Source: Streptomyces sporangiiformans (GTDB lineage Bacteria > Actinomycetota > Actinomycetes > Streptomycetales > Streptomycetaceae). From it: a stretch of 64,000 nucleotides of DNA. Shown in pieces: positions 1 to 64,000 of this stretch (position 1 is its first letter; each line of letters starts with the position of its first letter). The translations under genes were made by a program, and so were the position numbers. The notes beneath the pieces are model-generated. The model searched no databases, had not been told where the DNA came from, and saw only the letters and a program-made list of their open reading frames with translations. The stretch lies in assembly GCF_005768555.2 (NCBI RefSeq), contig NZ_VCHX02000079.1, forward strand, positions 3,814 to 67,813. Reading direction: 5' to 3'.

Positions 1-185
1 GTGGTCGTCCCGTAGCGTGAGGGCGCGCTCCCCGCCAGTGCGCGCCGTACCGCCGCGTCGTCCAGGGCGCGGCCGTGCTCGGGCGTGCCCGCGTCGGCGC
101 TCGCGAGCTGCCACGCGCCCAGTCCGCCCGCGCCCGTGCCGACGGCGACCCAGGCCGCGGTCACCAGGGCGCTGCGCCACTTCAC
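1..185 (-). CDS. Putative membrane-anchored or secreted protein (N-terminal part)
   Basis: Only the first 61 codons lie in the window. Translation from GTG at 185 gives a basic start (MKWRSALVT), one hydrophobic stretch (about residues 5-27) and then an Ala/Gly/Arg-rich region, which fits a signal anchor or signal peptide. A GAGGAGAG ribosome site lies about 8-10 bases upstream of the GTG. The gene is divergent from the response regulator at 381, so the two may share a control region. The family cannot be recognised from this fragment. Confidence 0.5.
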   Translation of the reverse strand, partial: MKWRSALVTAAWVAVGTGAGGLGAWQLASADAGTPEHGRALDDAAVRRALAGSAPSRYGTT

Positions 186-380
186 GGGACGACCACCTCT
201 CCTCGACGACGTCAGGGGCTCGTACGCGTCTGTCCCGCACCGACGTGCGGAAGACACCGCAGGACCCTGCCGCACCTTTCCCTAAAGCCGGGTTAAGACA
301 CCTGCAAGGATGCCCTCCTGAGGTCCCGTCTGTTCACCTGGATTACATCCCGGGTCCACCATCTGGCTACCGTGTCCGTC

Positions 381-1094
381 ATGGCCCACCTACTGGTCGT
401 CGAGGACGATCCCGCGCTGCGCGGCGCCCTGGTGCGCGCTCTGCGGGACAAGGGACACGCGGTCGCGACGGCGCCCAGCGGGATGGCGGGACTCGACGCG
501 GCCGTGAACAGTCCGCCGCACCTGGTCGTCCTGGACCTGGCACTGCCGGACGTGGACGGCGGGCAGGTGCTGCGGATGCTGCGGGCGGTCAGTGACGTCC
601 CGGTGATCGTGGCGACCGCACGGGACGAGGAGCCGGAGATGGTCGCGCTGCTGGAGGGCGGCGCCGACGACTACATCGTGAAGCCGTTCGGGGCGGCCCA
701 GCTCGACGCGCGGATCAAGGCGGTGCTGCGGCGGCTGGGCCCGGCCGAACCCGAGGAGCCGCTACGGGTGGGCGGGCTCGTCGTGGACCCGGCGGCCCGC
801 GAGGTCGCCTTGGACGGCCGGGCCCTCGACCTCACCCCCCGGGAGTTCGACCTGCTCGCCCACCTGGCCCGCCGCGCCGGCCAGGTCGTCTCCCGTCGCG
901 AGCTCCTCGCCGAGGTCTGGCAGCAGCCGCTGGGTGGCGCCGACAAGACCGTCGACGTCCATCTGTCGTGGCTGCGGCGGAAGTTGGGGGAGACAGCCCA
1001 GGCCCCGCGCTATCTGCACACGGTCCGCACCGTGGGGGTGAAGCTGATGGTGCCCATGCCCGACGGAGAGACCGGCGACGCGGGAGAGCCGTAG
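381..1094 (+). CDS. OmpR/PhoB-family response regulator
   Basis: DNA-binding partner of the histidine kinase that follows. From ATG 381 the receiver domain covers about residues 1-115: acidic pair ED-D at 8-10, phosphoacceptor Asp52 in LVVLDLALPD, and the conserved Lys in VKPFGAAQLD. A winged-helix output domain follows (LTPREFDLLAHLA, VDVHLSWLRRKL). Length (about 237 aa) is normal for the family. GTG 372 is an alternative start three codons earlier, and neither start has a strong ribosome site. The stop overlaps the kinase GTG by one base (TAGTG), so the pair is translationally coupled. A GGTTAAG box at 291-297 upstream resembles boxes in front of the DUF4956 operon. Confidence 0.93.
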   Translation: MAHLLVVEDDPALRGALVRALRDKGHAVATAPSGMAGLDAAVNSPPHLVVLDLALPDVDGGQVLRMLRAVSDVPVIVATARDEEPEMVALLEGGADDYIVKPFGAAQLDARIKAVLRRLGPAEPEEPLRVGGLVVDPAAREVALDGRALDLTPREFDLLAHLARRAGQVVSRRELLAEVWQQPLGGADKTVDVHLSWLRRKLGETAQAPRYLHTVRTVGVKLMVPMPDGETGDAGEP

Positions 1095-2434
1095 TGCGGC
1101 GCCGGCTGCTCCTGCTGACCGGGGCCACGACCGCCCTCGTCCTGGCCGCCCTGCTGGTGCCCCTCACACTGCTCACCCGGACACACGCCGCCGACCGGGC
1201 CACCGCGGAGGCGACCGCGCGGGCACAGTGGGTGGCGTCCGCTGTGGGCCCCGTACTGGCGGACGGTGCGCGTGGGGCGGCGGCAGCCGAACAAACCGTG
1301 CGGAGCGCCAACGGCGCCGGTCTTCCCCGGACCTCGCTGATCCTCGCCGGCGGCGCCGTCGTCGGCGCCCCCGCGCAGGTCACGGACGCGGTCCGGCTCG
1401 CGCGTACAGGGCGGGCGTTCACCTATGAGCTGTCCGACGGCGGACGGGTCGTGCTGGTCCCGGTACACGGCGCCCCGGACGGCACGGCGGTGGTGCAAGT
1501 GGCCCTGAGCTCCGGGCAGTTGCGCGACGGAGTCCTGGCGTCCTGGCTGGTACTGGCCGGGATAGGCGCGGGCCTCGTCCTCCTGGGACTCGTGCTCGCC
1601 GACCGGCTGGGCGCGCGGCTGGTAAGCGCGACGCGCTCCCTGGCCAAGACGGCGGACCGGCTGGCCGCAGGCGACCTGACCGCCCGCGCAGAACCGGCCG
1701 GACCACCGGAACTGCGCCTGATCGGGGACCAGCTGAACCGACTCGCCACCCGCATCGACGAACTCCTCGCGGCGGAACGCGAGAACGCCGCCGATCTCGC
1801 CCACCGCCTCCGCACCCCCGTCGCCGCACTCCGGCTGGACGCCGAAACCCTGCGTGACCCCGCCGAGGCCGAACGGATCACGACGGGCGTGGCCGCACTG
1901 GAGCAGGGCGTCGACGAGGTCATCCGCCGGGCCCGGCGCCCCCTGCGGGAGACCGAGCCCTCCTGCGACCTGTCGACCGTCGCTCGCGAACGGACCGCGT
2001 TCTGGCTGCCGTTGGCCGAGGACCAGGACCGTGCCGTCGAGATCGACACCCCGCCCGGCCCCCTTCATGTTCCCGTCCCGACCGACGAACTGGCCGCCGT
2101 ACTGGATGCGTTGATCGGCAACGTGCTCGACCACACCCCCCAGGGCACGGGCTTCCGCGTCACGGTCCGGACGGCGGGTGGCCCCGCGGAGCTCCTGGTG
2201 GAGGACGAGGGCCCTGGCTTCACCCACGGCGGCGGCCCCCATCCCACCGTGCGCGGCACCAGCGGCGCGGGTTCCACCGGCCTCGGCCTGGACATCGCCC
2301 GCCGTACGGCGGAGGAGGCGGGCGGCACGTTCACGGCGGAGAGCGCACCGGGGGCAAGGGTGACGCTCGCGTTCCCGAAGGCCGCGGGCCGACCGCCCGC
2401 TCCTGCGTCCGACGGCCGTCGGACGACCACCTGA
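1094..2434 (+). CDS. Sensor histidine kinase (HAMP-HisKA-HATPase)
   Basis: Membrane sensor kinase, 446 aa from GTG 1094. Two membrane segments (about 5-27 and 148-168) bracket an extracytoplasmic region of about 120 residues. A HAMP segment follows (ADRLGARLVSATRSL...AAGDLTARAE), then the H-box LAHRLRTP with the predicted phosphorylated His237, and a C-terminal ATPase domain with N-box (GNVLDHTP), G1 (VEDEGPGF) and G2 (GSTGLGLDIARR). GTG 1094 is chosen because it overlaps the regulator stop and starts just before the first membrane helix; the open frame extends upstream into the regulator gene. The signal sensed is not evident. Confidence 0.93.
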   Translation: MRRRLLLLTGATTALVLAALLVPLTLLTRTHAADRATAEATARAQWVASAVGPVLADGARGAAAAEQTVRSANGAGLPRTSLILAGGAVVGAPAQVTDAVRLARTGRAFTYELSDGGRVVLVPVHGAPDGTAVVQVALSSGQLRDGVLASWLVLAGIGAGLVLLGLVLADRLGARLVSATRSLAKTADRLAAGDLTARAEPAGPPELRLIGDQLNRLATRIDELLAAERENAADLAHRLRTPVAALRLDAETLRDPAEAERITTGVAALEQGVDEVIRRARRPLRETEPSCDLSTVARERTAFWLPLAEDQDRAVEIDTPPGPLHVPVPTDELAAVLDALIGNVLDHTPQGTGFRVTVRTAGGPAELLVEDEGPGFTHGGGPHPTVRGTSGAGSTGLGLDIARRTAEEAGGTFTAESAPGARVTLAFPKAAGRPPAPASDGRRTTT

Positions 2435-2438
2435 CCGC

Positions 2439-3248
2439 TTACGGGAACACCGTCCGCACCGCCCGCGCCCACGCGTTCGCCCCCAGCTCCGGACGTACGG
2501 CCGCCAGTCCCGCGCTGTACTTGGTGAAGCCGGCCGGCCGCACCCCGTACCCGTGCAGCATCCGGTCCGCCTGCGTCAGGTGTCCCCGTGTCTTCGTCTC
2601 GACGAGCACGAGCCCACCGTCCGCGACGGCTCGCCCGCCCCGCGCCTCGTCCCGCACGACCAGCCCTGCGTCACACGTCACCCGCTGTCCCTCGGCGACG
2701 AACGTGACGCGCCGGTAGTCCGTGCGCAGGGAGGGCACGAGACCGTACGGGACGTCGAGCGTGCCGTACGACTCCCGCAGCACTCGGGCCAGGAACCGGA
2801 GCCGCGTCGCGTCGAGCGGCCGGTCGCCCCCGGCCATCCGCTGCCGGTGCTTCACCGTCTCGCCTCGCCCACTCTTGAGCTTGACCTCGAACTGCCGCTC
2901 CCCGCTGTCCTCGTACACCCGCTCCCTGATCCGGAACCGGCGCCGGCGCCCCTGCCGGTGGTCGTGAAAGGTGCGCAGCTCCGGGGTGTCGTAGTAGGTG
3001 GAGCGGTACCGGAAGCAGCGCAGACCGTCGATGGCGAGGACACGGAAGGCGGGGCGGCCGCCGGGCCGGCGTGGATCGGTCAGCCGGGCCGCGAAGTCCT
3101 CGAAGACGGATACCGGTACGACGTAGCTGTTGTCATGGCGTGCCAGTAACTCGGCACGGGAGTTCAGCTCGGCCAGCGACATCGGGTGCGCGGCGACCGC
3201 GGCCCGCTCGACGGCGCCCAGGGCCTCGGGAGGCATACCGCTCACCAT
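2439..3248 (-). CDS. VTC-domain (polyphosphate polymerase-like) protein
   Basis: A tunnel-fold domain like the catalytic domain of yeast Vtc4 and bacterial VTC proteins. Paired basic and acidic residues typical of the triphosphate tunnel are seen: RYRSTYYDT, RRRRFRIRERVY, FEVKLKSGRGETVKHR and, near the end, LVETKT. Length 269 aa. ATG 3248 is chosen because it sits in an ATGGTGA overlap with the stop of the DUF4956 gene, a sign of coupling; an open frame continues further upstream. DUF4956 and VTC genes are commonly neighbours, but whether bacterial members make polyphosphate is not established by this sequence. It converges on the kinase gene with a 4-base gap. Confidence 0.85.
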   Translation of the reverse strand: MVSGMPPEALGAVERAAVAAHPMSLAELNSRAELLARHDNSYVVPVSVFEDFAARLTDPRRPGGRPAFRVLAIDGLRCFRYRSTYYDTPELRTFHDHRQGRRRRFRIRERVYEDSGERQFEVKLKSGRGETVKHRQRMAGGDRPLDATRLRFLARVLRESYGTLDVPYGLVPSLRTDYRRVTFVAEGQRVTCDAGLVVRDEARGGRAVADGGLVLVETKTRGHLTQADRMLHGYGVRPAGFTKYSAGLAAVRPELGANAWARAVRTVFP

Positions 3249-3916
3249 GCGGCCGGCTCCTTCGGCGTGGTGCGCGGCGTGGGCGAGCCGGATGCGCCGC
3301 GGGGCCGGGACACCAGAGACGTACGGACTGTACGAGCCGCCTGCACCCCGTGGGCTGCCCGGTACCGTACCTCCACCACGGTCAGGTCCCGCACATAGTC
3401 CACCTCGCGCACCGTCCACCCGTACGGTTCCCCGAGCCGTCGGCGCAACTCCGCACGGAGGGCTTCTTCGTCCTCATGCACAACGTCCAGCGTGACGACC
3501 GTGCGCCGCTCACGCGCGTACAGGCGCGGGTGATCGGCCGCGTACAGAACGAGCAGGAGCACCCCCGCGAGAGATGTGGCGATGCCGAGGCCCAGCCCGG
3601 GGAGCCCGCACAGCAGCCCCAGGACCAGGGTCGTGAAGTAGTACGCCACCTCCTGGTGCCGCACCGAGTCCGAGCGCAGCCGGACGATCGACAGGACTCC
3701 GAACAGCCCGAACCCCAGCGCCAACCCACCGTCTTCGCCGACACGACCGAGCGCGGCAACGACCGCGAACAGCGCGACGTTGAGCGCGAGATAGGCGGGC
3801 ACGAGCTCGCGCCTGTGATGCCGGCGGTGGAAGACACCGCACGTCAGCAAGGTCACCGCGACCAGATCGAGCCCGAGGTGGGCGGCCATCACTCCAAGAT
3901 TTCCTGTGCTGTCCAT
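3242..3916 (-). CDS. DUF4956 family membrane protein
   Basis: Integral membrane protein of 224 aa. From ATG 3916 it shows four hydrophobic segments (LGLDLVAVTLLTCGVF; AYLALNVALFAVVAAL; the YYFTTLVLGLLCG region; LGIATSLAGVLLLVLYA) and the family motif LALGFGLFGVLSIVRLRSD. A soluble C-terminal part of about 90 residues follows (TVVTLDVVHEDEEALRAEL). It is the first gene of a two-gene operon with the VTC protein. Two GGTTAAA boxes exactly 22 bp apart upstream (3940 and 3962) suggest control by the adjacent OmpR-type regulator. The function of DUF4956 is unknown. Confidence 0.85.
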   Translation of the reverse strand: MDSTGNLGVMAAHLGLDLVAVTLLTCGVFHRRHHRRELVPAYLALNVALFAVVAALGRVGEDGGLALGFGLFGVLSIVRLRSDSVRHQEVAYYFTTLVLGLLCGLPGLGLGIATSLAGVLLLVLYAADHPRLYARERRTVVTLDVVHEDEEALRAELRRRLGEPYGWTVREVDYVRDLTVVEVRYRAAHGVQAARTVRTSLVSRPRGASGSPTPRTTPKEPAAW

Positions 3917-3939
3917 GGCCACGACGTTAGGGAGCAAGA

Positions 3940-3968
3940 GGTTAAACGGACCGCTGCCGGGGGTTAAA
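3940..3968. promoter_or_regulatory. Direct repeat GGTTAAA, 22-bp period
   Basis: GGTTAAA occurs at 3940-3946 and 3962-3968, two helical turns apart, directly upstream of the DUF4956/VTC operon. A related GGTTAAG lies at 291-297 before the response-regulator gene. Direct repeats at 11- or 22-bp spacing are typical targets of OmpR-family regulators. Binding by the adjacent regulator is an inference. Confidence 0.45.
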
Positions 3969-4369
3969 GCAGCGGCGCCCCGGACAGCGAACAGCGCCTG
4001 CGCCGACAGGTACGGCGACTCAAGGAGCTCCGGGCCGCCGACGCGGAGGAGATCGCCCAGCTCAAGGCCGACATCGAAGCCCTCGTCCGCGCCCTGCACC
4101 AGGCGACAACAGAGAATCAGCTCCTGCGCCGGCAGTTGGTGGAGCGCACATCTGCGCTCCACGCACTGCCCATCCACCTTCGGCCGCCCGACACCGTGGC
4201 GCGCAGCGATGCCGGGCGTGACATCAACCCATGGGAGCGCCCGTCAGCGCGAGCTCGAATGTCCGCTGGGGCCACCCTGCACATGCCCCTGGAGGCGGTG
4301 GGGCGCTGGGCTGAAGAACACATCGCCGAAGTCCTCGCGGCGCGCGAGGCCTACGACGCCCGCCGCTGA
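3968..4369 (+). pseudogene. 5'-truncated coiled-coil protein fragment
   Basis: An open frame runs from just after a TAA at 3965 to TGA at 4367, with no start codon before a strongly helical segment (RRLKELRAADAEEIAQLKAD, TTENQLLRRQLVERT). It ends in EHIAEVLAAREAYDARR. Heptad-like Leu spacing suggests a coiled coil. Proteins of this shape are found beside integrases of mobile elements (DUF6262-like), but the match is from memory. The missing N-terminus and the absence of a start mark it as a remnant; an internal ATG at 4136 could only give 77 residues. Confidence 0.45.
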
Positions 4370-4435
4370 TTCCCCGCTCTTGTGCCTGTTTCTGTACGTC
4401 GTCCACGGCGGCTTGACGCGCTGTTGCGAGGCCCC

Positions 4436-5098
4436 TCAAGGAGGATTCTTATCGCCGTGCGGGAAGCCGTACCGTCCCTGCAACTGAACGAAGCGGGCCG
4501 CGGTGAGAACCCACCGCTGCTCCAGCCCCGATGCGGTACGAAGGAAGCAGACGACCTGTTCGTGTCCGCCCGGCCCGATCGGCTGTACCAGGCGGCCGGA
4601 CGGCCGCACCTGCGCGATCAGCGGTGCGGGTACCTCCGGGAACGCGGCCGAGACGATGACCGCGTCGTACGGAGCGCGGTCCGGCACACCGCCGCTGCCG
4701 TCGCCGACTCGCAGTTCTACGTTTCGTACCCGCTGCCGTGCGAGATTGTCGCGCGCCTGCCGGGCGATGTCCGGCCTCATCTCGATGCTGACCACGTCGT
4801 CGGCCAGCCGAGCGAGCAGGGCGGTCTGGAAGCCCAGGCCGGTCCCGATCTCGAGGACGTGCTCGCGCCCTTCCAGGCCGAGGCTCTCGATCATCATGGC
4901 GGACAGCGACGGCTGCGTGGTGACCTGGCCCTGCCCGATCGCAACCGGCACGTCCCGGTAGGCCATGGCCGACTGACTGGCCGGGACGAATTCCGCCCGG
5001 GGCGTCGTCCGCACGGCCTCGAGCAGCCGCTCGTCCTTGATCCCGGCGGCTCTGAGGGCCTGCACGAGATCCGCGGGCTCCTTGGACACGGCGCTCAT
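4436..5098 (-). CDS. pcm: Protein-L-isoaspartate O-methyltransferase
   Basis: S-adenosylmethionine-dependent enzyme that methylates isoaspartyl residues in damaged proteins so they can return to aspartate. The 220-aa protein has the family layout: the N-terminal segment RTTPRAEFVPAS, the substrate-side motif GQGQVTTQPSLSAMM, SAM motif I (VLEIGTGLGFQTALLA), the acidic end of the next strand (VSIEMR), and APYDAVIVSAAFPEVP as motif II. The C-terminal FVQLQGRYGF is also typical. It stands alone with no obvious operon partner. Some actinomycete copies modify ribosomally made peptides; no precursor peptide was seen beside this one. Confidence 0.9.
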   Translation of the reverse strand: MSAVSKEPADLVQALRAAGIKDERLLEAVRTTPRAEFVPASQSAMAYRDVPVAIGQGQVTTQPSLSAMMIESLGLEGREHVLEIGTGLGFQTALLARLADDVVSIEMRPDIARQARDNLARQRVRNVELRVGDGSGGVPDRAPYDAVIVSAAFPEVPAPLIAQVRPSGRLVQPIGPGGHEQVVCFLRTASGLEQRWVLTAARFVQLQGRYGFPHGDKNPP

Positions 5099-5330
5099 GG
5101 GCGGGTCACCACACCGCCAGGCTAGGCGGTCGCGTACGCCCGATACATGCCGGTCTGCTCCGACAGGCGGACCGCCGAACCGAAGACGCGAACCGCACCT
5201 GTCGCGCCGTTCAAGGCGTGAGGCGCGGAGAGCAGGTCGGCGGCGGCCTGCCGCACGATTGGGCCATCGAGTGGTTCACGATGCCCGGCGCCGGCTGCGG
5301 CGTTGCCCGAACCGGGCCCGCCCGCGGCGG

Positions 5331-5903
5331 CTACTCGGGCCGGTCTGCTCGTTCGAGCCTGGCCACCTCAAACTCCACCCGGACATCGTCGGCCAGCCGC
5401 AACGCGCCCAAGAACGCGGTGTAGGGCTTGATTCCCCAGGTGGTTTGCGTGACGGTCGCCCAGCCGCGCAGGAGACGGTCACCATTCCACTTCCCGTGCA
5501 CCGTCACCGGGTGGGTCCGGCCTTTGATGGTGAGGTCCCCGGTGATCTCGAAGGACTGGGGCGTTCCCGTGATCTTGGTGGACCGGAAGGTGATCGTGGG
5601 GTGCTCTGCGGTGTGCAGCAGGGCTGTGTCTCCCAGTGTCCGCTTGATCTCCGCCCGGTCGGCATCAGTGAGCGGCTTCAGTCCGCCCGTTCCTTCCCGG
5701 ACCTCCAGCGAGCCTGTCTCGACCGTCACCCGCACCGACGACCTGTCCGGGTCGTCGGCGGCCACCACCGCCTCCCCGGACCATCGGGCGGCCTCGATCG
5801 TGAGGTCGTGCCCCGCCCTGCGGCCCAGCCCGGCACGGCCGGTCTTGATCAAGAGGCGGCCAGTCGACGGTCCGAGCCGGTATGTTCCGTCTGTGAGCGT
5901 CAC
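5331..5903 (-). CDS. YceI family protein (lipid-binding lipocalin-like fold)
   Basis: A 190-aa YceI-like domain protein. Known members bind polyisoprenoid or other lipids in a beta-barrel. Family signatures are present: GTYRLGPSTGRL at the start, HDLTIEAARWSGEAVV, FRSTKITG, the repeat-like ITGDLTIKGRTHPVTV and a C-terminal FEVARLER. There is no signal peptide, so this copy should be cytoplasmic. It has no close partner on its strand. Confidence 0.85.
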   Translation of the reverse strand: MTLTDGTYRLGPSTGRLLIKTGRAGLGRRAGHDLTIEAARWSGEAVVAADDPDRSSVRVTVETGSLEVREGTGGLKPLTDADRAEIKRTLGDTALLHTAEHPTITFRSTKITGTPQSFEITGDLTIKGRTHPVTVHGKWNGDRLLRGWATVTQTTWGIKPYTAFLGALRLADDVRVEFEVARLERADRPE

Positions 5904-6111
5904 GGCGCCGAGGGTACGGGGCGGACGCGCCCGCGTCGTCGAGGCAGGCCGTTCGGCGTGTCCCCTGGTAGGTGCAGAACCGCCCGGTCACTGGTCAGAC
6001 GGCCGGAATTACCCGATGGCCGTGACCTCCATGTCGTGTCCGAGCGCCCCACCGTCACGCTGATGGGGGCGTGGGCTTTTTGATCCGACGGCATCCGCTT
6101 CTGCCTCTGTG

Positions 6112-6408
6112 CTACCGCTGTGGCACGGAGAGTTCGCGGCCGAAGTAAAAGCCTTCCCGCTCCTCGACCACGTACGGGGCCATGTGCGCGCGTCGCTGCG
6201 TTTCCGGCTCGGAGTTGCGCCAGGAGTCGCATGCCTCCTTGGAGTCCCAGAACGACACCCCGGTGATCTCCTGACCGTCCTCGGACCAGTACGCAAAGGC
6301 GCGGCGCAGTCCCTGGGGGTAGGGGTCCGGACGCCATTCCCTCTCGAACTCTTCCAAGGTGCCCGGCCGGAGGCGACGCGTCGTCACCCAGACGAAGTGC
6401 TCCTCCAT
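6112..6408 (-). CDS. Small ABM-like (antibiotic biosynthesis monooxygenase fold) protein
   Basis: A 98-residue protein with the ferredoxin-like ABM layout: an initial strand (HFVWVTTRRLRPGTLEEF), a middle FAYWSEDGQEITGVSFWDS and the C-terminal YVVEEREGFYFGREL. ATG 6408 is preceded by AGGAGG at good spacing, which fixes the start; the open frame extends far upstream through unrelated debris. ABM-fold proteins include quinol monooxygenases, but many only bind small molecules, so the activity is open. The 48-bp repeat at 6459-6506 lies just upstream. Confidence 0.65.
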   Translation of the reverse strand: MEEHFVWVTTRRLRPGTLEEFEREWRPDPYPQGLRRAFAYWSEDGQEITGVSFWDSKEACDSWRNSEPETQRRAHMAPYVVEEREGFYFGRELSVPQR

Positions 6409-6458
6409 CGCAGCCTCCTCCCAAAGCCGATGCGGCTTACCGACTACTTTCAGACCAC

Positions 6459-6506
6459 CGTAGGCCCGAAGCACCGCTTCCGCCTGCGCGGCGATCGACG
6501 AACCGC
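6459..6506. repeat. 48-bp repeat, copy 1 (second copy at 23123-23170)
   Basis: The 48 bases here recur without mismatch at 23123-23170 in the same orientation. Read on the minus strand both copies encode SSIAAQAEAVLRAY. In the second copy this is part of a short reading frame with its own start; here only the core remains. It is the debris of a small gene of unknown family. Confidence 0.8.
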
Positions 6507-6835
6507 GCCGAGCATCCCCGGCGCGGTTCCGGGCTGCGGCTCCCTGGTGCCCTGGTGTCATCGGTGTGTGCGGGGCGGGTTCTCGCCGGGCCGCGTTGAG
6601 CAAGACGTAGGCGTACCGTCGCTCGCAGCTCCACCAGGAGGGCCTCCAGCCAGGCCACCGCGGTCTCCAGGTCCCGCAGCACCCGTCGAGATCGGGAACG
6701 GGCCGGCATGCCGGGGGAGCGGTCGGCAATCGATAACGCCGGGCGCAGGGGCTGAATCTACGGAACCGTGCTCGTCGACATCGAGACACGGCGGCCTGTG
6801 GGCCTACTGCCGGACCGTGAGGCCGACACGCTGAC

Positions 6836-6943
6836 GGCCTGACTGGCGAGGCGGTAGGAGCCGGTGCCGGTTTCGATGATCGTGCCGTTGAAGGTGAGTG
6901 AAGGTGAGGCGGTCGAGATGGCCACGTACAGTCTCAGATCTGT
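6836..6943 (-). pseudogene. istB-like ATPase C-terminal remnant (IS21 family)
   Basis: The minus strand reads LTFNGTIIETGTGSYRLAS, the very end of IstB transposition helper proteins, preceded by a damaged version of the usual DPRLCAAIVDRLTF segment. Nothing of the ATPase core or of istA remains. A longer relative lies at 42630-42950. From 6507 to 6835 and from 6944 to about 7200 no other gene was recognised. Confidence 0.6.
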
Positions 6944-7204
6944 GTCCCGCACAGGCCATAACTGGAGTTAACGCAGGTTTCCCCAAACGCGCGGCGGCTG
7001 GTTCGGCGCAGGTGCGCATCCTGCGCGGGGCGATCCCACGAGGGCGCGAGATTTTCGCAATTACGGGCGGATTCCGCGAGCGGAACCAGGAACTTGCTCG
7101 TTCATGCGTGAATCCGGAAGGCGCTGCTCAGGCGATCCATCCCTCACCGTGTCGGTGACGGTCCAACCCCACAGCTGAGAACTCGTCCTCTCCGGCGCTC
7201 GCCA

Positions 7205-8046
7205 CGACGCCCAGACGTCGAAGTGCCTGCGAGATGGCGCGTGGCCCACGGCCTGCGCCGTGACCCAGCGCGTGTCGGTGAAGGCCTCGGCGCCCGCCGC
7301 GATGGACTGGTCGTTGACGTGGACGATGCCGGTACGCAGACGGCTCGCGACCTTCAGGCCCTTCGCCAGATTCTCGGTGATGGCGCCCGCGGTCAGCCCG
7401 TAGTGAGTGTCGTTGGCGAGCGCGAGGGCCTGGTCGGCGCTGTCGATCACGTGGGCCACGGTCGCCGGACCGAAGATCTCGTCGTAGTAGACCTTCATCT
7501 CCTTGGTGACCCCGGTGAGGACGACCGGGCGGATCAGCGTGCCCGGCTCCTCGATGTCGCCGGTGCCCGCGGCCAGTTCGGCACCCTGGGAGACCGGGTC
7601 CGCGACGAGTGCCGAGGCCCGGCGGGCGGCGGCCGCGTTCACGACCGGGCCGACCCGCCGTGCCAGGGTCGCTCTGATCGCCGTACGGCAGTGCCTGGAC
7701 GCGGGCGGCGAACTTGGCCGTGAATTCGTCGGCGACCGCACGGTGGACGATGACCCGGTCCACGCACCTGCAGATCTGCCCCGCGTTCATGAAGGAGCCG
7801 AAGACCGCGGCGTCCACCGCGTAGTCGACGTCCGCGTCCTTGCGGCGCGGCCGACCTCCGTGGAACCGGTGAAGTCGACCATCCGCACCCGGGGGTCGGC
7901 TGTCAGCGCGGAGACCACCTCGGCGGCGTCGGCGCGGTCTTTGGTGACGACGTTGAGCACGCCCGCGGGCAGTCCGGCCTCGTGCAGTACGTCCGAGATC
8001 AGCAGACCGCAGGCGATCGGTGCGTCCTCGCTGGATGGTCGTGCGG
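7205..8046 (-). pseudogene. Aldehyde dehydrogenase (benzaldehyde/vanillin type), truncated and frameshifted
   Basis: Pieces of an NAD(P)-dependent aldehyde dehydrogenase are spread over at least two frames on the minus strand. In order: GSFMNAGQICRCVDRVIVHR with the catalytic Cys, LPYGDQSDPG, then after a frameshift (near 7680) AAARRASALVADPVSQGAEL, VYYDEIFGPATVAHV and AFTDTRWVTAQAVGH. The N-terminal cofactor-binding half is missing and the 5' end runs into mixed frames. It follows the DoxX gene and so may once have ended the catabolic operon. Confidence 0.75.
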
Positions 8047-8075
8047 GTGGGCATCAGGAAGGCTTCCGGATGGGG

Positions 8076-8423
8076 TCACGCGGTGAGAAGGGCAACGAGA
8101 TAGCCGGCGACCAGGAGGGCGCACACGACCGCAGGGGCGAATCCACGTGCCCTGTCCCCGTTGCGCAGGTGCGTGATCACGGCACCGGCCATCAGCAGCA
8201 GCAACCCGGCACCGGCCAGAGCGCCCAGCAGCGGCACGGCCAGGCCGAGGGCCACACCGGCGGCACCCGCCACCTCGAGAACTCCGATGACGCGATATGC
8301 CGAGACGGAGAAGCCCGACTGCGCGGCCAACTCCCGCATCGGTGCCACAGCGAGGATCTTGGGCACCCCGAAGGCCACGAAGAGCAACGCGACAAGACAG
8401 GCCAGGGCGACGGAAAGGGTCAT
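8076..8423 (-). CDS. DoxX family membrane protein
   Basis: A 115-aa protein with four hydrophobic segments (LSVALACLVALLFVAFGVPK; YRVIGVLEVAGAAGVALGLA; PLLGALAGAGLLLLMAGAVI; FAPAVVCALLVAGYLVALL). The first-helix motif FGVPKIL and the GVLEVAGAAG segment are typical of DoxX-like proteins, which accompany redox enzymes. It lies 76 bp downstream of the acetoacetate-CoA ligase gene on the same strand and is probably part of that operon. Its role there is unknown. Confidence 0.8.
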   Translation of the reverse strand: MTLSVALACLVALLFVAFGVPKILAVAPMRELAAQSGFSVSAYRVIGVLEVAGAAGVALGLAVPLLGALAGAGLLLLMAGAVITHLRNGDRARGFAPAVVCALLVAGYLVALLTA

Positions 8424-8499
8424 GGGTTTCCTTGGGGTGAATCAGATGTCGAGGGCTCCGCCTGGTGGCGGGCGTACGGCGTTGGGGCCGGAGGGGACG

Positions 8500-10515
8500 T
8501 CATGCGCTGCTTCGCGCGTCCCGGCGTTCGGTGCCCAGGCGAGCGAAGTAGGCGATCAGGTCGGGTTCGTCGACGGCGGCAGGGTCGACGACCTGATCGG
8601 GACAGGCACCCTGGAGCAGGCGTTTGACCGGGACCTCGAGCTTCTTGCCCGTGAGGGTGTGGGGGATGGCAGGCACGTCGAGGATCTCGTCGGGGACGTG
8701 GCGGGGTGAGGCGCCGGTGCGGATGGCGTGGCGGATCTTGTCGCGCAGGGAGTCGTCCAGGGTGACTCCGGCCGCCGGGACGACGAACAGGGGCATCCAA
8801 TAGCCGCCGCCCGGTTCCTCGGCGCCGATGACCAGGGCTTCGGTGATCTCTGGGAGGCGTTCGACGACGTCGTGGATGTCTGCGCTGCCCAGGCGTACAC
8901 CGTTGCGGTTGAGGGTGGAGTCGGAGCGGCCGTGCACGATCAACGAGCCGTGTGAGGTGAGAGTGACCCAGTCGCCGTGCTGCCAAACGCCGGGATAGGT
9001 GGCGAAGTAGGCGTCACGGTAGCGGCTGCCGTCGGGGTCGTTCCAGAAGTACAGCGGCATGGAAGGCATGGGGCGGGTGACGACCAACTCGCCGACCTGG
9101 TCGACCACCGGGTAGCCCTCGGCGTCGTAAGCGGACAGGGCGACCCCCAGATGAGGAGCGGACAGCTCGCCCGCCCAAACGGGCGTGGTGGGGGCGCTGC
9201 CGGCGAAGCCGGAGACGACGTCCGTGCCGCCGGTGATGGAGGCCAACTGGACGTTGTCGCCCACGTGGTCGCGGACCCAGGGGTGGGCCGAGGCGGGCAG
9301 CGTGGAGCCGGTGCAGCCGATGACGCGGATCGACGACAGGTCGTGGACGGACGGGTCGATGCCGAACTTGGCCATACCGAGCAGGTATTGAGGGCTGGTG
9401 CCGAAGAGTGTGACGCGGTGGCGGGCAGCCAGTTCCCACATGACGTCCGGGCGCGCCAACGGGGCCGGGCTGCCGTCATAGGTACAGGTGGTGGCGCCTG
9501 TCAGGAGGGTGGAGGCGACCAGGTTCCACATCATCCAGTGGGTGGTGGTGTACCAGAGGAGGCGGTCGCCGGGGCCCAGTTCGGAGTGGAGGCCTAGGGT
9601 CTTCAAGTGCTCCAGCAGCACGCCCCCGTGGCCGTGGACGATGCCCTTGGGCAGGCCGGTGGTGCCGGAGGAGAAGACGACCCACAGGGGATGGTCGAAC
9701 GGCACGGGCGTGCAAGCGAGTTGCTCGGTGCGTGTGACCGCGTCCTCCCAAGCAAGCGTCAGACCCGGGTACTCGCCCTGAGGCCAGGACAGGCCCACGT
9801 TGTCCACCAGCACGGTGGCCTCGAGGGTGGGCAGCGACCGTGCGAGATTCAGCGCGGCGTCGCGGCGATCGTGGGTCGTGCCGTTGAAGAGGTAGCCGTC
9901 CCCGGCGATCAGCACCGTGGGCTCCAACTGGCCGAAGCGGTCCGCGGCGGCCTGCGGAGCGTAGTCCTGGCCACACACCGACCAGACGGCGCCGAGGCTC
10001 GCGGCGGCGAGGAAGGCGACGATCGCGTGAGGGGTGTTGGGCAGGTAGCCCACGACCCGGTCGCCCTGGCCGACGCCCAGGTCGCGCAGGGTGGCGGCGA
10101 CGGAGGCGACCTGGGCGCGCAGTTGCTCGCCGGACACCTCGTAGCCGGCTCCGGTCTCGTCCAGCGCGATGACGGCCGCCTCGTCCAAGCGCAGGTGGCG
10201 CAGGGCGTGGTGGGTGTAGTTGAGGGTGGCGCCGGGGAACCAGCGGGCGCCAGGCATCTTCTCCTCTTCCAGCACCTGCTCGTACGGCGTGGCCGCGTCG
10301 ACGTCGAAGTACTCCCACACCGCGCTCCAGAACCCTTCGAGGTCGGTGACGGACCAGCGGTGCAGGGCGGTGTAGTCGGTGTAGTCGCAGGCGTCTTCGA
10401 CGGAGCGGTGCCGTGCGAGCCGGCGGCCGAAGTCCGCGATACGGCTGTGCGCGGCCGTCTCCGGGTCGGGGGACCAGAAGGGTACCGGGGTTGGTGCGGG
10501 ACTCGTGGTGGTCAT
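8500..10515 (-). CDS. aacS: Acetoacetate-CoA ligase
   Basis: ATP-dependent ligase of the ANL superfamily that activates acetoacetate to acetoacetyl-CoA. At 671 aa it matches the family. The N-terminal segment with FWSAVWEYFDVD and KMPGARWFPGATLNY is characteristic of acetoacetyl-CoA synthetases. The nucleotide-binding loop SSGTTGLPKG is at about 282-291, TGGTDVVSGF contributes to the substrate pocket, and LTGKKLEVPVKRLLQG holds the catalytic Lys. ATG 10515 has GAGGAG upstream and lies 13 bp after the monooxygenase stop. In this operon it fits the last step of a ring-cleavage route that releases acetoacetate. Confidence 0.92.
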   Translation of the reverse strand: MTTTSPAPTPVPFWSPDPETAAHSRIADFGRRLARHRSVEDACDYTDYTALHRWSVTDLEGFWSAVWEYFDVDAATPYEQVLEEEKMPGARWFPGATLNYTHHALRHLRLDEAAVIALDETGAGYEVSGEQLRAQVASVAATLRDLGVGQGDRVVGYLPNTPHAIVAFLAAASLGAVWSVCGQDYAPQAAADRFGQLEPTVLIAGDGYLFNGTTHDRRDAALNLARSLPTLEATVLVDNVGLSWPQGEYPGLTLAWEDAVTRTEQLACTPVPFDHPLWVVFSSGTTGLPKGIVHGHGGVLLEHLKTLGLHSELGPGDRLLWYTTTHWMMWNLVASTLLTGATTCTYDGSPAPLARPDVMWELAARHRVTLFGTSPQYLLGMAKFGIDPSVHDLSSIRVIGCTGSTLPASAHPWVRDHVGDNVQLASITGGTDVVSGFAGSAPTTPVWAGELSAPHLGVALSAYDAEGYPVVDQVGELVVTRPMPSMPLYFWNDPDGSRYRDAYFATYPGVWQHGDWVTLTSHGSLIVHGRSDSTLNRNGVRLGSADIHDVVERLPEITEALVIGAEEPGGGYWMPLFVVPAAGVTLDDSLRDKIRHAIRTGASPRHVPDEILDVPAIPHTLTGKKLEVPVKRLLQGACPDQVVDPAAVDEPDLIAYFARLGTERRDARSSA

Positions 10516-10528
10516 CGAGCGGTGCTCC

Positions 10529-12157
10529 TCAACAGGGTGGCGGTGCCGGGATGGGGGTCCCCCTGCTCGAGCGAAGCCGAGAGCTCGGGGGAGTCGCCGT
10601 GCACAGAAGGGGCGCCCAGGTTGCGACGTCGGTGAAGCCGCCGCGGCCGGTGGGCACGGTGTCCAGGACGATGCGGTCGGGGCGTACGAGTACGGCGGCG
10701 GCCCGGCCGTCGTGCAGCCAGGCGGCGAGGGTGCCGTCGTCGCCGGCCTCGTCCACGGGGACGATCCGGGCGCCGAGCCCCTCGGCGACGGCCCGCGTCG
10801 ACGGCGTCAGGGGTTCGGCGGTCAGCACGGCGAAGGAGTCCCCGAGTACGTCGTCGAGGCGGGTGCGCCGGCCGTCGGCGATCACCCAGGGCTGGGGGCA
10901 GCAGGTGCCTGAGAGGCGGCCGCGCCGTATGAGCGGGCCGGAGGTCAGGGTGGGGCTGATGCCACGGCCGGCCAGGCCCGTCACACCCGGGATGCGGCAC
11001 GCGGCACCCAGCAGGGTCCGGCGGATCGCGGCGGCGCGGTCCTGGCCGCCGGTCATGGCCCAGCCCGTCGCGACGGCGAGGCGGATCACATGGCGCGCGT
11101 GGGGCTTGCGTTCGCTCTCGTAGGTGTCCAAGAGCCGTTCGTCAGCGCCCTGTTGGAGGACGCGGGTGAGTTTCCACGTGAGATTGTGCGCGTCGCGTAT
11201 GCCTGAGCACAGGCCCTGCCCGATGAAGGGCGGGGTGAGGTGGGCGGCGTCGCCGAGCAGGAACACCCGGCCCCGGCGCCACTGGTCGGCGACGCGGGCC
11301 CGGAAGGTGTAGCGGGCCTGCCGGATCACCTCGAAGTCGTCGGCGCCCGAGAGCGACACCCACGGGGCCACCAACTCCCGCAGCCGCTCCCGCCCGTGCG
11401 TACCGTCGAGGCTCTCCCCGTCGCGGAGCCGGAACTCCCAGCGGTAGCGGTCCTCGCCTATGCGCATGAACGTCGCGGGCCGGGCGGGGTCGCAGACCTG
11501 GTCGACGCCTTCCCAGCACCGCACGTGGGCGCGGGTGCGGACGTCGATGACGGTCCAGTGCTCCTCGAAGCACAGGTCCTCCCATCCGGCGCCGATGGCG
11601 TCGCGAGTGAGGCTGCCCGCGCCGTCACAGCCCAGCACGGCGTCGGCCCACAGGTGGGTCTCACCGCCGTCCCCACGGACGGTCACGCGCACCGGGCCGT
11701 CGCCGTCCTGGTCGACGGCGGTCACCTCCACACCACCGCGCAGCTCGCACTCCGGACGCCTGGCCAGGGTGTCTCGCAGCAGGCGCTCCAGCTGCGGCTG
11801 GTCGAACATGCTGGTCTGCGGAAAGCCGTGGTGCCCGTGCGGGGAGCGCCGGAACTCGGCCATCACCCGGTGCCGGGCGTCCAGCAGACGCAGCCCGCCC
11901 GCCGGCCGTGCGACGGCGGAGAACTCCCCGTCGATACCTGCGGCCTGGAAGATCCGCCGGACTTCGTCGTCCATGGCGACCGCGCGCGGCAGAGGGTAGA
12001 CGTCTCGGTGGCGCTCGAGGACGACGGTACGGACTCCGCGCCGGGCGAGGAGGAGGGCGGTGGTGACACCCACGGGCCCGGCTCCGATGATGACGACGGG
12101 TATGTGCGCCGCCCCGGTCAGGGTGTCCCGTCGGCCGACGGCCTGGTCTGTGGTCAT
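10529..12157 (-). CDS. FAD-dependent aromatic hydroxylase (MhpA-like)
   Basis: Group A flavoprotein monooxygenase, 542 aa, probably hydroxylating a phenolic acid. FAD-binding motifs are GxGxxG in VVIIGAGPVGVTTALLLARR, the DG motif LGCDGAGSLTRDAIG, and GD in VFLLGDAAHLTPPFIGQGL. The sequence RAVAMDDEVRRIFQAAG and the C-terminal thioredoxin-like part resemble 3-(3-hydroxyphenyl)propionate hydroxylase. The last 20 or so residues (after WAPLLCTAT) are read through an inserted repeat at 10554-10594, so the natural C-terminus has been replaced. Upstream partner: the FAA hydrolase, 19 bp away. The exact substrate is not determined. Confidence 0.88.
   Translation of the reverse strand: MTTDQAVGRRDTLTGAAHIPVVIIGAGPVGVTTALLLARRGVRTVVLERHRDVYPLPRAVAMDDEVRRIFQAAGIDGEFSAVARPAGGLRLLDARHRVMAEFRRSPHGHHGFPQTSMFDQPQLERLLRDTLARRPECELRGGVEVTAVDQDGDGPVRVTVRGDGGETHLWADAVLGCDGAGSLTRDAIGAGWEDLCFEEHWTVIDVRTRAHVRCWEGVDQVCDPARPATFMRIGEDRYRWEFRLRDGESLDGTHGRERLRELVAPWVSLSGADDFEVIRQARYTFRARVADQWRRGRVFLLGDAAHLTPPFIGQGLCSGIRDAHNLTWKLTRVLQQGADERLLDTYESERKPHARHVIRLAVATGWAMTGGQDRAAAIRRTLLGAACRIPGVTGLAGRGISPTLTSGPLIRRGRLSGTCCPQPWVIADGRRTRLDDVLGDSFAVLTAEPLTPSTRAVAEGLGARIVPVDEAGDDGTLAAWLHDGRAAAVLVRPDRIVLDTVPTGRGGFTDVATWAPLLCTATPPSSRLRSSRGTPIPAPPPC
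10554..10594. repeat. Intergenic-type stem-loop repeat inside a gene end
   Basis: A G-run, a C-run, CTCGAGCGAAGCCGAGAGCT and a final G-run form an imperfect hairpin. From memory this is a repeat found many times between genes in Streptomyces genomes. Here it lies within the last codons of the FAD monooxygenase rather than between genes. Confidence 0.6.
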
Positions 12158-12176
12158 GTGCGGCTCACCTCGTGTG

Positions 12177-13154
12177 TCAGTTCGCGTCGATCACGGGCGT
12201 GCGTTGCTCACCGAGGTTGATCAGCCCGTCGGCAGTCGCGATCGTCGCCGTGATCACGTCGCCCTCGTGGAGGTAGCGCGGATTCCTGGCCTGGCTCTTG
12301 AAGAACGCCTTCCACTTGACGGCGGGTGGCAGCAGCGCGCCGAGCTTCTCCACCGGCTTGGGCGGGGCCTTGAGGGCGGTGCCGCCGGGGGTGCCGGTCA
12401 GCAGCAGGTCGCCGGGGTCGAGGGTCTGGAAGCGGGCGAGCAGCGTGAGCGCCTGCGCCGGACGGACGACCATGTCGGCGAGGGTGCGGTCCTGACGCAG
12501 ATCACCGTTGACGGACAACTTCAGCCGCAGATCGAGGAGATGGGCGAAGTCCTCCGGCTCCAGCAGTGCCAGGTACGGCCCCGTCGGCGTGAAGGTCGGA
12601 TACGACTTGCTCTCGTAGAACTGGGTCTTGGTCAGCTGTACATCACGTGCGCTGACGTCGTTGGTGATCACGAGCCCGGCGACGTACGACGGCAGGCTCT
12701 GCTCGGTGACGACGGTGCCCACGGGCAGGGATGCGCCCATGACCAGGCCGAGTTCGACCTCGTAGTCGAGGAACTTCACGTGCGCGGGCCGGACGATACT
12801 GTCGGCCGGGCCGCTGACCGAGCCGGACGCCTTGCGGAAGAAGGTGGGCGGGATCTCGCCGGTGAATCCCGAATCGCGGGCGTGACTCCGGTAGTTGACC
12901 ATCTGGGCGACCACCCGGCAGGGCGTGGTGACCGGGGAGAGCGTGACGAGGTCGGCGACGGGCGTGCCCGGCTCGCCCGACGCGGCGGCCTCGCGTACGG
13001 CGTCACGGTCGACGAGTAGCTCCGGGGTGGTGACGGCCTTGGTGTCGACGCGGACGGCTCGGTCGTTCGGGGTCTTTCCCGGTCGAGCGGAGTCGAGACC
13101 TTGGGGAAGGACCACCCACCAGCCATCAGCGGTGCGCAGGACGTTGGTACTCAT
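12177..13154 (-). CDS. Fumarylacetoacetate hydrolase family protein
   Basis: Metal-dependent C-C bond hydrolase or decarboxylase of the FAH family, 325 aa. The metal-binding acidic cluster is visible as FLDYEVELGLVMG (ExE) followed by the Asp of VITNDVSARDVQ. The C-terminal DLLLTGTPGGTALK and LHEGDVITATI are family hallmarks. Its start ATG overlaps the stop of the preceding dioxygenase gene (ATGA, 13151-13154), so the two are coupled. In a pathway with an extradiol-type dioxygenase it would cut the ring-opened 1,3-dicarbonyl product. Confidence 0.9.
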   Translation of the reverse strand: MSTNVLRTADGWWVVLPQGLDSARPGKTPNDRAVRVDTKAVTTPELLVDRDAVREAAASGEPGTPVADLVTLSPVTTPCRVVAQMVNYRSHARDSGFTGEIPPTFFRKASGSVSGPADSIVRPAHVKFLDYEVELGLVMGASLPVGTVVTEQSLPSYVAGLVITNDVSARDVQLTKTQFYESKSYPTFTPTGPYLALLEPEDFAHLLDLRLKLSVNGDLRQDRTLADMVVRPAQALTLLARFQTLDPGDLLLTGTPGGTALKAPPKPVEKLGALLPPAVKWKAFFKSQARNPRYLHEGDVITATIATADGLINLGEQRTPVIDAN

Positions 13155-14296
13155 GAGTTCATCGCTTTCAGCAGGCCCAGGAGCCGGGCAGGGTCGAGTT
13201 CGTTGTCGCCGCGCAGGGCATGCAGCACCTCACGGACTTTGGCGGGAGACGGATTCGCGCCGAGGAAGTCCCGGGTCGCCGGCGGCCCCCATTGCGCAAG
13301 GCCGCTCGCCGACATGGGCGACCAGCCGGGTTCGAGGTCGCAGGAGAAGAGGTCGCCGTCGGCGAAGTGCTCCAGCATGAAGCGGTCCGGATCACGCCAG
13401 TAGTCGAAGAGCTGGCTGCCCTGGATGTGCCGGCCGATGCCCCAGCTGCGCTGATAGCCGCGCTCGGCCAGGTACTCCCCGCCCGCCGCGATCGCGTCCA
13501 GGTCGGTGACCTGGTAGGCGGAGTGGACATAGCCCGTCCCCGGACCCAGATGCATCGCCAGCGTGTGGTGGTCCACCACGACGCTTCCCTGGTCGCAGCG
13601 GATGAACGCCATGACCGGGCCGCGCTCGCGCTGACCGTCCAGGAAGTGGAAATCACTGACGATCATGCCGAGGGTGTCCAGGTACCAGTCCAGGGCACGG
13701 GCGAACACTCGCGTCTCCAGGACCACATGACCCAGCCGCTGAACGCGCGAAGGCTCACGCGGTGGGCGCTGCGGGACGTTCGTACGACGGTGATCCGTGC
13801 CGGAGTTGAGAAGAAGCGGCCGCTGTTCGGGCAGCGCGGGCAGCTCCTCGGCATGGTGCACGATCCGCACCGGGACGCCTGAGGGGTCGAGAAGGTCGAC
13901 CACCTTGCCGCCGCCGGGCGCGTCCACGTCTCGCACGGCGGAGCCGGTCGCACGGGCCAGCCGGTCCAAGTCGGCCCGTTCTGCGGCGCGGAACGTCGGG
14001 CCGATGAAACGGGACGTACGGCCACGCCGGATCACCATGCAGGGCGAGCCGGCGAACGTACCCCGCAGCCACAGCGCGCGCTCACCGCGGGCGGCGATCC
14101 CGAAACCGAAGTCACGCGCGAAGACCTCCGCGCGGTCGAGGTCGGGCTTTTCGAACTCCAGCCAGGCCAGGTCAGCCACCTTGATCAGCGGATTGCGGGA
14201 GCGCCCGGGGTGTTCGCCGAGAAGGGCGCCCTGCTCGCTGTGGATGTCCTGGTGGGCTGTTCTGACGTCGGTCTCGTCGACGTGCGTCTGGGACAC
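13151..14296 (-). CDS. VOC-superfamily extradiol dioxygenase-like protein
   Basis: Two-domain vicinal-oxygen-chelate protein of 381 aa, likely a ring-cleaving dioxygenase. The second domain carries the expected metal ligands: His in RLGHVVLETRVF, His in GYVHSAYQVTD and Glu in RFMLEHFADGD. The first domain (ADLAWLEFEKPDLDRAEVF) is the degenerate half usual in two-domain types. GTG 14296 is chosen because GGAGGG lies five bases upstream; an open frame continues beyond. It is the promoter-proximal gene of the operon and faces the TetR gene across two palindromes. Confidence 0.85.
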   Translation of the reverse strand: MSQTHVDETDVRTAHQDIHSEQGALLGEHPGRSRNPLIKVADLAWLEFEKPDLDRAEVFARDFGFGIAARGERALWLRGTFAGSPCMVIRRGRTSRFIGPTFRAAERADLDRLARATGSAVRDVDAPGGGKVVDLLDPSGVPVRIVHHAEELPALPEQRPLLLNSGTDHRRTNVPQRPPREPSRVQRLGHVVLETRVFARALDWYLDTLGMIVSDFHFLDGQRERGPVMAFIRCDQGSVVVDHHTLAMHLGPGTGYVHSAYQVTDLDAIAAGGEYLAERGYQRSWGIGRHIQGSQLFDYWRDPDRFMLEHFADGDLFSCDLEPGWSPMSASGLAQWGPPATRDFLGANPSPAKVREVLHALRGDNELDPARLLGLLKAMNS

Positions 14297-14323
14297 GGTG
14301 CCCTCCAAGCAACATTGCCGTAA

Positions 14324-14337
14324 TGATGAGATCATCA
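14324..14337. promoter_or_regulatory. Operator-like palindrome TGATGAGATCATCA
   Basis: Six-base arms TGATGA/TCATCA around a 2-bp centre, placed 27 bp before the dioxygenase start in the gap to the divergent TetR gene. A second site with nearly the same arms (14379) supports a TetR operator pair. Confidence 0.55.
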
Positions 14338-14378
14338 GCTCTGATAGACCCATCGTCAAGGGGTTGGCCTGCATCAAA

Positions 14379-14392
14379 TGATGGTTCCATCA
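14379..14392. promoter_or_regulatory. Operator-like palindrome TGATGGTTCCATCA
   Basis: Arms TGATGG/CCATCA around TT, 55 bp from the first palindrome and about 40 bp before the TetR start. Same outer half-site (TGATG) as the first site. Likely bound by the divergent TetR protein to control both directions. Confidence 0.55.
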
Positions 14393-14432
14393 GAATTGCG
14401 GTCGTCATCGTCGCCGTTGTTAGACTCACCGC

Positions 14433-15068
14433 ATGCCGACCTCAGCCCCGCCCAGCAACCGCTTCGAACGACGCCGCGCCGAGACCCGGCAGGCACTGGT
14501 CCGCGCGGCCCGGCAGATCCTGGCCGAGACGGGAGACACGAGCGCGAGCATCCAGGCGATCGCGGAGCGCGCGGACGTAGGTTTCGGCACCTTTTACAAC
14601 CACTTCGAGTCGAAGGCGGAACTGTTCGACGCGGCGGTGGTGGACGCGCTCGAGGAGTTCGGCCAGGCCATCGACGAGCGTCTGCAGGGAACCGACGACC
14701 CCGCCGCGCTCGTCGCGGCGGGCGTGAGGCTCAGCCTGCGCATGGTCGACTCCCACCCGGAGCTCATGCAGGTACTGCGCCACCGGGGACTCGGCCACGT
14801 CCACTCCGACCGGGGGCTGGCGCCCCGAGCCCTGCGCGACCTGGAACGCGGTGTCGCCGCCGGCCGCTTCGTCGCCGTCGACCCGACCGTCGCCCTGTCC
14901 GCGCTGGGCGGGTCCCTGCTGTCCCTGGTGGAGCTGAGGTTCGCCCGCCCCGAACTCGACGCCGACGAGGCTGCCGCCAACCTGGCGGAGATCGTTCTGC
15001 GCATGCTGGGGGTTCCCCCGGACGACGCCCGCGATGTCGCCCGTCACCCCCTGCCCGATCTGGCCTGA
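14433..15068 (+). CDS. TetR/AcrR-family regulator of the catabolic operon
   Basis: One-component regulator, 211 aa. The N-terminal helix-turn-helix is clear: TRQALVRAARQILAETG, then IQAIAERADVGFGTFYNHF and SKAELFDAAV. The C-terminal ligand domain is all-helical. It is divergent from the dioxygenase/FAH/monooxygenase operon with a 136-bp gap holding two similar palindromes. No ribosome site precedes ATG 14433; a TAGACT hexamer 7 bp upstream could be a -10 element giving a leaderless or nearly leaderless message. The ligand is unknown, perhaps the aromatic substrate or a CoA ester. Confidence 0.9.
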   Translation: MPTSAPPSNRFERRRAETRQALVRAARQILAETGDTSASIQAIAERADVGFGTFYNHFESKAELFDAAVVDALEEFGQAIDERLQGTDDPAALVAAGVRLSLRMVDSHPELMQVLRHRGLGHVHSDRGLAPRALRDLERGVAAGRFVAVDPTVALSALGGSLLSLVELRFARPELDADEAAANLAEIVLRMLGVPPDDARDVARHPLPDLA

Positions 15069-15844
15069 CCGGGTCCGGTTCGGCGGGGTTGCTCGGGAAG
15101 GGGGCAGGGGCCGGGATTCGGCGGCCGTGGGTGTAGTTCTCCTCCGTCTCCTCCGTGGTGTCCGCTCCTTCTGTGGCCGAGGACCGCGATGCCGAGGAAG
15201 GCGCCAAATTCCACAGGAAGTCGGTGTACGGGCCCGCTGCCGGCCGACGGGGAAGAACTGCTCAACAAGGCTTTCGAAGAGCCCTGCACCTGACCGAACT
15301 CGCGGGCCATGGCGGCCGACAGGTCGTCGACGATCCCGAGCATGAGCTCCGCGGCACGCCGTATTTCGGCGAATCGCCGCTCACCGCCCAGCGGCCGTTC
15401 GCAGACGTCCCACAGCTCACCGTTCGCGAAGGCATGGCCGATGTGGATCGCGCGCAGCGTGTGTTCTACGCCCACACCGCGACTCACGACCTCGGCCGGC
15501 CCCAGGAGCACCTCGGCCACTTCGGCAACGACGAAGTCCTGTTCGTCGTGGAGGGCAGCGACCGCCCCGAGCGCCACTGCCTCACACTCCTTGTGCAGCT
15601 CCTGCACGACCTCGTCGACGGTCAAGTAGGGCACCTCCTCGGCGATGTGCCTTCGCGCCAAGGCCTGGCCAAGCTCGACAGCCCAGCCGCACGGGCCGAC
15701 TCCGACGTGCGTCACGAGCTCCGCCGCCTTGGCCTGCGGCAGGACCGCATGAGTCACCGCGTCCCGCTCGCGTGGCTTGAGTTCTCGGATCCATCCGCCG
15801 TGCTGTTCGGGGCTCCTTCTCGCGGGGCGCCGTTCATATCTCAC
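15044..15844 (-). CDS. PucR/CdaR-like regulator, N-terminal sensory part only
   Basis: The region from about residue 35 to 165 looks like the RsbRD/PucR-type N-terminal helical domain: EEVPYLTVDEVVQELHK, and the hallmark GVGVEHTLRAIHIGHAF. The GGDEF-like middle and the C-terminal helix-turn-helix are absent; instead the frame runs on through low-complexity residues to a stop inside the 3' end of the TetR gene. GTG 15844 overlaps the stop of the TMEM175-like gene (GTGA) and has GAGGA upstream, so it is a believable start. It is best read as a truncated regulator, possibly still making a sensory domain. Confidence 0.5.
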   Translation of the reverse strand: MRYERRPARRSPEQHGGWIRELKPRERDAVTHAVLPQAKAAELVTHVGVGPCGWAVELGQALARRHIAEEVPYLTVDEVVQELHKECEAVALGAVAALHDEQDFVVAEVAEVLLGPAEVVSRGVGVEHTLRAIHIGHAFANGELWDVCERPLGGERRFAEIRRAAELMLGIVDDLSAAMAREFGQVQGSSKALLSSSSPSAGSGPVHRLPVEFGAFLGIAVLGHRRSGHHGGDGGELHPRPPNPGPCPLPEQPRRTGPGQARSGRG

Positions 15845-16551
15845 TGTGGTCCTCGCCGCCCGCCCGGCCGGCGCGCGCCGGCTGAGCGACGCGTACGGTC
15901 TCCTGACCGCTCGCGCACCGGCTCCGCCCCGGGGCGCGTCGCCCAACGGGCGGCCAGCGCGGTGAGCGTGAAGACCACCGCCCAGCCGTACTTCGCGCCA
16001 CTCAGGCTGACGAAGGCGATCGGGATCGACAGCAGGAAGGCGACTGTCGGGAAGGTCAGGAACAGTTGGAAGCGCCGCATGATCTCGGGTGCCGACCCCG
16101 GCCGCAGCAGGCCCCGGACCCGGCAGTGACGCACCATGTTGATCAAGGCCAGTCCGGTACCCCCGACCACGGCGGCGTAGAGGACGGCACTGATCTGGTA
16201 GGGGCTGTCCTCCAGGAGGACCTTCGTCGCGAAGGGGACCAGGGCGATCCCCAGCAGCCAGGTGAAGTTCAACCACAGCAGCCGAGGGCTGAAAGCGCCG
16301 ATGCGGCCGAACAGCCACTTGTGCGACGCCCACAGCGCGGCGATGACCGCGAAGCTCAGCAGGAACATCACATAGTCCGGGAGATGCTCCCGGAATGCCC
16401 CCCACACCTCGGCGTCGCTCCTGCCGTGGGGCACCGGCAACTCCAGCGCCAGCAAGGTCAGGGCGATCGCGACGACCGCGTCGCTGAAGAAGACCAGCCG
16501 CTCGTTGGTGGCTTTCTCACGGCCGTCGACCGTCTCACTCACCTCGGGCAC
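15841..16551 (-). CDS. TMEM175/DUF1211-like membrane protein (potential K+ channel)
   Basis: Six hydrophobic segments in 236 residues. The first helix has the family signature RLVFFSDAVVAIALTLLAL, which lines the pore in TMEM175 channels; later helices include YVMFLLSFAVIAALWASHKW and LLWLNFTWLLGIALVPFAT. GTG 16551 is chosen for its GGGAG site and because it directly precedes the soluble lead to helix 1; the start lies inside the end of the monooxygenase gene (17-base overlap). The tail after about residue 205 is Arg/Gly-rich and disordered. Its presence in a catabolic operon is unusual. Confidence 0.82.
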   Translation of the reverse strand: MPEVSETVDGREKATNERLVFFSDAVVAIALTLLALELPVPHGRSDAEVWGAFREHLPDYVMFLLSFAVIAALWASHKWLFGRIGAFSPRLLWLNFTWLLGIALVPFATKVLLEDSPYQISAVLYAAVVGGTGLALINMVRHCRVRGLLRPGSAPEIMRRFQLFLTFPTVAFLLSIPIAFVSLSGAKYGWAVVFTLTALAARWATRPGAEPVRERSGDRTRRSAGARRPGGRRGPQ

Positions 16552-18130
16552 GTCTGCTCCCTGGTCGGCATGGTGCGTCCCGCCCGACCCGGGAGCGCTC
16601 TGCGGCGCGGGGATACTGTCCTGGATCACTCGGTGTGAACGCCTTGGCCGCGGCGGTGAAGGCGGTTGTCCAGTCGGACGTGATGATGCTTGCGATGTAT
16701 CCGTCCGGCCGGACGAGGATGAGCGTGTCGCCGGTGATGCCGTAGACGCTGTTGAGCCGGCCGGTGGTGTCGGCGAGGACGCCGTCGTCGTCGATGTGGC
16801 CTCCGGTGCGGACGGCGTAGCGGCGCAGTTCGGCGCCATCGGCCGGCCAGATCAGCTTGGGCAGCGCCTCGGCGGCGTCGGCGCCGAAAGCCAGGAGCGT
16901 GAAGTGCGGCCCCTGGTAGACATCGAACAGGCGTCGGACATCGTGCGCGGAGCACGGCGCGTCCGGCGCCCGGTCGCCCGCGTGCAGTGTCTTGGTGGCG
17001 GGGGAGTGGACGGGGGCGAGCGGACCGGCGTGGTAGGAGAGATCGAGTTGGCGTTCCTCGTCTCCGCGCTTGAGTCCGGAGACACGGTGGTTGCTGAGGT
17101 CTGCGTACAGGTCACTGGACTTGCCGAGAACGCGTGCGGCGATCGGCTGCCGCTCGGCTTCGTAGCTGTCGAGGAGGCTGTCCGGTGCGCCGGCGATGAC
17201 CTGGGCGAGTTTCCAGCCGAGGTTGTAGGCGTCCTGCACGCCGGTGTTGAGTCCTTGCGCGCCGGCCGGAGTGTGCACGTGGGCGGCGTCACCGGCCAGA
17301 AAGACCCGGCCCGCGCGGTAGTGCTCGACGAGCCGGACGTTGGGCCGGAACACCGAGGTCCAGGTGATGTCGCGCAGCCGCAGGCCGGTCAGCTTGTGGA
17401 ACCGGGCGGCCAGCGCGGCTTCGTCGAGGTCCGGTGCGTCGTCCGGCTTCAGCCGGATCATCACCTGGAACTGGTCGGAATGCGGCAGGGGGCACGCTCC
17501 CGCGGAGGCGCGGGGCCAGATGTGCCACCGGTCCCGGGACAGTCCGTCGATCGTGCCGTCGATGATGAGCGTGCGGTCGGATGCGTCGGTCTCCCCGGCG
17601 AAGCCGAGTCCGGTGGCCTTGCGGACGGCGCTGGCGCCCCCGTCGGCGCCGACGAGGTACTTGCTGCGCACCTTCTCGCCCGAGGCGAGCGTCGCCGTGA
17701 CGCCGGCGGCGTCCTGTTCGAAGTCCTCCAGTGCGGTGTCGTACTCGATGGGCAGTCCCAGGCGGTCGAGCAGGCGGTGCAGGATGGCGTCGGTACGGTG
17801 CTGCGGCAGCAGCAGGATGTTCGGGTACGGCACGTCCGGGGTCGGCCGGTTGCGCTGCTGCATTTTCCACGGCGCGGTGACCGGTCCGAGGTGAATGCCC
17901 GCGAGCGGGTAGGGGCCGCCCTCCGCGTGTGCCTCGCGCAGCACGCCGAGGTCCTCGAAGACCTCCTGTGTGCGTGGCTGCACGCCTTTGGCGCGGGAGC
18001 CCTTGAAGGCGTGTGGTGCCTTGTCGATCAGGCGGACGCTTAGGCCGCGCCGCAGCAGGTCGGCCGCCAGGGTGGAGCCCGTTGGGCCGGCTCCGGCAAC
18101 GAGTACGTCGATGTCGTGGTGTTCGGTCAT
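16535..18130 (-). CDS. FAD-dependent monooxygenase (group A, PgaE/MhpA-like)
   Basis: Flavoprotein hydroxylase, 531 aa from ATG 18130. FAD motifs are DVLVAGAGPTGSTLAADLLR, VGADGGASAVRKATGLGF (DG) and VFLAGDAAHVHTPAGAQGLN (GD). A thioredoxin-like C-terminal domain (DVRRLFDVYQGPHFTLLAFG) is as in aromatic hydroxylases of polyketide and xenobiotic pathways. The final 30 residues after AAKAFTPSD are Arg-rich and overlap the next gene, so the true end may have been lost. It is third in an operon behind two alpha/beta hydrolases and under probable TetR control. The substrate is unknown. Confidence 0.88.
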   Translation of the reverse strand: MTEHHDIDVLVAGAGPTGSTLAADLLRRGLSVRLIDKAPHAFKGSRAKGVQPRTQEVFEDLGVLREAHAEGGPYPLAGIHLGPVTAPWKMQQRNRPTPDVPYPNILLLPQHRTDAILHRLLDRLGLPIEYDTALEDFEQDAAGVTATLASGEKVRSKYLVGADGGASAVRKATGLGFAGETDASDRTLIIDGTIDGLSRDRWHIWPRASAGACPLPHSDQFQVMIRLKPDDAPDLDEAALAARFHKLTGLRLRDITWTSVFRPNVRLVEHYRAGRVFLAGDAAHVHTPAGAQGLNTGVQDAYNLGWKLAQVIAGAPDSLLDSYEAERQPIAARVLGKSSDLYADLSNHRVSGLKRGDEERQLDLSYHAGPLAPVHSPATKTLHAGDRAPDAPCSAHDVRRLFDVYQGPHFTLLAFGADAAEALPKLIWPADGAELRRYAVRTGGHIDDDGVLADTTGRLNSVYGITGDTLILVRPDGYIASIITSDWTTAFTAAAKAFTPSDPGQYPRAAERSRVGRDAPCRPGSRRARGE

Positions 18131-18141
18131 GGCGAGGGGCC

Positions 18142-19032
18142 TCAGTTGATCTTTTCGAAGAAGGTGGCGAGCAGCCGTGCCGTGCCGTGAGGATCCTCGA
18201 ACGGGACCATGTGCCCGCAGTGGTCGAGCACGTGCAAGTCGTCCGGCGGGAAGAGGTCCCGGACGGTGTCGAGCTGCTCTATGGGGGTGACCTGGTCGTG
18301 TTTGCCCCACAGCAACAGCTTGGGTACGGGCAGTCGGCCGGCCCGTCGATAGAGGTCGTGCTGTCCGATGAGCGGGAAATCCCTGAGCGTTGACAGCAAG
18401 GCGTAGATCGAGCCGTGGAACCGGTAGGGCTCGCCGACGAGGCGGCGGAGCCGATCCGTGTCCTCGCCCGTCCGAACGTTGTGGCCCAGATGGCTGCTGA
18501 GGAAGCGGTGGCCGAAAAGTCTGCCCAGGAGCCGGGCGAGCGGATCGACAGCCAGTAGGCGGGTGAGGGGCTGGTTCTGCTCTGCCAAGCCGGCCGGACC
18601 GATGAGAGTCAGCGACAACGGCGTCGGGATGCCGGCCTGGGTGGCGAAGGCCATGGCGATGAGTCCACCCATGGACGTTCCGACCACGTGGACTCGCTCG
18701 CGGGGAGCGACCGCGTCGAGGAGCTCGCTCAGCTGGCGGAGGAACAGGGCCTGGTCGTAGGGACCTTCGACGCGATCCGACCACCCGCGGCCGTAAGCGC
18801 TGTAGGCCAGGGTACGCAGGCCATGGGCGTGCAGGTCGGCGGCGATCGCGTCCCAGTAGCCGAGCGGGATCGTGTTCCCGGGGGTCAGCAGCACGAGGGG
18901 ACCGGTGTCGGGTCCGGCGAGCTGGTAGTGGGTCATTCCGTCGGACAGCGGGACGAAGGAGCCTTGGGCCGCCGCCCGTGCGGTCTCGTCCAGGATTCGG
19001 TCTTCGCCTTTTGCGACGTAGGTGCCGCTCAC
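18142..19032 (-). CDS. Alpha/beta hydrolase
   Basis: 296-aa hydrolase. The nucleophile elbow is GTSMGGLIAMAF (Ser), the acid is in LLWGKHDQVTP, and the His is in LDHCGHMVPFEDP. The oxyanion segment VLLTPGNTIPLGYWD replaces the more usual HG. The start overlaps the stop of the preceding hydrolase gene (ATGA, 19029-19032). It ends 11 bp before the monooxygenase. The pairing of two hydrolases and one FAD monooxygenase suggests sequential hydroxylation and cleavage, for example of a cyclic or ring-opened substrate. Confidence 0.88.
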   Translation of the reverse strand: MSGTYVAKGEDRILDETARAAAQGSFVPLSDGMTHYQLAGPDTGPLVLLTPGNTIPLGYWDAIAADLHAHGLRTLAYSAYGRGWSDRVEGPYDQALFLRQLSELLDAVAPRERVHVVGTSMGGLIAMAFATQAGIPTPLSLTLIGPAGLAEQNQPLTRLLAVDPLARLLGRLFGHRFLSSHLGHNVRTGEDTDRLRRLVGEPYRFHGSIYALLSTLRDFPLIGQHDLYRRAGRLPVPKLLLWGKHDQVTPIEQLDTVRDLFPPDDLHVLDHCGHMVPFEDPHGTARLLATFFEKIN

Positions 19033-19838
19033 GACTGGCCTCCGAGGAATTCGAGCATGGCGCCGGCCACGCGGGTTGGAGCTTCCTCCGGCATCAAGTG
19101 GCCGATCCCGGGGAGGACGATGTCCTGGCTGCCCGGGATGTCCCTGGCGAAGTGCTGGCCGTCGATGCCGTCGCCGCGCAGGACCAGAGTGGGCACGCGC
19201 AGCCGGCGGAGTTCAGGCGTCCGGTCGGCCTGGTCGGTCCTGGCGAGGTCGATGAAGGCGGCACGGTTCCCCGGCCGGCTCATCATGGCGTGCATCCGGT
19301 CGACCATGGCTTCCGGCACGGTGAAGTCGGGCCCCACCATGCCGCGCACGTTCCGGGCGACCATGCCCCGCGAGCCCGCACGGCGCAGCAGCGGGCGGGT
19401 GAGCGGGTTGCGGGCGAGGCGCATCGCGACGGGGAGCGACTTGCCGACATACCCCGTCGAGTTCATGAGCACCAGGCGCCGTACCCGCTCGGGGTGGGTG
19501 AGCGCGAAGTTCCAGGCGATGTTCCCGCCGAGCGAGTTTCCGGCGACCATGCAGGTGTCCACGGACTGCCCGTCGAGGAAACGGGCGACGAAGGCGACGT
19601 ACGACTCGATGCGGTAGTCCCGGTCGGGCCGGGGCCCGGTCAGTCCGAACCCCGGCAGGTCCAGCCGGATCACCTCGTAGGCCGGGCGAAGCCGCGCCGC
19701 GACCTCGTCGAAGGTGTCCAAAGACGAGCCGGAGCCGTGCAGGAGCAGCACCGCCGGCCCTCGCCCCTCCCGCACGAAGCGCACGCGCATCCCGTCGACC
19801 GACGTGAATGACGATCCCTCCGTGAGGCTGTTCTTCAT
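19029..19838 (-). CDS. Alpha/beta hydrolase, first gene of TetR-controlled operon
   Basis: 269-aa hydrolase with a complete triad: oxyanion HGSGSS in VLLLHGSGSSLDTFDEV, nucleophile GNSLGGNIAW, acid in LVLRGDGIDGQHF, and His in LPGIGHLMPEEAP. The segment DYRIESYVAFVARFLD resembles meta-cleavage product hydrolases. It is the promoter-proximal gene; two identical-type palindromes lie 18-58 bp upstream of ATG 19838. The start has a GAGGCG site upstream. Confidence 0.9.
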   Translation of the reverse strand: MKNSLTEGSSFTSVDGMRVRFVREGRGPAVLLLHGSGSSLDTFDEVAARLRPAYEVIRLDLPGFGLTGPRPDRDYRIESYVAFVARFLDGQSVDTCMVAGNSLGGNIAWNFALTHPERVRRLVLMNSTGYVGKSLPVAMRLARNPLTRPLLRRAGSRGMVARNVRGMVGPDFTVPEAMVDRMHAMMSRPGNRAAFIDLARTDQADRTPELRRLRVPTLVLRGDGIDGQHFARDIPGSQDIVLPGIGHLMPEEAPTRVAGAMLEFLGGQS

Positions 19839-19856
19839 CTCGCCTCCCCAGTTATT

Positions 19857-19871
19857 GGCTACGACGTAGCC
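19857..19871. promoter_or_regulatory. TetR operator candidate 1 (GGCTAC-N3-GTAGCC)
   Basis: GGCTACGACGTAGCC, a perfect 6-bp-arm inverted repeat just upstream of the hydrolase operon. It recurs in the same layout at 19882 and in weaker form before the TetR gene at 20951. Confidence 0.65.
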
Positions 19872-19881
19872 GTATTATTTC

Positions 19882-19896
19882 GGCTACAGAGTAGCC
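19882..19896. promoter_or_regulatory. TetR operator candidate 2 (GGCTAC-N3-GTAGCC)
   Basis: GGCTACAGAGTAGCC, same arms and spacing as the site at 19857; centres are 25 bp apart. Together they would cover the operon promoter. Confidence 0.65.
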
Positions 19897-20027
19897 ATTT
19901 TTGCGGGAGAGAGGCAAGCCAAGTGACTACGCGGGACCGGCGAGGGCGGCTGCGCGCGAGATCGCTCGAGCCGGGGCGGTGGCGTGTCGGCCAGGTGTCT
20001 CGACCGCACCGTCCTGCTTGCCCAGGC

Positions 20028-20067
20028 GCGCGACCGAAGGGTCTATAGCGCGACCGAAGGGTCTATA
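20028..20067. repeat. Tandem duplication, 2 x 20 bp
   Basis: A 20-base unit ending in GGGTCTATA is present twice without a mismatch in the gap between the hydrolase operon and the TetR gene. The rest of 19897-20165 shows no gene. Probably a slippage product; no function inferred. Confidence 0.8.
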
Positions 20068-20165
20068 GGTGGATGCCGGCGTCGAATCCCGTGTCGGCCA
20101 GCGTCCTTGGCCGCGCGTAGGCGAGTGATCTGCCGGAGTCAGCGTCCGCTGGACTCTCCAGGCAC

Positions 20166-20888
20166 CTAAGAGTCTTTGCGTCTAGCCTGTTCCAGACCAT
20201 CGACGAGCAAGTCCAGGCCGAACCGGAACTCCTCGTGCAGTGGTACGGAGGTCAGCTCGTCGGCTGCGGCCGTCGTGGCCGGATAGGTGGCGGGGTCCAG
20301 GGAGTGGTAATAGTCCCGCAGCTGCACCTGGTCCTCGGGGCGTGGTGTTCCGGGGCCGTGCTGCTGGATGGCGAAGCCGATCACGTAGTGGCCGATGGCG
20401 GTGAAGGTGCGGGCGGCCAGGCCGACCGAGAACCCGTGGCTCAGGAGCAGTGTGATGAGCCGTTCCCTGGCGCGGAGTCCGTTGGGGCCGACGGGAACCT
20501 GGGCCGCCAGCAAGGGCACCGCATGAGGGTGTCGGCGCAGGGTGTCGTAGAAAGTCTCCGCGGCGGCGGCCACGGCTTCCCGCCAGGACAGGCTGTCCAA
20601 CTCCTCGGGCGGGATTCCGACCTCGCCCAGGATTCTGTCGGCCACGAGGGCGAGGAGTTCGTCCTTGCCGTTGAAGTGGCGGTAGAGCGTTGCCGTGCCC
20701 GAGTCCAGGGCGTCGGCGAGCATGCGCAGGGTCAGTGCCTGGATCCCGACTTCGTCGATGAGCTTCAGGGCGGTGTCGATGATCCGGCCTACGTCCATCG
20801 GGGGGCGTCCGCGCCGGTACGCAGGGGCCGGTTTCCGGCTCGCCCACCAGGCAGGACTGCCCGGCGCCGCCGGAGTCTCCGAAGCCAT
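20166..20888 (-). CDS. TetR-family regulator (TetR/TetR_C type)
   Basis: 240-aa regulator. The HTH region reads IIDTALKLIDEVGIQALTLR, ADALDSGTATLYRHF, GKDELLALVADRIL, a close fit to the classical TetR class. The C-terminal domain contains YVIGFAIQQHGPG and FRFGLDLLVDGLEQ, like TetR_C. An N-terminal extension of about 25 residues precedes the HTH; ATG 20888 has AAAGGATG upstream, but an internal ATG at PPMDVGR is possible. A degenerate copy of the operator (20951) lies 62 bp upstream, indicating autoregulation, and two better copies lie before the hydrolase operon downstream. Confidence 0.9.
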   Translation of the reverse strand: MASETPAAPGSPAWWASRKPAPAYRRGRPPMDVGRIIDTALKLIDEVGIQALTLRMLADALDSGTATLYRHFNGKDELLALVADRILGEVGIPPEELDSLSWREAVAAAAETFYDTLRRHPHAVPLLAAQVPVGPNGLRARERLITLLLSHGFSVGLAARTFTAIGHYVIGFAIQQHGPGTPRPEDQVQLRDYYHSLDPATYPATTAAADELTSVPLHEEFRFGLDLLVDGLEQARRKDS

Positions 20889-20950
20889 GAAGCGGTCATC
20901 CTTTCAGCGGCCGATCTCCGCATGCGTGCGTCGAGAAAAGGGTATTTTTC

Positions 20951-20965
20951 GGCTCCAGAGTATCC
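20951..20965. promoter_or_regulatory. TetR operator candidate 3 (degenerate)
   Basis: GGCTCCAGAGTATCC matches operator 2 at 13 of 15 bases, including the CAGAGTA core. It sits upstream of the TetR gene and is best explained as an autoregulatory site of lower affinity. Confidence 0.55.
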
Positions 20966-21384
20966 GTTAACGACCCCCGGCTCGGTCTCCAAGAGCCCGG
21001 GCCGTTGCCTACGGGCCGGATCTCGACCAGGCGATGGAGCCTGTATCTCCAAGTCTTTCGTCAGTTTGCTCGGCCTCAAGGTTGTCGGGCCCCTGCCCTC
21101 GTCCGGTGAACCCAGCGCGGGGACGGCAGCGTGACCGACGGACGTGCCCTGCGGCGCGCTACGTGCAGCGGGCAGAAGTGAGGAAGCCGGCCGCGGCCAA
21201 AGACATGCCTCCGGCGGGGGCGCTCAGGCTCCGAGATGGAGGGGGCGCCGTTCGCGAGTGCCGGCAGACGGGATGGGAGCTGGGGAGGGTGGTGGGGAGG
21301 GCCGTGACTTCCGCTCGCCTGAATAGCTAAGATCCCTTGCGACCTGCGGAAAGTCCGCACAAGCGGGCCTCCCGGAGGTACGGA
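20966..21384. other. Intergenic stretch without recognised gene
   Basis: About 420 bases between the TetR promoter and the DUF4328 gene. Only short, low-complexity frames are present on both strands. No RNA gene or repeat was recognised apart from the ribosome site of the next gene. Confidence 0.5.
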
Positions 21385-22047
21385 ATGTGTGGAAAAGCGG
21401 CGTCGCCGGGCGGGCTCGCCCGGTGGACGTGCGGAATGCTCGCCTGCTTCGCGTTGGTGACTGTGGCGACCGAGGTAGCAGGCTGGCACAGGTACCAGGT
21501 GCTACTGGCACTAGCGCTGAAGCGGTCGGATGAAGGCGAGGCGTTGGTCAGAGCCGACATGTGGTTCGGGAATCTGACTGGGTGGTGGCAGGCGACGTTC
21601 CTCGCGACCATGCTGCTGTTCATCCTCTGGCTCGACAGCATGCGTTCACTCGCGGACACGGTTTGGCCCCAAGGGCAGCGCCGCCACCGTGCTTGGGTGC
21701 TCTTCGGCTGGCTGGTTCCACTGGGACAGCTGTTCATACCGAAGATGTTCATCAACGACCTGTGGGCTGCCGCCCAGCCAGCGATGCGACGCCGTCGCGG
21801 CAACCCTCTGCTCACCATTTGGTGGCTCACCGTACTCGCCGCAGGCGCCTGGGCCACGGACGGCTACTCGGCTCTGAAGCAGGCTGCCACAGCGGGCGAG
21901 GCCCGCCAGGCGCTGCGGCATGTGATGCTCAGCGACGGTCTGCGCATCGGAGCCGCCGCGCTAACCATCGCCGTCGTCTGGCGGCTGAGCGGCTTGCTGC
22001 ACCACGCGAAGGACAGCGAAGCCTCGGCGGATGCGCACAGTAGCTAG
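21385..22047 (+). CDS. DUF4328 domain membrane protein
   Basis: 220-aa membrane protein. The DUF4328 layout is seen: helix 1 (GMLACFALVTVATEVAGW), helix 2 with TFLATMLLFILWLDSMRS, the diagnostic WVLFGWLVPLGQLFIPKMFIND segment, then LLTIWWLTVLAAGAWAT and a last helix (LRIGAAALTIAVVWRLSGL). ATG 21385 is chosen because GGAGG lies seven bases upstream; the frame opens 48 bases earlier without such a site. The function of DUF4328 is unknown. It has no operon partner. Confidence 0.85.
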   Translation: MCGKAASPGGLARWTCGMLACFALVTVATEVAGWHRYQVLLALALKRSDEGEALVRADMWFGNLTGWWQATFLATMLLFILWLDSMRSLADTVWPQGQRRHRAWVLFGWLVPLGQLFIPKMFINDLWAAAQPAMRRRRGNPLLTIWWLTVLAAGAWATDGYSALKQAATAGEARQALRHVMLSDGLRIGAAALTIAVVWRLSGLLHHAKDSEASADAHSS

Positions 22048-22123
22048 GCGCGTGCCCCTTGCGTGCCCGAACGAGCGGGAAACCGCGGGGAACAGCGGTC
22101 GCTCACGGACACCGGCAACGGCG

Positions 22124-22158
22124 AAGGCCCCCGACTGACTTGGCTGGTCAGGGGCCGT
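22124..22158 (-). terminator. Hairpin behind the tRNA-Ser remnant
   Basis: GGCCCC (22126-22131) pairs with GGGGCC (22151-22156), extended by TGAC/GTCA with a four-base bulge. It stands just 3' of the tRNA fragment on the minus strand, where a tRNA terminator is expected. Confidence 0.45.
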
Positions 22159-22165
22159 TCATCTG

Positions 22166-22229
22166 CGGTGGGTGTGGGTTTTGAACCCACGGTGACATAG
22201 CTGCCACGACGGTTTTCAAGATCGTCTGC
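22166..22229 (-). tRNA. tRNA-Ser(UGA) 3' fragment (probable att scar)
   Basis: Reading the minus strand, the anticodon arm (GACGATC, loop with TGA, then the matching strand), a long variable arm, the T arm GTGGGTTCAAAACCCAC and the 3' acceptor strand ACCCACC are present. The matching 5' acceptor GGTGGGT and the D arm are absent; unrelated sequence takes their place. tRNA 3' ends of this length are normal attachment sites of integrative elements, so this is probably an att remnant rather than a working tRNA. CCA is not encoded. Confidence 0.7.
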
Positions 22230-22366
22230 AGTTCCGAAGATGTGCCAGAGTTGCCATCCAGCGGCCTCCGCCCCGTAATCATGGGCACAAGACAGCCCGC
22301 TCGTACCACTCTGCCGGGAAGCGATCGCGGTACGAACGGGCCCTAGACGCCTTGGAGGCATCAGTC

Positions 22367-22624
22367 ATGAGTCTGGCCCCATCCCCGCATGCTGTGTCGA
22401 ACCCCATGGTTCCGCTCTGGGTAATCACCGTGATCATCGTCGTCGTGGCGTTGCCCTCCACCAACACCGCCTTTGACGCCTGGGCGAATGCAGTCGCTGT
22501 CTCATCAGCTCTCGTTGGCGGCAGGTCGTTTCAACTCAAGCCGCTCTCGCTCTGTCTTGCTGACCGGTGGCACCCTGTACAGCAGCGAAGCGCGGCAACC
22601 GCCGTGACCACAGCCGCCCAGTAA
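22367..22624 (+). CDS. Small hypothetical protein with one membrane helix
   Basis: 85 residues from ATG 22367, with GGAGG eight bases upstream. One hydrophobic stretch (PLWVITVIIVVVALPS) is followed by a polar tail ending in an Ala/Thr-rich stretch. No family is recognised. It lies beside the tRNA fragment and an IS remnant, so it may belong to a lost integrated element; it could also be chance. Confidence 0.35.
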   Translation: MSLAPSPHAVSNPMVPLWVITVIIVVVALPSTNTAFDAWANAVAVSSALVGGRSFQLKPLSLCLADRWHPVQQRSAATAVTTAAQ

Positions 22625-22712
22625 CCACGCCAACGAAATGGCCCGAGCCGACTCCGCCTGACATCTACGGCTGACATCAACGACAGCCGGACATCAGCGG
22701 AACAGTACGGGC

Positions 22713-23110
22713 CTAAGGGTTGTCCCGTAAATGATCTTCGAGTTGTCTCGAGGCGTTGTGTTCCTCTTTCCAGGCCGAGAGTTCGGCCTGGCCGCGCTCG
22801 CGACGGTGGGGGATGACCAGGCCGGTGCCCCGGTAGCCGCCGTCCGCGATCACAGTCGTCTTGCCGACGGTGTCCTTCGCACCGGAGACAGCTCCCATGC
22901 CTTGCGGTCGTTGCGATTTCCGGGCAGCAGCCGGCCGACGGCGACGATCAGCCGGGTGTCGGCGTCGATGACGACCTGGTGGTTGGTCGAGTAGCGGTAG
23001 TTCTTCGACTGCTCAGCGACGGTGTGGTCACGGGTGGAGATGAGGGTGCCGTCCACGATCAGCACGGCGCCCTTACGGAACCGCTTACGGGGCTGCAGCG
23101 CGAGTGTCGC
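22713..23110 (-). pseudogene. IS5-family transposase fragment, frameshifted
   Basis: The minus strand encodes the core of a DDE transposase: VLIVDGTLISTRDHT, NYRYSTNHQVVIDADTRL, VAVGRLLPGNRNDRKAWE, then after a frameshift near 22890 AKDTVGKTTVIADGGYRGTG and IPHRRERGQAELSAWKEEHN. Both the N-terminus and the final part with the catalytic Glu are missing. A GGGTTGTCCCGTAAATGATC end-like sequence borders it on the left. Confidence 0.75.
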
Positions 23111-23216
23111 CCTCGGTGATGCTCGTAGGCCCGAAGCACCGCTTCCGCCTGCGCGGCGATCGACGAACCGCCGTACTTCGCCCTGCCGAAGGGGGCGAAG
23201 ACACGCACCGTCGACA
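23111..23216 (-). pseudogene. 5' fragment of unknown gene carrying repeat copy 2
   Basis: ATG 23216 with GGAGGG just upstream starts a frame reading VRVFAPFGRAKYGG, SSIAAQAEAVLRAYEHHR, which then runs into the transposase remnant. The 48-bp repeat (23123-23170) is its middle. The well-placed ribosome site suggests a real gene cut by an insertion. The family is not recognised. Confidence 0.4.
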
Positions 23217-23443
23217 TGCCCTCCTCCGTGGCCGAAGAATTGAAGCATCACGTCGAAATGTTCCCGCCGGTGGAGGTAGCGGATGCGCGCACCTCCTTGA
23301 CCAGAGGGTTGGCATCGCCTTGACTGCTACAGCCCCGTTTCAACACCCGTCTCCATGACTGGCTCAACGCACCCCGATCGCGTGAGTCATGAACCACCGT
23401 CATCCTGAGGCCCCGTCAACGGCACCGTGATAGTCCTCGGGCG

Positions 23444-24346
23444 TCAACTCCGGGTCAGATCCCGTGCACTGCGGCTGATTCGGTCGAGCGCGACGCGGGC
23501 AGCAACGACGGCCGGGTGGTCGTGGCTGCCAGTGCGGGTAGCGATGAGGACGCGCCGAGCGTTCGGCGGCGTCAGCTCGGTAAGTGTCACTGTAGGAGCG
23601 TGGACGCCCCAGGCAAGTTTGGGTAGGAATCCGACCGCCTGCCCGGCTTCGATCAATCGCACATGGAAGGTGAGGTCGGTCGACTGGTAGCGAACGTGGG
23701 GTTCAAAGCCGGCTTGGCGGCAGACAGCGCTGGCCCAGCGCCTGGCGGCATTGCCCTCGGGTTCCATGACCCAAGGCAGGTGTGCGAGAGCTGCGAGTTG
23801 CGGCGGCTCGCCGTCCGGTGGGGTGGCTAGAAGTAGAGGATCCTCGAGGAGAAGCTGAGTGTGCAGGCCGCTCAGCGCCGACGGCGGCTCTCCCGGGTAC
23901 TCCTCGGCGATGACCAGGTCGAATTCGTGCGCGACAAGCGCCCGCAGCGGTGTGCGTTCGTTCTCCTGATGCACGTGGACGCGAAGCTGCGGATGCTCGC
24001 GCTGAAGCAGCTCTACGGCAGGCAGGACCAGAGTCTTAGCCGCAGTCTGAAAGGTTGCAATCCGCAGGTCCCCCTCGAGCACAGTCTTAGCCCGGGCGAT
24101 ATCGGCCTCAGCCTGCTCGAGCCGGTCCAAGATCACCTCGATATGCCCGACCAGCATCTCCGCCGCGGGCGTCAGACGGACCCGGCGTCCCATAGGTTCC
24201 AGGAGCGGGACGCCCACCTCGGTCTCCAGCTGCGAAAGCTGCGAAGAGATGGTCGAAGGACTGTACGAGAGGGCCGAAGCCACAGCTGCAAGGGTGCCGC
24301 GGTGCTTGAGTTCGCGCAGCAACCGAAGCCGGTGAAGGTCGTACAT
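23444..24346 (-). CDS. LysR-family transcriptional regulator
   Basis: 300-aa regulator. The N-terminal winged HTH reads LHRLRLLRELKHRGTLAAVA, ALSYSPSTISSQLSQLE, VGVPLLEPMGRRVRLTPAAE. The substrate-binding domain follows (LEGDLRIATFQTAAKTLVLP, FDLVIAEEYPGEPPS). ATG 24346 is the natural start; the open frame continues upstream through an IS630 remnant. It is divergent from the ABC importer operon 1 kb away, with the transposase debris between. Regulation of that operon is possible but not shown. Confidence 0.9.
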   Translation of the reverse strand: MYDLHRLRLLRELKHRGTLAAVASALSYSPSTISSQLSQLETEVGVPLLEPMGRRVRLTPAAEMLVGHIEVILDRLEQAEADIARAKTVLEGDLRIATFQTAAKTLVLPAVELLQREHPQLRVHVHQENERTPLRALVAHEFDLVIAEEYPGEPPSALSGLHTQLLLEDPLLLATPPDGEPPQLAALAHLPWVMEPEGNAARRWASAVCRQAGFEPHVRYQSTDLTFHVRLIEAGQAVGFLPKLAWGVHAPTVTLTELTPPNARRVLIATRTGSHDHPAVVAARVALDRISRSARDLTRS

Positions 24347-24609
24347 CACGCACCAATCGCCGCCCGTGACCACCGATTCGTCGCTTGAGATAACCAATCG
24401 TACGCGAAAACATGTGCTGCCCCGCATTGAGGCACCGCGAGACTGCCTCGTCCTGCGGTATGTCCAACGAGCACGTGGGTCGTGGTCAACCTTCGTTTGA
24501 GCAGGTCGGGTGAAGGGTGAAGACGCTTGGACGAGGCTGGTGACGCGGGGGGTATTGCGCGCAGTTGACTTCCTGCTGGCTTGCGGAGAGCCGCTCCCAG
24601 CGGCCGCGG

Positions 24610-25010
24610 CAGGGCAGCCGTACGGTGCCTCCGGCGCCTTGGCGGTGCCCTTGCGGCGTCGCCGGTTGACGCCCCACGTCCAGTCGTCGCCCACGGAGGA
24701 GTAGCCGTGGAAGTAGGCGACGCCGTGGGTGCGGTGGTAGGTCGCCGGCAGGCCGTCGGGCTGGCTCTGCTTCGCCCAGCACGAGTCGGCGGTGGGCCGG
24801 ATCCCAAGGGGCCCGAATTCGTCGTAGGCGAACCGGTGGATCACATCGCGCACGGTGTCCTCGTCGGCCTGCACCAGCTGGGCGATTACCGGAACACGGT
24901 CCCCGCCCGCCGGGACCGGCAGCATCATCGCGCGCCGGTGACGCACCGAACTCGTGCTGCCGGCGCGCGATCTGGTGCAGCTTCTGCCCCTCCTGGGACA
25001 GGCTCAGCCA
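24610..25010 (-). pseudogene. IS630-family transposase with internal deletion
   Basis: Minus-strand pieces in order: LSQEGQKLHQIARR, then in another frame RRAMMLPVPAGG and VIAQLVQADEDTVRDVIHRF, joined directly to DEFGPLGIRPTA and LPATYHRTHGVAYFHG. In full IS630 transposases about 100 residues separate the last two parts, so the middle is deleted; the C-terminus after GVNRRR is also lost. From 25011 to 25346 no gene is seen apart from the livH ribosome site. Confidence 0.75.
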
Positions 25011-25346
25011 CCGCGCCCCCACCGGTCGGACGTCACCGCACATCCAACCGCCACGACCAACCACCAACCCGGCGAACCTACGCGGTCACAGCACTGGATG
25101 GTTTCTGCCCAGTGATTGGTCGAAAATACCGATGAGTGCGCATCGATAACGACGACTGGACCGGACAATGGGGGGCGCATAGCATTCCAGAACCGCGAGA
25201 ATCGGCCACCCCGAGATGTGCGGTACGGCCGACGCAGCCCGCGGCTCATTGGTATCGGTCGTCGGTCTCCCCACGCTGTCGTCGCTGCCTGCTGGCCCCC
25301 TGCCGCAGGCCGATCAGATATCCCGCCACGCGATTTCGGAGAGGCC

Positions 25347-26669
25347 ATGACACCACCCCGTGCACGTTGGCGCGTACGCCGCCATCCTGCTTGCCTGTCA
25401 CTACTGCGGGGATCGGTCATGCTCGTGATCGCCCTGCTCGCCGTCGTGGCAGTGGGCGCTCCGACGTACGCGGCCGGTGATCGGACCGTGCAGGGAACGT
25501 TGCGCAACTCTGCAGACAACAACGCGCCGGTCGCTGGGGTGAAGATCAGTGCCCAGACCAGTACAGGGAAGACCTACACGGGCGTTAGCAACGACCAAGG
25601 CCGGTTCGTGATCACTGTGCCCGGCAGCGACTCGGGCACCTTGACCGTCACATTGGACACCAAAACGCTTCCCGATGCTGTGCAGATCCGCGACGGAGCG
25701 TCGAACACCTTGCGGCCAACGGGCAGCTTGAGCACGATCACCGTCAACTTCCCCCTCGGTCCCGATACCCGTCAAGTGTCGACAGCGTGGGACCAGGTCC
25801 CCCAACTGCTCTACAACGGCCTGCTGTTCGGCCTGGTGCTGTCATTGGGGGCTCTTGGCCTGTCCATGGTGTTCGGCACGACGGGACTGTCGAACTTCTC
25901 CCACGGCGAACTGGTGACCTTCGGGGCATTCGCCACCTATCTCGGCAACCGGGTCGTAGGGCTGCCGATCGTCGTGGCGGTGGCGGTGGCGGTAGTGCTG
26001 TCGGCACTGTTCGGCTACCTGAACGACAAGGGTTTGTGGGGTCCACTCAGACGCCGCGGAACGGGACTGATCGCCATGATGATCGTCTCGATCGGTCTGC
26101 AGTTCCTTCTCCGGAACTTCTACCAGTACTTCACAGGTGGCCGCGCCTTGACCTACCGCGAATACGTCACGCCCGCCGGCCGAGACGCCTTCGGCTTGTT
26201 CACCTATACCAATCGAGATGTTGTCGTCATCTCGATCAGTCTGCTTGCGCTCGTCGCGGTCACTCTTGCTTTGCAGTTCACCCGGCTCGGTCGCGCCACG
26301 CGCGCGGTGTCGGACAATCCGGCCCTGGCCTCTGCGACGGGGATCAACGTCGGTCGTGTCATAGCCACGGTGTGGATCGTGGGCACCGCGCTGGCGGGAC
26401 TGAGCGGGGCGTTCCTGGGATTCTCCCAATCGGTGACCTACCAACTGGGAGCGCAGGTACTGCTGTTGGTCTTCGCCGCTACCTGCGTCGGAGGTCTGGG
26501 ATCAGTGTGGGGCGCGATGATCGGCTCGATCATCATCGGGCTGTTCGTGGAGACCTCAACCTTGGTCATCCCATCGGAACTCAAGTTCGCGGGCGCGATG
26601 GTTCTGCTGGTGCTGGTCCTGCTCGTCCGACCACAAGGCCTGCTCGGCCGCGCCGAGAGGATCGGGTGA
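25347..26669 (+). CDS. livH: Branched-chain-type ABC permease (LivH) with N-terminal extracytoplasmic domain
   Basis: 440 residues. ATG 25347 follows GGAGAGG. Residues 1-43 form a signal peptide (VMLVIALLAVVAVGAPTYAAG). About 45-140 form a beta-rich domain resembling carboxypeptidase-regulatory or Ig-like folds (VQGTLRNSADNNAPVAGVKI, GVSNDQGRFVITVPG). From about 155 on is a LivH permease with typical segments: GLVLSLGALGLSMVFGTTG, NFSHGELVTFGAFATYLG, TRLGRATRAVSDNPALA, FVETSTLVIPSELK. The permease inserts in the membrane with the extra domain outside, where it could contact the binding protein. It is the first gene of a tight operon. Confidence 0.9.
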   Translation: MTPPRARWRVRRHPACLSLLRGSVMLVIALLAVVAVGAPTYAAGDRTVQGTLRNSADNNAPVAGVKISAQTSTGKTYTGVSNDQGRFVITVPGSDSGTLTVTLDTKTLPDAVQIRDGASNTLRPTGSLSTITVNFPLGPDTRQVSTAWDQVPQLLYNGLLFGLVLSLGALGLSMVFGTTGLSNFSHGELVTFGAFATYLGNRVVGLPIVVAVAVAVVLSALFGYLNDKGLWGPLRRRGTGLIAMMIVSIGLQFLLRNFYQYFTGGRALTYREYVTPAGRDAFGLFTYTNRDVVVISISLLALVAVTLALQFTRLGRATRAVSDNPALASATGINVGRVIATVWIVGTALAGLSGAFLGFSQSVTYQLGAQVLLLVFAATCVGGLGSVWGAMIGSIIIGLFVETSTLVIPSELKFAGAMVLLVLVLLVRPQGLLGRAERIG

Positions 26670-26673
26670 GGAC

Positions 26674-27654
26674 ATGGACATCATCGGCGCCCTCACGGGG
26701 GCACTGCACGACGGTTTCGGCTATCTGGCCGTCTCGTTCTGCTTGGCTGCGATCGGTTTGAACATTCAGTTCGGCTACGCCGGGCTGGTCAACTTCGGTC
26801 AGGCCGCCTTCTTGTCGGTAGGCGGTTACGTCATGGGCGCGGCGATCGCCACAAGCGGGGTTCCCACCGTCCTCGCGATTCTGCTCGCGATCGCCTTCAC
26901 CGTGGCGTTGGCGTTGATATTGGGTATCCCGACCCTGCGTCTTAGGGCGGATTACCTGGCGATCGTCACCATCGCGGCGGCAGAGATCCTACGACTTGTG
27001 TTCGGGACGTCGTTCCGGACGTACTTTCACGGCAAGGACGGTGTGACCGGCTTTACCGCCGGGTTCCGAAGCCTCAACCCGCTGCCGAACTACGACGGCT
27101 TCTTCCTGACCTACAGCCGGGAGGAGCTGTGGACAGTCATGGTCGGCTGGGGTTTGGTCATCATGATCAGTCTGCTCACCTGGGCCCTGATGCGATCACC
27201 GTGGGGAAGGGTTCTTCGGGGCATCCGTGAAGACGAGGACGCGATGCGGTCTCTGGGCAAGAACGTCTACGGCTACAAGATCCAGGCCCTCATCCTCGGT
27301 GGAGTGGTGGGATGCGTCGGAGGCTTCGTGGGCGCGTTCGGGGCCGCTTCGGTCCAGGCCGACACGTTCAACCTGGACTTCACCTTCATCGCCTTGACCA
27401 TGCTCATCCTGGGTGGCGCCGCTCGGGTCCTTGGTCCGGTCGTCGGCGCGGTGATGTTCTGGGCGATCCTGTCGTTCCTCGGATCGGTCTTGACTCAGTT
27501 GGCGAGCTACCCGGTCGTGGCCCAGTTCATGAACGCCGACCAAGCGTCAACCATCCGGCTGATGTTGGTCGGATTGGTGCTGATGCTGCTGATGATCTAC
27601 CGGCCGCAAGGCATCTTCGGTGATCGAAGGGAGATCGCGCTCGATGCCCACTGA
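26674..27654 (+). CDS. livM: Branched-chain-type ABC permease (LivM)
   Basis: 326-aa integral membrane permease, the second channel subunit. Family segments are clear: LNIQFGYAGLVNFGQAAFLS, GIPTLRLRADYLAIVTIAAA, SPWGRVLRGIREDEDAMRSL (the cytoplasmic EAA-like loop that contacts the ATPases) and MLILGGAARVLGPVVGAV. It begins 4 bp after livH and its end overlaps the livG start by 11 bases, which points to translational coupling. Confidence 0.92.
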   Translation: MDIIGALTGALHDGFGYLAVSFCLAAIGLNIQFGYAGLVNFGQAAFLSVGGYVMGAAIATSGVPTVLAILLAIAFTVALALILGIPTLRLRADYLAIVTIAAAEILRLVFGTSFRTYFHGKDGVTGFTAGFRSLNPLPNYDGFFLTYSREELWTVMVGWGLVIMISLLTWALMRSPWGRVLRGIREDEDAMRSLGKNVYGYKIQALILGGVVGCVGGFVGAFGAASVQADTFNLDFTFIALTMLILGGAARVLGPVVGAVMFWAILSFLGSVLTQLASYPVVAQFMNADQASTIRLMLVGLVLMLLMIYRPQGIFGDRREIALDAH

Positions 27655-28675
27655 CAACTTCCCCAATGACCACCTCTCCTCGGGCGCCGCACGCAAGGAC
27701 GTCTCCGCTGCCGGTGATACGTCCCAGCCAAGGGTTCCCGACCCCGGCGCCGGGGAGAACAAATCGATGCACGAGTGCCGGACTGCCTTGCAGTTGGTGC
27801 CGCATGAGGCTGGCGCTGCCAAACCCGACCCCATTGTGGTCGTGAACGGAATCCGCCGCACCTTCGGCGGCCTCACCGCGGTCGACGTGGAACATCTCGA
27901 AATCCAACGTGGGGTCATCACCGCCTTGATCGGACCCAACGGTGCGGGCAAGACCACGTTCTTCAACCTGCTCACCGGCTTCGATCAACCCGATGCCGGT
28001 TCCTGGTCCTTCGACGGGGCACCGCTCAAAGGCAAGGCAGCCTACAAAGTGGCACGCCTCGGCATGGTCCGGACCTTCCAGCTGACCAGAGTGCTCTCGA
28101 AACTGACGGTACTGGAGAACATGCGGATGGGCGCCACAGGTCAGCGTGGCGAACGCCTGTGGGCCGCCGCGCTCCCCGCCCTGTGGCGGGCGCAGGAACG
28201 AGACATCACCGACCGGGCCAGAGACCTGCTGAAGCGGTTCAAGCTCGACGCCAAGGAGGCAGACTTCGCCGGGTCCCTGTCAGGCGGCCAGAGAAAGCTG
28301 CTCGAGATGGCGCGAGCGCTCATGGTCGAACCGAAGCTGGTCATGCTCGACGAACCCATGGCCGGCGTCAACCCAGCGCTGAAGCAGTCCCTGCTCGGGC
28401 ATGTGAAGTCGCTGCGGGATCAGGGAATGAGCGTCCTGTTCGTCGAACACGACATGGACATGGTGCGAGAGATCTCCGACTGGGTGGTCGTCATGGCCCA
28501 GGGCAAGGTAATCGCCGAGGGACCCCCCACATCCATCATGTCCGACGAACGTGTCATCGATGCCTACCTCGGAGCTCGCCACGACACCGACATCAGCGAG
28601 CTCGAACGCGTAATCCAGGTCGAGCACACGCACGACCACGCCGAGCAGAGGGCCGACCGGGAGGTCCCGAGATGA
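27644..28675 (+). CDS. livG: ABC transporter ATP-binding protein (LivG)
   Basis: 343-aa ATPase of the importer. An N-terminal extension of about 60 polar residues precedes the ABC domain. Walker A is GPNGAGKTT, the Q-loop is in VRTFQLTRVLSKLTVLEN, the signature is LSGGQRK, Walker B is LVMLDEPMAGVNP, and the switch His lies in VLFVEHDMDMV. The C-terminal segment IDAYLGARHDTD is typical of LivG. ATG 27644 is used because it overlaps livM; the N-terminal extension is unusual and a later start is possible. Confidence 0.92.
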   Translation: MPTDNFPNDHLSSGAARKDVSAAGDTSQPRVPDPGAGENKSMHECRTALQLVPHEAGAAKPDPIVVVNGIRRTFGGLTAVDVEHLEIQRGVITALIGPNGAGKTTFFNLLTGFDQPDAGSWSFDGAPLKGKAAYKVARLGMVRTFQLTRVLSKLTVLENMRMGATGQRGERLWAAALPALWRAQERDITDRARDLLKRFKLDAKEADFAGSLSGGQRKLLEMARALMVEPKLVMLDEPMAGVNPALKQSLLGHVKSLRDQGMSVLFVEHDMDMVREISDWVVVMAQGKVIAEGPPTSIMSDERVIDAYLGARHDTDISELERVIQVEHTHDHAEQRADREVPR

Positions 28676-29556
28676 CTTCTGCCCATCACGGCCCATCGGA
28701 CTCCCAGGTCACCGATCAGGGCGAGATCGTGGCTGAAACCGACCCCAACGCCCCAAAGATCGACGAGGCAGCTCGGACAAGGCATCTGCAGGCGGCCGAG
28801 GGCGCAACCCTTCGCGCCGACAATCTGATCGCCGGGTACCTCCCCGGAGTCAACATCTTGAATGGCGCCGATCTGTACTGCCAACCCGGCGAGTTGGTCG
28901 GCATCATCGGACCCAACGGCGCCGGCAAGTCGACACTGCTCAAAGCACTCTTCGGGCTGGTCAAGATCACCACCGGGACGGTTCGCTTGCGGGGCGAGGA
29001 GGTCACGAACCAGCGCGCCGACGCACTGGTATCCCAAGGGATCGGCTTCGTACCGCAAACCAACAACATTTTCCCCTCGCTCACCATCGAGGAAAACCTG
29101 CAGATGGGGTGCTACCAGAACCCCAAGAAGTTCGCCCCCCGGTTCGCGTTCGTGACCGAGCTGTTCCCTGCGCTGGGCCGGCGCCGCAAGCAACGGGCCG
29201 GACAATTGTCAGGCGGTGAGCGGCAGATGGTGGCTATGGGCCGGGCTCTGATGATGGAACCCTCCGTGTTGTTGCTCGACGAACCCTCAGCGGGCCTGTC
29301 CCCGGCGATGCAGGACGAGGTGTTTGTCCAGACCCGAGCCATCAACCGCACCGGTGTGTCGGTCGTCATGGTCGAGCAGAACGCACGCCGCTGCCTGCAG
29401 ATCTGCGACCGCGGATACGTCCTCGACCAAGGACGCAATGCCCACACCGGGTCCGGACAGTCGCTGGCCCGTGACCCCAGGGTGATCGAGCTGTATCTCG
29501 GCACCTTGGCCAAGGCCGCCCAGGCAGACAGCACACCTGCCGACAGGCGGAACTAG
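28672..29556 (+). CDS. livF: ABC transporter ATP-binding protein (LivF)
   Basis: 294-aa second ATPase. Walker A is GPNGAGKST, the Q-loop is in FVPQTNNIFPSLTIEENL, the signature is LSGGERQ, Walker B is VLLLDEPSAGLSP, and the switch segment is VVMVEQNARRCL. The end VIELYLG is the usual LivF tail. ATG 28672 overlaps the livG stop (ATGA). As in LivG there is a polar N-terminal extension (about 45 residues) before the domain. Confidence 0.93.
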   Translation: MTSAHHGPSDSQVTDQGEIVAETDPNAPKIDEAARTRHLQAAEGATLRADNLIAGYLPGVNILNGADLYCQPGELVGIIGPNGAGKSTLLKALFGLVKITTGTVRLRGEEVTNQRADALVSQGIGFVPQTNNIFPSLTIEENLQMGCYQNPKKFAPRFAFVTELFPALGRRRKQRAGQLSGGERQMVAMGRALMMEPSVLLLDEPSAGLSPAMQDEVFVQTRAINRTGVSVVMVEQNARRCLQICDRGYVLDQGRNAHTGSGQSLARDPRVIELYLGTLAKAAQADSTPADRRN

Positions 29557-29678
29557 GACCCCGACCACACATCTTCGCCGGTCGAATTCTCCCCTCGCGT
29601 CCACTCCTGACACCCGCCACGGCACGGTCGTGCACCACACCAAGAGCGCAACAGTCATCACCCACACCTGGAGGTCCC

Positions 29679-30989
29679 ATGTCGCTCCCGCGACGCATCA
29701 TATGTATCGCCGTTTCGGCCTCCGCCGCGCTGGCAACCGCCGCTTGCGGCTCCAACAGCAGTCCCACCCAAGCCGGCAGCGAGCCGCCGGCCAAAGCGGG
29801 CACCCAGCTCTACTTCGTAGACGGCAACACGGCCGACTATTCCAGTGATTTCGAGCCGGGCACTCTCAACGGTGTGCGCGCCACCCTGCCCGGCGGCAAG
29901 ATCGGCGACGAGTTCCGGCAGAGGATCCTCAAGATCAACAGCAAGGTGAAGGACTTCACCTACGCTCCGGAGGCCTACGACGCCACGATCCTCTCTGCCC
30001 TGGCTGCGGTCGCCGCCAAGAAGGACTCCGGCAAGGCGATCGCCGAGAAGGAGATCGGCATCACCAGGGACGGGACAAAATGCACCAGCTTCAAGCAGTG
30101 CGCCGACCTACTCGCCGACGGAACGGACATCGACTACGACGGTGCCTCTGGCCCGATCGAGATGAACTCGACAGGAAGCCCGTCCGCGGCGACCGTCGGC
30201 ATCTACCAATTCGGGCAGGACAACAACTACAAGAATGTCCGCTACATCAACGGCACCACCCCGGACCAAGCCAACATCCGAGCCGACCAGAAGGTCAGCG
30301 GCCCCATCCCCAAGGGGGACGGCACCCTAACGTTTGGCACCCTGCTCCCTGCCACCGGGGACAGCTCCTTCCTCGGCGCCCCGCAGTTCGCCGGCGTGGA
30401 CCTCGCCATTGATGAAATCAACAAGGCCGGGGGCGTGCTGGGCAAAGATGTGAAGCAGTTGAAGGGCGACTCCGGTGACGGGTCGCCGAACATCGCGCCA
30501 TCCGAGACCGACAAACTGCTCCGCGGTGGCGCCGACGTCATCATCGGCGCCGCTTCCTCGTCGGTGTCGCTGTCGGTCATCGACAAGATCACCGGTGCTG
30601 GCGTCGTCCAGATATCGGCCGGAAACACCTCGACCGCATTCGACACCTACCCCGACCACGGCATGTACTTCCGCACGGCCCCCTCCGACGTCCTGCAGGG
30701 GCAGGTGATGGCCCAGACCATCAGCGAGGACGGTCACAGCAACATCGCGATCCTCGCCCGACAGGACGCCTACGGAGAGGCATTGGCGAAGAACGTCCGC
30801 TCCTTCTACGAGGAGTCCGGCGGCAAAGTCGTCTCCTACGTCCTCTACGACGCGACCGCAGCCAACTACACGGCCGAGGTGGAGAAGGTGAAGGCCCAGC
30901 ACCCGGACGCCATCGTGCTGATCTCGTTCGACGAGGCCAAAAAGATCGTCCCGGAACTCATCAAAGCCGGTATCGGCCAGAACGGCTGA
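29679..30989 (+). CDS. Substrate-binding lipoprotein, apparently circularly permuted
   Basis: 436-aa receptor of the importer. Residues 1-23 are a lipoprotein signal (ALATAAC, lipidated Cys23). In the usual LivJ-type receptors of actinomycetes the order is a first part starting GTLTxGTLLPxTG, ending ELIKxGIG, followed by a second part starting YFVDGN. Here the order is reversed: residues 42-192 are the second part (LYFVDGNTADYSSDFEPG, FTYAPEAYDATILSALAA, the Cys135/Cys141 pair, YDGASGPIEMNSTGSPS, VGIYQFGQDNNYKNV), residues 193-213 form a linker, and 214-436 are the first part (GTLTFGTLLPATGDSSFLG, DVIIGAASSSVSLSVIDKI, YFRTAPSDVLQG, LARQDAYGEALA, FDEAKKIVPELIKAGIGQNG). All segments seem present. 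GGAGG precedes ATG 29679. Confidence 0.88.
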   Translation: MSLPRRIICIAVSASAALATAACGSNSSPTQAGSEPPAKAGTQLYFVDGNTADYSSDFEPGTLNGVRATLPGGKIGDEFRQRILKINSKVKDFTYAPEAYDATILSALAAVAAKKDSGKAIAEKEIGITRDGTKCTSFKQCADLLADGTDIDYDGASGPIEMNSTGSPSAATVGIYQFGQDNNYKNVRYINGTTPDQANIRADQKVSGPIPKGDGTLTFGTLLPATGDSSFLGAPQFAGVDLAIDEINKAGGVLGKDVKQLKGDSGDGSPNIAPSETDKLLRGGADVIIGAASSSVSLSVIDKITGAGVVQISAGNTSTAFDTYPDHGMYFRTAPSDVLQGQVMAQTISEDGHSNIAILARQDAYGEALAKNVRSFYEESGGKVVSYVLYDATAANYTAEVEKVKAQHPDAIVLISFDEAKKIVPELIKAGIGQNG

Positions 30990-31003
30990 GCCCGTACCTG
31001 GCC

Positions 31004-31044
31004 GGTGGTCGTGGCTCCGGATCCGCCCCGCGGCCACGACCACC
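31004..31044 (+). terminator. Hairpin between receptor and C-S lyase genes
   Basis: GGTGGTCGTGGC (31004-31015) pairs perfectly with 31033-31044, a 12-bp GC-rich stem with a 17-base loop, in the 95-bp gap after the receptor gene. It could end most transcripts or protect the receptor message at its 3' end. No T-run follows. Confidence 0.5.
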
Positions 31045-31084
31045 CGGACTGCCGTATCGCCCGTGGAGTGGAGAAGGGTTTCGC

Positions 31085-32317
31085 ATGACCACCAGGCCAA
31101 CAAAAGCCATGCCTACCGCCACCGCAGAGCACGGTGCCGACCCCGATTTTGACACGGTGTACGACCGCGCCGCTTTCGGGTCAGCGAAATGGGCAAACCA
31201 GTGGGACGAATTTTCACCGCGTGTCCGGGGCGAGGATCTGCTGTCGCTATGGACGGCCGACATGGACTTCCGGGCACCGACGACCGTCATCGACCGCCTG
31301 CGCGCCGCTGCGGACCACGGTATCTACGGTTACACCCTGCGGGACCCGGAACACTTCCGGATCGTGCAGAACTGGTTCACCGTCAGACACGGCTGGACAC
31401 CACCGGTGGAAACGCTCCTCCCGGCCCCCGCGATCATGTCCTCGGTCGCAGCGATCTTGCGCACCTTCACCGCCCCCGGAGACGGGGTGATCGTCCAATC
31501 ACCGGTCTACTCGCCGAACTTCGAGGCCATTACCGGTAACCACCGGCGGCTGCTCGTGAACCGACTACGGCTCATCGACAACCGCTACGAGTTCGACCTC
31601 GACAACCTGGCCGAGCTGGCCGCATCCGGCGCAAAGGTGCTCTTGCTCTGCAACCCCCACAATCCCTCGGGCCGGAGCTGGACGGCCGACGAGTTGCTCG
31701 CCGTGAACGACATCTGTGCGCGCCACGACCTCCTGGTGATTTCCGACGAGATTCACTGCGACATCCGACTGAACGGTCGGCCCCACGTGGCCTACGCCTC
31801 GATCAGCAGCGACGCCGCCCGCCGAGCATTCATCTGCACTGCCCCCACGAAGACCTTCAACCTTGCCGGCCTGCCATCGGCCACACTCTCGGTTGCCGAT
31901 CCATCCCTGCGCTCGGAACTGCTGAACGCCATGCGGGCATCGTTCATGATCAACGCGCACTACTTCGGTCGTCTCGCCTTAGAGACTGCCTACACCACGG
32001 GTGGTCCGTGGCTCGACCGGCTGACCGACTATCTCAAGGGCAACGTGGCCTTCGTGCACGAGTTCGTCCAAGAGCGGCTGCCCGAGATCACGCCGATGCC
32101 GCCGGACGCATCGTTCCTGGTCTGGTTGGAGGCTCGTGAGCTTGACGCTCGTGTGGGCGGGCTGCACCAGTTCCTTGTCGACCGGGCGGCTGTCAATCTC
32201 TACGACGGCCGGGTCTACGGCCCCGGAGGAGAGGGGTACGTCCGACTCAACGTCGGCTGCCCCCGGAAAGTGCTGACTGAGGCGCTCGAACGCATCGATC
32301 GTGCGCTGTCACGATAG
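31085..32317 (+). CDS. patB: MalY/PatB-family PLP-dependent C-S beta-lyase
   Basis: 410-aa fold-type I aminotransferase-like enzyme that, in known relatives, cleaves cysteine S-conjugates or cystathionine to thiol, pyruvate and ammonia. Family marks: [57 protein letters not shown], and the PLP Lys in [16 protein letters not shown]. The C-terminal [11 protein letters not shown] binds substrate carboxylate. It follows the ABC importer on the same strand, which suggests that the imported compound is an amino acid or S-conjugate processed here. An aminotransferase role cannot be excluded. Confidence 0.87.
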
Positions 32318-32366
32318 CGCTCCTCGACCTCACCGCCACGAGTGACTGCCCGAATCGGGACCAGCG

Positions 32367-32530
32367 GTGGCGGGGGAGGGCGCCGGACTCCGAGACCCCC
32401 GACCGCTCGAAGATGGCCATCGACCGGCTGATCGCCCGCCGCAACGTCCACCTTCGGGAGAAGACGTTGTGGCGGATGCTCTACGAACGGTCGCACGGTC
32501 GGAGGAGATCCTCTCCTCGGCGTCAACAGG
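32367..32530 (+). pseudogene. Tyrosine recombinase/integrase remnant
   Basis: The plus strand reads [31 protein letters not shown], and then in another frame [10 protein letters not shown]. In XerC/D-like integrases these are joined as LYETAARAEEIL around the first catalytic Arg. Only about 45 residues are left, with a frameshift within them. Confidence 0.5.
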
Positions 32531-32546
32531 AACTAGTTGTGCCGCA

Positions 32547-33236
32547 TCAGGCAACGTTCGCCCCGTCCCCATCATCTGGCGCGTGTGTGGCTGTGGTCAG
32601 TCGGTTCGTGATCTCTTCGGCGGTCAGCACGAGCGCGAATCCCTTGCGTAGGACGGCGAGTTCTGGTTCCTGCCGGGACTCGTCGTCAGTGGCCGTGACG
32701 TCGGATCCGACCACGACCTTGTACCCGCGTTCATATGCCTGCCGGGCGGTGGTGCCGCAGCAGTAGTTGGTGAGCGTTCCCGTGACGATGACCGTGTCGC
32801 GGGCGAGGTTACGCAGCATCGTGTCGAGCGGGGTGTCGTAGAACGCACCGTAGGAGGGCTTGCGGATCAGCGCCTCGTCGGGGCGGTGGCCCATCGGGGC
32901 CCAGACCTCGGCGGGGCCCGGCCGGCGCCAGTCGGTGTCGGCGTGCGGGAGGAACCGCAGGGCGTGTGGCCGGTCCAGTCCGAGATGCGTGTCGTCGAAA
33001 ATGGTCCAGATCACCGGGACGGAGGCACCCCGGCATACCTCGACCAACTGCCGCAGCCGGGGCGCCATCCGGGTCGCCGCGGGCACCCAGTAGGGGCTCC
33101 ATCTGGGCCGGACGAATTCGTCCTGCATGTCGATGACCAGCAGCGCCGTCCGCTCAGGTCGTACATCGAACGATGCCCGGCCGTGCTCGTAGGCGTCCCG
33201 TGCCTGAGCAGTCACCCACTCCTCGGTATACGTCAT
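32547..33236 (-). CDS. Isochorismatase-family cysteine hydrolase
   Basis: 229-aa hydrolase of the isochorismatase/nicotinamidase fold. The catalytic triad is visible: Asp in [11 protein letters not shown], Lys in [12 protein letters not shown], and Cys in [20 protein letters not shown], with the usual cis-peptide segment before the Cys. ATG 33236 has AGGAGG five bases upstream. It is divergent from a PadR regulator across a 26-bp palindrome. The substrate may be an amide or an isochorismate-like ether, which the sequence does not settle. Confidence 0.9.
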
Positions 33237-33249
33237 CTCCGCCTCCTGT

Positions 33250-33275
33250 ATCGATTCGAGGTACCTCGTTTCGAT
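33250..33275. promoter_or_regulatory. PadR operator candidate
   Basis: A perfect 12-bp palindrome CGAGGTACCTCG (33257-33268 approx.) is framed by ATCGA and TCGAT arms, so 22 of 26 positions are symmetric. It fills the 55-bp gap between the divergent isochorismatase-like and PadR genes and would block both promoters. Confidence 0.65.
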
Positions 33276-33291
33276 GTGCGAGAGTAGCAGC

Positions 33292-33804
33292 ATGCTCGAA
33301 CTCGCGATCTTGGGATTCCTGGCCGAGGGGCCGCTGCACGGTTATCAACTGCGCCACCGGATAGCGCACTTGTCGGGTCATGCGCGGCCGATCAGTGATG
33401 GCAGCCTCTATCCGGCGATCAACCGGCTGGTCAATGCCGGGCTGCTGGAGCGGCGGACCGAACCGGGCGTCTCGGCCGCCCAGCGGCACACTCTGAGCTT
33501 GACCGACGTTGGCCGCTGCGATCTACTGCGGCGGCTCCGGGATGCCGACGGCCTGGACATCAGCGACAGCACCCGGTATTTCACGGTCCTGGCCTTCCTT
33601 TCCCAGCTTCCCGACACCGCTGACCAGCACGCGGTACTGCGGCGGCGGCTGGGATTCCTGGAACAGCCCGCGAGCTTCTTCCACGATGGTGACCGCCCAC
33701 TGGGCGCCGAGGACACCGGCGACCCCTACCGCCGCGGCATGCTCATCGTCGCCCGCGCTACCAGCCGCGCGGAACGGTCCTGGCTGCGGGAGGTCCTGGC
33801 CTGA
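33292..33804 (+). CDS. PadR-family transcriptional regulator
   Basis: 170-aa regulator. The winged HTH reads LELAILGFLAEGPLHGYQL, ISDGSLYPAINRLVNAGLLE, with the wing RHTLSLTDVGRCDLL. The C-terminal helical dimerisation part (FTVLAFLSQLPDTADQHAVL) is of the Vir/PadR type. ATG 33292 starts directly at the domain. It is divergent from the cysteine hydrolase gene and probably represses it and itself through the palindrome at 33250. Confidence 0.9.
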   Translation: MLELAILGFLAEGPLHGYQLRHRIAHLSGHARPISDGSLYPAINRLVNAGLLERRTEPGVSAAQRHTLSLTDVGRCDLLRRLRDADGLDISDSTRYFTVLAFLSQLPDTADQHAVLRRRLGFLEQPASFFHDGDRPLGAEDTGDPYRRGMLIVARATSRAERSWLREVLA

Positions 33805-33871
33805 CGCCGCGTCGGCAGACCCCTCGCCCGTCCACAGCCCGGACACTCGCCGTTCCCGTGAGACTGTGCTG

Positions 33872-34120
33872 ATGGCAGAGCGGGTACGCGTTCGCGAGAT
33901 CGATGGCGACGAGGGGCAGCGCCTGCCGCGGATCATCCGTAGGGGCACCGGTTCGGTGGTGACCTGGCGGCGGGCACAGATGGCGCTGTTATCCGCGCAG
34001 AGTATGCCCGTGGCAAAGATCGCCGAGGTGACGTTCACCAGCCCAGACCGGGTCCGGATCCACCCCAAGATCGCCGTCAAGTACGTGCACCCGGACAAGG
34101 GCCTGCCCCGCATTCGCTGA
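33872..34120 (+). pseudogene. IS630-family transposase, N-terminal fragment
   Basis: ATG 33872 opens 82 codons: MAERVRVREIDGDEG, LPRIIRRGTGSVVTWRRAQM, ALLSAQSMPVAKIAEVTF, then the match ends at DRVR and foreign residues lead to a stop. This is the first helix-turn-helix of IS630-type transposases. It differs from the remnant at 24610, so a second IS630 element was once here. Confidence 0.75.
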
Positions 34121-34153
34121 CCGGGCGGCCGGCCCCCTCGTCACGTCGGTTGG

Positions 34154-35332
34154 TCACCAGCCGGTGACGCGTTCCCAGATGGTTTGAATCGCCGGTGCGG
34201 TGTTCGTGGTCCGGGCGCCGTCGATGACGTGGTAGCCGTGGTGCTGAGCGGCGGTGGCGCAGGCGTGATTGGGCAGGATGCGCAGGCGAGTGCCGACGGG
34301 CAGGTCGGGCAGGTGGGCGCTGTCCCGGGCGGTGAGGGTGCCGTGTTCCTGGCTTGCGCCCGTCATGACCAGGCCCGGGATGAGGTTGCCGTCCAGGTCG
34401 GTGACCAGGCCGTAGCCCTGGTCCTGCGCCTGGACGGCCGTGCCGCGGTCGCGGGACATGGCCATCCAGCCGCCGTCGGTGATGATCCACCCGTACTCGC
34501 GGCGGTGGCCGATGACGGTGACGACGACCGACAGGGCGAGGTCCTCGATGCGGCAGACGCCGAGGCCGGCCATCACCAGGTCGAAGAAGACGTAGTTCCC
34601 CGCGCGCAGTTCGGTGACGCCGGTGAGGTCCTCGGCTGCGTGGGCGGTGGGGGTGGAGCCGACGCTGACGGTGGCCACGGGCAGGCCGGCCGCGCGCAGC
34701 CGTTCGGCCGCGGCGACGGCGATGTCGCGTTCGTTCTTCGCCGCCAGGCACTGTTCCTCGACGGTGTAGGCGAAGTACGACTCGCCCGCGTGGGCCAGCA
34801 CACCGTCCAGACAGCCGGCGTCGTACAGGATGCGGCCGATCTCAGGGAGCGTGGGGGCATCGGGCTTGAGGCCGCCGCGGTGGCCGTCGCAGTCGATCTC
34901 GATCTGAGTGGGGATGGGAAGGCCGGCCCGGCGGGAGGCTTCGGCGACGAACTCCGCCTGCTCGGCGCTGTCCAGCAGGATGCGCAGGGTGACACCGCGG
35001 CGCAGCAGCGCGAGGACGCGCGGGAGTTTGTGGGGGTCGATGCCGACGGCGTAGGTGATGTCGGTGTAGCCGCCGTCGGCGAACGCCTCGGCCTCGGCAA
35101 GGGTGGAGACAGTGACCGGGCAGGGTGTGTCGTCGTGCAGGAGGCCGGCGACGTCGAGGCTCTTGGCCGTCTTCACGTGGGGGCGCAGGGCCACCCCGAG
35201 CCGGTCGGCCCTGGCTGCCAGTCGTTCGATGTTGCGCCGGCTCTTGTGGACGTCGACGACGGCGAACGGGGTGTCGGGGTCGGCCAGAGTCCGGGCGGCG
35301 CTCGGGCTGGCGGCGTTTGCGGGGATGTTCAC
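34154..35332 (-). CDS. D-threonine aldolase/D-serine dehydratase-like PLP enzyme
   Basis: 392-aa fold-type III PLP enzyme (alanine racemase N-terminal barrel). The PLP Lys is in LRPHVKTAKSLDVAG. The C-terminal metal-binding region has LPNHACATAAQH, as in D-threonine aldolases and DSD1-type D-serine dehydratases, and YGWIITDGGWMAMSRDRG is also typical. GTG 35332 is chosen because it overlaps the stop of the upstream gene (GTGA). In the operon behind an ornithine cyclodeaminase-like gene and a DauR-like regulator, a role in breakdown of a D- or beta-hydroxy amino acid is likely. Confidence 0.87.
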   Translation of the reverse strand: MNIPANAASPSAARTLADPDTPFAVVDVHKSRRNIERLAARADRLGVALRPHVKTAKSLDVAGLLHDDTPCPVTVSTLAEAEAFADGGYTDITYAVGIDPHKLPRVLALLRRGVTLRILLDSAEQAEFVAEASRRAGLPIPTQIEIDCDGHRGGLKPDAPTLPEIGRILYDAGCLDGVLAHAGESYFAYTVEEQCLAAKNERDIAVAAAERLRAAGLPVATVSVGSTPTAHAAEDLTGVTELRAGNYVFFDLVMAGLGVCRIEDLALSVVVTVIGHRREYGWIITDGGWMAMSRDRGTAVQAQDQGYGLVTDLDGNLIPGLVMTGASQEHGTLTARDSAHLPDLPVGTRLRILPNHACATAAQHHGYHVIDGARTTNTAPAIQTIWERVTGW

Positions 35333-36333
35333 GGGGAGATGTCCATCTTCTTCAGAAGGGCCAGGCCCAAATACAGGTCCTGCAATCCGATTCCGGAGCT
35401 GTCGAAGACCGTGATGTCGTTGTCGTCGATGCGTCCCGCGGCGTGGTGGGTGAGAAGCTCGCCGAGCGGGGTCAGGACCGTCCCCGCAGGGGCGTGCTGG
35501 CTTTCGCCCATGCGGCGAGCCTGCTCGGGCAGGTCGCAGAAGACGCGGGCGCGGCTGAACAGTTCGGGCGGGAGTTCCCGCTTGCCGGGGACGTCCGCGC
35601 CCATGCAGGAGATGTCCGTACCGGGCCGGACCCACGCGGCCTCGAACAGTGGTGGGGTGTCGGCCGTGGCGGTGGTGGCGGTGACGATCACATCGGCCCG
35701 GGCGCAGGCTTCTTCGGCGCCGACGCGACGGGCGTCGTGTCCTTCTGCGGCCAGTGCCGCGGTCATCTGCTCGGCACGCTCGGCGGTGCGTCCCACAACC
35801 AGGACCTCGCCGATGGGCCGGATGCGGCTGACGGCCCCCACCTCTTAGGCCGCCTGGTGTCCGGTGCCGAAGACCGCCAGCGTGGTGGTGTCGGCACGGG
35901 TCAGCAGGTCGACGGCGAGGGCGTCGGCCGCAGCGGTGCGGTAGGCGTTCGCGGTGCCGACCTCCAGGACGGCCGCGATCCTGCCGATCGTCTGGTCGAA
36001 GAGCAGCAGGGTGGAGTGATGGCGCGGCAGCCCGTGCTCCGCGTTGCCCGGCCAGTAGGTACCGATCTTCACCCCGGCGTGCGTCGCGGACGCCGACGGC
36101 TTGAGGGTGAACCGGTTGCGCGGGTCGGACCCGTGCACGGCCAGACTGGGAAAGGCCGTGCCGTCCACCGTCGCGGCGAAGGCGGCACGGGCCGCTTCAA
36201 GGGCCAGGTCCTCGTCCACGAGCGCTGCGGTCTGCTCTTCAGTGATGTGCAGCAGGCGGCGCGCAGCCGGTGGCCGGCCGGAGCCGGACGAGGGAGCGGG
36301 AACGGGGTCGGTGGTCGATCCGGCGGCGGTCAC
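35329..36333 (-). pseudogene. Ornithine cyclodeaminase/mu-crystallin family, one in-frame stop
   Basis: NAD-dependent cyclodeaminase or ketimine reductase family, about 334 codons. The first half has LKPSASATHAGVKIGTYWPG, LLLFDQTIGRIAAVLE, NAYRTAAADALAVDLL and the nucleotide loop start VFGTGHQAA. A TAA at 35847-35845 interrupts, after which the same frame continues with SRIRPIGEVLVVGRTAERAE, DVIVTATTATADTP and DLPEQARRMGESQHA to the normal end. No bases are lost, so a single substitution (a Tyr codon TAC to TAA would suffice) explains it. A GTG at 35841 could restart, giving only the C-terminal half. Confidence 0.88.
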
Positions 36334-36343
36334 GAGCGGCCCT

Positions 36344-37069
36344 TCACTTCGTGTAGTTGTAGACGGTCGCCCGGGACACGCCAAGCAGGTCCGCGATGGT
36401 CTGCGCGGCATCGCGCGAGTCGAAGTAGCCGTCCTGGTGCAGCTGCCGTACGAGTGCCTTCTTGTCCTCCCTGCTCAGCGACCGGGGGGTCGCGGCGCGC
36501 TCCACGGCCAGTTCCTCCACTGCCTGGCGCAGCTCGCGCGCGTTGCGGTCCCGCAGGGTTTCCAGGGCCTGCTCGCGGTGCTCGGTCTCCGTGGCCACGA
36601 GGTTCGACAACGCGAGCGTCACCGGTGACAGCACCGAGACGTCGAGGTTCAGGCAGAGCGCCGCGATGTACTCGCCGGCGGCATTCTTGATCCCGATGGA
36701 CGTGCTCTTGGCCGGGCGGCCGTCGGGGAACTGGTTGGGGTAGTTCTGGATGACGCTGGGGTAGCCGGGATCCTCAATGCGGGCCAGGCCCAGCTCTGTG
36801 ACGGAGTCCCCGACCTTGCGGCCGGAGAGGTTGTTCTCGATCGCCCGGATCGCATGCTGCGGATCCCGCAGGTCGTGCAGAACCACCTCGCACAGGCCCG
36901 GGAACATGCGACCCAGCGCAACAGCGATCTTCTCGGCCTCACGGATGAGGTGCTCATCCGCCTCGGCCTGGGCCGCGGCACCGACGCCCTCGTGTTCGTC
37001 CCTCTCCGCACCATCAACGACGCGTTCCACGGGGCCCCTTTCCGAACCTGGATTAGATCTGCATTCCAT
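36344..37069 (-). CDS. YheO/DauR-like regulator (PAS + HTH)
   Basis: 241-aa regulator. About residues 45-165 form a YheO-like PAS domain (MFPGLCEVVLHDLRDPQHAI, NNLSGRKVGDSVTELGL, YPNQFPDGRPAKSTSIGIKN). The C-terminus is the HTH of this family (REDKKALVRQLHQDGYFDSR, DAAQTIADLLGVSRATVYNY). DauR of Pseudomonas controls D-arginine use, which agrees with the D-amino-acid-type enzymes downstream. It is the first gene of the operon; its stop is 10 bp before the cyclodeaminase GTG. Start at 37069; the first 40 residues are poorly conserved. Confidence 0.88.
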   Translation of the reverse strand: MECRSNPGSERGPVERVVDGAERDEHEGVGAAAQAEADEHLIREAEKIAVALGRMFPGLCEVVLHDLRDPQHAIRAIENNLSGRKVGDSVTELGLARIEDPGYPSVIQNYPNQFPDGRPAKSTSIGIKNAAGEYIAALCLNLDVSVLSPVTLALSNLVATETEHREQALETLRDRNARELRQAVEELAVERAATPRSLSREDKKALVRQLHQDGYFDSRDAAQTIADLLGVSRATVYNYTK

Positions 37070-37089
37070 CTTTAGACAATGAGCCTAAG

Positions 37090-37837
37090 GAGTCTTCCCG
37101 GTGGTTGTCCAGCGGGCCAATCAGCTGGCGAGGGGCCCCGGACGCGGGCGTGGCGATATCGCCAGCCAGATCGCCATCACCGCGACCAGCGCATGACTGT
37201 GGTTCGGCCCTCGTGTCACAGCGGCATGTCGTACGCGGCAGGTGTCAGGGCCGTCGGTTCGAGCAGGGATCCCGTGTCGTGCCGGCGCGCCGGGCCGCCG
37301 CCGACAGCGGAGCCTGGCACGCCCGTCGGCCCGGGGATCTCAGGGCGGCAGGTGGACCAAACTGCCACCCCGGTTACTTGCTCGGGCCCTCGGAGCTGAG
37401 GTCGCCGCCCAGAACGCTGGCGCCCCGGCCGCCGAAGGGGGAGTGGAAGCCGAGGCCGTAGCCGTTGGCACCGATGGGTGGTGCCGGTGTGCATACAGCG
37501 GGCGATGGCCCGTCGCCACCGCCACCGCCACTGCCTCGCGGGCGCCCGCGGCGAAGGCGTCCAGTGGTGCGCGGTGGTCGTGCTGCGCCGGTTCGTCCAC
37601 ATGAAACGCGGTCACTCCCAGCCGGACGTAACGCTCGGACGTGAGCCAGAGCCGGCCGAGGACCCGCCGGGTGTTGTGGCCGTTGGCGGGAAGCGCAACA
37701 CCGTTGAACTCGCGGTGAACAGACTCAGACACTTCAGAGCCGTCGCCACCCGCTTTGGCAAGCGCGGCCATGTCTTCCTTGTTGCCGCGACCGCAGCCGC
37801 CCTCGTCTCTGGCTCCGTGCGTGATCGACCGGCCGCC
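37090..37837. other. Stretch without a recognised gene
   Basis: About 750 bases between the DauR-like gene and a broken GNAT gene. Open frames exist on both strands (for example minus-strand 37771 to 37340), but none shows a recognisable family, a ribosome site or a credible start. Probably decayed sequence. Confidence 0.4.
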
Positions 37838-38337
37838 TCAGTAGCCGTGGACGTGGACGTGGACGTGGACGTGCAAGTGCATGTCGTGTCGGCCGTCGTC
37901 ATGCAAGGCGGCGCTGCGCTTGGTGCCTTCCAGGAGGTAACCGCATTTTGCGGCGACCCCGCACGAGGCTTCGTTCCGTGTCGAGTGGTCCAGCTCCAGA
38001 CGGTGGAAGCCGATCTCGCCCACGGCCCAGGCACTCAGCGCCGTGAGGGCTTGGGAGGCCACGCCAATGCCGCGAGCCGACGGAAGCACCCAGTAGGCGA
38101 CGTTGGCGATGCCGTCGTCAAAGTCCAGGCCACGCAAGGCGATTCGGCCAAGCACCTCGCCGCTGTTGCCGGTGATCGCCCAGTGTCCGCGTCCTGGTAA
38201 GCGAAAAGGAACACTGGCGCGTCGCCCCGTTCCCAAGCGCGCAGGAGCAAGCCCTGAGCCGTGGGGAGCACCGGTTGAGGAGCGGCTGCGAGTGAGCCGG
38301 AGGTAATGACGGGCGGCGTCGACAGAGCGCGGGTCAT
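37838..38337 (-). pseudogene. GNAT acetyltransferase, deleted and frameshifted
   Basis: The first piece (LLLRAWERGDAPVFLFAYQD) and the second (HWAITGNSGEVLGRIALRGL, DFDDGIANVAYWVLPSARG, HRLELDHSTRNEASCGVAA, KCGYLLEGTKRSAAL) belong to a ribosomal-protein-type N-acetyltransferase but lie in different frames, joined near 38200, with the segment between them missing. The acetyl-CoA loop (SARGIGVASQAL) is intact. The end is a His-Val repeat (HVHVHVHVH) made by the hexanucleotide repeat at 37847. Confidence 0.75.
37847..37870. repeat. Hexanucleotide repeat (GTGGAC)4
   Basis: Four uninterrupted copies of GTGGAC. On the minus strand they encode alternating His and Val at the C-terminus of the broken GNAT gene. 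Such short repeats change length easily. Confidence 0.85.
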
Positions 38338-38556
38338 TGGGCATGATCGCCCGACGGTGGCCAACACACGTCAAGGTCACCGGCACGGCCGAGAAATGCC
38401 CTGTGTATCAGCCTCAGGGCAGCGTGGGGGTGAGCGGACAGCCTGCGTGCCGTGGGCGCGGGCCGACGGTGCGGGAACTGCTGAGACAAGGGCAGGCCAC
38501 CGCGCAAGTCTCCCTGGTGAACGGGCAGTTCAACCGGAGGAGTGCACGATGGGCCC

Positions 38557-38676
38557 GTGGTGATGGAGGCGTGCGTGCACGGGGTCTCCCGGGGTCTCCA
38601 CCACTCGGTCGATGACCTGGTCAAAGCCCTGGACACCGACGAAAGCGGACGTGGTGCGACAGTGCGGAAGTGCTGA
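38557..38676 (+). pseudogene. IS256-type (mutator) transposase fragment
   Basis: The plus strand reads VVMEACVHGVSRG, LHHSVDDLVKALDTDESGR and stops. This corresponds to the VxEAYVHGVSTRSVDDLVxAL part of IS256-family transposases. About 40 codons remain. From 38338 to 38556 no other feature was recognised. Confidence 0.5.
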
Positions 38677-38730
38677 GGCTTGCACCGTGGCAGCAGCCGC
38701 CAGTCGCCGTCTGACATACAGGAACACTGT

Positions 38731-39072
38731 TCACCGGCGCCAGGGGTCGGGGACCTGGTCCTGGGGTTCTGGCGGGTCGGTCCGGTTCTGCTGCGGCCAT
38801 GCGGTGTCCAGGATCAGCTCCGCCATCCGGAACACCAGCTGGAACCGTGGCTGATCCGACCGGCCGTAGAGGCAGACGTAGTACGACGAGCCGTCGGCGT
38901 ACCGGAAGACTTCGCGCCGTAGGATCTTGCGGATCGCGAACTCCGGCTCCTCGGTGCACGCCGCCTTGTACAAGGCGGCCTCCGCCTGCTCCCTTGTGCC
39001 GTGGAGTCTGGCGAGAGTCCGTGTCGCATTCTCGGTGTCGACTGTCTCCACGGTGATCATCCACAAAGCCAT
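38731..39072 (-). CDS. Hypothetical protein
   Basis: 113 residues from ATG 39072 (GGGGGACGGG upstream). The sequence is compact and well mixed: ITVETVDTENATRTLARLHG, EAALYKAACTEEPEFAIRKI, FRYADGSSYYVCLYGRSDQP, RFQLVFRMAELILDTA, then a polar tail. It looks like a small alpha/beta domain, coding in character, but I do not recognise the family. An upstream start at 39120 is possible. Confidence 0.5.
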   Translation of the reverse strand: MALWMITVETVDTENATRTLARLHGTREQAEAALYKAACTEEPEFAIRKILRREVFRYADGSSYYVCLYGRSDQPRFQLVFRMAELILDTAWPQQNRTDPPEPQDQVPDPWRR

Positions 39073-39217
39073 ACCCGTCCCCCGATAGGCGCATGTGACG
39101 GCGAGCGCGCACGTCGTCATGGGGGAATCATGGGCCGGGAGCGGGCATCTGTACAGGACTGTCTGACGGGGTCCCGGTCCCTGCCCGCACCCGTCCCCTT
39201 CACGCGTCTCCTCCTCA

Positions 39218-39492
39218 CACCCCTACGGCCTGACCGGCGCGATGTTCGCCCAGGACCGGGCCGCCGTCGAGCAGGCCGGCGCGGCGCTGCGCTACACGGC
39301 CGGCAACTTCTACGTCACGACAAGCCCCCGGCCCGGTCGTCGGCCAACAGCCCTTCGGCAGCGCCCGCGCCTGCGGGACCAACGACCAAGGCCGGCACGG
39401 TGTGGAACCTCATCCGGTTGGCCAGCCCGCGGACGACGAAGGAGAACCACCTGCCCGCCACCGACAACCGTTATCCGCACCTGGACGCCTGA
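39218..39492 (+). pseudogene. 1-pyrroline-5-carboxylate dehydrogenase, C-terminal remnant
   Basis: HPYGLTGAMFAQDRAAVEQA, ALRYTAGNFYV, then after a frameshift near 39330 TKAGTVWNLIRLASPRTTKE, NHLPATDNRYPHLDA. These match the end of PruA-type dehydrogenases (GNFYINDKPTGAVVGQQPFG, SPRxIKE). The first 450 or so residues are missing. Confidence 0.65.
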
Positions 39493-39555
39493 GGGGCCTG
39501 CGCATGGGCAACACACCCATGTCATGCGCGAGGTGCGTCGCCCTGTGGCCTGTCC

Positions 39556-40473
39556 TCAGCCGCGCCGCGTGAGGATGCTGAGCGAGTTGGCGGCGACGAT
39601 GGCGCCGACGCTTGCCCACTCCGTCCAGCCCAGGTTCTGGCCGAGGATGATCCAGCCTGCCAGGGCGGCGAGGACGGGGTTGACGCTCATGAAGAGCCCG
39701 AACGCCTGGGCCGGTACGCGCCGCAGCGTGAACAGGTCGGCGAGGTACGGCACTGCCGAGGAGAGCACACCGGCGGCGACGGCGTAGCCGACGGCCCCCA
39801 CGGTCGGCGGCTGCCGGAGGACGAGGACGATGCCGACCGGCAGGAACATCAGAGCGGAGGCCGCGGCAGCGGCCGCCGAGCCCTGGGCCCCCGGGATGCG
39901 GCGGCCGACGGTGCGGTTGAGCAGGATGTACGAGGCCCAGCATGCGGCGGCGAGCAGGCCCAGACCCATGCCGACGTAGTCGGCGGAGGACTGCGGTCGC
40001 ATCAGTGTGATGACGCCCGCCGCGGCGATCACCGCACAGCAGGCGTCCACGCGGCGGCGCGCGGCGGTCAGGGCGATGGCCAGCGGGCCGAGGAATTCCA
40101 GGGTCACCGCCAGCCCGAGGCCGATGCGGTCGATGGCTGTGTAGAGGGACAGGTTCATCGTCCCGAAGACCAGCGCCAGCAGCAGTACCGGCCACCACTG
40201 CCGCGCGGTGAAGCTCCGCAGCTTGGGCCGGCCGACGGCGAGCAGCACGAGCGCGGCGACGTACTGGCGGACAGCGACGACGCCGACCGGCCCGAGGACC
40301 GGGAAGGCGAGGGAGCCGATCGCGGCGCCGGTCTGGTTGGACACGCCGCTGCCGACCATCGTGGCCACACCGGCGAGACGTCCCTGGGTAGGGCGCGGGT
40401 CCGGTAGCGGTGCCGGGCGTGCGGGAGTTGCGGGACGGACGGGGACTGGGGCAGGTGCGGGTGCGGCTCGCAT
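39556..40473 (-). CDS. EamA/RhtA-family exporter
   Basis: Drug/metabolite transporter superfamily member, 305 aa from ATG 40473. Ten hydrophobic segments in two EamA repeats: first repeat from VATMVGSGVSNQTGAAI through LGLAVTLEFLGPLAIALTAA, second from YVGMGLGLLAAACWASYILL through SVNPVLAALAGWIILGQNL. The Pro/Ala-rich first 30 residues look like a spacer, so a later start is conceivable. RhtA-like members export amino acids such as threonine or homoserine. It is divergent from a LysR gene across a short inverted repeat. Confidence 0.87.
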   Translation of the reverse strand: MRAAPAPAPVPVRPATPARPAPLPDPRPTQGRLAGVATMVGSGVSNQTGAAIGSLAFPVLGPVGVVAVRQYVAALVLLAVGRPKLRSFTARQWWPVLLLALVFGTMNLSLYTAIDRIGLGLAVTLEFLGPLAIALTAARRRVDACCAVIAAAGVITLMRPQSSADYVGMGLGLLAAACWASYILLNRTVGRRIPGAQGSAAAAAASALMFLPVGIVLVLRQPPTVGAVGYAVAAGVLSSAVPYLADLFTLRRVPAQAFGLFMSVNPVLAALAGWIILGQNLGWTEWASVGAIVAANSLSILTRRG

Positions 40474-40507
40474 GTCTTGATCGTGGGCCGGGCGGGTCCT
40501 TGCGCAA

Positions 40508-40522
40508 AATGCGTACCGCATT
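40508..40522. promoter_or_regulatory. Inverted repeat AATGCG-TAC-CGCATT
   Basis: A perfect 6-bp-arm inverted repeat in the 68-bp gap between the EamA exporter and the divergent LysR gene. It fits a LysR binding site, with an ATAC-rich possible -10 element just behind it toward the LysR gene. Confidence 0.55.
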
Positions 40523-40541
40523 CGATCTATACGCTGGGGTT

Positions 40542-41396
40542 ATGGATGTGGAGCTACGGCAGTTGCGCTGTCTCGTCGCGATCGTCGACGAGGGCGGCTT
40601 CACCGACGCGGCCATCGCGCTCGGTGTCTCCCAGGCTGCCGTGTCACGGACGCTGGCCTCGCTCGAACGCGCCCTGGGCGTACGCCTGTTGCGGCGCACC
40701 TCCCGTGAGGTGAAGCCGACCGCGATGGGACTGCGGGTGGTGGCGCAGGCCCGGCGGGTGCTCGGTGAGGTGTCCGACCTGGTCCAGGAGGCCACCTCCG
40801 GCCACACTCGTCTACGGGTCGGCTACGCATGGTCGGCGCTCGGCCGCCACACGCCCGCCTTCCAGCGCCGCTGGGCCCAGGCCCACCCCGAGACGGACCT
40901 GCACCTGGTCCGCGTCAACTCCGCGACCGCCGGCCTGGCGGAAGGAACCTGCGACCTTGCGGTCGTGCGCAGGCCACTGGACGATCGCCGATTCGACTCC
41001 GCCATCGTCGGGCTGGAGCGGCGGCTCTGCGCACTCGCCACCGACGACACCCTGGCGAGGCGCCGCTCGATCCGGCTCGACGACATCGGCGGACGCACCC
41101 TGCTGGTCGACCGACGCACCGGCACCACGACCACCGACCTGTGGCCGCCGGACGCCCGCCCGGTCACCGAGGAGACGCACGACGTCGACGACTGGCTCAA
41201 CGTGATCTCCACCGGCCGCGGCATCGGCGTGACGGCGGAGTCCACCGCCCACCAGTACCCGCGACCCGGCATCGCCTACCGGCCGGTGCGTGACGCCGAG
41301 CCCATCGCCGTACGTCTCGCGTGGTGGCGGGGCGACGCGCACCCCGCCACCCAGGCGGCAATCGAACTGCTCACCACCCTCTACCGCAACGGCTGA
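40542..41396 (+). CDS. LysR-family regulator, divergent from the exporter
   Basis: 284-aa regulator. HTH: ELRQLRCLVAIVDEGGFTDA, ALGVSQAAVSRTLASLERAL, GVRLLRRTSREVKPTAMGLR. The ligand domain is somewhat short (TRLRVGYAWSALGRHTPAF, CDLAVVRRPLDDRRFDSAIV, NVISTGRGIGVTAESTAH). ATG 40542 has no ribosome site and lies close behind a CTATAC hexamer, so a leaderless message is possible. It probably controls the divergent EamA exporter. Confidence 0.88.
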   Translation: MDVELRQLRCLVAIVDEGGFTDAAIALGVSQAAVSRTLASLERALGVRLLRRTSREVKPTAMGLRVVAQARRVLGEVSDLVQEATSGHTRLRVGYAWSALGRHTPAFQRRWAQAHPETDLHLVRVNSATAGLAEGTCDLAVVRRPLDDRRFDSAIVGLERRLCALATDDTLARRRSIRLDDIGGRTLLVDRRTGTTTTDLWPPDARPVTEETHDVDDWLNVISTGRGIGVTAESTAHQYPRPGIAYRPVRDAEPIAVRLAWWRGDAHPATQAAIELLTTLYRNG

Positions 41397-42124
41397 CCGG
41401 CCCTACGCGAGCACCACCAGCCCGCGCCCGAACCGGCGCCGCCGCGCCGGGCCGCCGCCGTGGCCGCCGGTGCAGTGGCTGTCACGGAACCCGCCCAACC
41501 CTGCGCCTGAACGGACCGGTTGACCTAAGGTCTCTGCATAACCGCAGGCGTACGCTCAAGTCAACGGTGTTTCCTGGCTCCTTCCTGCGCCCGGCCGCAG
41601 GGCGTGCGGGCGCAGGACCTCAAGAATCCGCTGGTGGTCCGGCGCCGGCACCTCCGCGTCCAACCCCGTCCCGCGCGCCGCGGTACCACCGAACCTGGCA
41701 CCGCCGGACACTGCCCGCAACAGCCTCGCCGCTCATCGGCGCTGGCACGGAGACGACCTCGGCCGCCGTCTCCCGAGCGATCAGCGGCCGTTGCAGCAGC
41801 CTCTCCACCTCCGTCGGCTCCACTGTCGTCGCGTGCTTGAGGAGCCGGACCGCGAGCCGATAGGCCTCCTCCCGCAGGGGGCCCGCCGCTCCCGCGCGGT
41901 CGCATCCCTGTCGTCGGCCGGCCTCAGCACCGACGCCACCACGCACCCACGCACTCGTCCCGGGCTTGGTGGCGGCCTGCAAGGTGTCCTCGTGGCCCGC
42001 TTCGTCGGCGAGGCGAACTGCGGTTTTGGGCAGCGCTTTGTGCTCACAAGGCGCGGAAATGTCGACGAGAGACAGCAACGCTGCCGGTTCCGGTGCCGTG
42101 ATGGCGGCCGGCCGTCGGGCCGCG
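41397..42124. other. Stretch without a recognised gene
   Basis: About 730 bases behind the LysR gene. A minus-strand frame from 42078 to 41620 contains a plausible helical segment (REEAYRLAVRLLKHATTVEP, TEVERLLQRPLIARETAAEV) and could be the tail of a mobile-element gene that starts in the fragment at 42125, but no family is recognised. No repeat or RNA was seen. Confidence 0.35.
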
Positions 42125-42549
42125 TCAAGGTCGCGAAGGGCGCGTCCTCGCCCACTGCTCCCAGGTGTTGGGGGAATGCTTGGTGATCCTCGTGCGTCGA
42201 TGCCGAGCAGCCGACCTGCTGATGTTCATGGCGGCGGCCAGACGTTGCAGGCTTCCGCCGGCAGCGGTGTAGGCGCGGAGCACACCGTCCCGGACACCCT
42301 GGAGGCGGGGCGGGAGCCGGTCAAGGCCGCGCAGAGCCGCAATCCAGTCGCCAGGAGCGGGGCCGGTGTGCCGGGGTCGCGGGAGTTGCGCCCGGTGCGG
42401 AGCATGCCCATGGCCCACAGATAGCTGTCGAAGATCTCGGCCATGAGGGTGGCGTCCTGGCCCATGGCCTCGGTCTCCAGGGCAGTCAGGGTGATGGTGA
42501 TCTCTAAACCACCGCTTTGATCGTCGCCGGATCGGCAGGAAACAGTCAT
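42125..42549 (-). pseudogene. Helix-turn-helix protein of mobile-element type, frameshifted
   Basis: First frame: LEITITLTALETEAMGQDAT, LMAEIFDSYLWAMGMLRTG, LLATGLRLCAALTGSR. Second frame: VRDGVLRAYTAAGGSLQRLA, AAMNISRSAARHRRTRITKH, SPNTWEQWA. The second part looks like a HTH that decides DNA binding (QRLAAAMNISRSAARHRR). The two are joined by a frameshift near 42290. Related small HTH proteins occur in actinomycete integrative elements, from memory. Confidence 0.4.
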
Positions 42550-42629
42550 CAGCCCCCCAGGGCACTATGGATGATGTGAACCGTGCCCCATTGTCCTGGT
42601 TCGTGTGTCAGCCCGCGGTGTTCTGTTCC

Positions 42630-42950
42630 TCCCGGTCCTGGCGGTGGCGAGCCGGTAGGACTCGGTGCCAGTTTCGATGATGCTGCCGCCGAAACGTGAG
42701 CCGGTCCACGATGGCCGCGTAAAGCCGCGGGTCAGTGAATGCCCTGGTCCGTCCTCCAAAGGAGTCATTGGAGGCAATGGTGACGCTGTTCTTTTCTTCC
42801 AACTCGGTCAGAACCTGGAACGGCAAGTCCGCGCCGTGACGGTCCACTTCGATGTATCCGGGCCCGTCGATCGCGAGGGGATCGACGCCGTCGTGGCGGG
42901 CGGCCTGTCGAAGAGTACTGGGAGCCCACCGAGCAGGCCCCTGCCCGCCG
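42630..42950 (-). pseudogene. istB-like ATPase remnant (IS21 family)
   Basis: The minus strand gives DGVDPLAIDGPGYIEVDRHG (degraded Walker B region of IstB), ADLPFQVLTELEEKNSVTIA, SNDSFGGRTRAFTDPRLYAA, IVDRLTF and, in another frame, SIIETGTESYRLA. This is the C-terminal third of IstB, with at least one frameshift. It borders the end of the MerR gene, whose tail may have been altered by the insertion. Compare the smaller remnant at 6836. Confidence 0.7.
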
Positions 42951-43784
42951 TCACCGCTCACGCCGGGAACGCTGCACCGCAGTGTCTTCCCGCCCCGTTC
43001 CGGCCGCACCCCGTGCGGGGTCCACGCGCTCGAGCTTGGTCCAGCCGGTCCAGCCTCGCTTCTTCAGCAGCTCGATCAGCTGACGCGCCGGCGGCACTGT
43101 GTCGAACGCCAGTGTGTCCATCAACTTGACGAGCGGTGGCTCGATGTCGGCGTCATCGACGTAGTCCTCGCCCTGTTCGTCGGCCAACTGCGTGATGTAC
43201 GCGGCCAGTTTGTCGGCGAGCTCGACCAGCCGTGGGTCGTCGTCGGTGCGGTCGAGTGCCTGGCTCAGGGTGAGATTGAAGCCGATGAGCTCCGGGTCGG
43301 CGATCTGCTCCCGCTTGCGTGCCATCCACTCCGGGACTCGCTCGGGTGAGTGCGCGGCCAGCGGGATCCAGCCGTCCCGTTCGACCTGGACGATCCGCTC
43401 GTCAACCCCGAGCGCCCGCAGCCGGTCGAGATACTCGACCACCTCCTGAGGCAGTGCCAGGTTGTCCCCGGCGGTGAGGCGGGCGATCCGCTCACGGTGC
43501 CGTTGCCGCTCCCGGATCTCCGCCCGCAGACGCTTGTCGATGTCTGCGACCGCCGCGGCGAACTCCTCCTCGTCGGCCTGGAGCAGCTCCCGTACGCGCG
43601 CCAGCGGGACCCCGGCCTCGGCGAGGGTTCGGATCTTGATCAGCTCGACCACGGCGCCGGCGTCGTACCTCCGATAGCCGGAGTGGTCCCGCTCCGGCTC
43701 CGGCAGCAGCCCCTTGGCGTGATAGTGCCGCACTGCGCGCACGGTCACTCCGGCGTACGACGCCAGCTCGCCGATGGTCAGCAT
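42951..43784 (-). CDS. MerR-family transcriptional regulator
   Basis: 277-aa MerR regulator. N-terminal winged HTH: LTIGELASYAGVTVRAVRHY, HAKGLLPEPERDHSGYRRYD, AGAVVELIKIRTLAEAGVPL. A coiled-coil linker follows (DIDKRLRAEIRERQRHRERI), then an effector-type C-terminal region of about 150 residues without Cys metal ligands, so it is not a metal sensor. The last 25 residues are polar and run up to an IS21 remnant, so the natural end may be lost. It precedes a broken alpha/beta hydrolase on the same strand. Confidence 0.88.
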   Translation of the reverse strand: MLTIGELASYAGVTVRAVRHYHAKGLLPEPERDHSGYRRYDAGAVVELIKIRTLAEAGVPLARVRELLQADEEEFAAAVADIDKRLRAEIRERQRHRERIARLTAGDNLALPQEVVEYLDRLRALGVDERIVQVERDGWIPLAAHSPERVPEWMARKREQIADPELIGFNLTLSQALDRTDDDPRLVELADKLAAYITQLADEQGEDYVDDADIEPPLVKLMDTLAFDTVPPARQLIELLKKRGWTGWTKLERVDPARGAAGTGREDTAVQRSRRER

Positions 43785-43807
43785 CGGACCAGTCTCCTAG
43801 AAGCTGT

Positions 43808-44490
43808 TCAAGACGTCGGCCTGTCGGCTGGGTGGTGTGCGCTCCGGATGATCTCCGCGATTTCGGGGGCGTGGGTGAAGACCAGCCGGTGGTCGGTGTC
43901 GAGATGATCATGTCGATCGGGCGGTCGATCTTCCGGTACCGGTCGAGGATTCCGGACCGAACCACATCGATCTCGAGGTTCAGGTCGTGGATGTCCTGTG
44001 CGGTGAGCACCACCTGACACGCAGTGTTCCTGGCCCGCTCGATCTCTTGCCGCGCCACCAACTCCTCCGCCATTGCGCGGAATTCCGCCAGGTCAGCGTC
44101 GGTGATGAACGGTTCTGGCAACGGGTTCGCCCCGTCGATGAGAACAAGCCCGGCGACGGTGTCAGGACACTCGGAGGCATAGTGCACGACCAGGTCCGCG
44201 CCCAGCGAGTAGCCCACAAGCACGGGCGCCGAGGGCAGGTCGAGCTCCGCCAGCACGGCGACGAGATCGCTCAGAAACGCGTCGAAGGAGTACCGGTCGG
44301 TGGCCGAGGCGAGGCCATGGCCCCTGAGGTCGAAGGTCACCACGTCGTGGTCGCGGCGGAGGAGCCCGGTCAGCTCGTGCAGGTCGGCCTGTGTCGAGTT
44401 CAGTCCAGGACACAGGACCAGCGGTCGTCCCCGGCCGCCGCGGGATACCGGGATCCTGACGCCGTCGTGGTGGACCGTGAAGTGCCGCAT
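43808..44490 (-). pseudogene. Alpha/beta hydrolase with 3' deletion/frameshift
   Basis: From ATG 44490 the frame encodes a hydrolase: LVLCPGLNSTQADLHELTG, VVTFDLRGHGLAS, nucleophile elbow VGYSLGADLVVHYAS, GLVLIDGANPLPEP. Near 43890 the frame is lost; the correct C-terminus continues in another frame as VFTHAPEIAEIIRSAHH, with the acid/His region in between missing. The His of the triad therefore seems lost. It would follow the MerR gene in transcription order only if read separately, since it lies upstream of it on the same strand. Confidence 0.7.
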
Positions 44491-44615
44491 CGTCCTGTCG
44501 CCTCTCTCGATCCCATCACCGTCGTCGGTCGGCGTGTCGGTGATCGTCCGTTGATGAGGTCTCTGATCGGCTCCGGCGGCTCCCTCGTGGTCGCCGTATG
44601 ACTTGCGTGGTCCGG

Positions 44616-44916
44616 CGACCTCGATCGCATTGTCGGTCTTCCCGGAGGTGCCGGTGTACTGCCGCTGCACCCCGGCCGAACGGACGCCCTTCTTGATGAA
44701 CCCCGTCTCATCCACGATCAACACGCAGTCCTCGGCGCCAAGATGCTCCAGCAACCAAGCCGCGGATCTCGTCCCGCACCGCGTCCGCATCCCAACCGGC
44801 CTGGTTCAGCACGCGCTGCACGCCGTCCGGCCGATCCAGGCATGCAGCGCGTCGAGTCCTGCCGCCCAGCGATGTACCACATCAGCCGTGACGTCCCCAC
44901 CCATGACCAGCTCCAT
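44616..44916 (-). pseudogene. IS701-type transposase, N-terminal fragment
   Basis: The minus strand reads ELVMGGDVTADVVHRWAAGL, DALHAWIGR, then in another frame SAAWLLEHLGAEDCVLIVDE, TGFIKKGVRSAGVQRQYTGT, SGKTDNA. The VLIVDETGFIKKG and AGVQRQYTGTSGK segments are diagnostic for IS701-family enzymes and include the first catalytic Asp. The rest of the element is missing and internal bases are deleted. Confidence 0.75.
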
Positions 44917-45041
44917 GACGGTGACGTCCGGCCGCTGCTGACGGCCTGACCTCGGGGTGGAGCGGGAAATACCATGACGGCCTGGAACAACTGGGCGGAT
45001 CACCGGTCGGAGTTGAGATTCCGGCTCATCGCTTGCGCGAC

Positions 45042-45253
45042 CTAGAACGCCGTCATCCAACCCGACGCCTCGTGGAACCGCGCCTGTCCGGACTTGCGTA
45101 GCACCGATACCAGCGCTTGGCGACCGGATGCCACGCGGTATCAGCCCTGGGGGCCGTCGTAGAGCGACCAGTGGGTGTCTTGACCAACTTCGGGCCGTCC
45201 GACTTCTTCGGACGCCGCCTCCGATCTCTTCTCTTCGGTGCCGGTCCCGGCAT
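45042..45253 (-). pseudogene. Phage terminase small subunit-like remnant
   Basis: ATG 45253 opens a frame MPGPAPKRRDRRRRPKKS followed by TAWHPVAKRWYR; after a frameshift it continues KSGQARFHEASGWMTAF and a TAG. The MPGPxPKR start, WHPxAKxWY and KSGQAxFYEPSDW order is that of small terminase subunits of actinomycete phages. It is a prophage scar, without other phage genes nearby. From 44917 to 45041 nothing else is seen. Confidence 0.55.
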
Positions 45254-45379
45254 CGCCCATCACCTCCTCCAGCATCCGCACGCTCGTGCTCAAGTCGCAC
45301 CGCAAGTGCGCACTCCCCGTTCGACGGAGATCTTTGATCCGGTGCTCGAGATGCTGTGTGCCCCCTACAGTGAAGCCCA

Positions 45380-46234
45380 ATGACACTCCTACATACTCAT
45401 GACTATGGGGGCGATGGCCCGCAACTGGTTCTACTGCACGGTTACGCACGGTCGCTCACCGACTGGGACGCCTCGGCCGCCCTGCTCACCGCCGGGCACC
45501 GGGTCCTCGCCGTCGACCTTCCCGGGCACGGCCGCTCTCCCGGTATCTCCTCCTGGACCATCCCCAACGTGGTGCGGCACATCGCGGACACGCTCGACGC
45601 GCATGGCGTGCCGGAGGCCGTTGTGGTGGGCCATTCCCTCGGCGGACTGGTCGCGGTCGACTACGCCCGGGCGAACCCGGGCCGTGCCCGTGCCGCCGTG
45701 AATCTCGATGGCTTCTGGTGGGGACGCGAGTACCCCGGCGCTGAACGGGTGAGTGAAGGGCTGCTGGCGTCGGCCGGGGCCATCGCGCCACCCGAGTACG
45801 TCGAGGAGCAGGTCATCGTCTCCGCCCGGTTCGGGATTCCCGCCGACCGTGCGGAGGCCGCTGCCCGCGCGGCCGTACGCCCGTTGCCCGACGGCAAGTG
45901 GCAGACGCTGCCGCAACGGGCGGAGGCGCTGGAGATCGTCGACGAACTCCACAGGCTCGGCGCGCTCGGTGTCACCACATGGCTGGACGGGGTCGACTGC
46001 CCGCTGCTGCTGGTACAGGCCGGCCGACGGCTACCGCCTGCGCCTGGCATGGAGTGGTTCGACGAATTCAGCGCCCGGTTCGCGCAAGGGGTCTCCGAGG
46101 AGCTGGCCGCGGTCTCCCGCACCCGGCCGACGATCAGCGTCAACCGGATCGACGCCACCCATCTCATGAACATGGAGACTCCCGAAGCGGCGGCGACGCT
46201 GGTCGCCGGGTTCGTTGGAGGACTGCCCGGCTAA
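45380..46234 (+). CDS. Alpha/beta hydrolase
   Basis: 284-aa hydrolase with an intact layout: LVLLHGYARSLTDWD (oxyanion), VLAVDLPGHGRSPG, nucleophile elbow VGHSLGGLVAVDYAR, acid region CPLLLVQAGRRLPP, and His in RIDATHLMNMETPE. The start is at ATG 45380 without a clear ribosome site. The gene stands alone and ends 67 bp before a strong inverted repeat that acts as a terminator candidate. The substrate is unknown. Confidence 0.87.
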   Translation: MTLLHTHDYGGDGPQLVLLHGYARSLTDWDASAALLTAGHRVLAVDLPGHGRSPGISSWTIPNVVRHIADTLDAHGVPEAVVVGHSLGGLVAVDYARANPGRARAAVNLDGFWWGREYPGAERVSEGLLASAGAIAPPEYVEEQVIVSARFGIPADRAEAAARAAVRPLPDGKWQTLPQRAEALEIVDELHRLGALGVTTWLDGVDCPLLLVQAGRRLPPAPGMEWFDEFSARFAQGVSEELAAVSRTRPTISVNRIDATHLMNMETPEAAATLVAGFVGGLPG

Positions 46235-46300
46235 AGAATCCGGCACGCCTCACGAACCCCACTTCGCCGTTCTCCCGCCGCTCGAATGCGGACTCGAAGA

Positions 46301-46336
46301 AGCCCCGTTGACCTGCTTGCGCGGATCAACGGGGCT
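46301..46336 (+). terminator. Terminator-like hairpin behind the hydrolase
   Basis: AGCCCCGTTGA at 46301-46311 pairs perfectly with 46326-46336 (11-bp stem, 14-base loop). It is placed downstream of the alpha/beta hydrolase stop. No T-run follows, as is common in high-GC actinomycetes. Confidence 0.6.
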
Positions 46337-46379
46337 GTCTGCCATGAGTCGCTGTCTGTGGACGGGGGTTCGCGGACCT

Positions 46380-46570
46380 TGGAACCTCCACAGAATGTGA
46401 GCTGCTGTCTGCGCGAAGATGGTGCGGATGGTCGCGGCGGCCATCTCCGCCGAACCCTTTTCGACCACCGCAAACACGTCGCGGACGAAGTGAACGGGGC
46501 ACCTTCGCCGGGTCGACCCCAGGAAGACAGTCCGGGTTGCGGCGACCAGTCCGCTGTGGCTGTCGGCAGG
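46380..46570 (-). pseudogene. IS256-type transposase fragment
   Basis: On the minus strand, in two frames: DSHSGLVAATRTVFLGSTRR-like residues, then FAVVEKGSAEMAAATIRTIF, AQTA. In IS256-family transposases this segment lies around the catalytic Asp in SDSHxGL and the HFxRN/D region. About 60 codons are left. From 46571 to 46751 no gene was recognised. Confidence 0.55.
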
Positions 46571-46751
46571 ACACGGTTCTCACCCCTGGCTGGGCCTTCA
46601 CCATGGACGGCTCTCCCTTGCGGCTGGCCGGCAGGAAGGCTGTCGACGCCGTCACGGCGGGCGTCCCGCCGAGCTGGGCAAGGTCTCCTTCGTTCCCCTC
46701 TCTGCCGAAAACGTCGGTGGCCTTGACCTCAAGCTTGCTTGAGGTCACAGA

Positions 46752-47153
46752 GTGAACTGCATGAACACCGAAACCGCAGACATCAAGGCCATCGAACAGA
46801 TCGTGGCCACCGTCGAACGCACCCAGCGCGCCAAAGACGCCGAGGGATTCCTGGCGCTCTTCCACCCCGACGCCCTATGGACAACTGGCCACGGCAAGGT
46901 CCTGATTGGGTTCGACGCAATCGCTGAGTTCACCCGTGCCGTGCTGCCCAACGCCAGCTGGGACGGCGAGGTCACCTACGAGGCAATCCACCTGCAGTTC
47001 TTGCGGCCCGACGTGGCGGCCGTCAAGGTTCGGCAGGTCTACCACTCGGCAGAGGGCGACACAGAGGGCGCCCCGCTCTACGTCATGACCAAGCAGGATG
47101 ACGGAACCTGGCTGCTGCACGCCTGCCAGAACACCGAAGTCCGGGCCGATTAG
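46752..47153 (+). CDS. SgcJ/EcaC or SnoaL-like (NTF2 fold) protein
   Basis: 133-aa NTF2-fold protein. Signs are the first helix (DIKAIEQIVATVERTQRAKD), EGFLALFHPDALWTTGHGKV, the sheet strands AAVKVRQVYHSAEGD and DGTWLLHACQNTEV. Members often serve as small hydrolases, cyclases or ligand binders, but no catalytic residues can be assigned. GTG 46752 has GAGG upstream at usable distance; ATG 46761 is the alternative. No operon partner. Confidence 0.75.
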   Translation: MNCMNTETADIKAIEQIVATVERTQRAKDAEGFLALFHPDALWTTGHGKVLIGFDAIAEFTRAVLPNASWDGEVTYEAIHLQFLRPDVAAVKVRQVYHSAEGDTEGAPLYVMTKQDDGTWLLHACQNTEVRAD

Positions 47154-47471
47154 GACTCCTCAGGGCAATCAGTTGCGGAGCCAGATCACGAGGGCTGCAG
47201 CAGTGACAGAGGTCGCGAAGAGCTGAGTGCCGGCCTCTGTCGCGACTGTGTGAAGACAAGCACGAAGAATTGCCTGCTGCTCGCGGTCGACATGTCGCCG
47301 TGGCTGCGACTCTGACGCGCCGTGCTCGGGGGATCGGCTGCTGTGCCCGGTCTACGGCATGCGAAGAGCGCGTCCCAGTTCACTCAGGGCCGGCCCAGGT
47401 CCCCGGAGTGCGGGTGCCCTGCCCTCACTTGGCATAGTTGACCACGCCAAAGTGGCAGGGAAGGAAGGGTC
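47154..47471. other. Intergenic stretch without recognised gene
   Basis: About 320 bases. Only the ribosome site of the next gene (GGAAGGAAGGG before ATG 47472) was identified. No convincing frame or repeat. Confidence 0.45.
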
Positions 47472-48140
47472 ATGGACGAGGAACCGGAGCGCTACCGGGT
47501 CGAGTTCGCGAGTGGTACTGCCGCCTCGGTGGCGCAGCGGCGCTCCTTCCGCGACCACGAGCGCAACGATATAGAGCCCGACCTGCCTGGCTGGCCCCCT
47601 GGACAGGCCTTCGCGGTACGGGGGTTCTACGGCAAGCTCGGCCGACACGTCCGTACTGTAGTCACCGGGCTTTTGATGTTGCCGCTGTACATCATCGCCA
47701 GCGCCCTCGGCAGTCCCGCGTCGCCCGACAAGCGGGGGAAGTTGGAGGAGCGTGAGAACGAGGTCGACGACTTCCCCGTCATGTGGGCGGGCGTGGGCGA
47801 GACGGCTCGTACGCTGCCCTGGCAGCTCGATCCCTCCCGGCGGTCCTGGCGCATGGTGACCGAGATCGAACTGGCCGAGTCTGAGGGGCTCGTGCGCATT
47901 ACGTCGTACGAGGACACGGCGCGGGGCAGTCGGTTCGTCGCTTGGGGCGGTGGTGAGAAGGTTCCGGGATCCGATGCCGTCCTCTGGTCGTTGCCTCGGA
48001 AGGAAATCGCCGGCGTGGAGGTCAAGCGATTCAGCATGGCCGAGTCCGACTTCAAGATCTCCTTCCGGGATGGGTCTTGGGCCCGGCTGACGACGACTTC
48101 GTCGGACGGTGCGCGGAGGATCGCGGCTCTCCTCTCTTAG
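47472..48140 (+). CDS. Hypothetical protein with one membrane helix
   Basis: 222 residues. A single hydrophobic segment (VVTGLLMLPLYIIASALG, about 57-74) is followed by a soluble beta-rich part: ARTLPWQLDPSRRSWRMVTE, LVRITSYEDTARGSRFVAWG, AGVEVKRFSMAESDFKISFR, DGSWARLTT. This could be a PH-like fold. The family is not recognised. The start has a good purine-rich ribosome site. Confidence 0.65.
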   Translation: MDEEPERYRVEFASGTAASVAQRRSFRDHERNDIEPDLPGWPPGQAFAVRGFYGKLGRHVRTVVTGLLMLPLYIIASALGSPASPDKRGKLEERENEVDDFPVMWAGVGETARTLPWQLDPSRRSWRMVTEIELAESEGLVRITSYEDTARGSRFVAWGGGEKVPGSDAVLWSLPRKEIAGVEVKRFSMAESDFKISFRDGSWARLTTTSSDGARRIAALLS

Positions 48141-48147
48141 GTCGTTT

Positions 48148-48277
48148 TCACTCGGCCCCCGGCCGCCCGGGCACCAAGAACCGGCAACCCGCACCCCGCT
48201 ACGAACTCGGCAAGACCGTCGCACGCGCCGAGACCCTCGCAGAACTTCACGTGTCCCGAAGACAAAGATCAAGCTGA
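48148..48277 (+). pseudogene. Transposase C-terminal tail
   Basis: The frame reads GRPGTKNRQPAPRYELGKTV, ARAETLAEL and a stop. A GRPxGxKNRxPAxRYxVGKT tail is, from memory, the end of a DDE transposase group in Streptomyces. Nothing else of the element remains. 48278-48431 is intergenic. Confidence 0.4.
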
Positions 48278-48431
48278 CGGCGTCGCCTGCCCCGAGGGCG
48301 AGTTCGGAAGAGCGAGCTGATCTCGCCCCCGACACGGGGGCTCTCGCCGCCCGAATCGACAGAGATGCCGCAGCCCAACCCACCCGGGGCCATGGCGCAT
48401 GAGCACACAAGGCCCACGTGTCGGGGTGTCA

Positions 48432-49190
48432 TTAAGGCGCCGCGTCAGGACGGGGGGCGAGGACGCAGAACTCGTGGCCCTCCGGGTCGGCCAGGCACGT
48501 CCACGGGACGTCGCCCTGGCCGAGGTCGAGGTCGGTGGCGCCGAGGGCCCGCAGCCGGGCCACCTCCGCTGCTTTGTCGTCACCGGGGTACGGCAGCAGG
48601 TCAATATGGACGCGGTCTGGCACGGTCTTCACGCCGGGCGTGCGGAGGAACTCAAGATACGGGCCGACACCCTTGGCGGAGCGCAACACCGCATGTTCGT
48701 CAGTCACCTCGTGCAGGGTCCAGTCCATCGCCTCACCCCAGAACCGGGCCATGGCCCGCGGATCCGCGCAGTCGACCACCACCGCGGCGATCGGCCCGGT
48801 GTCCCGGTAGATCTCCCGAGGCTCCAGCACGCAGAACTCGTTGCCTTCGAGGTCGGCGAGGACCGTCCACGGCACGTCGCCCTGGCCCACGTCGGCTGGC
48901 GTCGCACCTAGAGCCCGGAGGTGTTCGACCAACTCCGCCTGATGGGCCGCAGAGGTGGTGGCGAGATCGAGGTGCACACGGTTCTTTGTTGTTGTCTTGG
49001 GTTCCGGGACGGTAACGACGTCGACGCAGACGGCGGCCGGGTCCGGCCAAACGAATCCACCGACGGGTTCAACGTTGGTCACGCCGGGTCCCTCACTCGA
49101 GACACCCCAGCCGAGCGCCTCCGCCCAGAACCGGCCGACCGCCGAGTCCTCAAGAGCTTTTATGTTCACCTGAACAGGTCGCAGTGCCAT
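48432..49190 (-). CDS. Two-domain VOC (glyoxalase-like) protein
   Basis: 252 aa from ATG 49190, with two tandem Glyoxalase_6-type domains of about 120 residues. Each has the same order: VNIKALEDSAVGRFWAEALG / VVDCADPRAMARFWGEAMDW; NRVHLDLATTSAAHQAELVE / DRVHIDLLPYPGDDKAAEVA; LGATPADVGQGDVPWTVLAD / LGATDLDLGQGDVPWTCLAD; GNEFCVLEPREIY / GHEFCVLAPRP. Such proteins often give resistance to or modify small molecules, but the role is open. Confidence 0.87.
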   Translation of the reverse strand: MALRPVQVNIKALEDSAVGRFWAEALGWGVSSEGPGVTNVEPVGGFVWPDPAAVCVDVVTVPEPKTTTKNRVHLDLATTSAAHQAELVEHLRALGATPADVGQGDVPWTVLADLEGNEFCVLEPREIYRDTGPIAAVVVDCADPRAMARFWGEAMDWTLHEVTDEHAVLRSAKGVGPYLEFLRTPGVKTVPDRVHIDLLPYPGDDKAAEVARLRALGATDLDLGQGDVPWTCLADPEGHEFCVLAPRPDAAP

Positions 49191-49209
49191 GCCGGCGATC
49201 CTATGCGCC

Positions 49210-49700
49210 CGCTCTGCAACGACATCTGCAGGTACCGTCGCCAAACAGGGATCAACTGCTCACTCGCCAGACGAAGTTGGCACGGTGCTGGGCGGATCCG
49301 CTGCAGGGGGCCAATCCACTCCGAGCAGCGACTTCGACATCACGGTCCTCCTTCCTGATCACGCGACGAGACGTCGGGAGGTGCTTCGTCACGATGAGCG
49401 TCTGGCCGAAGTCTTCCTCAGCAGCCGCGCAGACCTGCGGACGGCCTTCGCAGAGGCCCGCGTCACGCGACGGGCAACGGCTCTCTTCCTCTTCGCCGAA
49501 TCCATCGTTCTCTACGACCCGGACACCATGTCGAGGTACTTCGCCGGGAAGATGCCGTCCTCGGCCAGAGGCTACTCGACGGACATCTAGCCCTCGCCAG
49601 GCACGCTGGCCCCACGCCGCTGATGGCCTCAGTCAACCAGGAGCTGGACCCGACAGGCGGCCCCTTCCGCGAGGGTTATGTCGAGCGCCACCGGGTCTTC
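49210..49700 (+). pseudogene. Nucleotidyltransferase-like fragment, no start and frameshifted
   Basis: The frame reads VLGGSAAGGQSTPSSDFDIT, VLLPDHATRRREVLRHDER, LAEVFLSSRADLRTAFAEAR, ESIVLYDPDTMSRYF and then loses frame near 49545, continuing as AVLGQRLLDGHLALARHAGP. GSxAxGxxxxxSDxD is the active-site motif of the polymerase-beta nucleotidyltransferase fold. The expected N-terminus is missing because the VOC gene start lies there on the other strand. Confidence 0.6.
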
Positions 49701-49731
49701 CGGATGGCCTGCGCCCGTCCAGTCGAAGCCG

Positions 49732-49775
49732 CGTCGGGCAGGCAGGTGACGGGGGATGCACCTGCCTGCCCGACG
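49732..49775. repeat. Perfect 17-bp-stem hairpin
   Basis: Arms at 49732-49748 and 49759-49775 are exact inverted complements (CGTCGGGCAGGCAGGTG and its partner) with a 10-base loop. It lies between the nucleotidyltransferase remnant and a kinase fragment. It may be a terminator or a small mobile hairpin. Confidence 0.7.
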
Positions 49776-50039
49776 CGGGCATACCCGCTCACGGGGGGGA
49801 GCGGATACGACGGGGCCCTGGGCCCACTCCCTAAAGCGCAGCGCCGAGCCGCAGTGTCACACCCCCTACCGCCTGCCGTTTTGCCGGTCGGTGCAGGTGT
49901 GTGCGCGGCGCTGGGGCACGATGGCCTGCCGGTGCCGGTGCCGGTGCCGGTGGACTCGCCCGTGGCTCACGGTCATGGCTGGAAGGTCGCCTACAGTGTG
50001 GCCCCCTCTGATGGGGCAGGTGTGGGGGTTGGGTAGGGG

Positions 50040-50202
50040 TGAGGCGTTGCGGGCGGACCGGTACAGCCTGATCGAACCGATCGGGAGCGGCGGGACGGGG
50101 CAGGTCTGGCGGGCCTGGGGCACCGCTATGGGTCGCCAGGTGGCGGTCAAGCTGCTGGCAGCGGCGGGCGATGCCCCGGTGGTGGCGCAGTACTTCGCGT
50201 AG
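50040..50202 (+). pseudogene. Ser/Thr kinase N-terminal fragment
   Basis: LRADRYSLIEPIGSGGTGQV, WRAWGTAMGRQVAVKLLAAA, VVAQYFA then TAG; beyond the stop the same frame has QAQAAALLATL, as in the next helix of PknB-type kinases. The Gly loop (GSGGTG) and the ATP-binding Lys (VAVKLL) are present, and the rest of the kinase is gone. A full kinase starts 550 bp downstream, so this may be the stub of a duplicated gene. Confidence 0.65.
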
Positions 50203-50436
50203 CAGGCACAGGCTGCGGCCCTGCTGGCGACCTTGATCCGCTCCTTGCGGCGCACGAGACCGTTGGTCCCAGGTGGGCCGGACGAGGCGAACCGGCTGGT
50301 GGGGGAGGAGGGTGGAGCAACCGCGGCCTGCAGGGGGCTGCCCGTGGGCGCGGTGTCCACACGCGTTCAACGCGCACTCGCCGGAGCCTGGTTCGCGCCG
50401 TCGCGTGGGCCCGCCCTCGCCGTCGGCCGACGGCGA

Positions 50437-50480
50437 GGGTGTGACATCTGCGGCGACCGGTGCGCTGTAACGGGTGGGCC
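50437..50480. repeat. 44-bp near-direct repeat, copy 1
   Basis: Matches 52892-52935 at about 39 of 44 positions. Both copies read RGC-xx-CG-x-RCAVTGGP in the plus strand, a Cys-rich, zinc-ribbon-like end of some protein. Together they bracket the kinase and sigma-like genes. Confidence 0.65.
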
Positions 50481-50751
50481 GTGAGAGCGGCCCGTGAGAG
50501 CGGCTTTCCCTCTTGGGCGGGTCCTCGCGCAGTGAGTAGCAGCGTTCATCCCCCGGGCGTCTGCCTGCCCGGTGTGCCGTCAGCGGATCCGCGGCGTCTG
50601 CCCGGCGGGCGCCGAATCAGCCCCGGTGTTGGGGCGGTCGGTGCCGGGTGCGGGGACCTCTGTACGCTGGGCACCCTTCGGTGCAATCGCGTCATACCGC
50701 ATGATTTCGGGTGCATGGTGCGATGTGATGTCTTCGGGGGAAAGGTGCTTT

Positions 50752-52053
50752 GTGGACGTGCTCGTGGCGGATCGGTACAAGCTCAGCGAACTGCTGGGGC
50801 GTGGCGCGAGGGGTGAGGTCTGGCGCGCCACGGATCAGGTCCTCAACCGGCCGGTCGCCGTGAAACTCCTGCACACCGACTGCTCGGAGCACGTGGCGGC
50901 CACCGACGCCGAACGCTTCCACCTGGAGGCTCAGACGGCCGCCTGCCTCAACCACCCCCACGTGGTCGGGGTCTACGACTTCGGTTCCCACGACGGCCGG
51001 CTCTACCTGGTCATGGAGCTCGTCGACGGCTGGACCCTGGCCCATGAACGGTCCCTACGCGGCGCCCTGGCCCCGCAGGAAGCCGCCGCCATCGCGTCGC
51101 AGATGGCGGCAGGCCTGGCCGCCGCGCACCGCCAGGGGGTGATCCACCGGGACATCAAGCCCGCCAACGTGATGCTGACTGCCGACCGCATCGCGAAGAT
51201 CACTGATTTCGGGATCGCCCGCTTCGCCCACGATGCCGCCAGCACCCTGACCGCCACCGGCAAGATCGTCGGCTCCGCCGACTACCTGGCCCCCGAGCGC
51301 GCCCTCAGCCGCCCCTCGCAGCCCGCCTCGGACGTGTACTCGCTCGGCTGTGTGCTGTACGAACTGCTCACTGGCCACCCGCCCTTCACCGGCGCGTCCA
51401 GCCTGTCCGTAGTCCAGCAGCACGTCGACGCAACCCCGGTTCCGCCCACCCAGCTGCGCGGCGAGATACCGACGCCGCTCGCCGACTATGTGCAGCGCCT
51501 GATGGCCAAGGACCCGGCGCGACGCCCCACCGCCGACCAGGCGGCCGCCTGGCTGTCCGGCCCGGCGGAACCGCTCGGTCAGCCGACGCCGCATCAGGTG
51601 CCCCTGACCGGCCCGCGGCTGCCGCCTCCGCCGGCGGACCTGCAACGGACGGAAGGCCTCCCGGCAGTGGCGCGCACACGTGCCGCCCGGCGCCACGGCA
51701 TGTCCCCCAAAGTCCTGCTCACGATCGGCGGGGTCATCGCTTTCGGAATCGTGGCAGCCATCGGCACGGCAATGACACCCGATGACAGTGACGGTGCCTC
51801 GCCGAACCCCGCGAGCACGCCAACGCCTGCCGACGCCGCACCGGCCACCGAGGAGACCACGACGCCACCTGCACCGCCGGCGTCCTCCGCGCCGGCGGCG
51901 GACGACGGCTACGACGAGCAACAGGCGAAGAATCAGGCCGAAGAGGATCGCAAGGCAGCGGAGGAGGAGCAAAAGCGGGCCGAGGAAGAACAGAAGAAGC
52001 CGGAGGAAGAGCGCAGGAAGGAAGCGGGAAAAGCGCAAAAAGGCGACGACTGA
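50752..52053 (+). CDS. PknB-type Ser/Thr protein kinase, membrane anchored
   Basis: 433 aa from GTG 50752 (GGGGGAAAGG upstream). Kinase domain about 5-265: Gly loop LLGRGARGEVWRA, ATP Lys in PVAVKLL, catalytic loop VIHRDIKPANVML, DFG in KITDFGIARF, activation-loop SADYLAPERAL, DVYSLGCVLYELLTGHPPF. A Pro-rich linker is followed by one membrane helix (VLLTIGGVIAFGIVAAIGTA) and an extracellular tail that is first Ser/Thr/Pro-rich and then Glu/Lys-rich. No PASTA repeats are present. The frame is open upstream, but GTG 50752 fits the family start. The next gene is a sigma-like protein. Confidence 0.9.
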   Translation: MDVLVADRYKLSELLGRGARGEVWRATDQVLNRPVAVKLLHTDCSEHVAATDAERFHLEAQTAACLNHPHVVGVYDFGSHDGRLYLVMELVDGWTLAHERSLRGALAPQEAAAIASQMAAGLAAAHRQGVIHRDIKPANVMLTADRIAKITDFGIARFAHDAASTLTATGKIVGSADYLAPERALSRPSQPASDVYSLGCVLYELLTGHPPFTGASSLSVVQQHVDATPVPPTQLRGEIPTPLADYVQRLMAKDPARRPTADQAAAWLSGPAEPLGQPTPHQVPLTGPRLPPPPADLQRTEGLPAVARTRAARRHGMSPKVLLTIGGVIAFGIVAAIGTAMTPDDSDGASPNPASTPTPADAAPATEETTTPPAPPASSAPAADDGYDEQQAKNQAEEDRKAAEEEQKRAEEEQKKPEEERRKEAGKAQKGDD

Positions 52054-52141
52054 CCCCCCAGGCACACAGCGGCAACAGCGGGTGCGTGGCGCGGCCCGGG
52101 ACCCGCGTGGCATACCCCCGGACCGAAAGGCATACGCGGCA

Positions 52142-52699
52142 GTGGGCAGGCAGAGAAGACCGCGGCACTCCATACCGCGCGACGCGCAACTCACCGCTGC
52201 TGTGGCCCGCGCGCGCCACGGCAGCGAGGAAGGCTTCAAGACCGTCTACCGCACGCTTCATCCCGCACTGCTGGGCTACCTGACCGCCCGGCTCGGTGAC
52301 GACGACAGGGCCGCGGAAGCAGCCTCTGCCCTCTGGCGGGAGATCGCCTACGGCGTGTTCACCTTCCAGGGCGACGGCGCCGACTTCCGCGCCTGGGCCG
52401 CGTCCCTCGCCCGCCGCCAGGTCCGGCACCACCCCCGGCCGGGCCCAGCCGGGGCTCGGGCAGGCGGCACCGACAATGCCCGGCGCGTGCTGTCAGCACT
52501 GCCTCCGGACCTGGCGGAGACACTGCTGCTGCGCGAGGTCGTCGGGCTGGACGACGCGGCAGCCGCACGCGTCCTCGGCACCACCGCCGCATCCGTGCAG
52601 ACCGCAGCAGACCACGCCGCCCGGCTGGTGGCCGACTGCCTCGCATCCCGCCCCAAGCCTGATGGGCCTGACACGGAGATGGCCTGCGCATGGTGCTGA
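52142..52699 (+). CDS. ECF-like sigma factor (divergent)
   Basis: 185 aa from GTG 52142. Region 2-like helices: GSEEGFKTVYRTLHPALLGY, DRAAEAASALWREIAYGVFT, FRAWAASLARRQV. Region 4-like: LPPDLAETLLLREVVGLDDA, AAARVLGTTAASVQTAADHA. The -10 recognising helix is poorly conserved, so it could be a sigma-like regulator. It starts 88 bp after the kinase and may be its partner. The GTG start is uncertain since the AAAGG site is somewhat far. Confidence 0.65.
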   Translation: MGRQRRPRHSIPRDAQLTAAVARARHGSEEGFKTVYRTLHPALLGYLTARLGDDDRAAEAASALWREIAYGVFTFQGDGADFRAWAASLARRQVRHHPRPGPAGARAGGTDNARRVLSALPPDLAETLLLREVVGLDDAAAARVLGTTAASVQTAADHAARLVADCLASRPKPDGPDTEMACAWC

Positions 52700-53366
52700 C
52701 GCCTGCTTCCGCCAGAATCACGGCACTTGCCGCCCGCGGTGCTCTGAGCAGAACACTGCGAGAGTCGTCCTTCGGCGGGGCGGGACGTCGGCTCAGGGCG
52801 ACGGTGATGCGCCGCAAGACCGCTGCATGACAAGACTGCCGTCAGCATCGGCCAATCCGGCGGGCGTCATCAGGTGGACGTGCCGACACGCGGGTGTGGC
52901 ACTTGCGGCGCCCGGTGCGCTGTAACCGGTGGGCCTGATTACGGCCCCGCAGAGCCCGCTTCACCCCCCCCCGTATGCGGGTCACATCTCGTCACCGCCC
53001 CAGGACACGCACCCGCCGTTGGCGGCGCCGCCATCACGAAGCGTGGCTTTGTGTCTGGGCGGCCGGTGATGGCGAAGCAGCGGGACCTTGCCTGGCCTGG
53101 GCCGCGGACCGCACACCAAGCGCGCCCACACACCGGCCGCCTGCTCCCGGCAAGGGAACAGCCAGACTGTCGCCATACAAGTGCAAGTGTCCCGCGCCTG
53201 GATTGCTGGAGCGCCCCCTTGAGTGGGCGTTCCAGCTACCCGGCCATGGTGTACCACCCTGCTGGCGCGAAGTGACCATCGTCGGCGGGAAGCGGGCGTT
53301 GCCGCGCCGCCGGAGGGCGGAGGCTGGAGCCCGGTTGTCGCCGACGAGGCTGCAGCTGCCTCCGTG
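52700..53366. other. Stretch with repeat copy 2 and no recognised gene
   Basis: About 670 bases. It contains the second copy of the 44-bp repeat at 52892-52935, followed in frame by DYGPAEPASPP, so a few more codons of the same lost gene may remain. No other feature was recognised. Confidence 0.4.
52892..52935. repeat. 44-bp near-direct repeat, copy 2
   Basis: Partner of 50437-50480, same orientation, about five mismatches. See that entry. Confidence 0.65.
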
Positions 53367-53759
53367 TCAGTGGGGCAGCGGCAGGACCGCGGATACCGTC
53401 TTTCCTTCCGGCCGGATGCGGACCTGCACATCCGCAGAGAGCTCCTGGACCAGGTGCCAGCCGAACCCGCCCGGCTCAGCTGCGCTTGTGTGCCGCGGCT
53501 GCGGGGCGACGGCACTGGCGTCTTCCACCGACACTGTCACTGTTCCCGGACCGTCCACCAGGCGGAGCGCGGTTACACCGCCGGCATGCCGTACCGCATT
53601 GGTGACCAGCTCCGACACCACGAGCAGCACCGCATCCGTGTCGGCCCCGCCTGCCGGAGCCAGCGCGGACAAAAAGCCGAGCGTCACATGCCTCGCTCGC
53701 TCCCCGGTCTGCGGACTTGTCCAGCCCAGGGGGTCGTGTTCTTCCTCGGGTGGATGCAC
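53367..53759 (-). CDS. RsbW-like ATP-binding protein (anti-sigma/HATPase_c_2)
   Basis: 130-aa single-domain GHKL ATPase. N-box: VLLVVSELVTNAVRHAGG; G1-like: VEDASAVAPQPRH; G2-like: GGFGWHLVQELSADVQV. This is the small Streptomyces class of RsbW/SpoIIAB relatives, which bind sigma factors or anti-anti-sigma factors. It points toward the kinase/sigma-like genes from the other strand. The partner is not known. The start at 53759 begins a short leader before the domain. Confidence 0.88.
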   Translation of the reverse strand: MHPPEEEHDPLGWTSPQTGERARHVTLGFLSALAPAGGADTDAVLLVVSELVTNAVRHAGGVTALRLVDGPGTVTVSVEDASAVAPQPRHTSAAEPGGFGWHLVQELSADVQVRIRPEGKTVSAVLPLPH

Positions 53760-53892
53760 GATTCAAGCCTCCGCTGAGCTGGACACACCGATGCTTTTTC
53801 GCCTGCCCCGAGATAATCCAGCCATGCCCGAACACCCCCATAACGGCGGTGACTGGAGGGCGATGAAGGTGGTGCGAGTGTCGTAAGCTCTG

Positions 53893-54108
53893 GCCCCGCT
53901 CGGCCACGACCTGCTCGCAGAGCTGGCCGCGGTGGCGCTGATCGACATGGCGCCAAGCCGAGTGGTGGCGGTGTGGAACGAGGGTGACACCAACCCGTTG
54001 ATCCGATCGTTCATCGAGATCGCGACAGCCGCGTACCGTCAATCGCCACCGAGTCCTTTCCAAGCTGATGGCGGTGGTTCATTGCCTGCAGCGGGCTGTA
54101 CGAAGTAG
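53893..54108 (+). pseudogene. LysR regulator, C-terminal remnant
   Basis: The frame reads LAAVALIDMAPSRVVAVWNE, GDTNPLIRSFIEIATAAYRQ, then a stop at 54106. The segment W-x(2-4)-DTSPLVRSFLE is the normal end of the LysR ligand domain. The first 230 or so residues are missing. Confidence 0.6.
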
Positions 54109-54246
54109 TGAAGCTCCATAGACGGGCTCTCGCTGTCCAGTCGATCCTTGTGCTGTCTGACCCTCAACTCATCGTGCGGCGACGTGAGATCGGGACTCGC
54201 TGGCGGCGTCCTCCGGCCGGACGGCAGGCCCTCTCGCGCTGGCCCA

Positions 54247-54349
54247 TCCGCGCTGCGGCGACACCTACGGCGCCGGCGAGCAGGCCACGGTCGACCTGAA
54301 GAACTGGCGGCTCCTCGGCAAGATCCGGTGCAGCACCAACCGCATCTGA
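54247..54349 (+). pseudogene. IS5-type transposase, C-terminal remnant
   Basis: GDTYGAGEQATVDLKNWRLL, GKIRCSTNRI and a stop. In IS5-like DDE transposases GERxxAxLKxWRxLRKxRCSTxRI is the last conserved block and holds the catalytic Glu. Confidence 0.6.
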
Positions 54350-54373
54350 CCTCGTCCGAGCCGTTCTTGCACT

Positions 54374-54775
54374 TCATCTCGCCGCATCAGCAGCCGGCAA
54401 GCGGGCGGACAGCACTCGGCCCAGCGCCAGCACGCTCAGGCCGAACATCAGGATGCCCAGGGGGACATGGAGTGACGGCATGTGCGCGATGCCCAGTACC
54501 ACCTGCACCGAGGCGAGTACGAGGAAGCCGGACGCGTACAGGATGGGGCGGGGCGGCCCGCCGCCCGGCCGCCACGCCAGGATCGCGGCGAGCACGTACA
54601 ACATCGATGCGCCGTACATCACGCGCGCTCCGGCGCTGTGAAGTATCTCGCCGTGGGGCGAGGACAGCAGCAGTCCGGCGGTGATCGCCTGGAAGAAGAT
54701 GGCCAAGGTCTGCAGGGCGATCGCGACCTGCAGGAACGTGAGACTGCGGTGTTCTGACGTCGTCTGTGTGACCAT
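54374..54775 (-). CDS. Small four-helix membrane protein
   Basis: 133 residues with four hydrophobic segments: FLQVAIALQTLAIFFQAITA, VMYGASMLYVLAAILAW, LYASGFLVLASVQVVLGIAH, VPLGILMFGLSVLALGRVLS. It begins 171 bp from, and divergent to, an ECF41-type sigma factor, whose targets are typically adjacent. No family name is recognised. Possibly a target of that sigma factor. Confidence 0.75.
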   Translation of the reverse strand: MVTQTTSEHRSLTFLQVAIALQTLAIFFQAITAGLLLSSPHGEILHSAGARVMYGASMLYVLAAILAWRPGGGPPRPILYASGFLVLASVQVVLGIAHMPSLHVPLGILMFGLSVLALGRVLSARLPAADAAR

Positions 54776-54839
54776 GGCGCGGTCTCCTCTTCTGCCTCGC
54801 GGCGGTGGATCGGTAGTGTCTCGGTAGACCGACGACGTG

Positions 54840-54879
54840 GGCCCGTGAAATGTGAGGCGAAGCGCCGAACTCACGGGCC
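54840..54879. promoter_or_regulatory. Inverted repeat between the membrane protein and sigma gene
   Basis: GGCCCGTGA (54840-54848) pairs with TCACGGGCC (54871-54879), and a second small stem GGCG-AAG-CGCC lies within the loop. It could form a hairpin in the leader of the sigma-factor message or be a protein site. Confidence 0.45.
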
Positions 54880-54946
54880 GGTGCGGTGTTTCGTCGAAGT
54901 GGCGAGAGCGGGATCGGACGAGAAGAACCAGGGAGCGGTCGCCACC

Positions 54947-55900
54947 ATGAGCACCCCATCCGAGCCAGGACATGACCGGTCCGAGCCGGGTCTGAGCGCG
55001 ATCGTCGGCGAGCGGCGCCAGCTGATCAACCTCGCCTACCGGCTGCTCGGTTCGCTGGCCGAGGCCGAGGACGCCGTGCAGGAGACCTACGCCCGCTGGT
55101 ACGCGATGCCGCGGCAACGGCAGGAGGCCATCGAGTCGCCCGGCGCCTGGCTGACGACGGTGGCCACCCGCATCTGCCTGGACCTGCTCGGCTCAGCGCG
55201 GGCCCGGCGCGAGCGCTACGTCGGCCAATGGATACCCGAGCCGCTGCCCGACCGTACGGAGTGGATCAGCGGGCCGGCGGGCAGCGGCAGGGCCGATTCG
55301 GCCGACCCCGCCGACCGGGTCACCCTGGACGAGTCGGTGAACATGGCCTTCCTCGTCGTACTGGAGTCGATGACGCCGGCCGAACGCGTGGCGTTCATCC
55401 TCCACGACGTCTTCCGGTACCCCTTCGCCGAGGTCGCCGAGATCGTCGGCCGGTCGCCGGCGGCCTGCCGACAGTTGGCGTCCTCTGCCCGTCGACGTAT
55501 TGGCGCCGCGCAGGCCCCGGCGGTTTCGACGGCCGGGCAGGCCGGTCTGGTGCGGCATTTCAAAGAGGCGTGGGAGGCGAGGGACATTGAGGCCCTCGTC
55601 GACCTCCTCGACCCGGACGCCACGATGATCGCCGACGGCGGGGGACTGGTGGGCGCCGTCCTCCGCCCGGTCGAGGGCAGCGAACGCATCGCCCAGTACC
55701 TGATCCACATCGCCGGCAAAGCCCCTGGGCTGACGCTCCTGGAGCGGACGGTCAACGGCCAGCCCGGCCTGGTCGCCCAGCATGCCGGTGTCACCGTGAC
55801 CGTGGCGGCGTTCAGCGTCGCAGGCGGCCGCATCACTCGCATCTGGGCGATCCGCAACCCGGAGAAACTCCGTCCGTGGACCGAGAACGGACAGAGCTGA
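54947..55900 (+). CDS. ECF41-type sigma factor with SnoaL-like C-terminal domain
   Basis: 317 aa from ATG 54947. Region 2: RRQLINLAYRLLGSLAEAED, VQETYARWYA, SPGAWLTTVATRICLDLLGS with the RERYVGQWIPEPL linker typical of SigJ/ECF41. Region 4: LESMTPAERVAFILHDVFRY, PFAEVAEIVGRSPAACRQLA. The C-terminal NTF2/SnoaL-like domain (FKEAWEARDIEALVDLLDPD, ATMIADGGG) takes the place of a separate anti-sigma factor in this group. The end IRNPEKLRPW matches the NPDKL motif of ECF41 proteins. Confidence 0.93.
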   Translation: MSTPSEPGHDRSEPGLSAIVGERRQLINLAYRLLGSLAEAEDAVQETYARWYAMPRQRQEAIESPGAWLTTVATRICLDLLGSARARRERYVGQWIPEPLPDRTEWISGPAGSGRADSADPADRVTLDESVNMAFLVVLESMTPAERVAFILHDVFRYPFAEVAEIVGRSPAACRQLASSARRRIGAAQAPAVSTAGQAGLVRHFKEAWEARDIEALVDLLDPDATMIADGGGLVGAVLRPVEGSERIAQYLIHIAGKAPGLTLLERTVNGQPGLVAQHAGVTVTVAAFSVAGGRITRIWAIRNPEKLRPWTENGQS

Positions 55901-55942
55901 CTTGGCATCACCATCAGCTTGGAAAAGCCTCATTGAGCTTCT

Positions 55943-55996
55943 TCAGCGGTGCCGCTCCAGGGTGAGTACGGCTTTGGCGATTGACGTCATGCGGTT
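55943..55996 (-). repeat. IS5-type transposase 3' end, copy 1
   Basis: The minus strand encodes NRMTSIAKAVLTLERHR and a stop, the last residues of an IS5-family transposase. A copy with about five mismatches lies at 58067-58120, same orientation. The segment 55997-56128 shows no gene. Confidence 0.65.
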
Positions 55997-56128
55997 CGGG
56001 CTGCAGCGGGCGGGACGGAAGAGCTGCCAGGACCCGAGGCGGGCGCCGAGGCGACAAGATTGAGCACTGCGACCTCGTCGCCACGCGGCCCCCCGAACCA
56101 GTGGCGGCACCACGGTGCAGGCTGTCGA

Positions 56129-56587
56129 CTACAGGCTGGCGATGCTGTCCTGCACCGACTTACCCCAAGCCACACCTTCGGCGTGCGTGTTGGCGAAGTC
56201 CGGGTCCACATAGATGTAGATCCTCTTGATGAGTTCACGCTCGAACTCGAACACATTGCAGAACAGCCCGAAGGAGGAAACGCCGTCTGGGAAGTCCACG
56301 CCTGACGTCGTTGTTCCCTTTTCCGCGCCCTCGACGATCACGTAGTTGCCGGACGACAACACGGTGAAGCTCTCGATCTCGTGCTTGAGCGACGCGATTC
56401 CCCGGCCGAGACCCTGAGCGAACGCTCCGATCTGCGCCTTCCCACGCGCGATGCCGAACTTCGGGTAGAACATGTGCGCATCTTCAGTGAAGATGTCGAT
56501 GACCGCAGGGTTGCCAGCGTCCACCATACGGAAGTAGTTGACAGCAATCTCTTCGCGACGCTTCTGGATATCGCTGGTGGTGTTCAT
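56129..56587 (-). CDS. SnoaL-like/NTF2-fold protein
   Basis: 152-aa NTF2-fold protein. Order: EEIAVNYFRMVDAGNPAVID, IFTEDAHMFYPKFGIARGKA, HEIESFTVLSSGNYVIVEGA, SSFGLFCNVFEFERELIKRI, YIYVDPDF. The pattern fits SnoaL-type cyclases or delta-5-3-ketosteroid isomerase-like binders, without assignable catalytic residues. It is 57 bp downstream of the SDR gene on the same strand and likely co-transcribed under the TetR regulator. Confidence 0.85.
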   Translation of the reverse strand: MNTTSDIQKRREEIAVNYFRMVDAGNPAVIDIFTEDAHMFYPKFGIARGKAQIGAFAQGLGRGIASLKHEIESFTVLSSGNYVIVEGAEKGTTTSGVDFPDGVSSFGLFCNVFEFERELIKRIYIYVDPDFANTHAEGVAWGKSVQDSIASL

Positions 56588-56644
56588 TTTTCCTTCTGGT
56601 AGGTGGTGTGTGTGGTGCGCTCTCGCGCTGGTTGAGGGGTGCGG

Positions 56645-57376
56645 TCAGACCTGCGCCTGGCCTCCGTCGACGAACCAGTCGACGCCGTTGACGAAGCTGG
56701 AAGCGTCTGAGGCCAGGAACGTCGCCACGGCGGCGATCTCATCCGGGCGGCCGATCCTGCCGAGCGGTATTTCCGAGGCGAGCTGGTGGTCCGGGCCTAC
56801 GGCGCCGACCAGGCCCGGGGTATCGGTCGGGCCGGGGCTCAGCACGTTGACCCGGAACTTCCGTTCCTGCGCGCTGCGCGCCCAGCTGCGCACCAGGTTG
56901 CGCACCGCTGCCTTCGATGCTCCGTAGATTTCCAGGCTCGGTGCGGGGCGGAGGGTGCTGGTCGATCCTGTCACTACGATCGAGGCGCCGTCCGACAGCA
57001 GGGGCAGCGCCTTCTGTACGGTGAAGATCGTGCCCTTCACGTTCGTACCGAAGGTGGCGTCGATGGCTTCCTCTGTGATCTCACCGAGACTCTGAGGGAC
57101 AGCGCCGCCGGCGTTGGCGACAAGCACGTCGATGCGGCCCGCCTCCTCGCGCACGACCGAGTAAAGGTCATCGAGGTCCGTCTGTACCGAAACGTCGGTC
57201 CTCACACCGGTGGCCGCCGGCCCGATCTCAGCGACGGCCGCGTCGAGCGGCTCCTGACGGCGACCGGCCAGGAACGCCCGTGCCCCCTCCGCGGCGAACC
57301 GCCTGGCGATGGCAAGCCCAATGCCGCTGTTGGCTCCGGTGACCACCGCCACCTTGCCTGCGAGTACTTCCGTCAT
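56645..57376 (-). CDS. Short-chain dehydrogenase/reductase (SDR)
   Basis: 243-aa classical SDR. Cofactor motif TGANSGIG at about 14-21, NAGG in LVANAGGAVP, Ser in VVTGSTSTL, catalytic Tyr-x3-Lys in YGASKAAVRNL, and the PG motif LSPGPTDTPG. The basic residues after the first strand (AGRRQE) favour NADPH. The start ATG 57376 is in an ATGA overlap with a 13-codon frame that begins inside the upstream palindrome. It is controlled with the SnoaL-like gene by the divergent TetR. Confidence 0.92.
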   Translation of the reverse strand: MTEVLAGKVAVVTGANSGIGLAIARRFAAEGARAFLAGRRQEPLDAAVAEIGPAATGVRTDVSVQTDLDDLYSVVREEAGRIDVLVANAGGAVPQSLGEITEEAIDATFGTNVKGTIFTVQKALPLLSDGASIVVTGSTSTLRPAPSLEIYGASKAAVRNLVRSWARSAQERKFRVNVLSPGPTDTPGLVGAVGPDHQLASEIPLGRIGRPDEIAAVATFLASDASSFVNGVDWFVDGGQAQV

Positions 57377-57391
57377 AACGCGCCCACTCCT

Positions 57392-57450
57392 CCATTCTTG
57401 ACTGGTTCGTCCATAACGCTAACCGTTATGGACGAACCAGTCAAGAATGG
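57392..57450. promoter_or_regulatory. Giant palindrome, 27-bp perfect arms, 5-bp centre
   Basis: Arms 57392-57418 and 57424-57450 are exact inverted complements around CTAAC. The inner part CATAACG/CGTTATG is a normal-looking TetR half-site; the outer part contains GGTTCGTCC/GGACGAACC. It occupies nearly the whole gap between the SDR and TetR start codons, leaving 13 bp to the TetR ATG and 15 bp to the SDR ATG. Confidence 0.85.
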
Positions 57451-57463
57451 GTAAGCTGCTCCC

Positions 57464-58060
57464 ATGGCACGACCTAGGAAGTTCGACGAGCAGCAGGTAC
57501 TGGACACTGCCCGGGAGCAGTTCTGGTCGGGTGGGTACGCCGCCACGCGCATGGAAGACATTGCCGAGGCAACGGGGCTCGGCAAAGGCAGCCTGTACGG
57601 CGCGTTCGGCGGAAAGCAGGAACTGTTCCACCGCGTGTTCGACGACTACTGCGGCTCCGTCGTCGATGCTGTGAGCCGGCAGCTGCGCGGCGACGACGCG
57701 AACGCCTACGCGCGGCTGTCCGCCCACGTGTACGCGGTGGCGGCGGCGACTGCCGCAGACACCGCCCACCGCGGATGTCTGTTGGCCAAGGGCGCCGCCG
57801 AGCTGGCCGAACACGACGAGACGGTGGCCAAGCGGGCGCGCGCGGCCATCGAGGCGCTGCAGGCGCTACTGGAGGGCGACATCGCAGCCTGTCAGCGCAA
57901 TGGCGATATTGCCGCGGACGTGGATCCGGGAAAGCTGGCTGCGCTGGTGCTCGCCGTACTGCGCGGCATTGAAGCGCTGGGCAAGGCCGGAGCGAGCGAG
58001 GAGACGCTGACCGATATAGCCTGGACAGCCCTTGCTGTACTGCCCCGCCCCGCCCGCTGA
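57464..58060 (+). CDS. TetR-family regulator
   Basis: 198-aa regulator. HTH: VLDTAREQFWSGGYAATRME, DIAEATGLGKGSLYGAFGGK, QELFHRVFDDY. C-terminal part of the TetR_C_16-like type with HRGCLLAKGAAELAEHDETV, seen in regulators of reductases and quinone-type stress genes. It is divergent from the SDR/SnoaL pair, with the large palindrome between. ATG 57464 has no strong ribosome site. Confidence 0.92.
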   Translation: MARPRKFDEQQVLDTAREQFWSGGYAATRMEDIAEATGLGKGSLYGAFGGKQELFHRVFDDYCGSVVDAVSRQLRGDDANAYARLSAHVYAVAAATAADTAHRGCLLAKGAAELAEHDETVAKRARAAIEALQALLEGDIAACQRNGDIAADVDPGKLAALVLAVLRGIEALGKAGASEETLTDIAWTALAVLPRPAR

Positions 58061-58066
58061 GTCTCC

Positions 58067-58120
58067 TCAGCGTTGCCGCTCCAGCGTGAGGATGGCCTTG
58101 GCGATTGACGTCATGCGGTT
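58067..58120 (-). repeat. IS5-type transposase 3' end, copy 2
   Basis: The minus strand encodes NRMTSIAKAILTLERQR and a stop. With the copy at 55943 it brackets the SnoaL/SDR/TetR cassette in direct orientation, 2.1 kb apart. Confidence 0.65.
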
Positions 58121-58186
58121 TCCGTCGAGCGCGGCGTCGCCCGCCAAGACATTATCTCATTTGGTTGCCTCGGTAGGCTGTCGGCT

Positions 58187-58834
58187 GTGGTGGGGATCGT
58201 TGAGCGGCTGGTGCCGGACGAGTTGTGGGAGCTATTCCAGCGGGTGGTGCCGGAGGTACCCACGCGGCCTCAGGGTGGAGGCCGACGAAGGCACGGTGAC
58301 CGTGAAGTGCTGGCCGCCATCGTGTTCGTGGCGACCTCGGGCTGTACCTGGCAGCAACTGCCTGCCGCGTCGTTCGGGCTGTCCGGCGCGACGGCTCACC
58401 GGCGTTTCACAGAGTGGACGAAAGCCAGGGTGTGGGCGAGGCTCCACCGCCTGGTCCTCGACGAACGCGGCTCCCGCGGCGACCTCGACTGGTCTCGATA
58501 CGCGATCGACTCAGTGAGCATGCGCGCCCTGAAAAGGGGGACCTGACAGGTCCGAATCCTGTCGATTGGGCCGCCGCATCCGGCACCGCATCGCCCGCAA
58601 GAGAGTTGAGACCTCACAGCGGCTGGGGCGCCACCGTTGGACCATCGACCGCACCATGTCGTGGCTCGCCGGATGCCGCCGTCTCCACCGTCGCTGCGAG
58701 CGCAAACCGAACACTTCCTCGCCTTCACGAGTACCGCCCGCACCCTCATCTGCTACCGGCGGCTCGCCCTGATATGGGCTCGCTGCAGCTTCACCGCCCG
58801 GTCGTGGCCGTACCGATCGGCAGGTGTCCATTAG
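58187..58834 (+). pseudogene. IS5-family transposase with internal deletion
   Basis: GTG 58187 starts a normal N-terminus: IVERLVPDELWELFQRVVPE, LAAIVFVATSGCTWQQLPAA, FGLSGATAHRRFTEWT, RYAIDSVSMRALKRG. The frame then stops and the match resumes only with RHRIARKRVETSQRLGRHRW, TIDRTMSWLAGCRRLHRRCE and, in a third frame, EHFLAFTSTARTLICYRRL. About 70 residues around the second catalytic Asp are deleted. Confidence 0.8.
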
Positions 58835-58968
58835 TCACTCACCAGGGCATTCAACCGCCACCGCAGTACGCCTGCCAGCGACCTTCAGTCACCAATTGAG
58901 ATGGTGTCTAATGGCGTTCCGCCAGCCCAACCAGGGCAGCAGTAACGATATTGAGAGAAGAAAACGGC

Positions 58969-59949
<981 letters not shown>

Positions 59950-60041
59950 CGGCTCTGACTGGCTCCGAGCAGCTCGGTTCGAATCGGGGTCGAGTCAGAG
60001 CGGTTTCCTCTGACTGCCTCCGGTCGCCTGTGCAACCCGTC

Positions 60042-60052
60042 CTAGGGCGTGT
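60042..60052. repeat. Isolated IS-type end CTAGGGCGTGT
   Basis: Exact inverted complement of 62846-62856, the outer end of the transposase unit on the right. The two enclose 2.8 kb with an XRE regulator, an SDR and the transposase. CTAG at both outer edges could be a target duplication. The gap 59950-60166 contains no gene. Confidence 0.55.
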
Positions 60053-60166
60053 TTCGAAAGCGGTTGCTCAGGGGCCGTGCCGTGCAGGCCAGGGCTCAGA
60101 AGCGCGCGGGCGATGCTGACCGGCGTCGGTCCACATCAGGGGACGTTGAAGTGCGGCCGGTGTGGC

Positions 60167-61018
60167 TCAGCGCGTGACGTCCATGCGCTGTGTGCCGATG
60201 ACCGACAGCAGCCGTAGCGCCTCTTCGGAGGGCGAGCCTGGGACCGCGGTGTAGATCACGACCTGCTGGTCGCGGTCGGTGATGTCGAGGACGTCGCAGT
60301 TGACGGTGACGGGGCCGACCAGCGGGTGCTGGAAGGTCTTGCACAGGGTGAGCTCGGCGGACACGTCGTGGGATTGCCACAGGCGGGTGAACTCTTCGCT
60401 TCCGTCGAGGAGTTCGGCTACCAGCTCGGCGACCTCTGGATCGTCGGGGTAGCGGGCGGCGGCGGCGCGCAGCCGCTGCGTCGAGGTGCGGGCGAAGGCG
60501 TCCGCGTCCGACACTCCGTACAGCCGCTGCCCCTGCGTGTGCGGGCCAAGAAAGACACGGCGCACGAGGTTGCGGTCGCGTCGCGGCAGGGCGGAGAAGT
60601 CCTCCATCAGGGCTGCCGCCAGATCGTTCCAGGCCAGTACCTCGAAGGTCGCGGACGTTACGGTCGCCGCGGCCTGCGGCAGTCGGTGCAGCAGGTCGAG
60701 GATGCTCTGCCGTACCTGGCGCGAGGGCCCGGCCGACGGGAGCGGCGGTGTGCCGGCCAGGTGATGGACATGGTCGCGTTCGGCGTCCGTCAGGCGCAGG
60801 GCCCGAGCCAGTCCGGCCAGCACCTCGTGCGACGGGTGCGGCGCCCGGGCCTGCTCCAGCCGTGTGTAGTACTCGGTCGAGATGTACGCCAGCTGCGCCA
60901 CCTCCTCACGGCGCAGGCCCGGGGTGCGGCGGCGCGGTCCTGCGGGCAGCCCCACCTCGGCAGGGGTGATCCGCTCGCGTCGGCTGCGCAGGAAGTCGGC
61001 CAGTTCTCGTCGGTCCAC
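60167..61018 (-). CDS. XRE-type regulator with MmyB-like ligand domain
   Basis: 283 aa from GTG 61018. HTH part: RRELADFLRSRRERITPAEV, RRTPGLRREEVAQLAYISTE, YYTRLEQARAPHPSHEVLAG. The MmyB-like C-terminal domain follows (ATFEVLAWNDLAAALMEDFS, RNLVRRVFLGPHTQ, FTRLWQSHDV, FQHPLVGPVTVNCDVLDI). In Streptomyces these regulators often sit divergent to an SDR, as here, and act on it. GTG 61018 is the conserved family start although the GGAGAG site is very close. Confidence 0.9.
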   Translation of the reverse strand: MDRRELADFLRSRRERITPAEVGLPAGPRRRTPGLRREEVAQLAYISTEYYTRLEQARAPHPSHEVLAGLARALRLTDAERDHVHHLAGTPPLPSAGPSRQVRQSILDLLHRLPQAAATVTSATFEVLAWNDLAAALMEDFSALPRRDRNLVRRVFLGPHTQGQRLYGVSDADAFARTSTQRLRAAAARYPDDPEVAELVAELLDGSEEFTRLWQSHDVSAELTLCKTFQHPLVGPVTVNCDVLDITDRDQQVVIYTAVPGSPSEEALRLLSVIGTQRMDVTR

Positions 61019-61105
61019 CTCTCCAGTGTGCGGGGGCGCCGGGCCGCGGATCCAGGTACCGCCGGTGCCTGGTTGCGCTTCGCGGACGGGCGCAGGCTTG
61101 GCGCC

Positions 61106-61909
61106 ATGGACAACACACCTGTCACCGGCACATCCACCATGCCTGCCGCCCTGGGCCTGCTGGCCAACAAGGTCGCCTTCATCACCGGTGCCGGACGCGG
61201 CATCGGAGCCGCCGCGGCTCGGCTCTTCGCCCGCGAGGGCGCCCGAGTGCTTCTCGCGGCCCGGACGGAGGACCAGCTGCAGGCGGTGACCGCGGAGATC
61301 CGGGCGGCGGGCGGCACCGCGGAGTACGTGGTGTGCGACCTGGCCGACGCGGCCGGCGTGCGCGCCGCCGTGGACCGCGCCGTGAACGTCTACGGCCGGC
61401 TCGACATCGCCTTCAACAACGGCGCGACGATCCAGCAGCCCGGCCCGATGCACCAGATGCCGGAGGCCGACTTCGACCGCCTCTACGACGTGAACCTCAA
61501 GGGCGTCTGGCTGGCCATGGTCGCCGAGATCGCCGCCATCCGAACCACCGCCGGGACCGGCGCCATCGTCAACAACTCATCTGTCGGCAGCCTGATGGGA
61601 AACCCCGAGCTGCCCGTTTACGGCGCGATGAAACGGGCGGTCAACAGCCTCACCGAGTCGGCCGCCGTCACCTACGGCCCGGAAGGCATCCGCGTCAACG
61701 CCATCGCCCCTGGCAACACGGCGACCGAGATGATAAGCACCTGGGAAAAGGGATCACCCGGTCTCCGAGAGCGGCTCACGGCGCACACCCCGCTGGGCCG
61801 CGCGGCCGACCCGCAGGAGATCGCGCAGGCCGCCGCCTGGCTGCTGAGCGACCGCTCCTCCTACGTGACCGGCACGGTCCTCCGGGTCGACGGCGGCGCG
61901 CGGGCCTGA
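61106..61909 (+). CDS. Short-chain dehydrogenase/reductase (SDR)
   Basis: 267-aa classical SDR. Cofactor loop TGAGRGIG in KVAFITGAGRGIGAAAARLF, NNGAT in place of the usual NNAG, catalytic Ser in IVNNSSVGSLMG, Tyr-x3-Lys in VYGAMKRAVNSLTE, and the end SSYVTGTVLRVDGGARA. The residues AARTED after the second strand suggest NADP(H). It is divergent from the XRE/MmyB regulator (87 bp gap), which is the usual pairing. Confidence 0.92.
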   Translation: MDNTPVTGTSTMPAALGLLANKVAFITGAGRGIGAAAARLFAREGARVLLAARTEDQLQAVTAEIRAAGGTAEYVVCDLADAAGVRAAVDRAVNVYGRLDIAFNNGATIQQPGPMHQMPEADFDRLYDVNLKGVWLAMVAEIAAIRTTAGTGAIVNNSSVGSLMGNPELPVYGAMKRAVNSLTESAAVTYGPEGIRVNAIAPGNTATEMISTWEKGSPGLRERLTAHTPLGRAADPQEIAQAAAWLLSDRSSYVTGTVLRVDGGARA

Positions 61910-61932
61910 GCCAGGGACGCCTCTATCCCTGT

Positions 61933-62856
61933 TCACAGCCACTCGTTGATCGCCGCTACGAGGACGGTCGCCTCGTAGCGGACCGCGAGCTTGTCGTACC
62001 TTGTTCCCACAGCTCGGTGCCTTTTGAGTCGATTGATGCCGCACTCAACCGCGTGCCGAGCTTTGTAGTCCTCCCGGTCGAACTTCGGCGGACGGCCGCC
62101 GCAGGAGCCGCGTTTCTTGCGGTTGCGGATGTGATCGGCCTTGTCCGGGATGGTGCAGTGGATCCCGCGTCTGCGCAGGTAGGCGCGGTTCTTACGGGAG
62201 GCGTAGGCCTTGTCGGCGCGCACCCGCGTGGGCCGGGTGCGTGGCCTGCCTGACCCCAGTCGGGGCACCCTGATGCGCCCCAGAACGACCTCGAACTGCG
62301 GGGAGTCGCCGCGCTGCCCGGCGGTGATCACGATGGACATGGGCTTCTGGCCCTGCTCGACGGCCAGGTGCAGCTTGGTGGTCAGGCCGCCGCGCGAGCG
62401 CCCAAGGCCGTGGTCGCCCGACTCGGTGGAGACGCCGCCGGGCGGCTCCTTCTGCAGGTCCCCCTTTTTCGTGCCCCGGTGGCATGCTGGTGGGCACGGA
62501 CGATGGTGGAGTCAACGTTGATCTCCCAGGTGATCAGGTCCTTGGCATCGGCCCGGACCTGCAGGGCTGTGAAGATCCGCTGCCAGGTGCCGTTGCGCTG
62601 CCACCGACGGAACAGGTCGTACACCCGGCCCCAGGGTCCGTACTCCTGCGGCATGTCCCGCCAAGGGATGCCGGTACGGACCCGGAAGTGTATGCCGTCA
62701 ACCAGCCGCCTCCTGATCCATATCGGCGGTCGGCCGAGCTTCTTGCCCCTCGGCAACAGGGGCTCCAGCACCGCCCACTGCTCGTCCGTCAAATCTCCAC
62801 GCGCCATGAACCAAGATCATCCCACGATCAAGATCCACTTTTGACACACGCCCTAG
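61933..62856 (-). mobile_element. IS5-family element with DDE transposase in two overlapping frames
   Basis: From ATG 62807 the first frame has GDLTDEQWAVLEPLLPRGKK, RRRLVDGIHFRVRTGIPWRD, MPQEYGPWGRVYDLFRRWQR and catalytic Asp in [13 protein letters not shown]. At 62469-62460 (five A then five G in the coding strand) a -1 shift joins the second frame: [32 protein letters not shown], Asp in [20 protein letters not shown], Glu in [20 protein letters not shown], ending 61933. All three catalytic residues are kept, so the element may still be active. The right end ACACGCCCTAG is at 62846; no matching end is seen directly left of 61933. Confidence 0.85.
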
Positions 62857-62865
62857 CAGTCACTG

Positions 62866-63220
62866 CCGATCCGGCCCACATAAGAGCAGGTCAGAAGGGT
62901 GCGTCGGATATACCCCCGGGACGTTCATCACTACAGCGCGCTCACCGACGTTCCGCACTGCCTTTGCCGCCTGGGAGGCGATGGCCGCCGTCGCGGAGGA
63001 GCTGGTGCGCTTCCGGCGGGTGCCTGATGAGGCGTACCGCGCGGAGTGGAGCGGGGGACAGGCCGTACGCGTGGCCGCCCGCGTCTTCCGCTGCGCCCGC
63101 CTGGACGTAACGCGGGCAGGGCGGGCATCTGCGCGGCTGACCATCGACACGCGGACCGATACGTACGTGCGGGCCATCGCGGCCGTGCGGGCCGCGTACG
63201 GACACAGCACAGTACGCCTG
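62866..63220. other. Stretch with unassigned open frame
   Basis: On the plus strand a frame starting around 62981 reads VAEELVRFRRVPDEAYRAEW, AARVFRCARLDVTRAGRASA, RLTIDTRTDTYVRAIAAVRA, which has coding character but no clear start, and its tail runs antisense into the MarR gene. It looks like the C-terminal end of a gene cut on its left by the IS5 element. The family is not recognised. Confidence 0.35.
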
Positions 63221-63802
63221 TCACTCCTCGCCGACATGGGAAATACGGTCGTCGCCGAGCCGGCGCTGAACATCCTGGAGCAGCACCTGGAGCAGCTCGG
63301 TGAGCTGGCCCTGCTGCTCGCCCGTCAGGCCGTCGATCAGCTCGGCCTCCCGGCCCAGAACGTGGTCGACGGTGGTCTCGACCAGGTCGTGCCCGGACTG
63401 GGTCAGGGAGACCAGGACCGTGCGCGGCCGCCCTTCCCCGGGCCGGCGGGTGACGAGCCCGTCGCTTTCGGCGCGGGCGACGCGCTGCGAGATGGCACCC
63501 GCGGTGACCAGCGACCGCCGGCTGAGTTCGCGTGTGCTCAGCGTGTACGGCTTGCCGCTCCGCCGCAGGACACTCAGCAGGTCGAGGGTCGCGGCATCGA
63601 CCCCGGCCCGCGCGAGGACTCGCCGTCGGTCGTCGCCGAGCAGCTTCGCCAGTCGCCAGATGGGCGTGACGATCCCGATCGACGCGACGGGCGTGCCGGG
63701 CCGCTCGCGCTCCCAGGAGGCCGCGATGTCCTGCACGGGGTACGTGGACGCGCCGTCCGTCGGGTAGCTCATGCTCTTCGGCGTGAGGGGTTCACTTGCC
63801 AT
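63221..63802 (-). CDS. MarR-family regulator
   Basis: 193 aa from ATG 63802. An N-terminal stretch of about 45 residues precedes the winged HTH: IWRLAKLLGDDRRRVLARAG, DLLSVLRRSGKPYTLSTREL, RRSLVTAGAISQRVARAESD, GLVTRRPGEGRPRTVLVSLT. The C-terminal helices form the dimer interface (EQQGQLTELLQVLLQDVQRR). It is divergent from an SDR gene with a 26-bp imperfect palindrome between. An upstream start at 63871 would run through that site and is less likely. Confidence 0.87.
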   Translation of the reverse strand: MASEPLTPKSMSYPTDGASTYPVQDIAASWERERPGTPVASIGIVTPIWRLAKLLGDDRRRVLARAGVDAATLDLLSVLRRSGKPYTLSTRELSRRSLVTAGAISQRVARAESDGLVTRRPGEGRPRTVLVSLTQSGHDLVETTVDHVLGREAELIDGLTGEQQGQLTELLQVLLQDVQRRLGDDRISHVGEE

Positions 63803-63823
63803 GCCGACCCTCTCCAGTGTTAC

Positions 63824-63849
63824 GTTTAGTTCTAAATTTAGATCTGAAC
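63824..63849. promoter_or_regulatory. MarR operator candidate
   Basis: Core palindrome CTAAATTTAG with flanking GTT(T/C)AG arms; 11 of 13 positions per arm are symmetric. AT-rich against the local background and placed in the 62-bp gap between the MarR and SDR genes. Confidence 0.6.
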
Positions 63850-63864
63850 CTAGGGGCTCATCGT

Positions 63865-64000
63865 ATGTCACGCACCATCCTGGTCACCGGCGGCGGCACG
63901 GGCATCGGCCGCGCCATCGCCTGCCACTTCGCCGACCAGAACGAGACCGTCATCGTCACGGGCCGTCGCCCCGCCCCTCTTGACGACCTCGCGGAAGAAA
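63865..64000 (+). CDS. SDR family oxidoreductase (partial, cut by window end)
   Basis: 45 codons are visible from ATG 63865 (AGGGG upstream): ILVTGGGTGIGRAIACHFAD with the SDR cofactor loop TGGGTGIG, then VIVTGRRPAPLDDLAEE. The paired Arg after strand 2 favours NADPH. It is divergent from the MarR gene, which probably controls it. Confidence 0.85.
   Translation, partial: MSRTILVTGGGTGIGRAIACHFADQNETVIVTGRRPAPLDDLAEE

Follow-up and report, generated by a model that had tools for sequence, protein, structure and literature searches.

A circularly permuted LivJ-type receptor gene adjoining a liv importer gene set, and its likely recurrent origin

Introduction

Natural circular permutations are usually encountered when the event is old and the parent gene is gone. 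The closest described system is TpMglB-2 (Tp0684) of Treponema pallidum, a natural, lipidated and permuted sugar receptor for which the designation 'type Ic' was proposed, according to the accessible part of its description (PMC4990184). In that part, the first three strands of the N lobe are moved to the end of the chain, the moved part being 13% identical to its normal counterpart; the protein has a fourth crossover between the lobes, and the authors note a similar distribution of its permease (PMC4990184). No permuted LivJ-type receptor was found in the literature listings searched, which covered few subscription journals, and a term search of PMC12667903 gave no occurrence.

The stretch of DNA analysed here (64,000 nt from Streptomyces sporangiiformans, hereafter the window) contains such a receptor gene. 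Its open reading frame (29679–30989, + strand) is a clean circular permutation of a LivJ-type receptor, with the break in a loop. We describe its architecture, predicted fold and neighbourhood, and the distribution of the permuted order among its relatives.

Results

Architecture of the permuted receptor

The ATG of the reading frame, which is open and codes for 436 aa, is preceded by a Shine-Dalgarno-like GGAGG (29670–29674, + strand). All parts of the chain are encoded on the same strand. The signal peptide (residues 1–22, 29679–29744) has a lipobox-like TAA-C end, those of the Nocardioides relatives ending in LVLAAC or similar, and is followed by Cys23, where lipidation presumably occurs, and a 20-residue low-complexity tether (together residues 23–43, 29745–29807). 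The old C-terminal segment comes next (residues 44–193, 29808–30257), from LYFVDGN, which starts at residue 44, to slightly past GIYQFGQDNNY; Asp48 of its VDGN motif is 25 residues past Cys23. A new linker (residues 194–212, 30258–30314) then joins the old C-terminus to the old N-terminus, and the old N-terminal segment is now last (residues 213–436, 30315–30986), from GDGTLTFG, starting at residue 213, to ELIKAGIGQNG and the stop codon.

Profile PF13458 (Peripla_BP_6) matched the window receptor with 109.7 bits, against a curated cut-off of 31.7, which places it in the family, although the match covered only residues 217–433, corresponding to positions 2–216 of the 343 in the profile. After in silico rotation of the protein, PF13458 was matched in a single stretch (2–306, 114.3 bits) and ANF_receptor was covered from 6 to 350 (100.6 vs 91.2 bits unrotated). 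Since the profile is not linear in the receptor and runs from 2 to 306 once this is rotated, the protein is a permuted relative of Peripla_BP_6. The gain for Peripla_BP_6 upon rotation is a modest 4.6 bits, a normal-order relative itself matching just 1–308, and the proof of the permutation therefore comes from close relatives. Besides these two families, the receptor matched PF13433; no sugar-receptor family was listed among Pfam profiles at E up to 1, a listing limited by the HMMER filters, which discard most matches above E ~0.1.

Comparison with permuted and normal relatives

We searched for the two segments separately in 80 loci, and found the order C then N in 15 of them (from Nocardioides, Marmoricola, Nonomuraea and Streptomyces), N then C in 46, and the N-segment only in the remaining 19. 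The normal-order receptors of Nocardioides (loci L023–L029) are 59–64% identical to the window receptor in the N-segment and 48–53% in the C-segment. Their alignment with the rotated permuted proteins runs end to end, with ca. 15 linker residues at the old ends of the latter. The separate segment tests and the rotation thus bear out the original prediction, made from the window alone, that the C-terminal segment was placed first after the lipoprotein signal, as well as the break site, the segment ends and the linker of about 20 residues that it proposed. Aligned as two halves, the protein gave C then N and not the linear order of Peripla_BP_6, the latter being what the prediction had named as speaking against it. 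The break does lie between ELIKAGIG and YFVDGN, although these are not strictly adjacent in ordinary members, as had been claimed, because the normal Nocardioides receptors carry a few additional residues at this point (GVGPQDVQLYFVDGN).

The permuted order is conserved and under purifying selection. Permuted genes were read from 32 different genomes, that of the window included, with dN/dS values of 0.11–0.44 (9 pairs), compared to 0.17–0.56 for normal-order genes (3 pairs). Furthermore, protein searches with the window receptor, with a protein broken at a second site (break B, see below) and with a protein from family f36 returned only permuted proteins among the best 120 of 7559, 7995 and 7957 matches, respectively, that is, in 360 of the 360 matches listed. 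An intact frame and operon had been taken as signs of a plausible working receptor, a view that conservation, purifying selection and the predicted fold support.

Tracing eight ordered blocks through the fetched loci yielded two full orders, normal in 75 cases and permuted in 38, counts in which at least two of the former (L097, L098) and seven of the latter (L130–L136) are second fetches of the same genes; distant loci yielded too few blocks. Mixed orders were seen in L055, L063 and L068, which are loci with tandem copies; L022 was odd at a contig edge, and L057 was truncated. Other break sites were considered and discarded, because only two full orders appeared and the mixed ones are explained by the tandem copies. 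Judged from gene coordinates, the gaps flanking the receptor leave too little room for relics of the lost pieces, both in the window (122 and 95 bp) and in L018 (ca. 133 and 177 bp). Three plasmid records were matched, of which the best two (from Nonomuraea gerenzanensis, chromosome-sized, and Arthrobacter) show the normal order. The N. gerenzanensis stretch also contains, upstream, the end of a second receptor copy.

Predicted structure

The model of the window receptor (pLDDT 91, pTM 0.88) was obtained from an alignment in which 44 of the 109 rows were half-length and cut from normal relatives, so that it is not fully independent of these. The tether was modeled poorly (pLDDT 51 and 59 in the first two 10-residue blocks), and the linker region, covered by model blocks 171–200, with confidence (88, 95 and 98). 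In the predicted fold, the elements of the normal model recur in rotated order and differ slightly in length, as with a helix of four residues in the normal model that has three in the permuted one. The moved segment, residues 213–436, aligns with residues 1–221 of 3ipc. The permuted receptor is thus predicted to fold as the usual two-lobed receptor, and the model presents the normal elements with moved termini that the original prediction had proposed looking for.

Further permuted lineages and a second break

Searching at E ≤ 1e-60, we obtained matches in 81 of 394 genomes sampled across the class, 11 of them with permuted receptors, and in 23 of 396 sampled across the phylum, 8 of them permuted; genomes G000 and G145 are common to both samples. 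The best four candidates per genome were scored in these searches, and the best six with the normal-order query described below. The search for further genomes with the same order, suggested by the original prediction, thus found many, and the permutation goes beyond one gene, being widespread and probably recurrent.

The permuted receptors are broken at two sites. Break A, that of the window, occurs in families f28, f26, f36, f50 and f39, and break B, situated 20–25 residues beyond it, in families f58, f71 and f112, outside the window's class. Break-B proteins end like ...YGCDGNMGN..G..FDAG: among the best 120 matches of the break-B query, DGN was within the last 60 residues in 101 and near the start in none, the tail motif varying in the remaining 19, six of which were read. 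One listed match bears the name Acidimicrobiales bacterium, and the f36 query that of Actinomycetales bacterium. The sequences of the linkers differ between permuted lineages. As a control for search bias, the normal-order receptor of L030 was used as query, producing matches in 120 of 296 genomes. The receptor was split in 10 of these, with the N-piece ending at positions 220–222 and the C-piece, which did not pass in two of the ten, starting at 217–226 of 379.

The gene arrangement varies among these lineages. L132 (f50), a separate lineage, is also found at a gltD-pyk-ANTAR-receptor-livFGMH locus, as in Nocardioides (see below), which suggests versions of one ancestral gene. For the permuted L128 and L129 (f39), no liv genes were recognised in the 16–17 kb fetched; both sit on a very long branch (1.35) and are possibly an orphan receptor or a sensor. 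In the break-B loci L139 and L140 (f58), livH is divergent beside the receptor, in contrast to L137, L138, L141 and L142, where the receptor adjoins convergent livF and livG.

Number of origins

A first tree, which left out the partial sequences L022 and L057, showed a single permuted group; a single-lineage event was dropped as an explanation after wider sampling added lineages and one clade was rejected. A tree of 86 rows, built without L109, L050_7255, nine divergent tandem copies and 22 Microbacteriaceae rows resembling others that were kept, requires five changes of order, at least three of them forced by well-supported branches, and a tree of 46 rows requires four, with several deep forks at support 57–70. 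In AU tests on 46 of the 86 rows, a single clade was rejected for the permuted forms taken together (p 9.8e-6), the break-A forms taken together (5e-5) and Nocardioidaceae with f26/f36 (6.7e-4), and these three rejections stand after correction for 7 tests. Weaker rejections, which would not, concerned a clade of f26/f36 with f39/f50 (0.019) and one of every non-Nocardioidaceae form (0.013), and a single clade remained acceptable for break B by itself (0.14) and for break B joined to f39/f50 (0.235). The trees of the single segments require five (N-segment) and seven changes (C-segment); their resolution is poor, they conflict over L128/L129 and L106, and that of the C-segment places normal-order L107 among the permuted Nocardioidaceae, with support 42. 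We take these results to reflect at least two permutation events, and probably three or more; a repeated origin of the permutation within the family, confined to a short part of the chain, is likely.

The alternative, a single ancient permutation after which the normal order was regained repeatedly and the break drifted, appears unlikely by comparison with this repeated origin. It would account for the proximity of both breaks, within 20–25 residues of each other, and for the finding of no other break with the L030 query in the 120 matched genomes, aside from three short partial matches (G083, G092 and G110) that probably correspond to contig ends; a common origin of break-B and f39/f50 forms, moreover, is possible (p 0.14 and 0.235). 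Nevertheless, it clashes with the rejection of a single permuted clade and with the differences in linker sequence between lineages. Besides, both the Pfam profile and the solved structures have the normal order, and each return would need to restore the original ends.

Importer genes and function of the receptor

Upstream of the receptor, and in the same direction, are genes for a LivH-type permease (25392–26669, PF02653 E=1.2e-36; start tentative, since the frame opens at 25116), a LivM-type permease (26674–27654, PF02653 E=1e-36), a LivG-type ATPase (27620–28675, true start probably further in; ABC_tran, BCA_ABC_TP_C, and PRK11300 at E=5.6e-67 and 225.7 bits, below the cut-off of this LivG model) and a LivF-type ATPase (28648–29556, start approximate; ABC_tran E=1.2e-33). 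Downstream, also on the + strand, is a gene for a PatB-family C-S lyase (31085–32317; TIGR04350, 387.7 bits, over cut-off). Two permeases and two ATPases accompany the receptor gene and make up the set of a LivJ/HAAT importer, to which the receptor would likely deliver a small amino-acid-like solute after binding it. Because the PatB-family gene adjoins the permuted receptor in all six window-type loci examined (WIN, L009–L013), we would guess at an S-substituted cysteine or a similar amino acid as the ligand.

The LivH protein has an N-terminal extracytoplasmic, beta-sandwich-like extension. Similar CarboxypepD_reg/Ig-like domains were present in the five LivH proteins examined, mostly as weak matches (PF13620 E=2.8e-6 in the window, below cut-off, and 5.5e-22 in L031, over it), accompanying both permuted (window, L016) and normal receptors (L027, L031, L033).

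Further along the window, on the – strand, an ornithine-cyclodeaminase/BhcD-like gene (35329–36411) appears split in two frames (35845–36411 and 35329–35841), the best model match of the first piece spanning only positions 4–140 of 321. A BhcC-like gene (3-hydroxy-D-aspartate aldolase; 34154–35635, – strand; E 4e-27, far below cut-off) adjoins these pieces, possibly as a hydroxy-amino-acid cluster beside the importer.

In Nocardioides, receptors of both orders occupy the same slot, after gltB, gltD, pyk and an ANTAR response regulator and before livF/G/M/H on the opposite strand, some loci being cut off or without a called gene. In the 15 Nocardioidaceae loci used, which hold the flanking genes and do not include L015 and L021, a single group of permuted strains is rejected by gltB, gltD and pyk (1746 columns; p-AU 2e-72); however, the division of 16 loci by livM, livH, livF and livG coincides exactly, for each gene, with receptor order (supports 100/100, 100/100, 100/99 and 100/100). 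Since the liv genes follow the order of the receptor and the flanking genes do not, the permuted receptor together with its importer behaves as a single cassette open to exchange.

The window copy is 95–97% identical to copies from Streptomyces and Nonomuraea, which belong to different families. In 36 further genomes from the genus of the window, we found no permuted match and three of normal order (E ≤ 1e-20). The genome of the window also carries a normal-order relative, with ca. 43% identity in the N-segment. These data suggest that the cassette probably reached this genome, and the near-identical Nonomuraea and Streptomyces copies, sideways, likely from a Marmoricola-like source, to which the window copies have an affinity with support 100/95.

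Proteins with this fold also include sensors and regulators, such as AmiC, and the permuted protein might be one of these and no longer an import receptor. There are 17 Peripla_BP_6 matches in the window's genome (14 over cut-off, the window gene among them), another of which could serve the liv cassette, and L128 and L129 have no liv genes nearby. We consider this reading very unlikely, given the signal peptide with its lipobox-like Cys, the complete adjoining liv set, the occupation of the slot of normal receptors, the co-inheritance with livH/M/F/G and the presence of a single receptor gene in each Nocardioides locus fetched. Even less probable is a chimera, in which each segment would derive from a separate parent gene: the segment trees do differ, albeit in weakly supported places, whereas for both segments of the Nocardioidaceae form the closest normal relatives include normal receptors of Nocardioidaceae, with which each segment also groups in its own tree. 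Lastly, an assembly artefact or a decaying rearranged gene is rejected as practically negligible, despite the 351 contigs of the window's assembly, in view of the same kind of order in many genomes and in all matches listed, and of the dN/dS values.

Discussion

Proposed origin and consequences

Very probably, the joint best explanation is a permuted receptor that keeps its fold, serves the import of an amino-acid-like solute with its anchor shifted, derives from a duplication, recurs among lineages and arrived horizontally in the window's genome. Its origin would start with tandem duplication of the receptor gene, after which copy 1 would lose its N-terminal segment while keeping the signal peptide, read-through would extend into copy 2, with loss of the signal peptide of the latter, and copy 2 would finally be truncated.

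The signal peptides of the Nocardioides genes have a mean identity of 0.41 across orders, 0.47 within permuted (9) and 0.55 within normal (7) receptors. Signal peptides resemble one another in general, and their likeness is thus weak evidence for a kept copy-1 signal. Tandem normal-order copies, which represent the first step of this route, occur in Microbacteriaceae, Nocardiopsis and genomes G181, G333, G149 and G239. Tandem pairs were recorded in L065 and L066; L037, L038, L047, L053, L055, L058, L059, L063 and L068; and L146, the copies of Nocardiopsis being closely similar and those of Microbacteriaceae having diverged strongly. The tandem duplication put forward by the original prediction hence fits the signal peptides and the recurring tandem copies; no intermediate was found among the loci and genomes sampled, and we therefore infer the route rather than observe it.

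The receptor would be tethered by its N-terminus, so that the anchor would lead into the segment with the conserved ligand-cleft Asp, not into the start of lobe 1, and the new linker would add one more chain crossing between the lobes. Should the N-terminal domain of LivH retain the receptor, there may be freedom for the receptor's own tether to shift. A more elaborate reading, which we hold only tentatively and with some doubt, is that of a recurrent and selected switch of permutation, by which a number of actinobacterial lineages would independently have opened the chain at the same lobe-2 loop. The tether would thereby shift from lobe 1 to the segment with the ligand acid, and the permuted receptor would spread in a cassette with a co-adapted permease whose extracellular beta-sandwich may hold the receptor.

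If recurrence holds, evolution has made the same topological change repeatedly, at a single site of this family. In practice, profile searches show such receptors as half-length matches, which should serve as a warning, and the break points to a place where nature tolerates a cut in LivJ-type receptors, a family that serves in biosensors (e.g. 8z0g).

Comparison with known systems

The window receptor shares with the solved LivJ-type structures (3ipc, 3ip5, 4n0q and 4gnr) the family match, the predicted fold elements and the acid of DGN, and differs from them in its termini, the break lying after residue 221 of 3ipc. With the Nocardioides receptors of L023–L029 it shares the chromosomal slot, the importer genes and the predicted elements; in contrast, the order of the segments is different and their livH/M/G/F form a separate group. 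Permuted and ordinary receptors thus share a slot in one genus, with segments 48–64% identical, which makes the mechanism, cost and benefit of the permutation directly testable.

With TpMglB-2, as far as the accessible part of its description goes, the window receptor has in common a circularly permuted type I fold and an extra crossover between lobes, both predicted in the window, as well as a lipid anchor, presumed here, and a permease of similar distribution. It belongs, however, to Peripla_BP_6 and not to the sugar-receptor family (MglB), and its moved piece (residues 213–436) is far larger than three strands of the N lobe. Finally, whereas TpMglB-2 is without a clear parent in that account, the segments of the window receptor retain close identity to normal relatives at the same locus.
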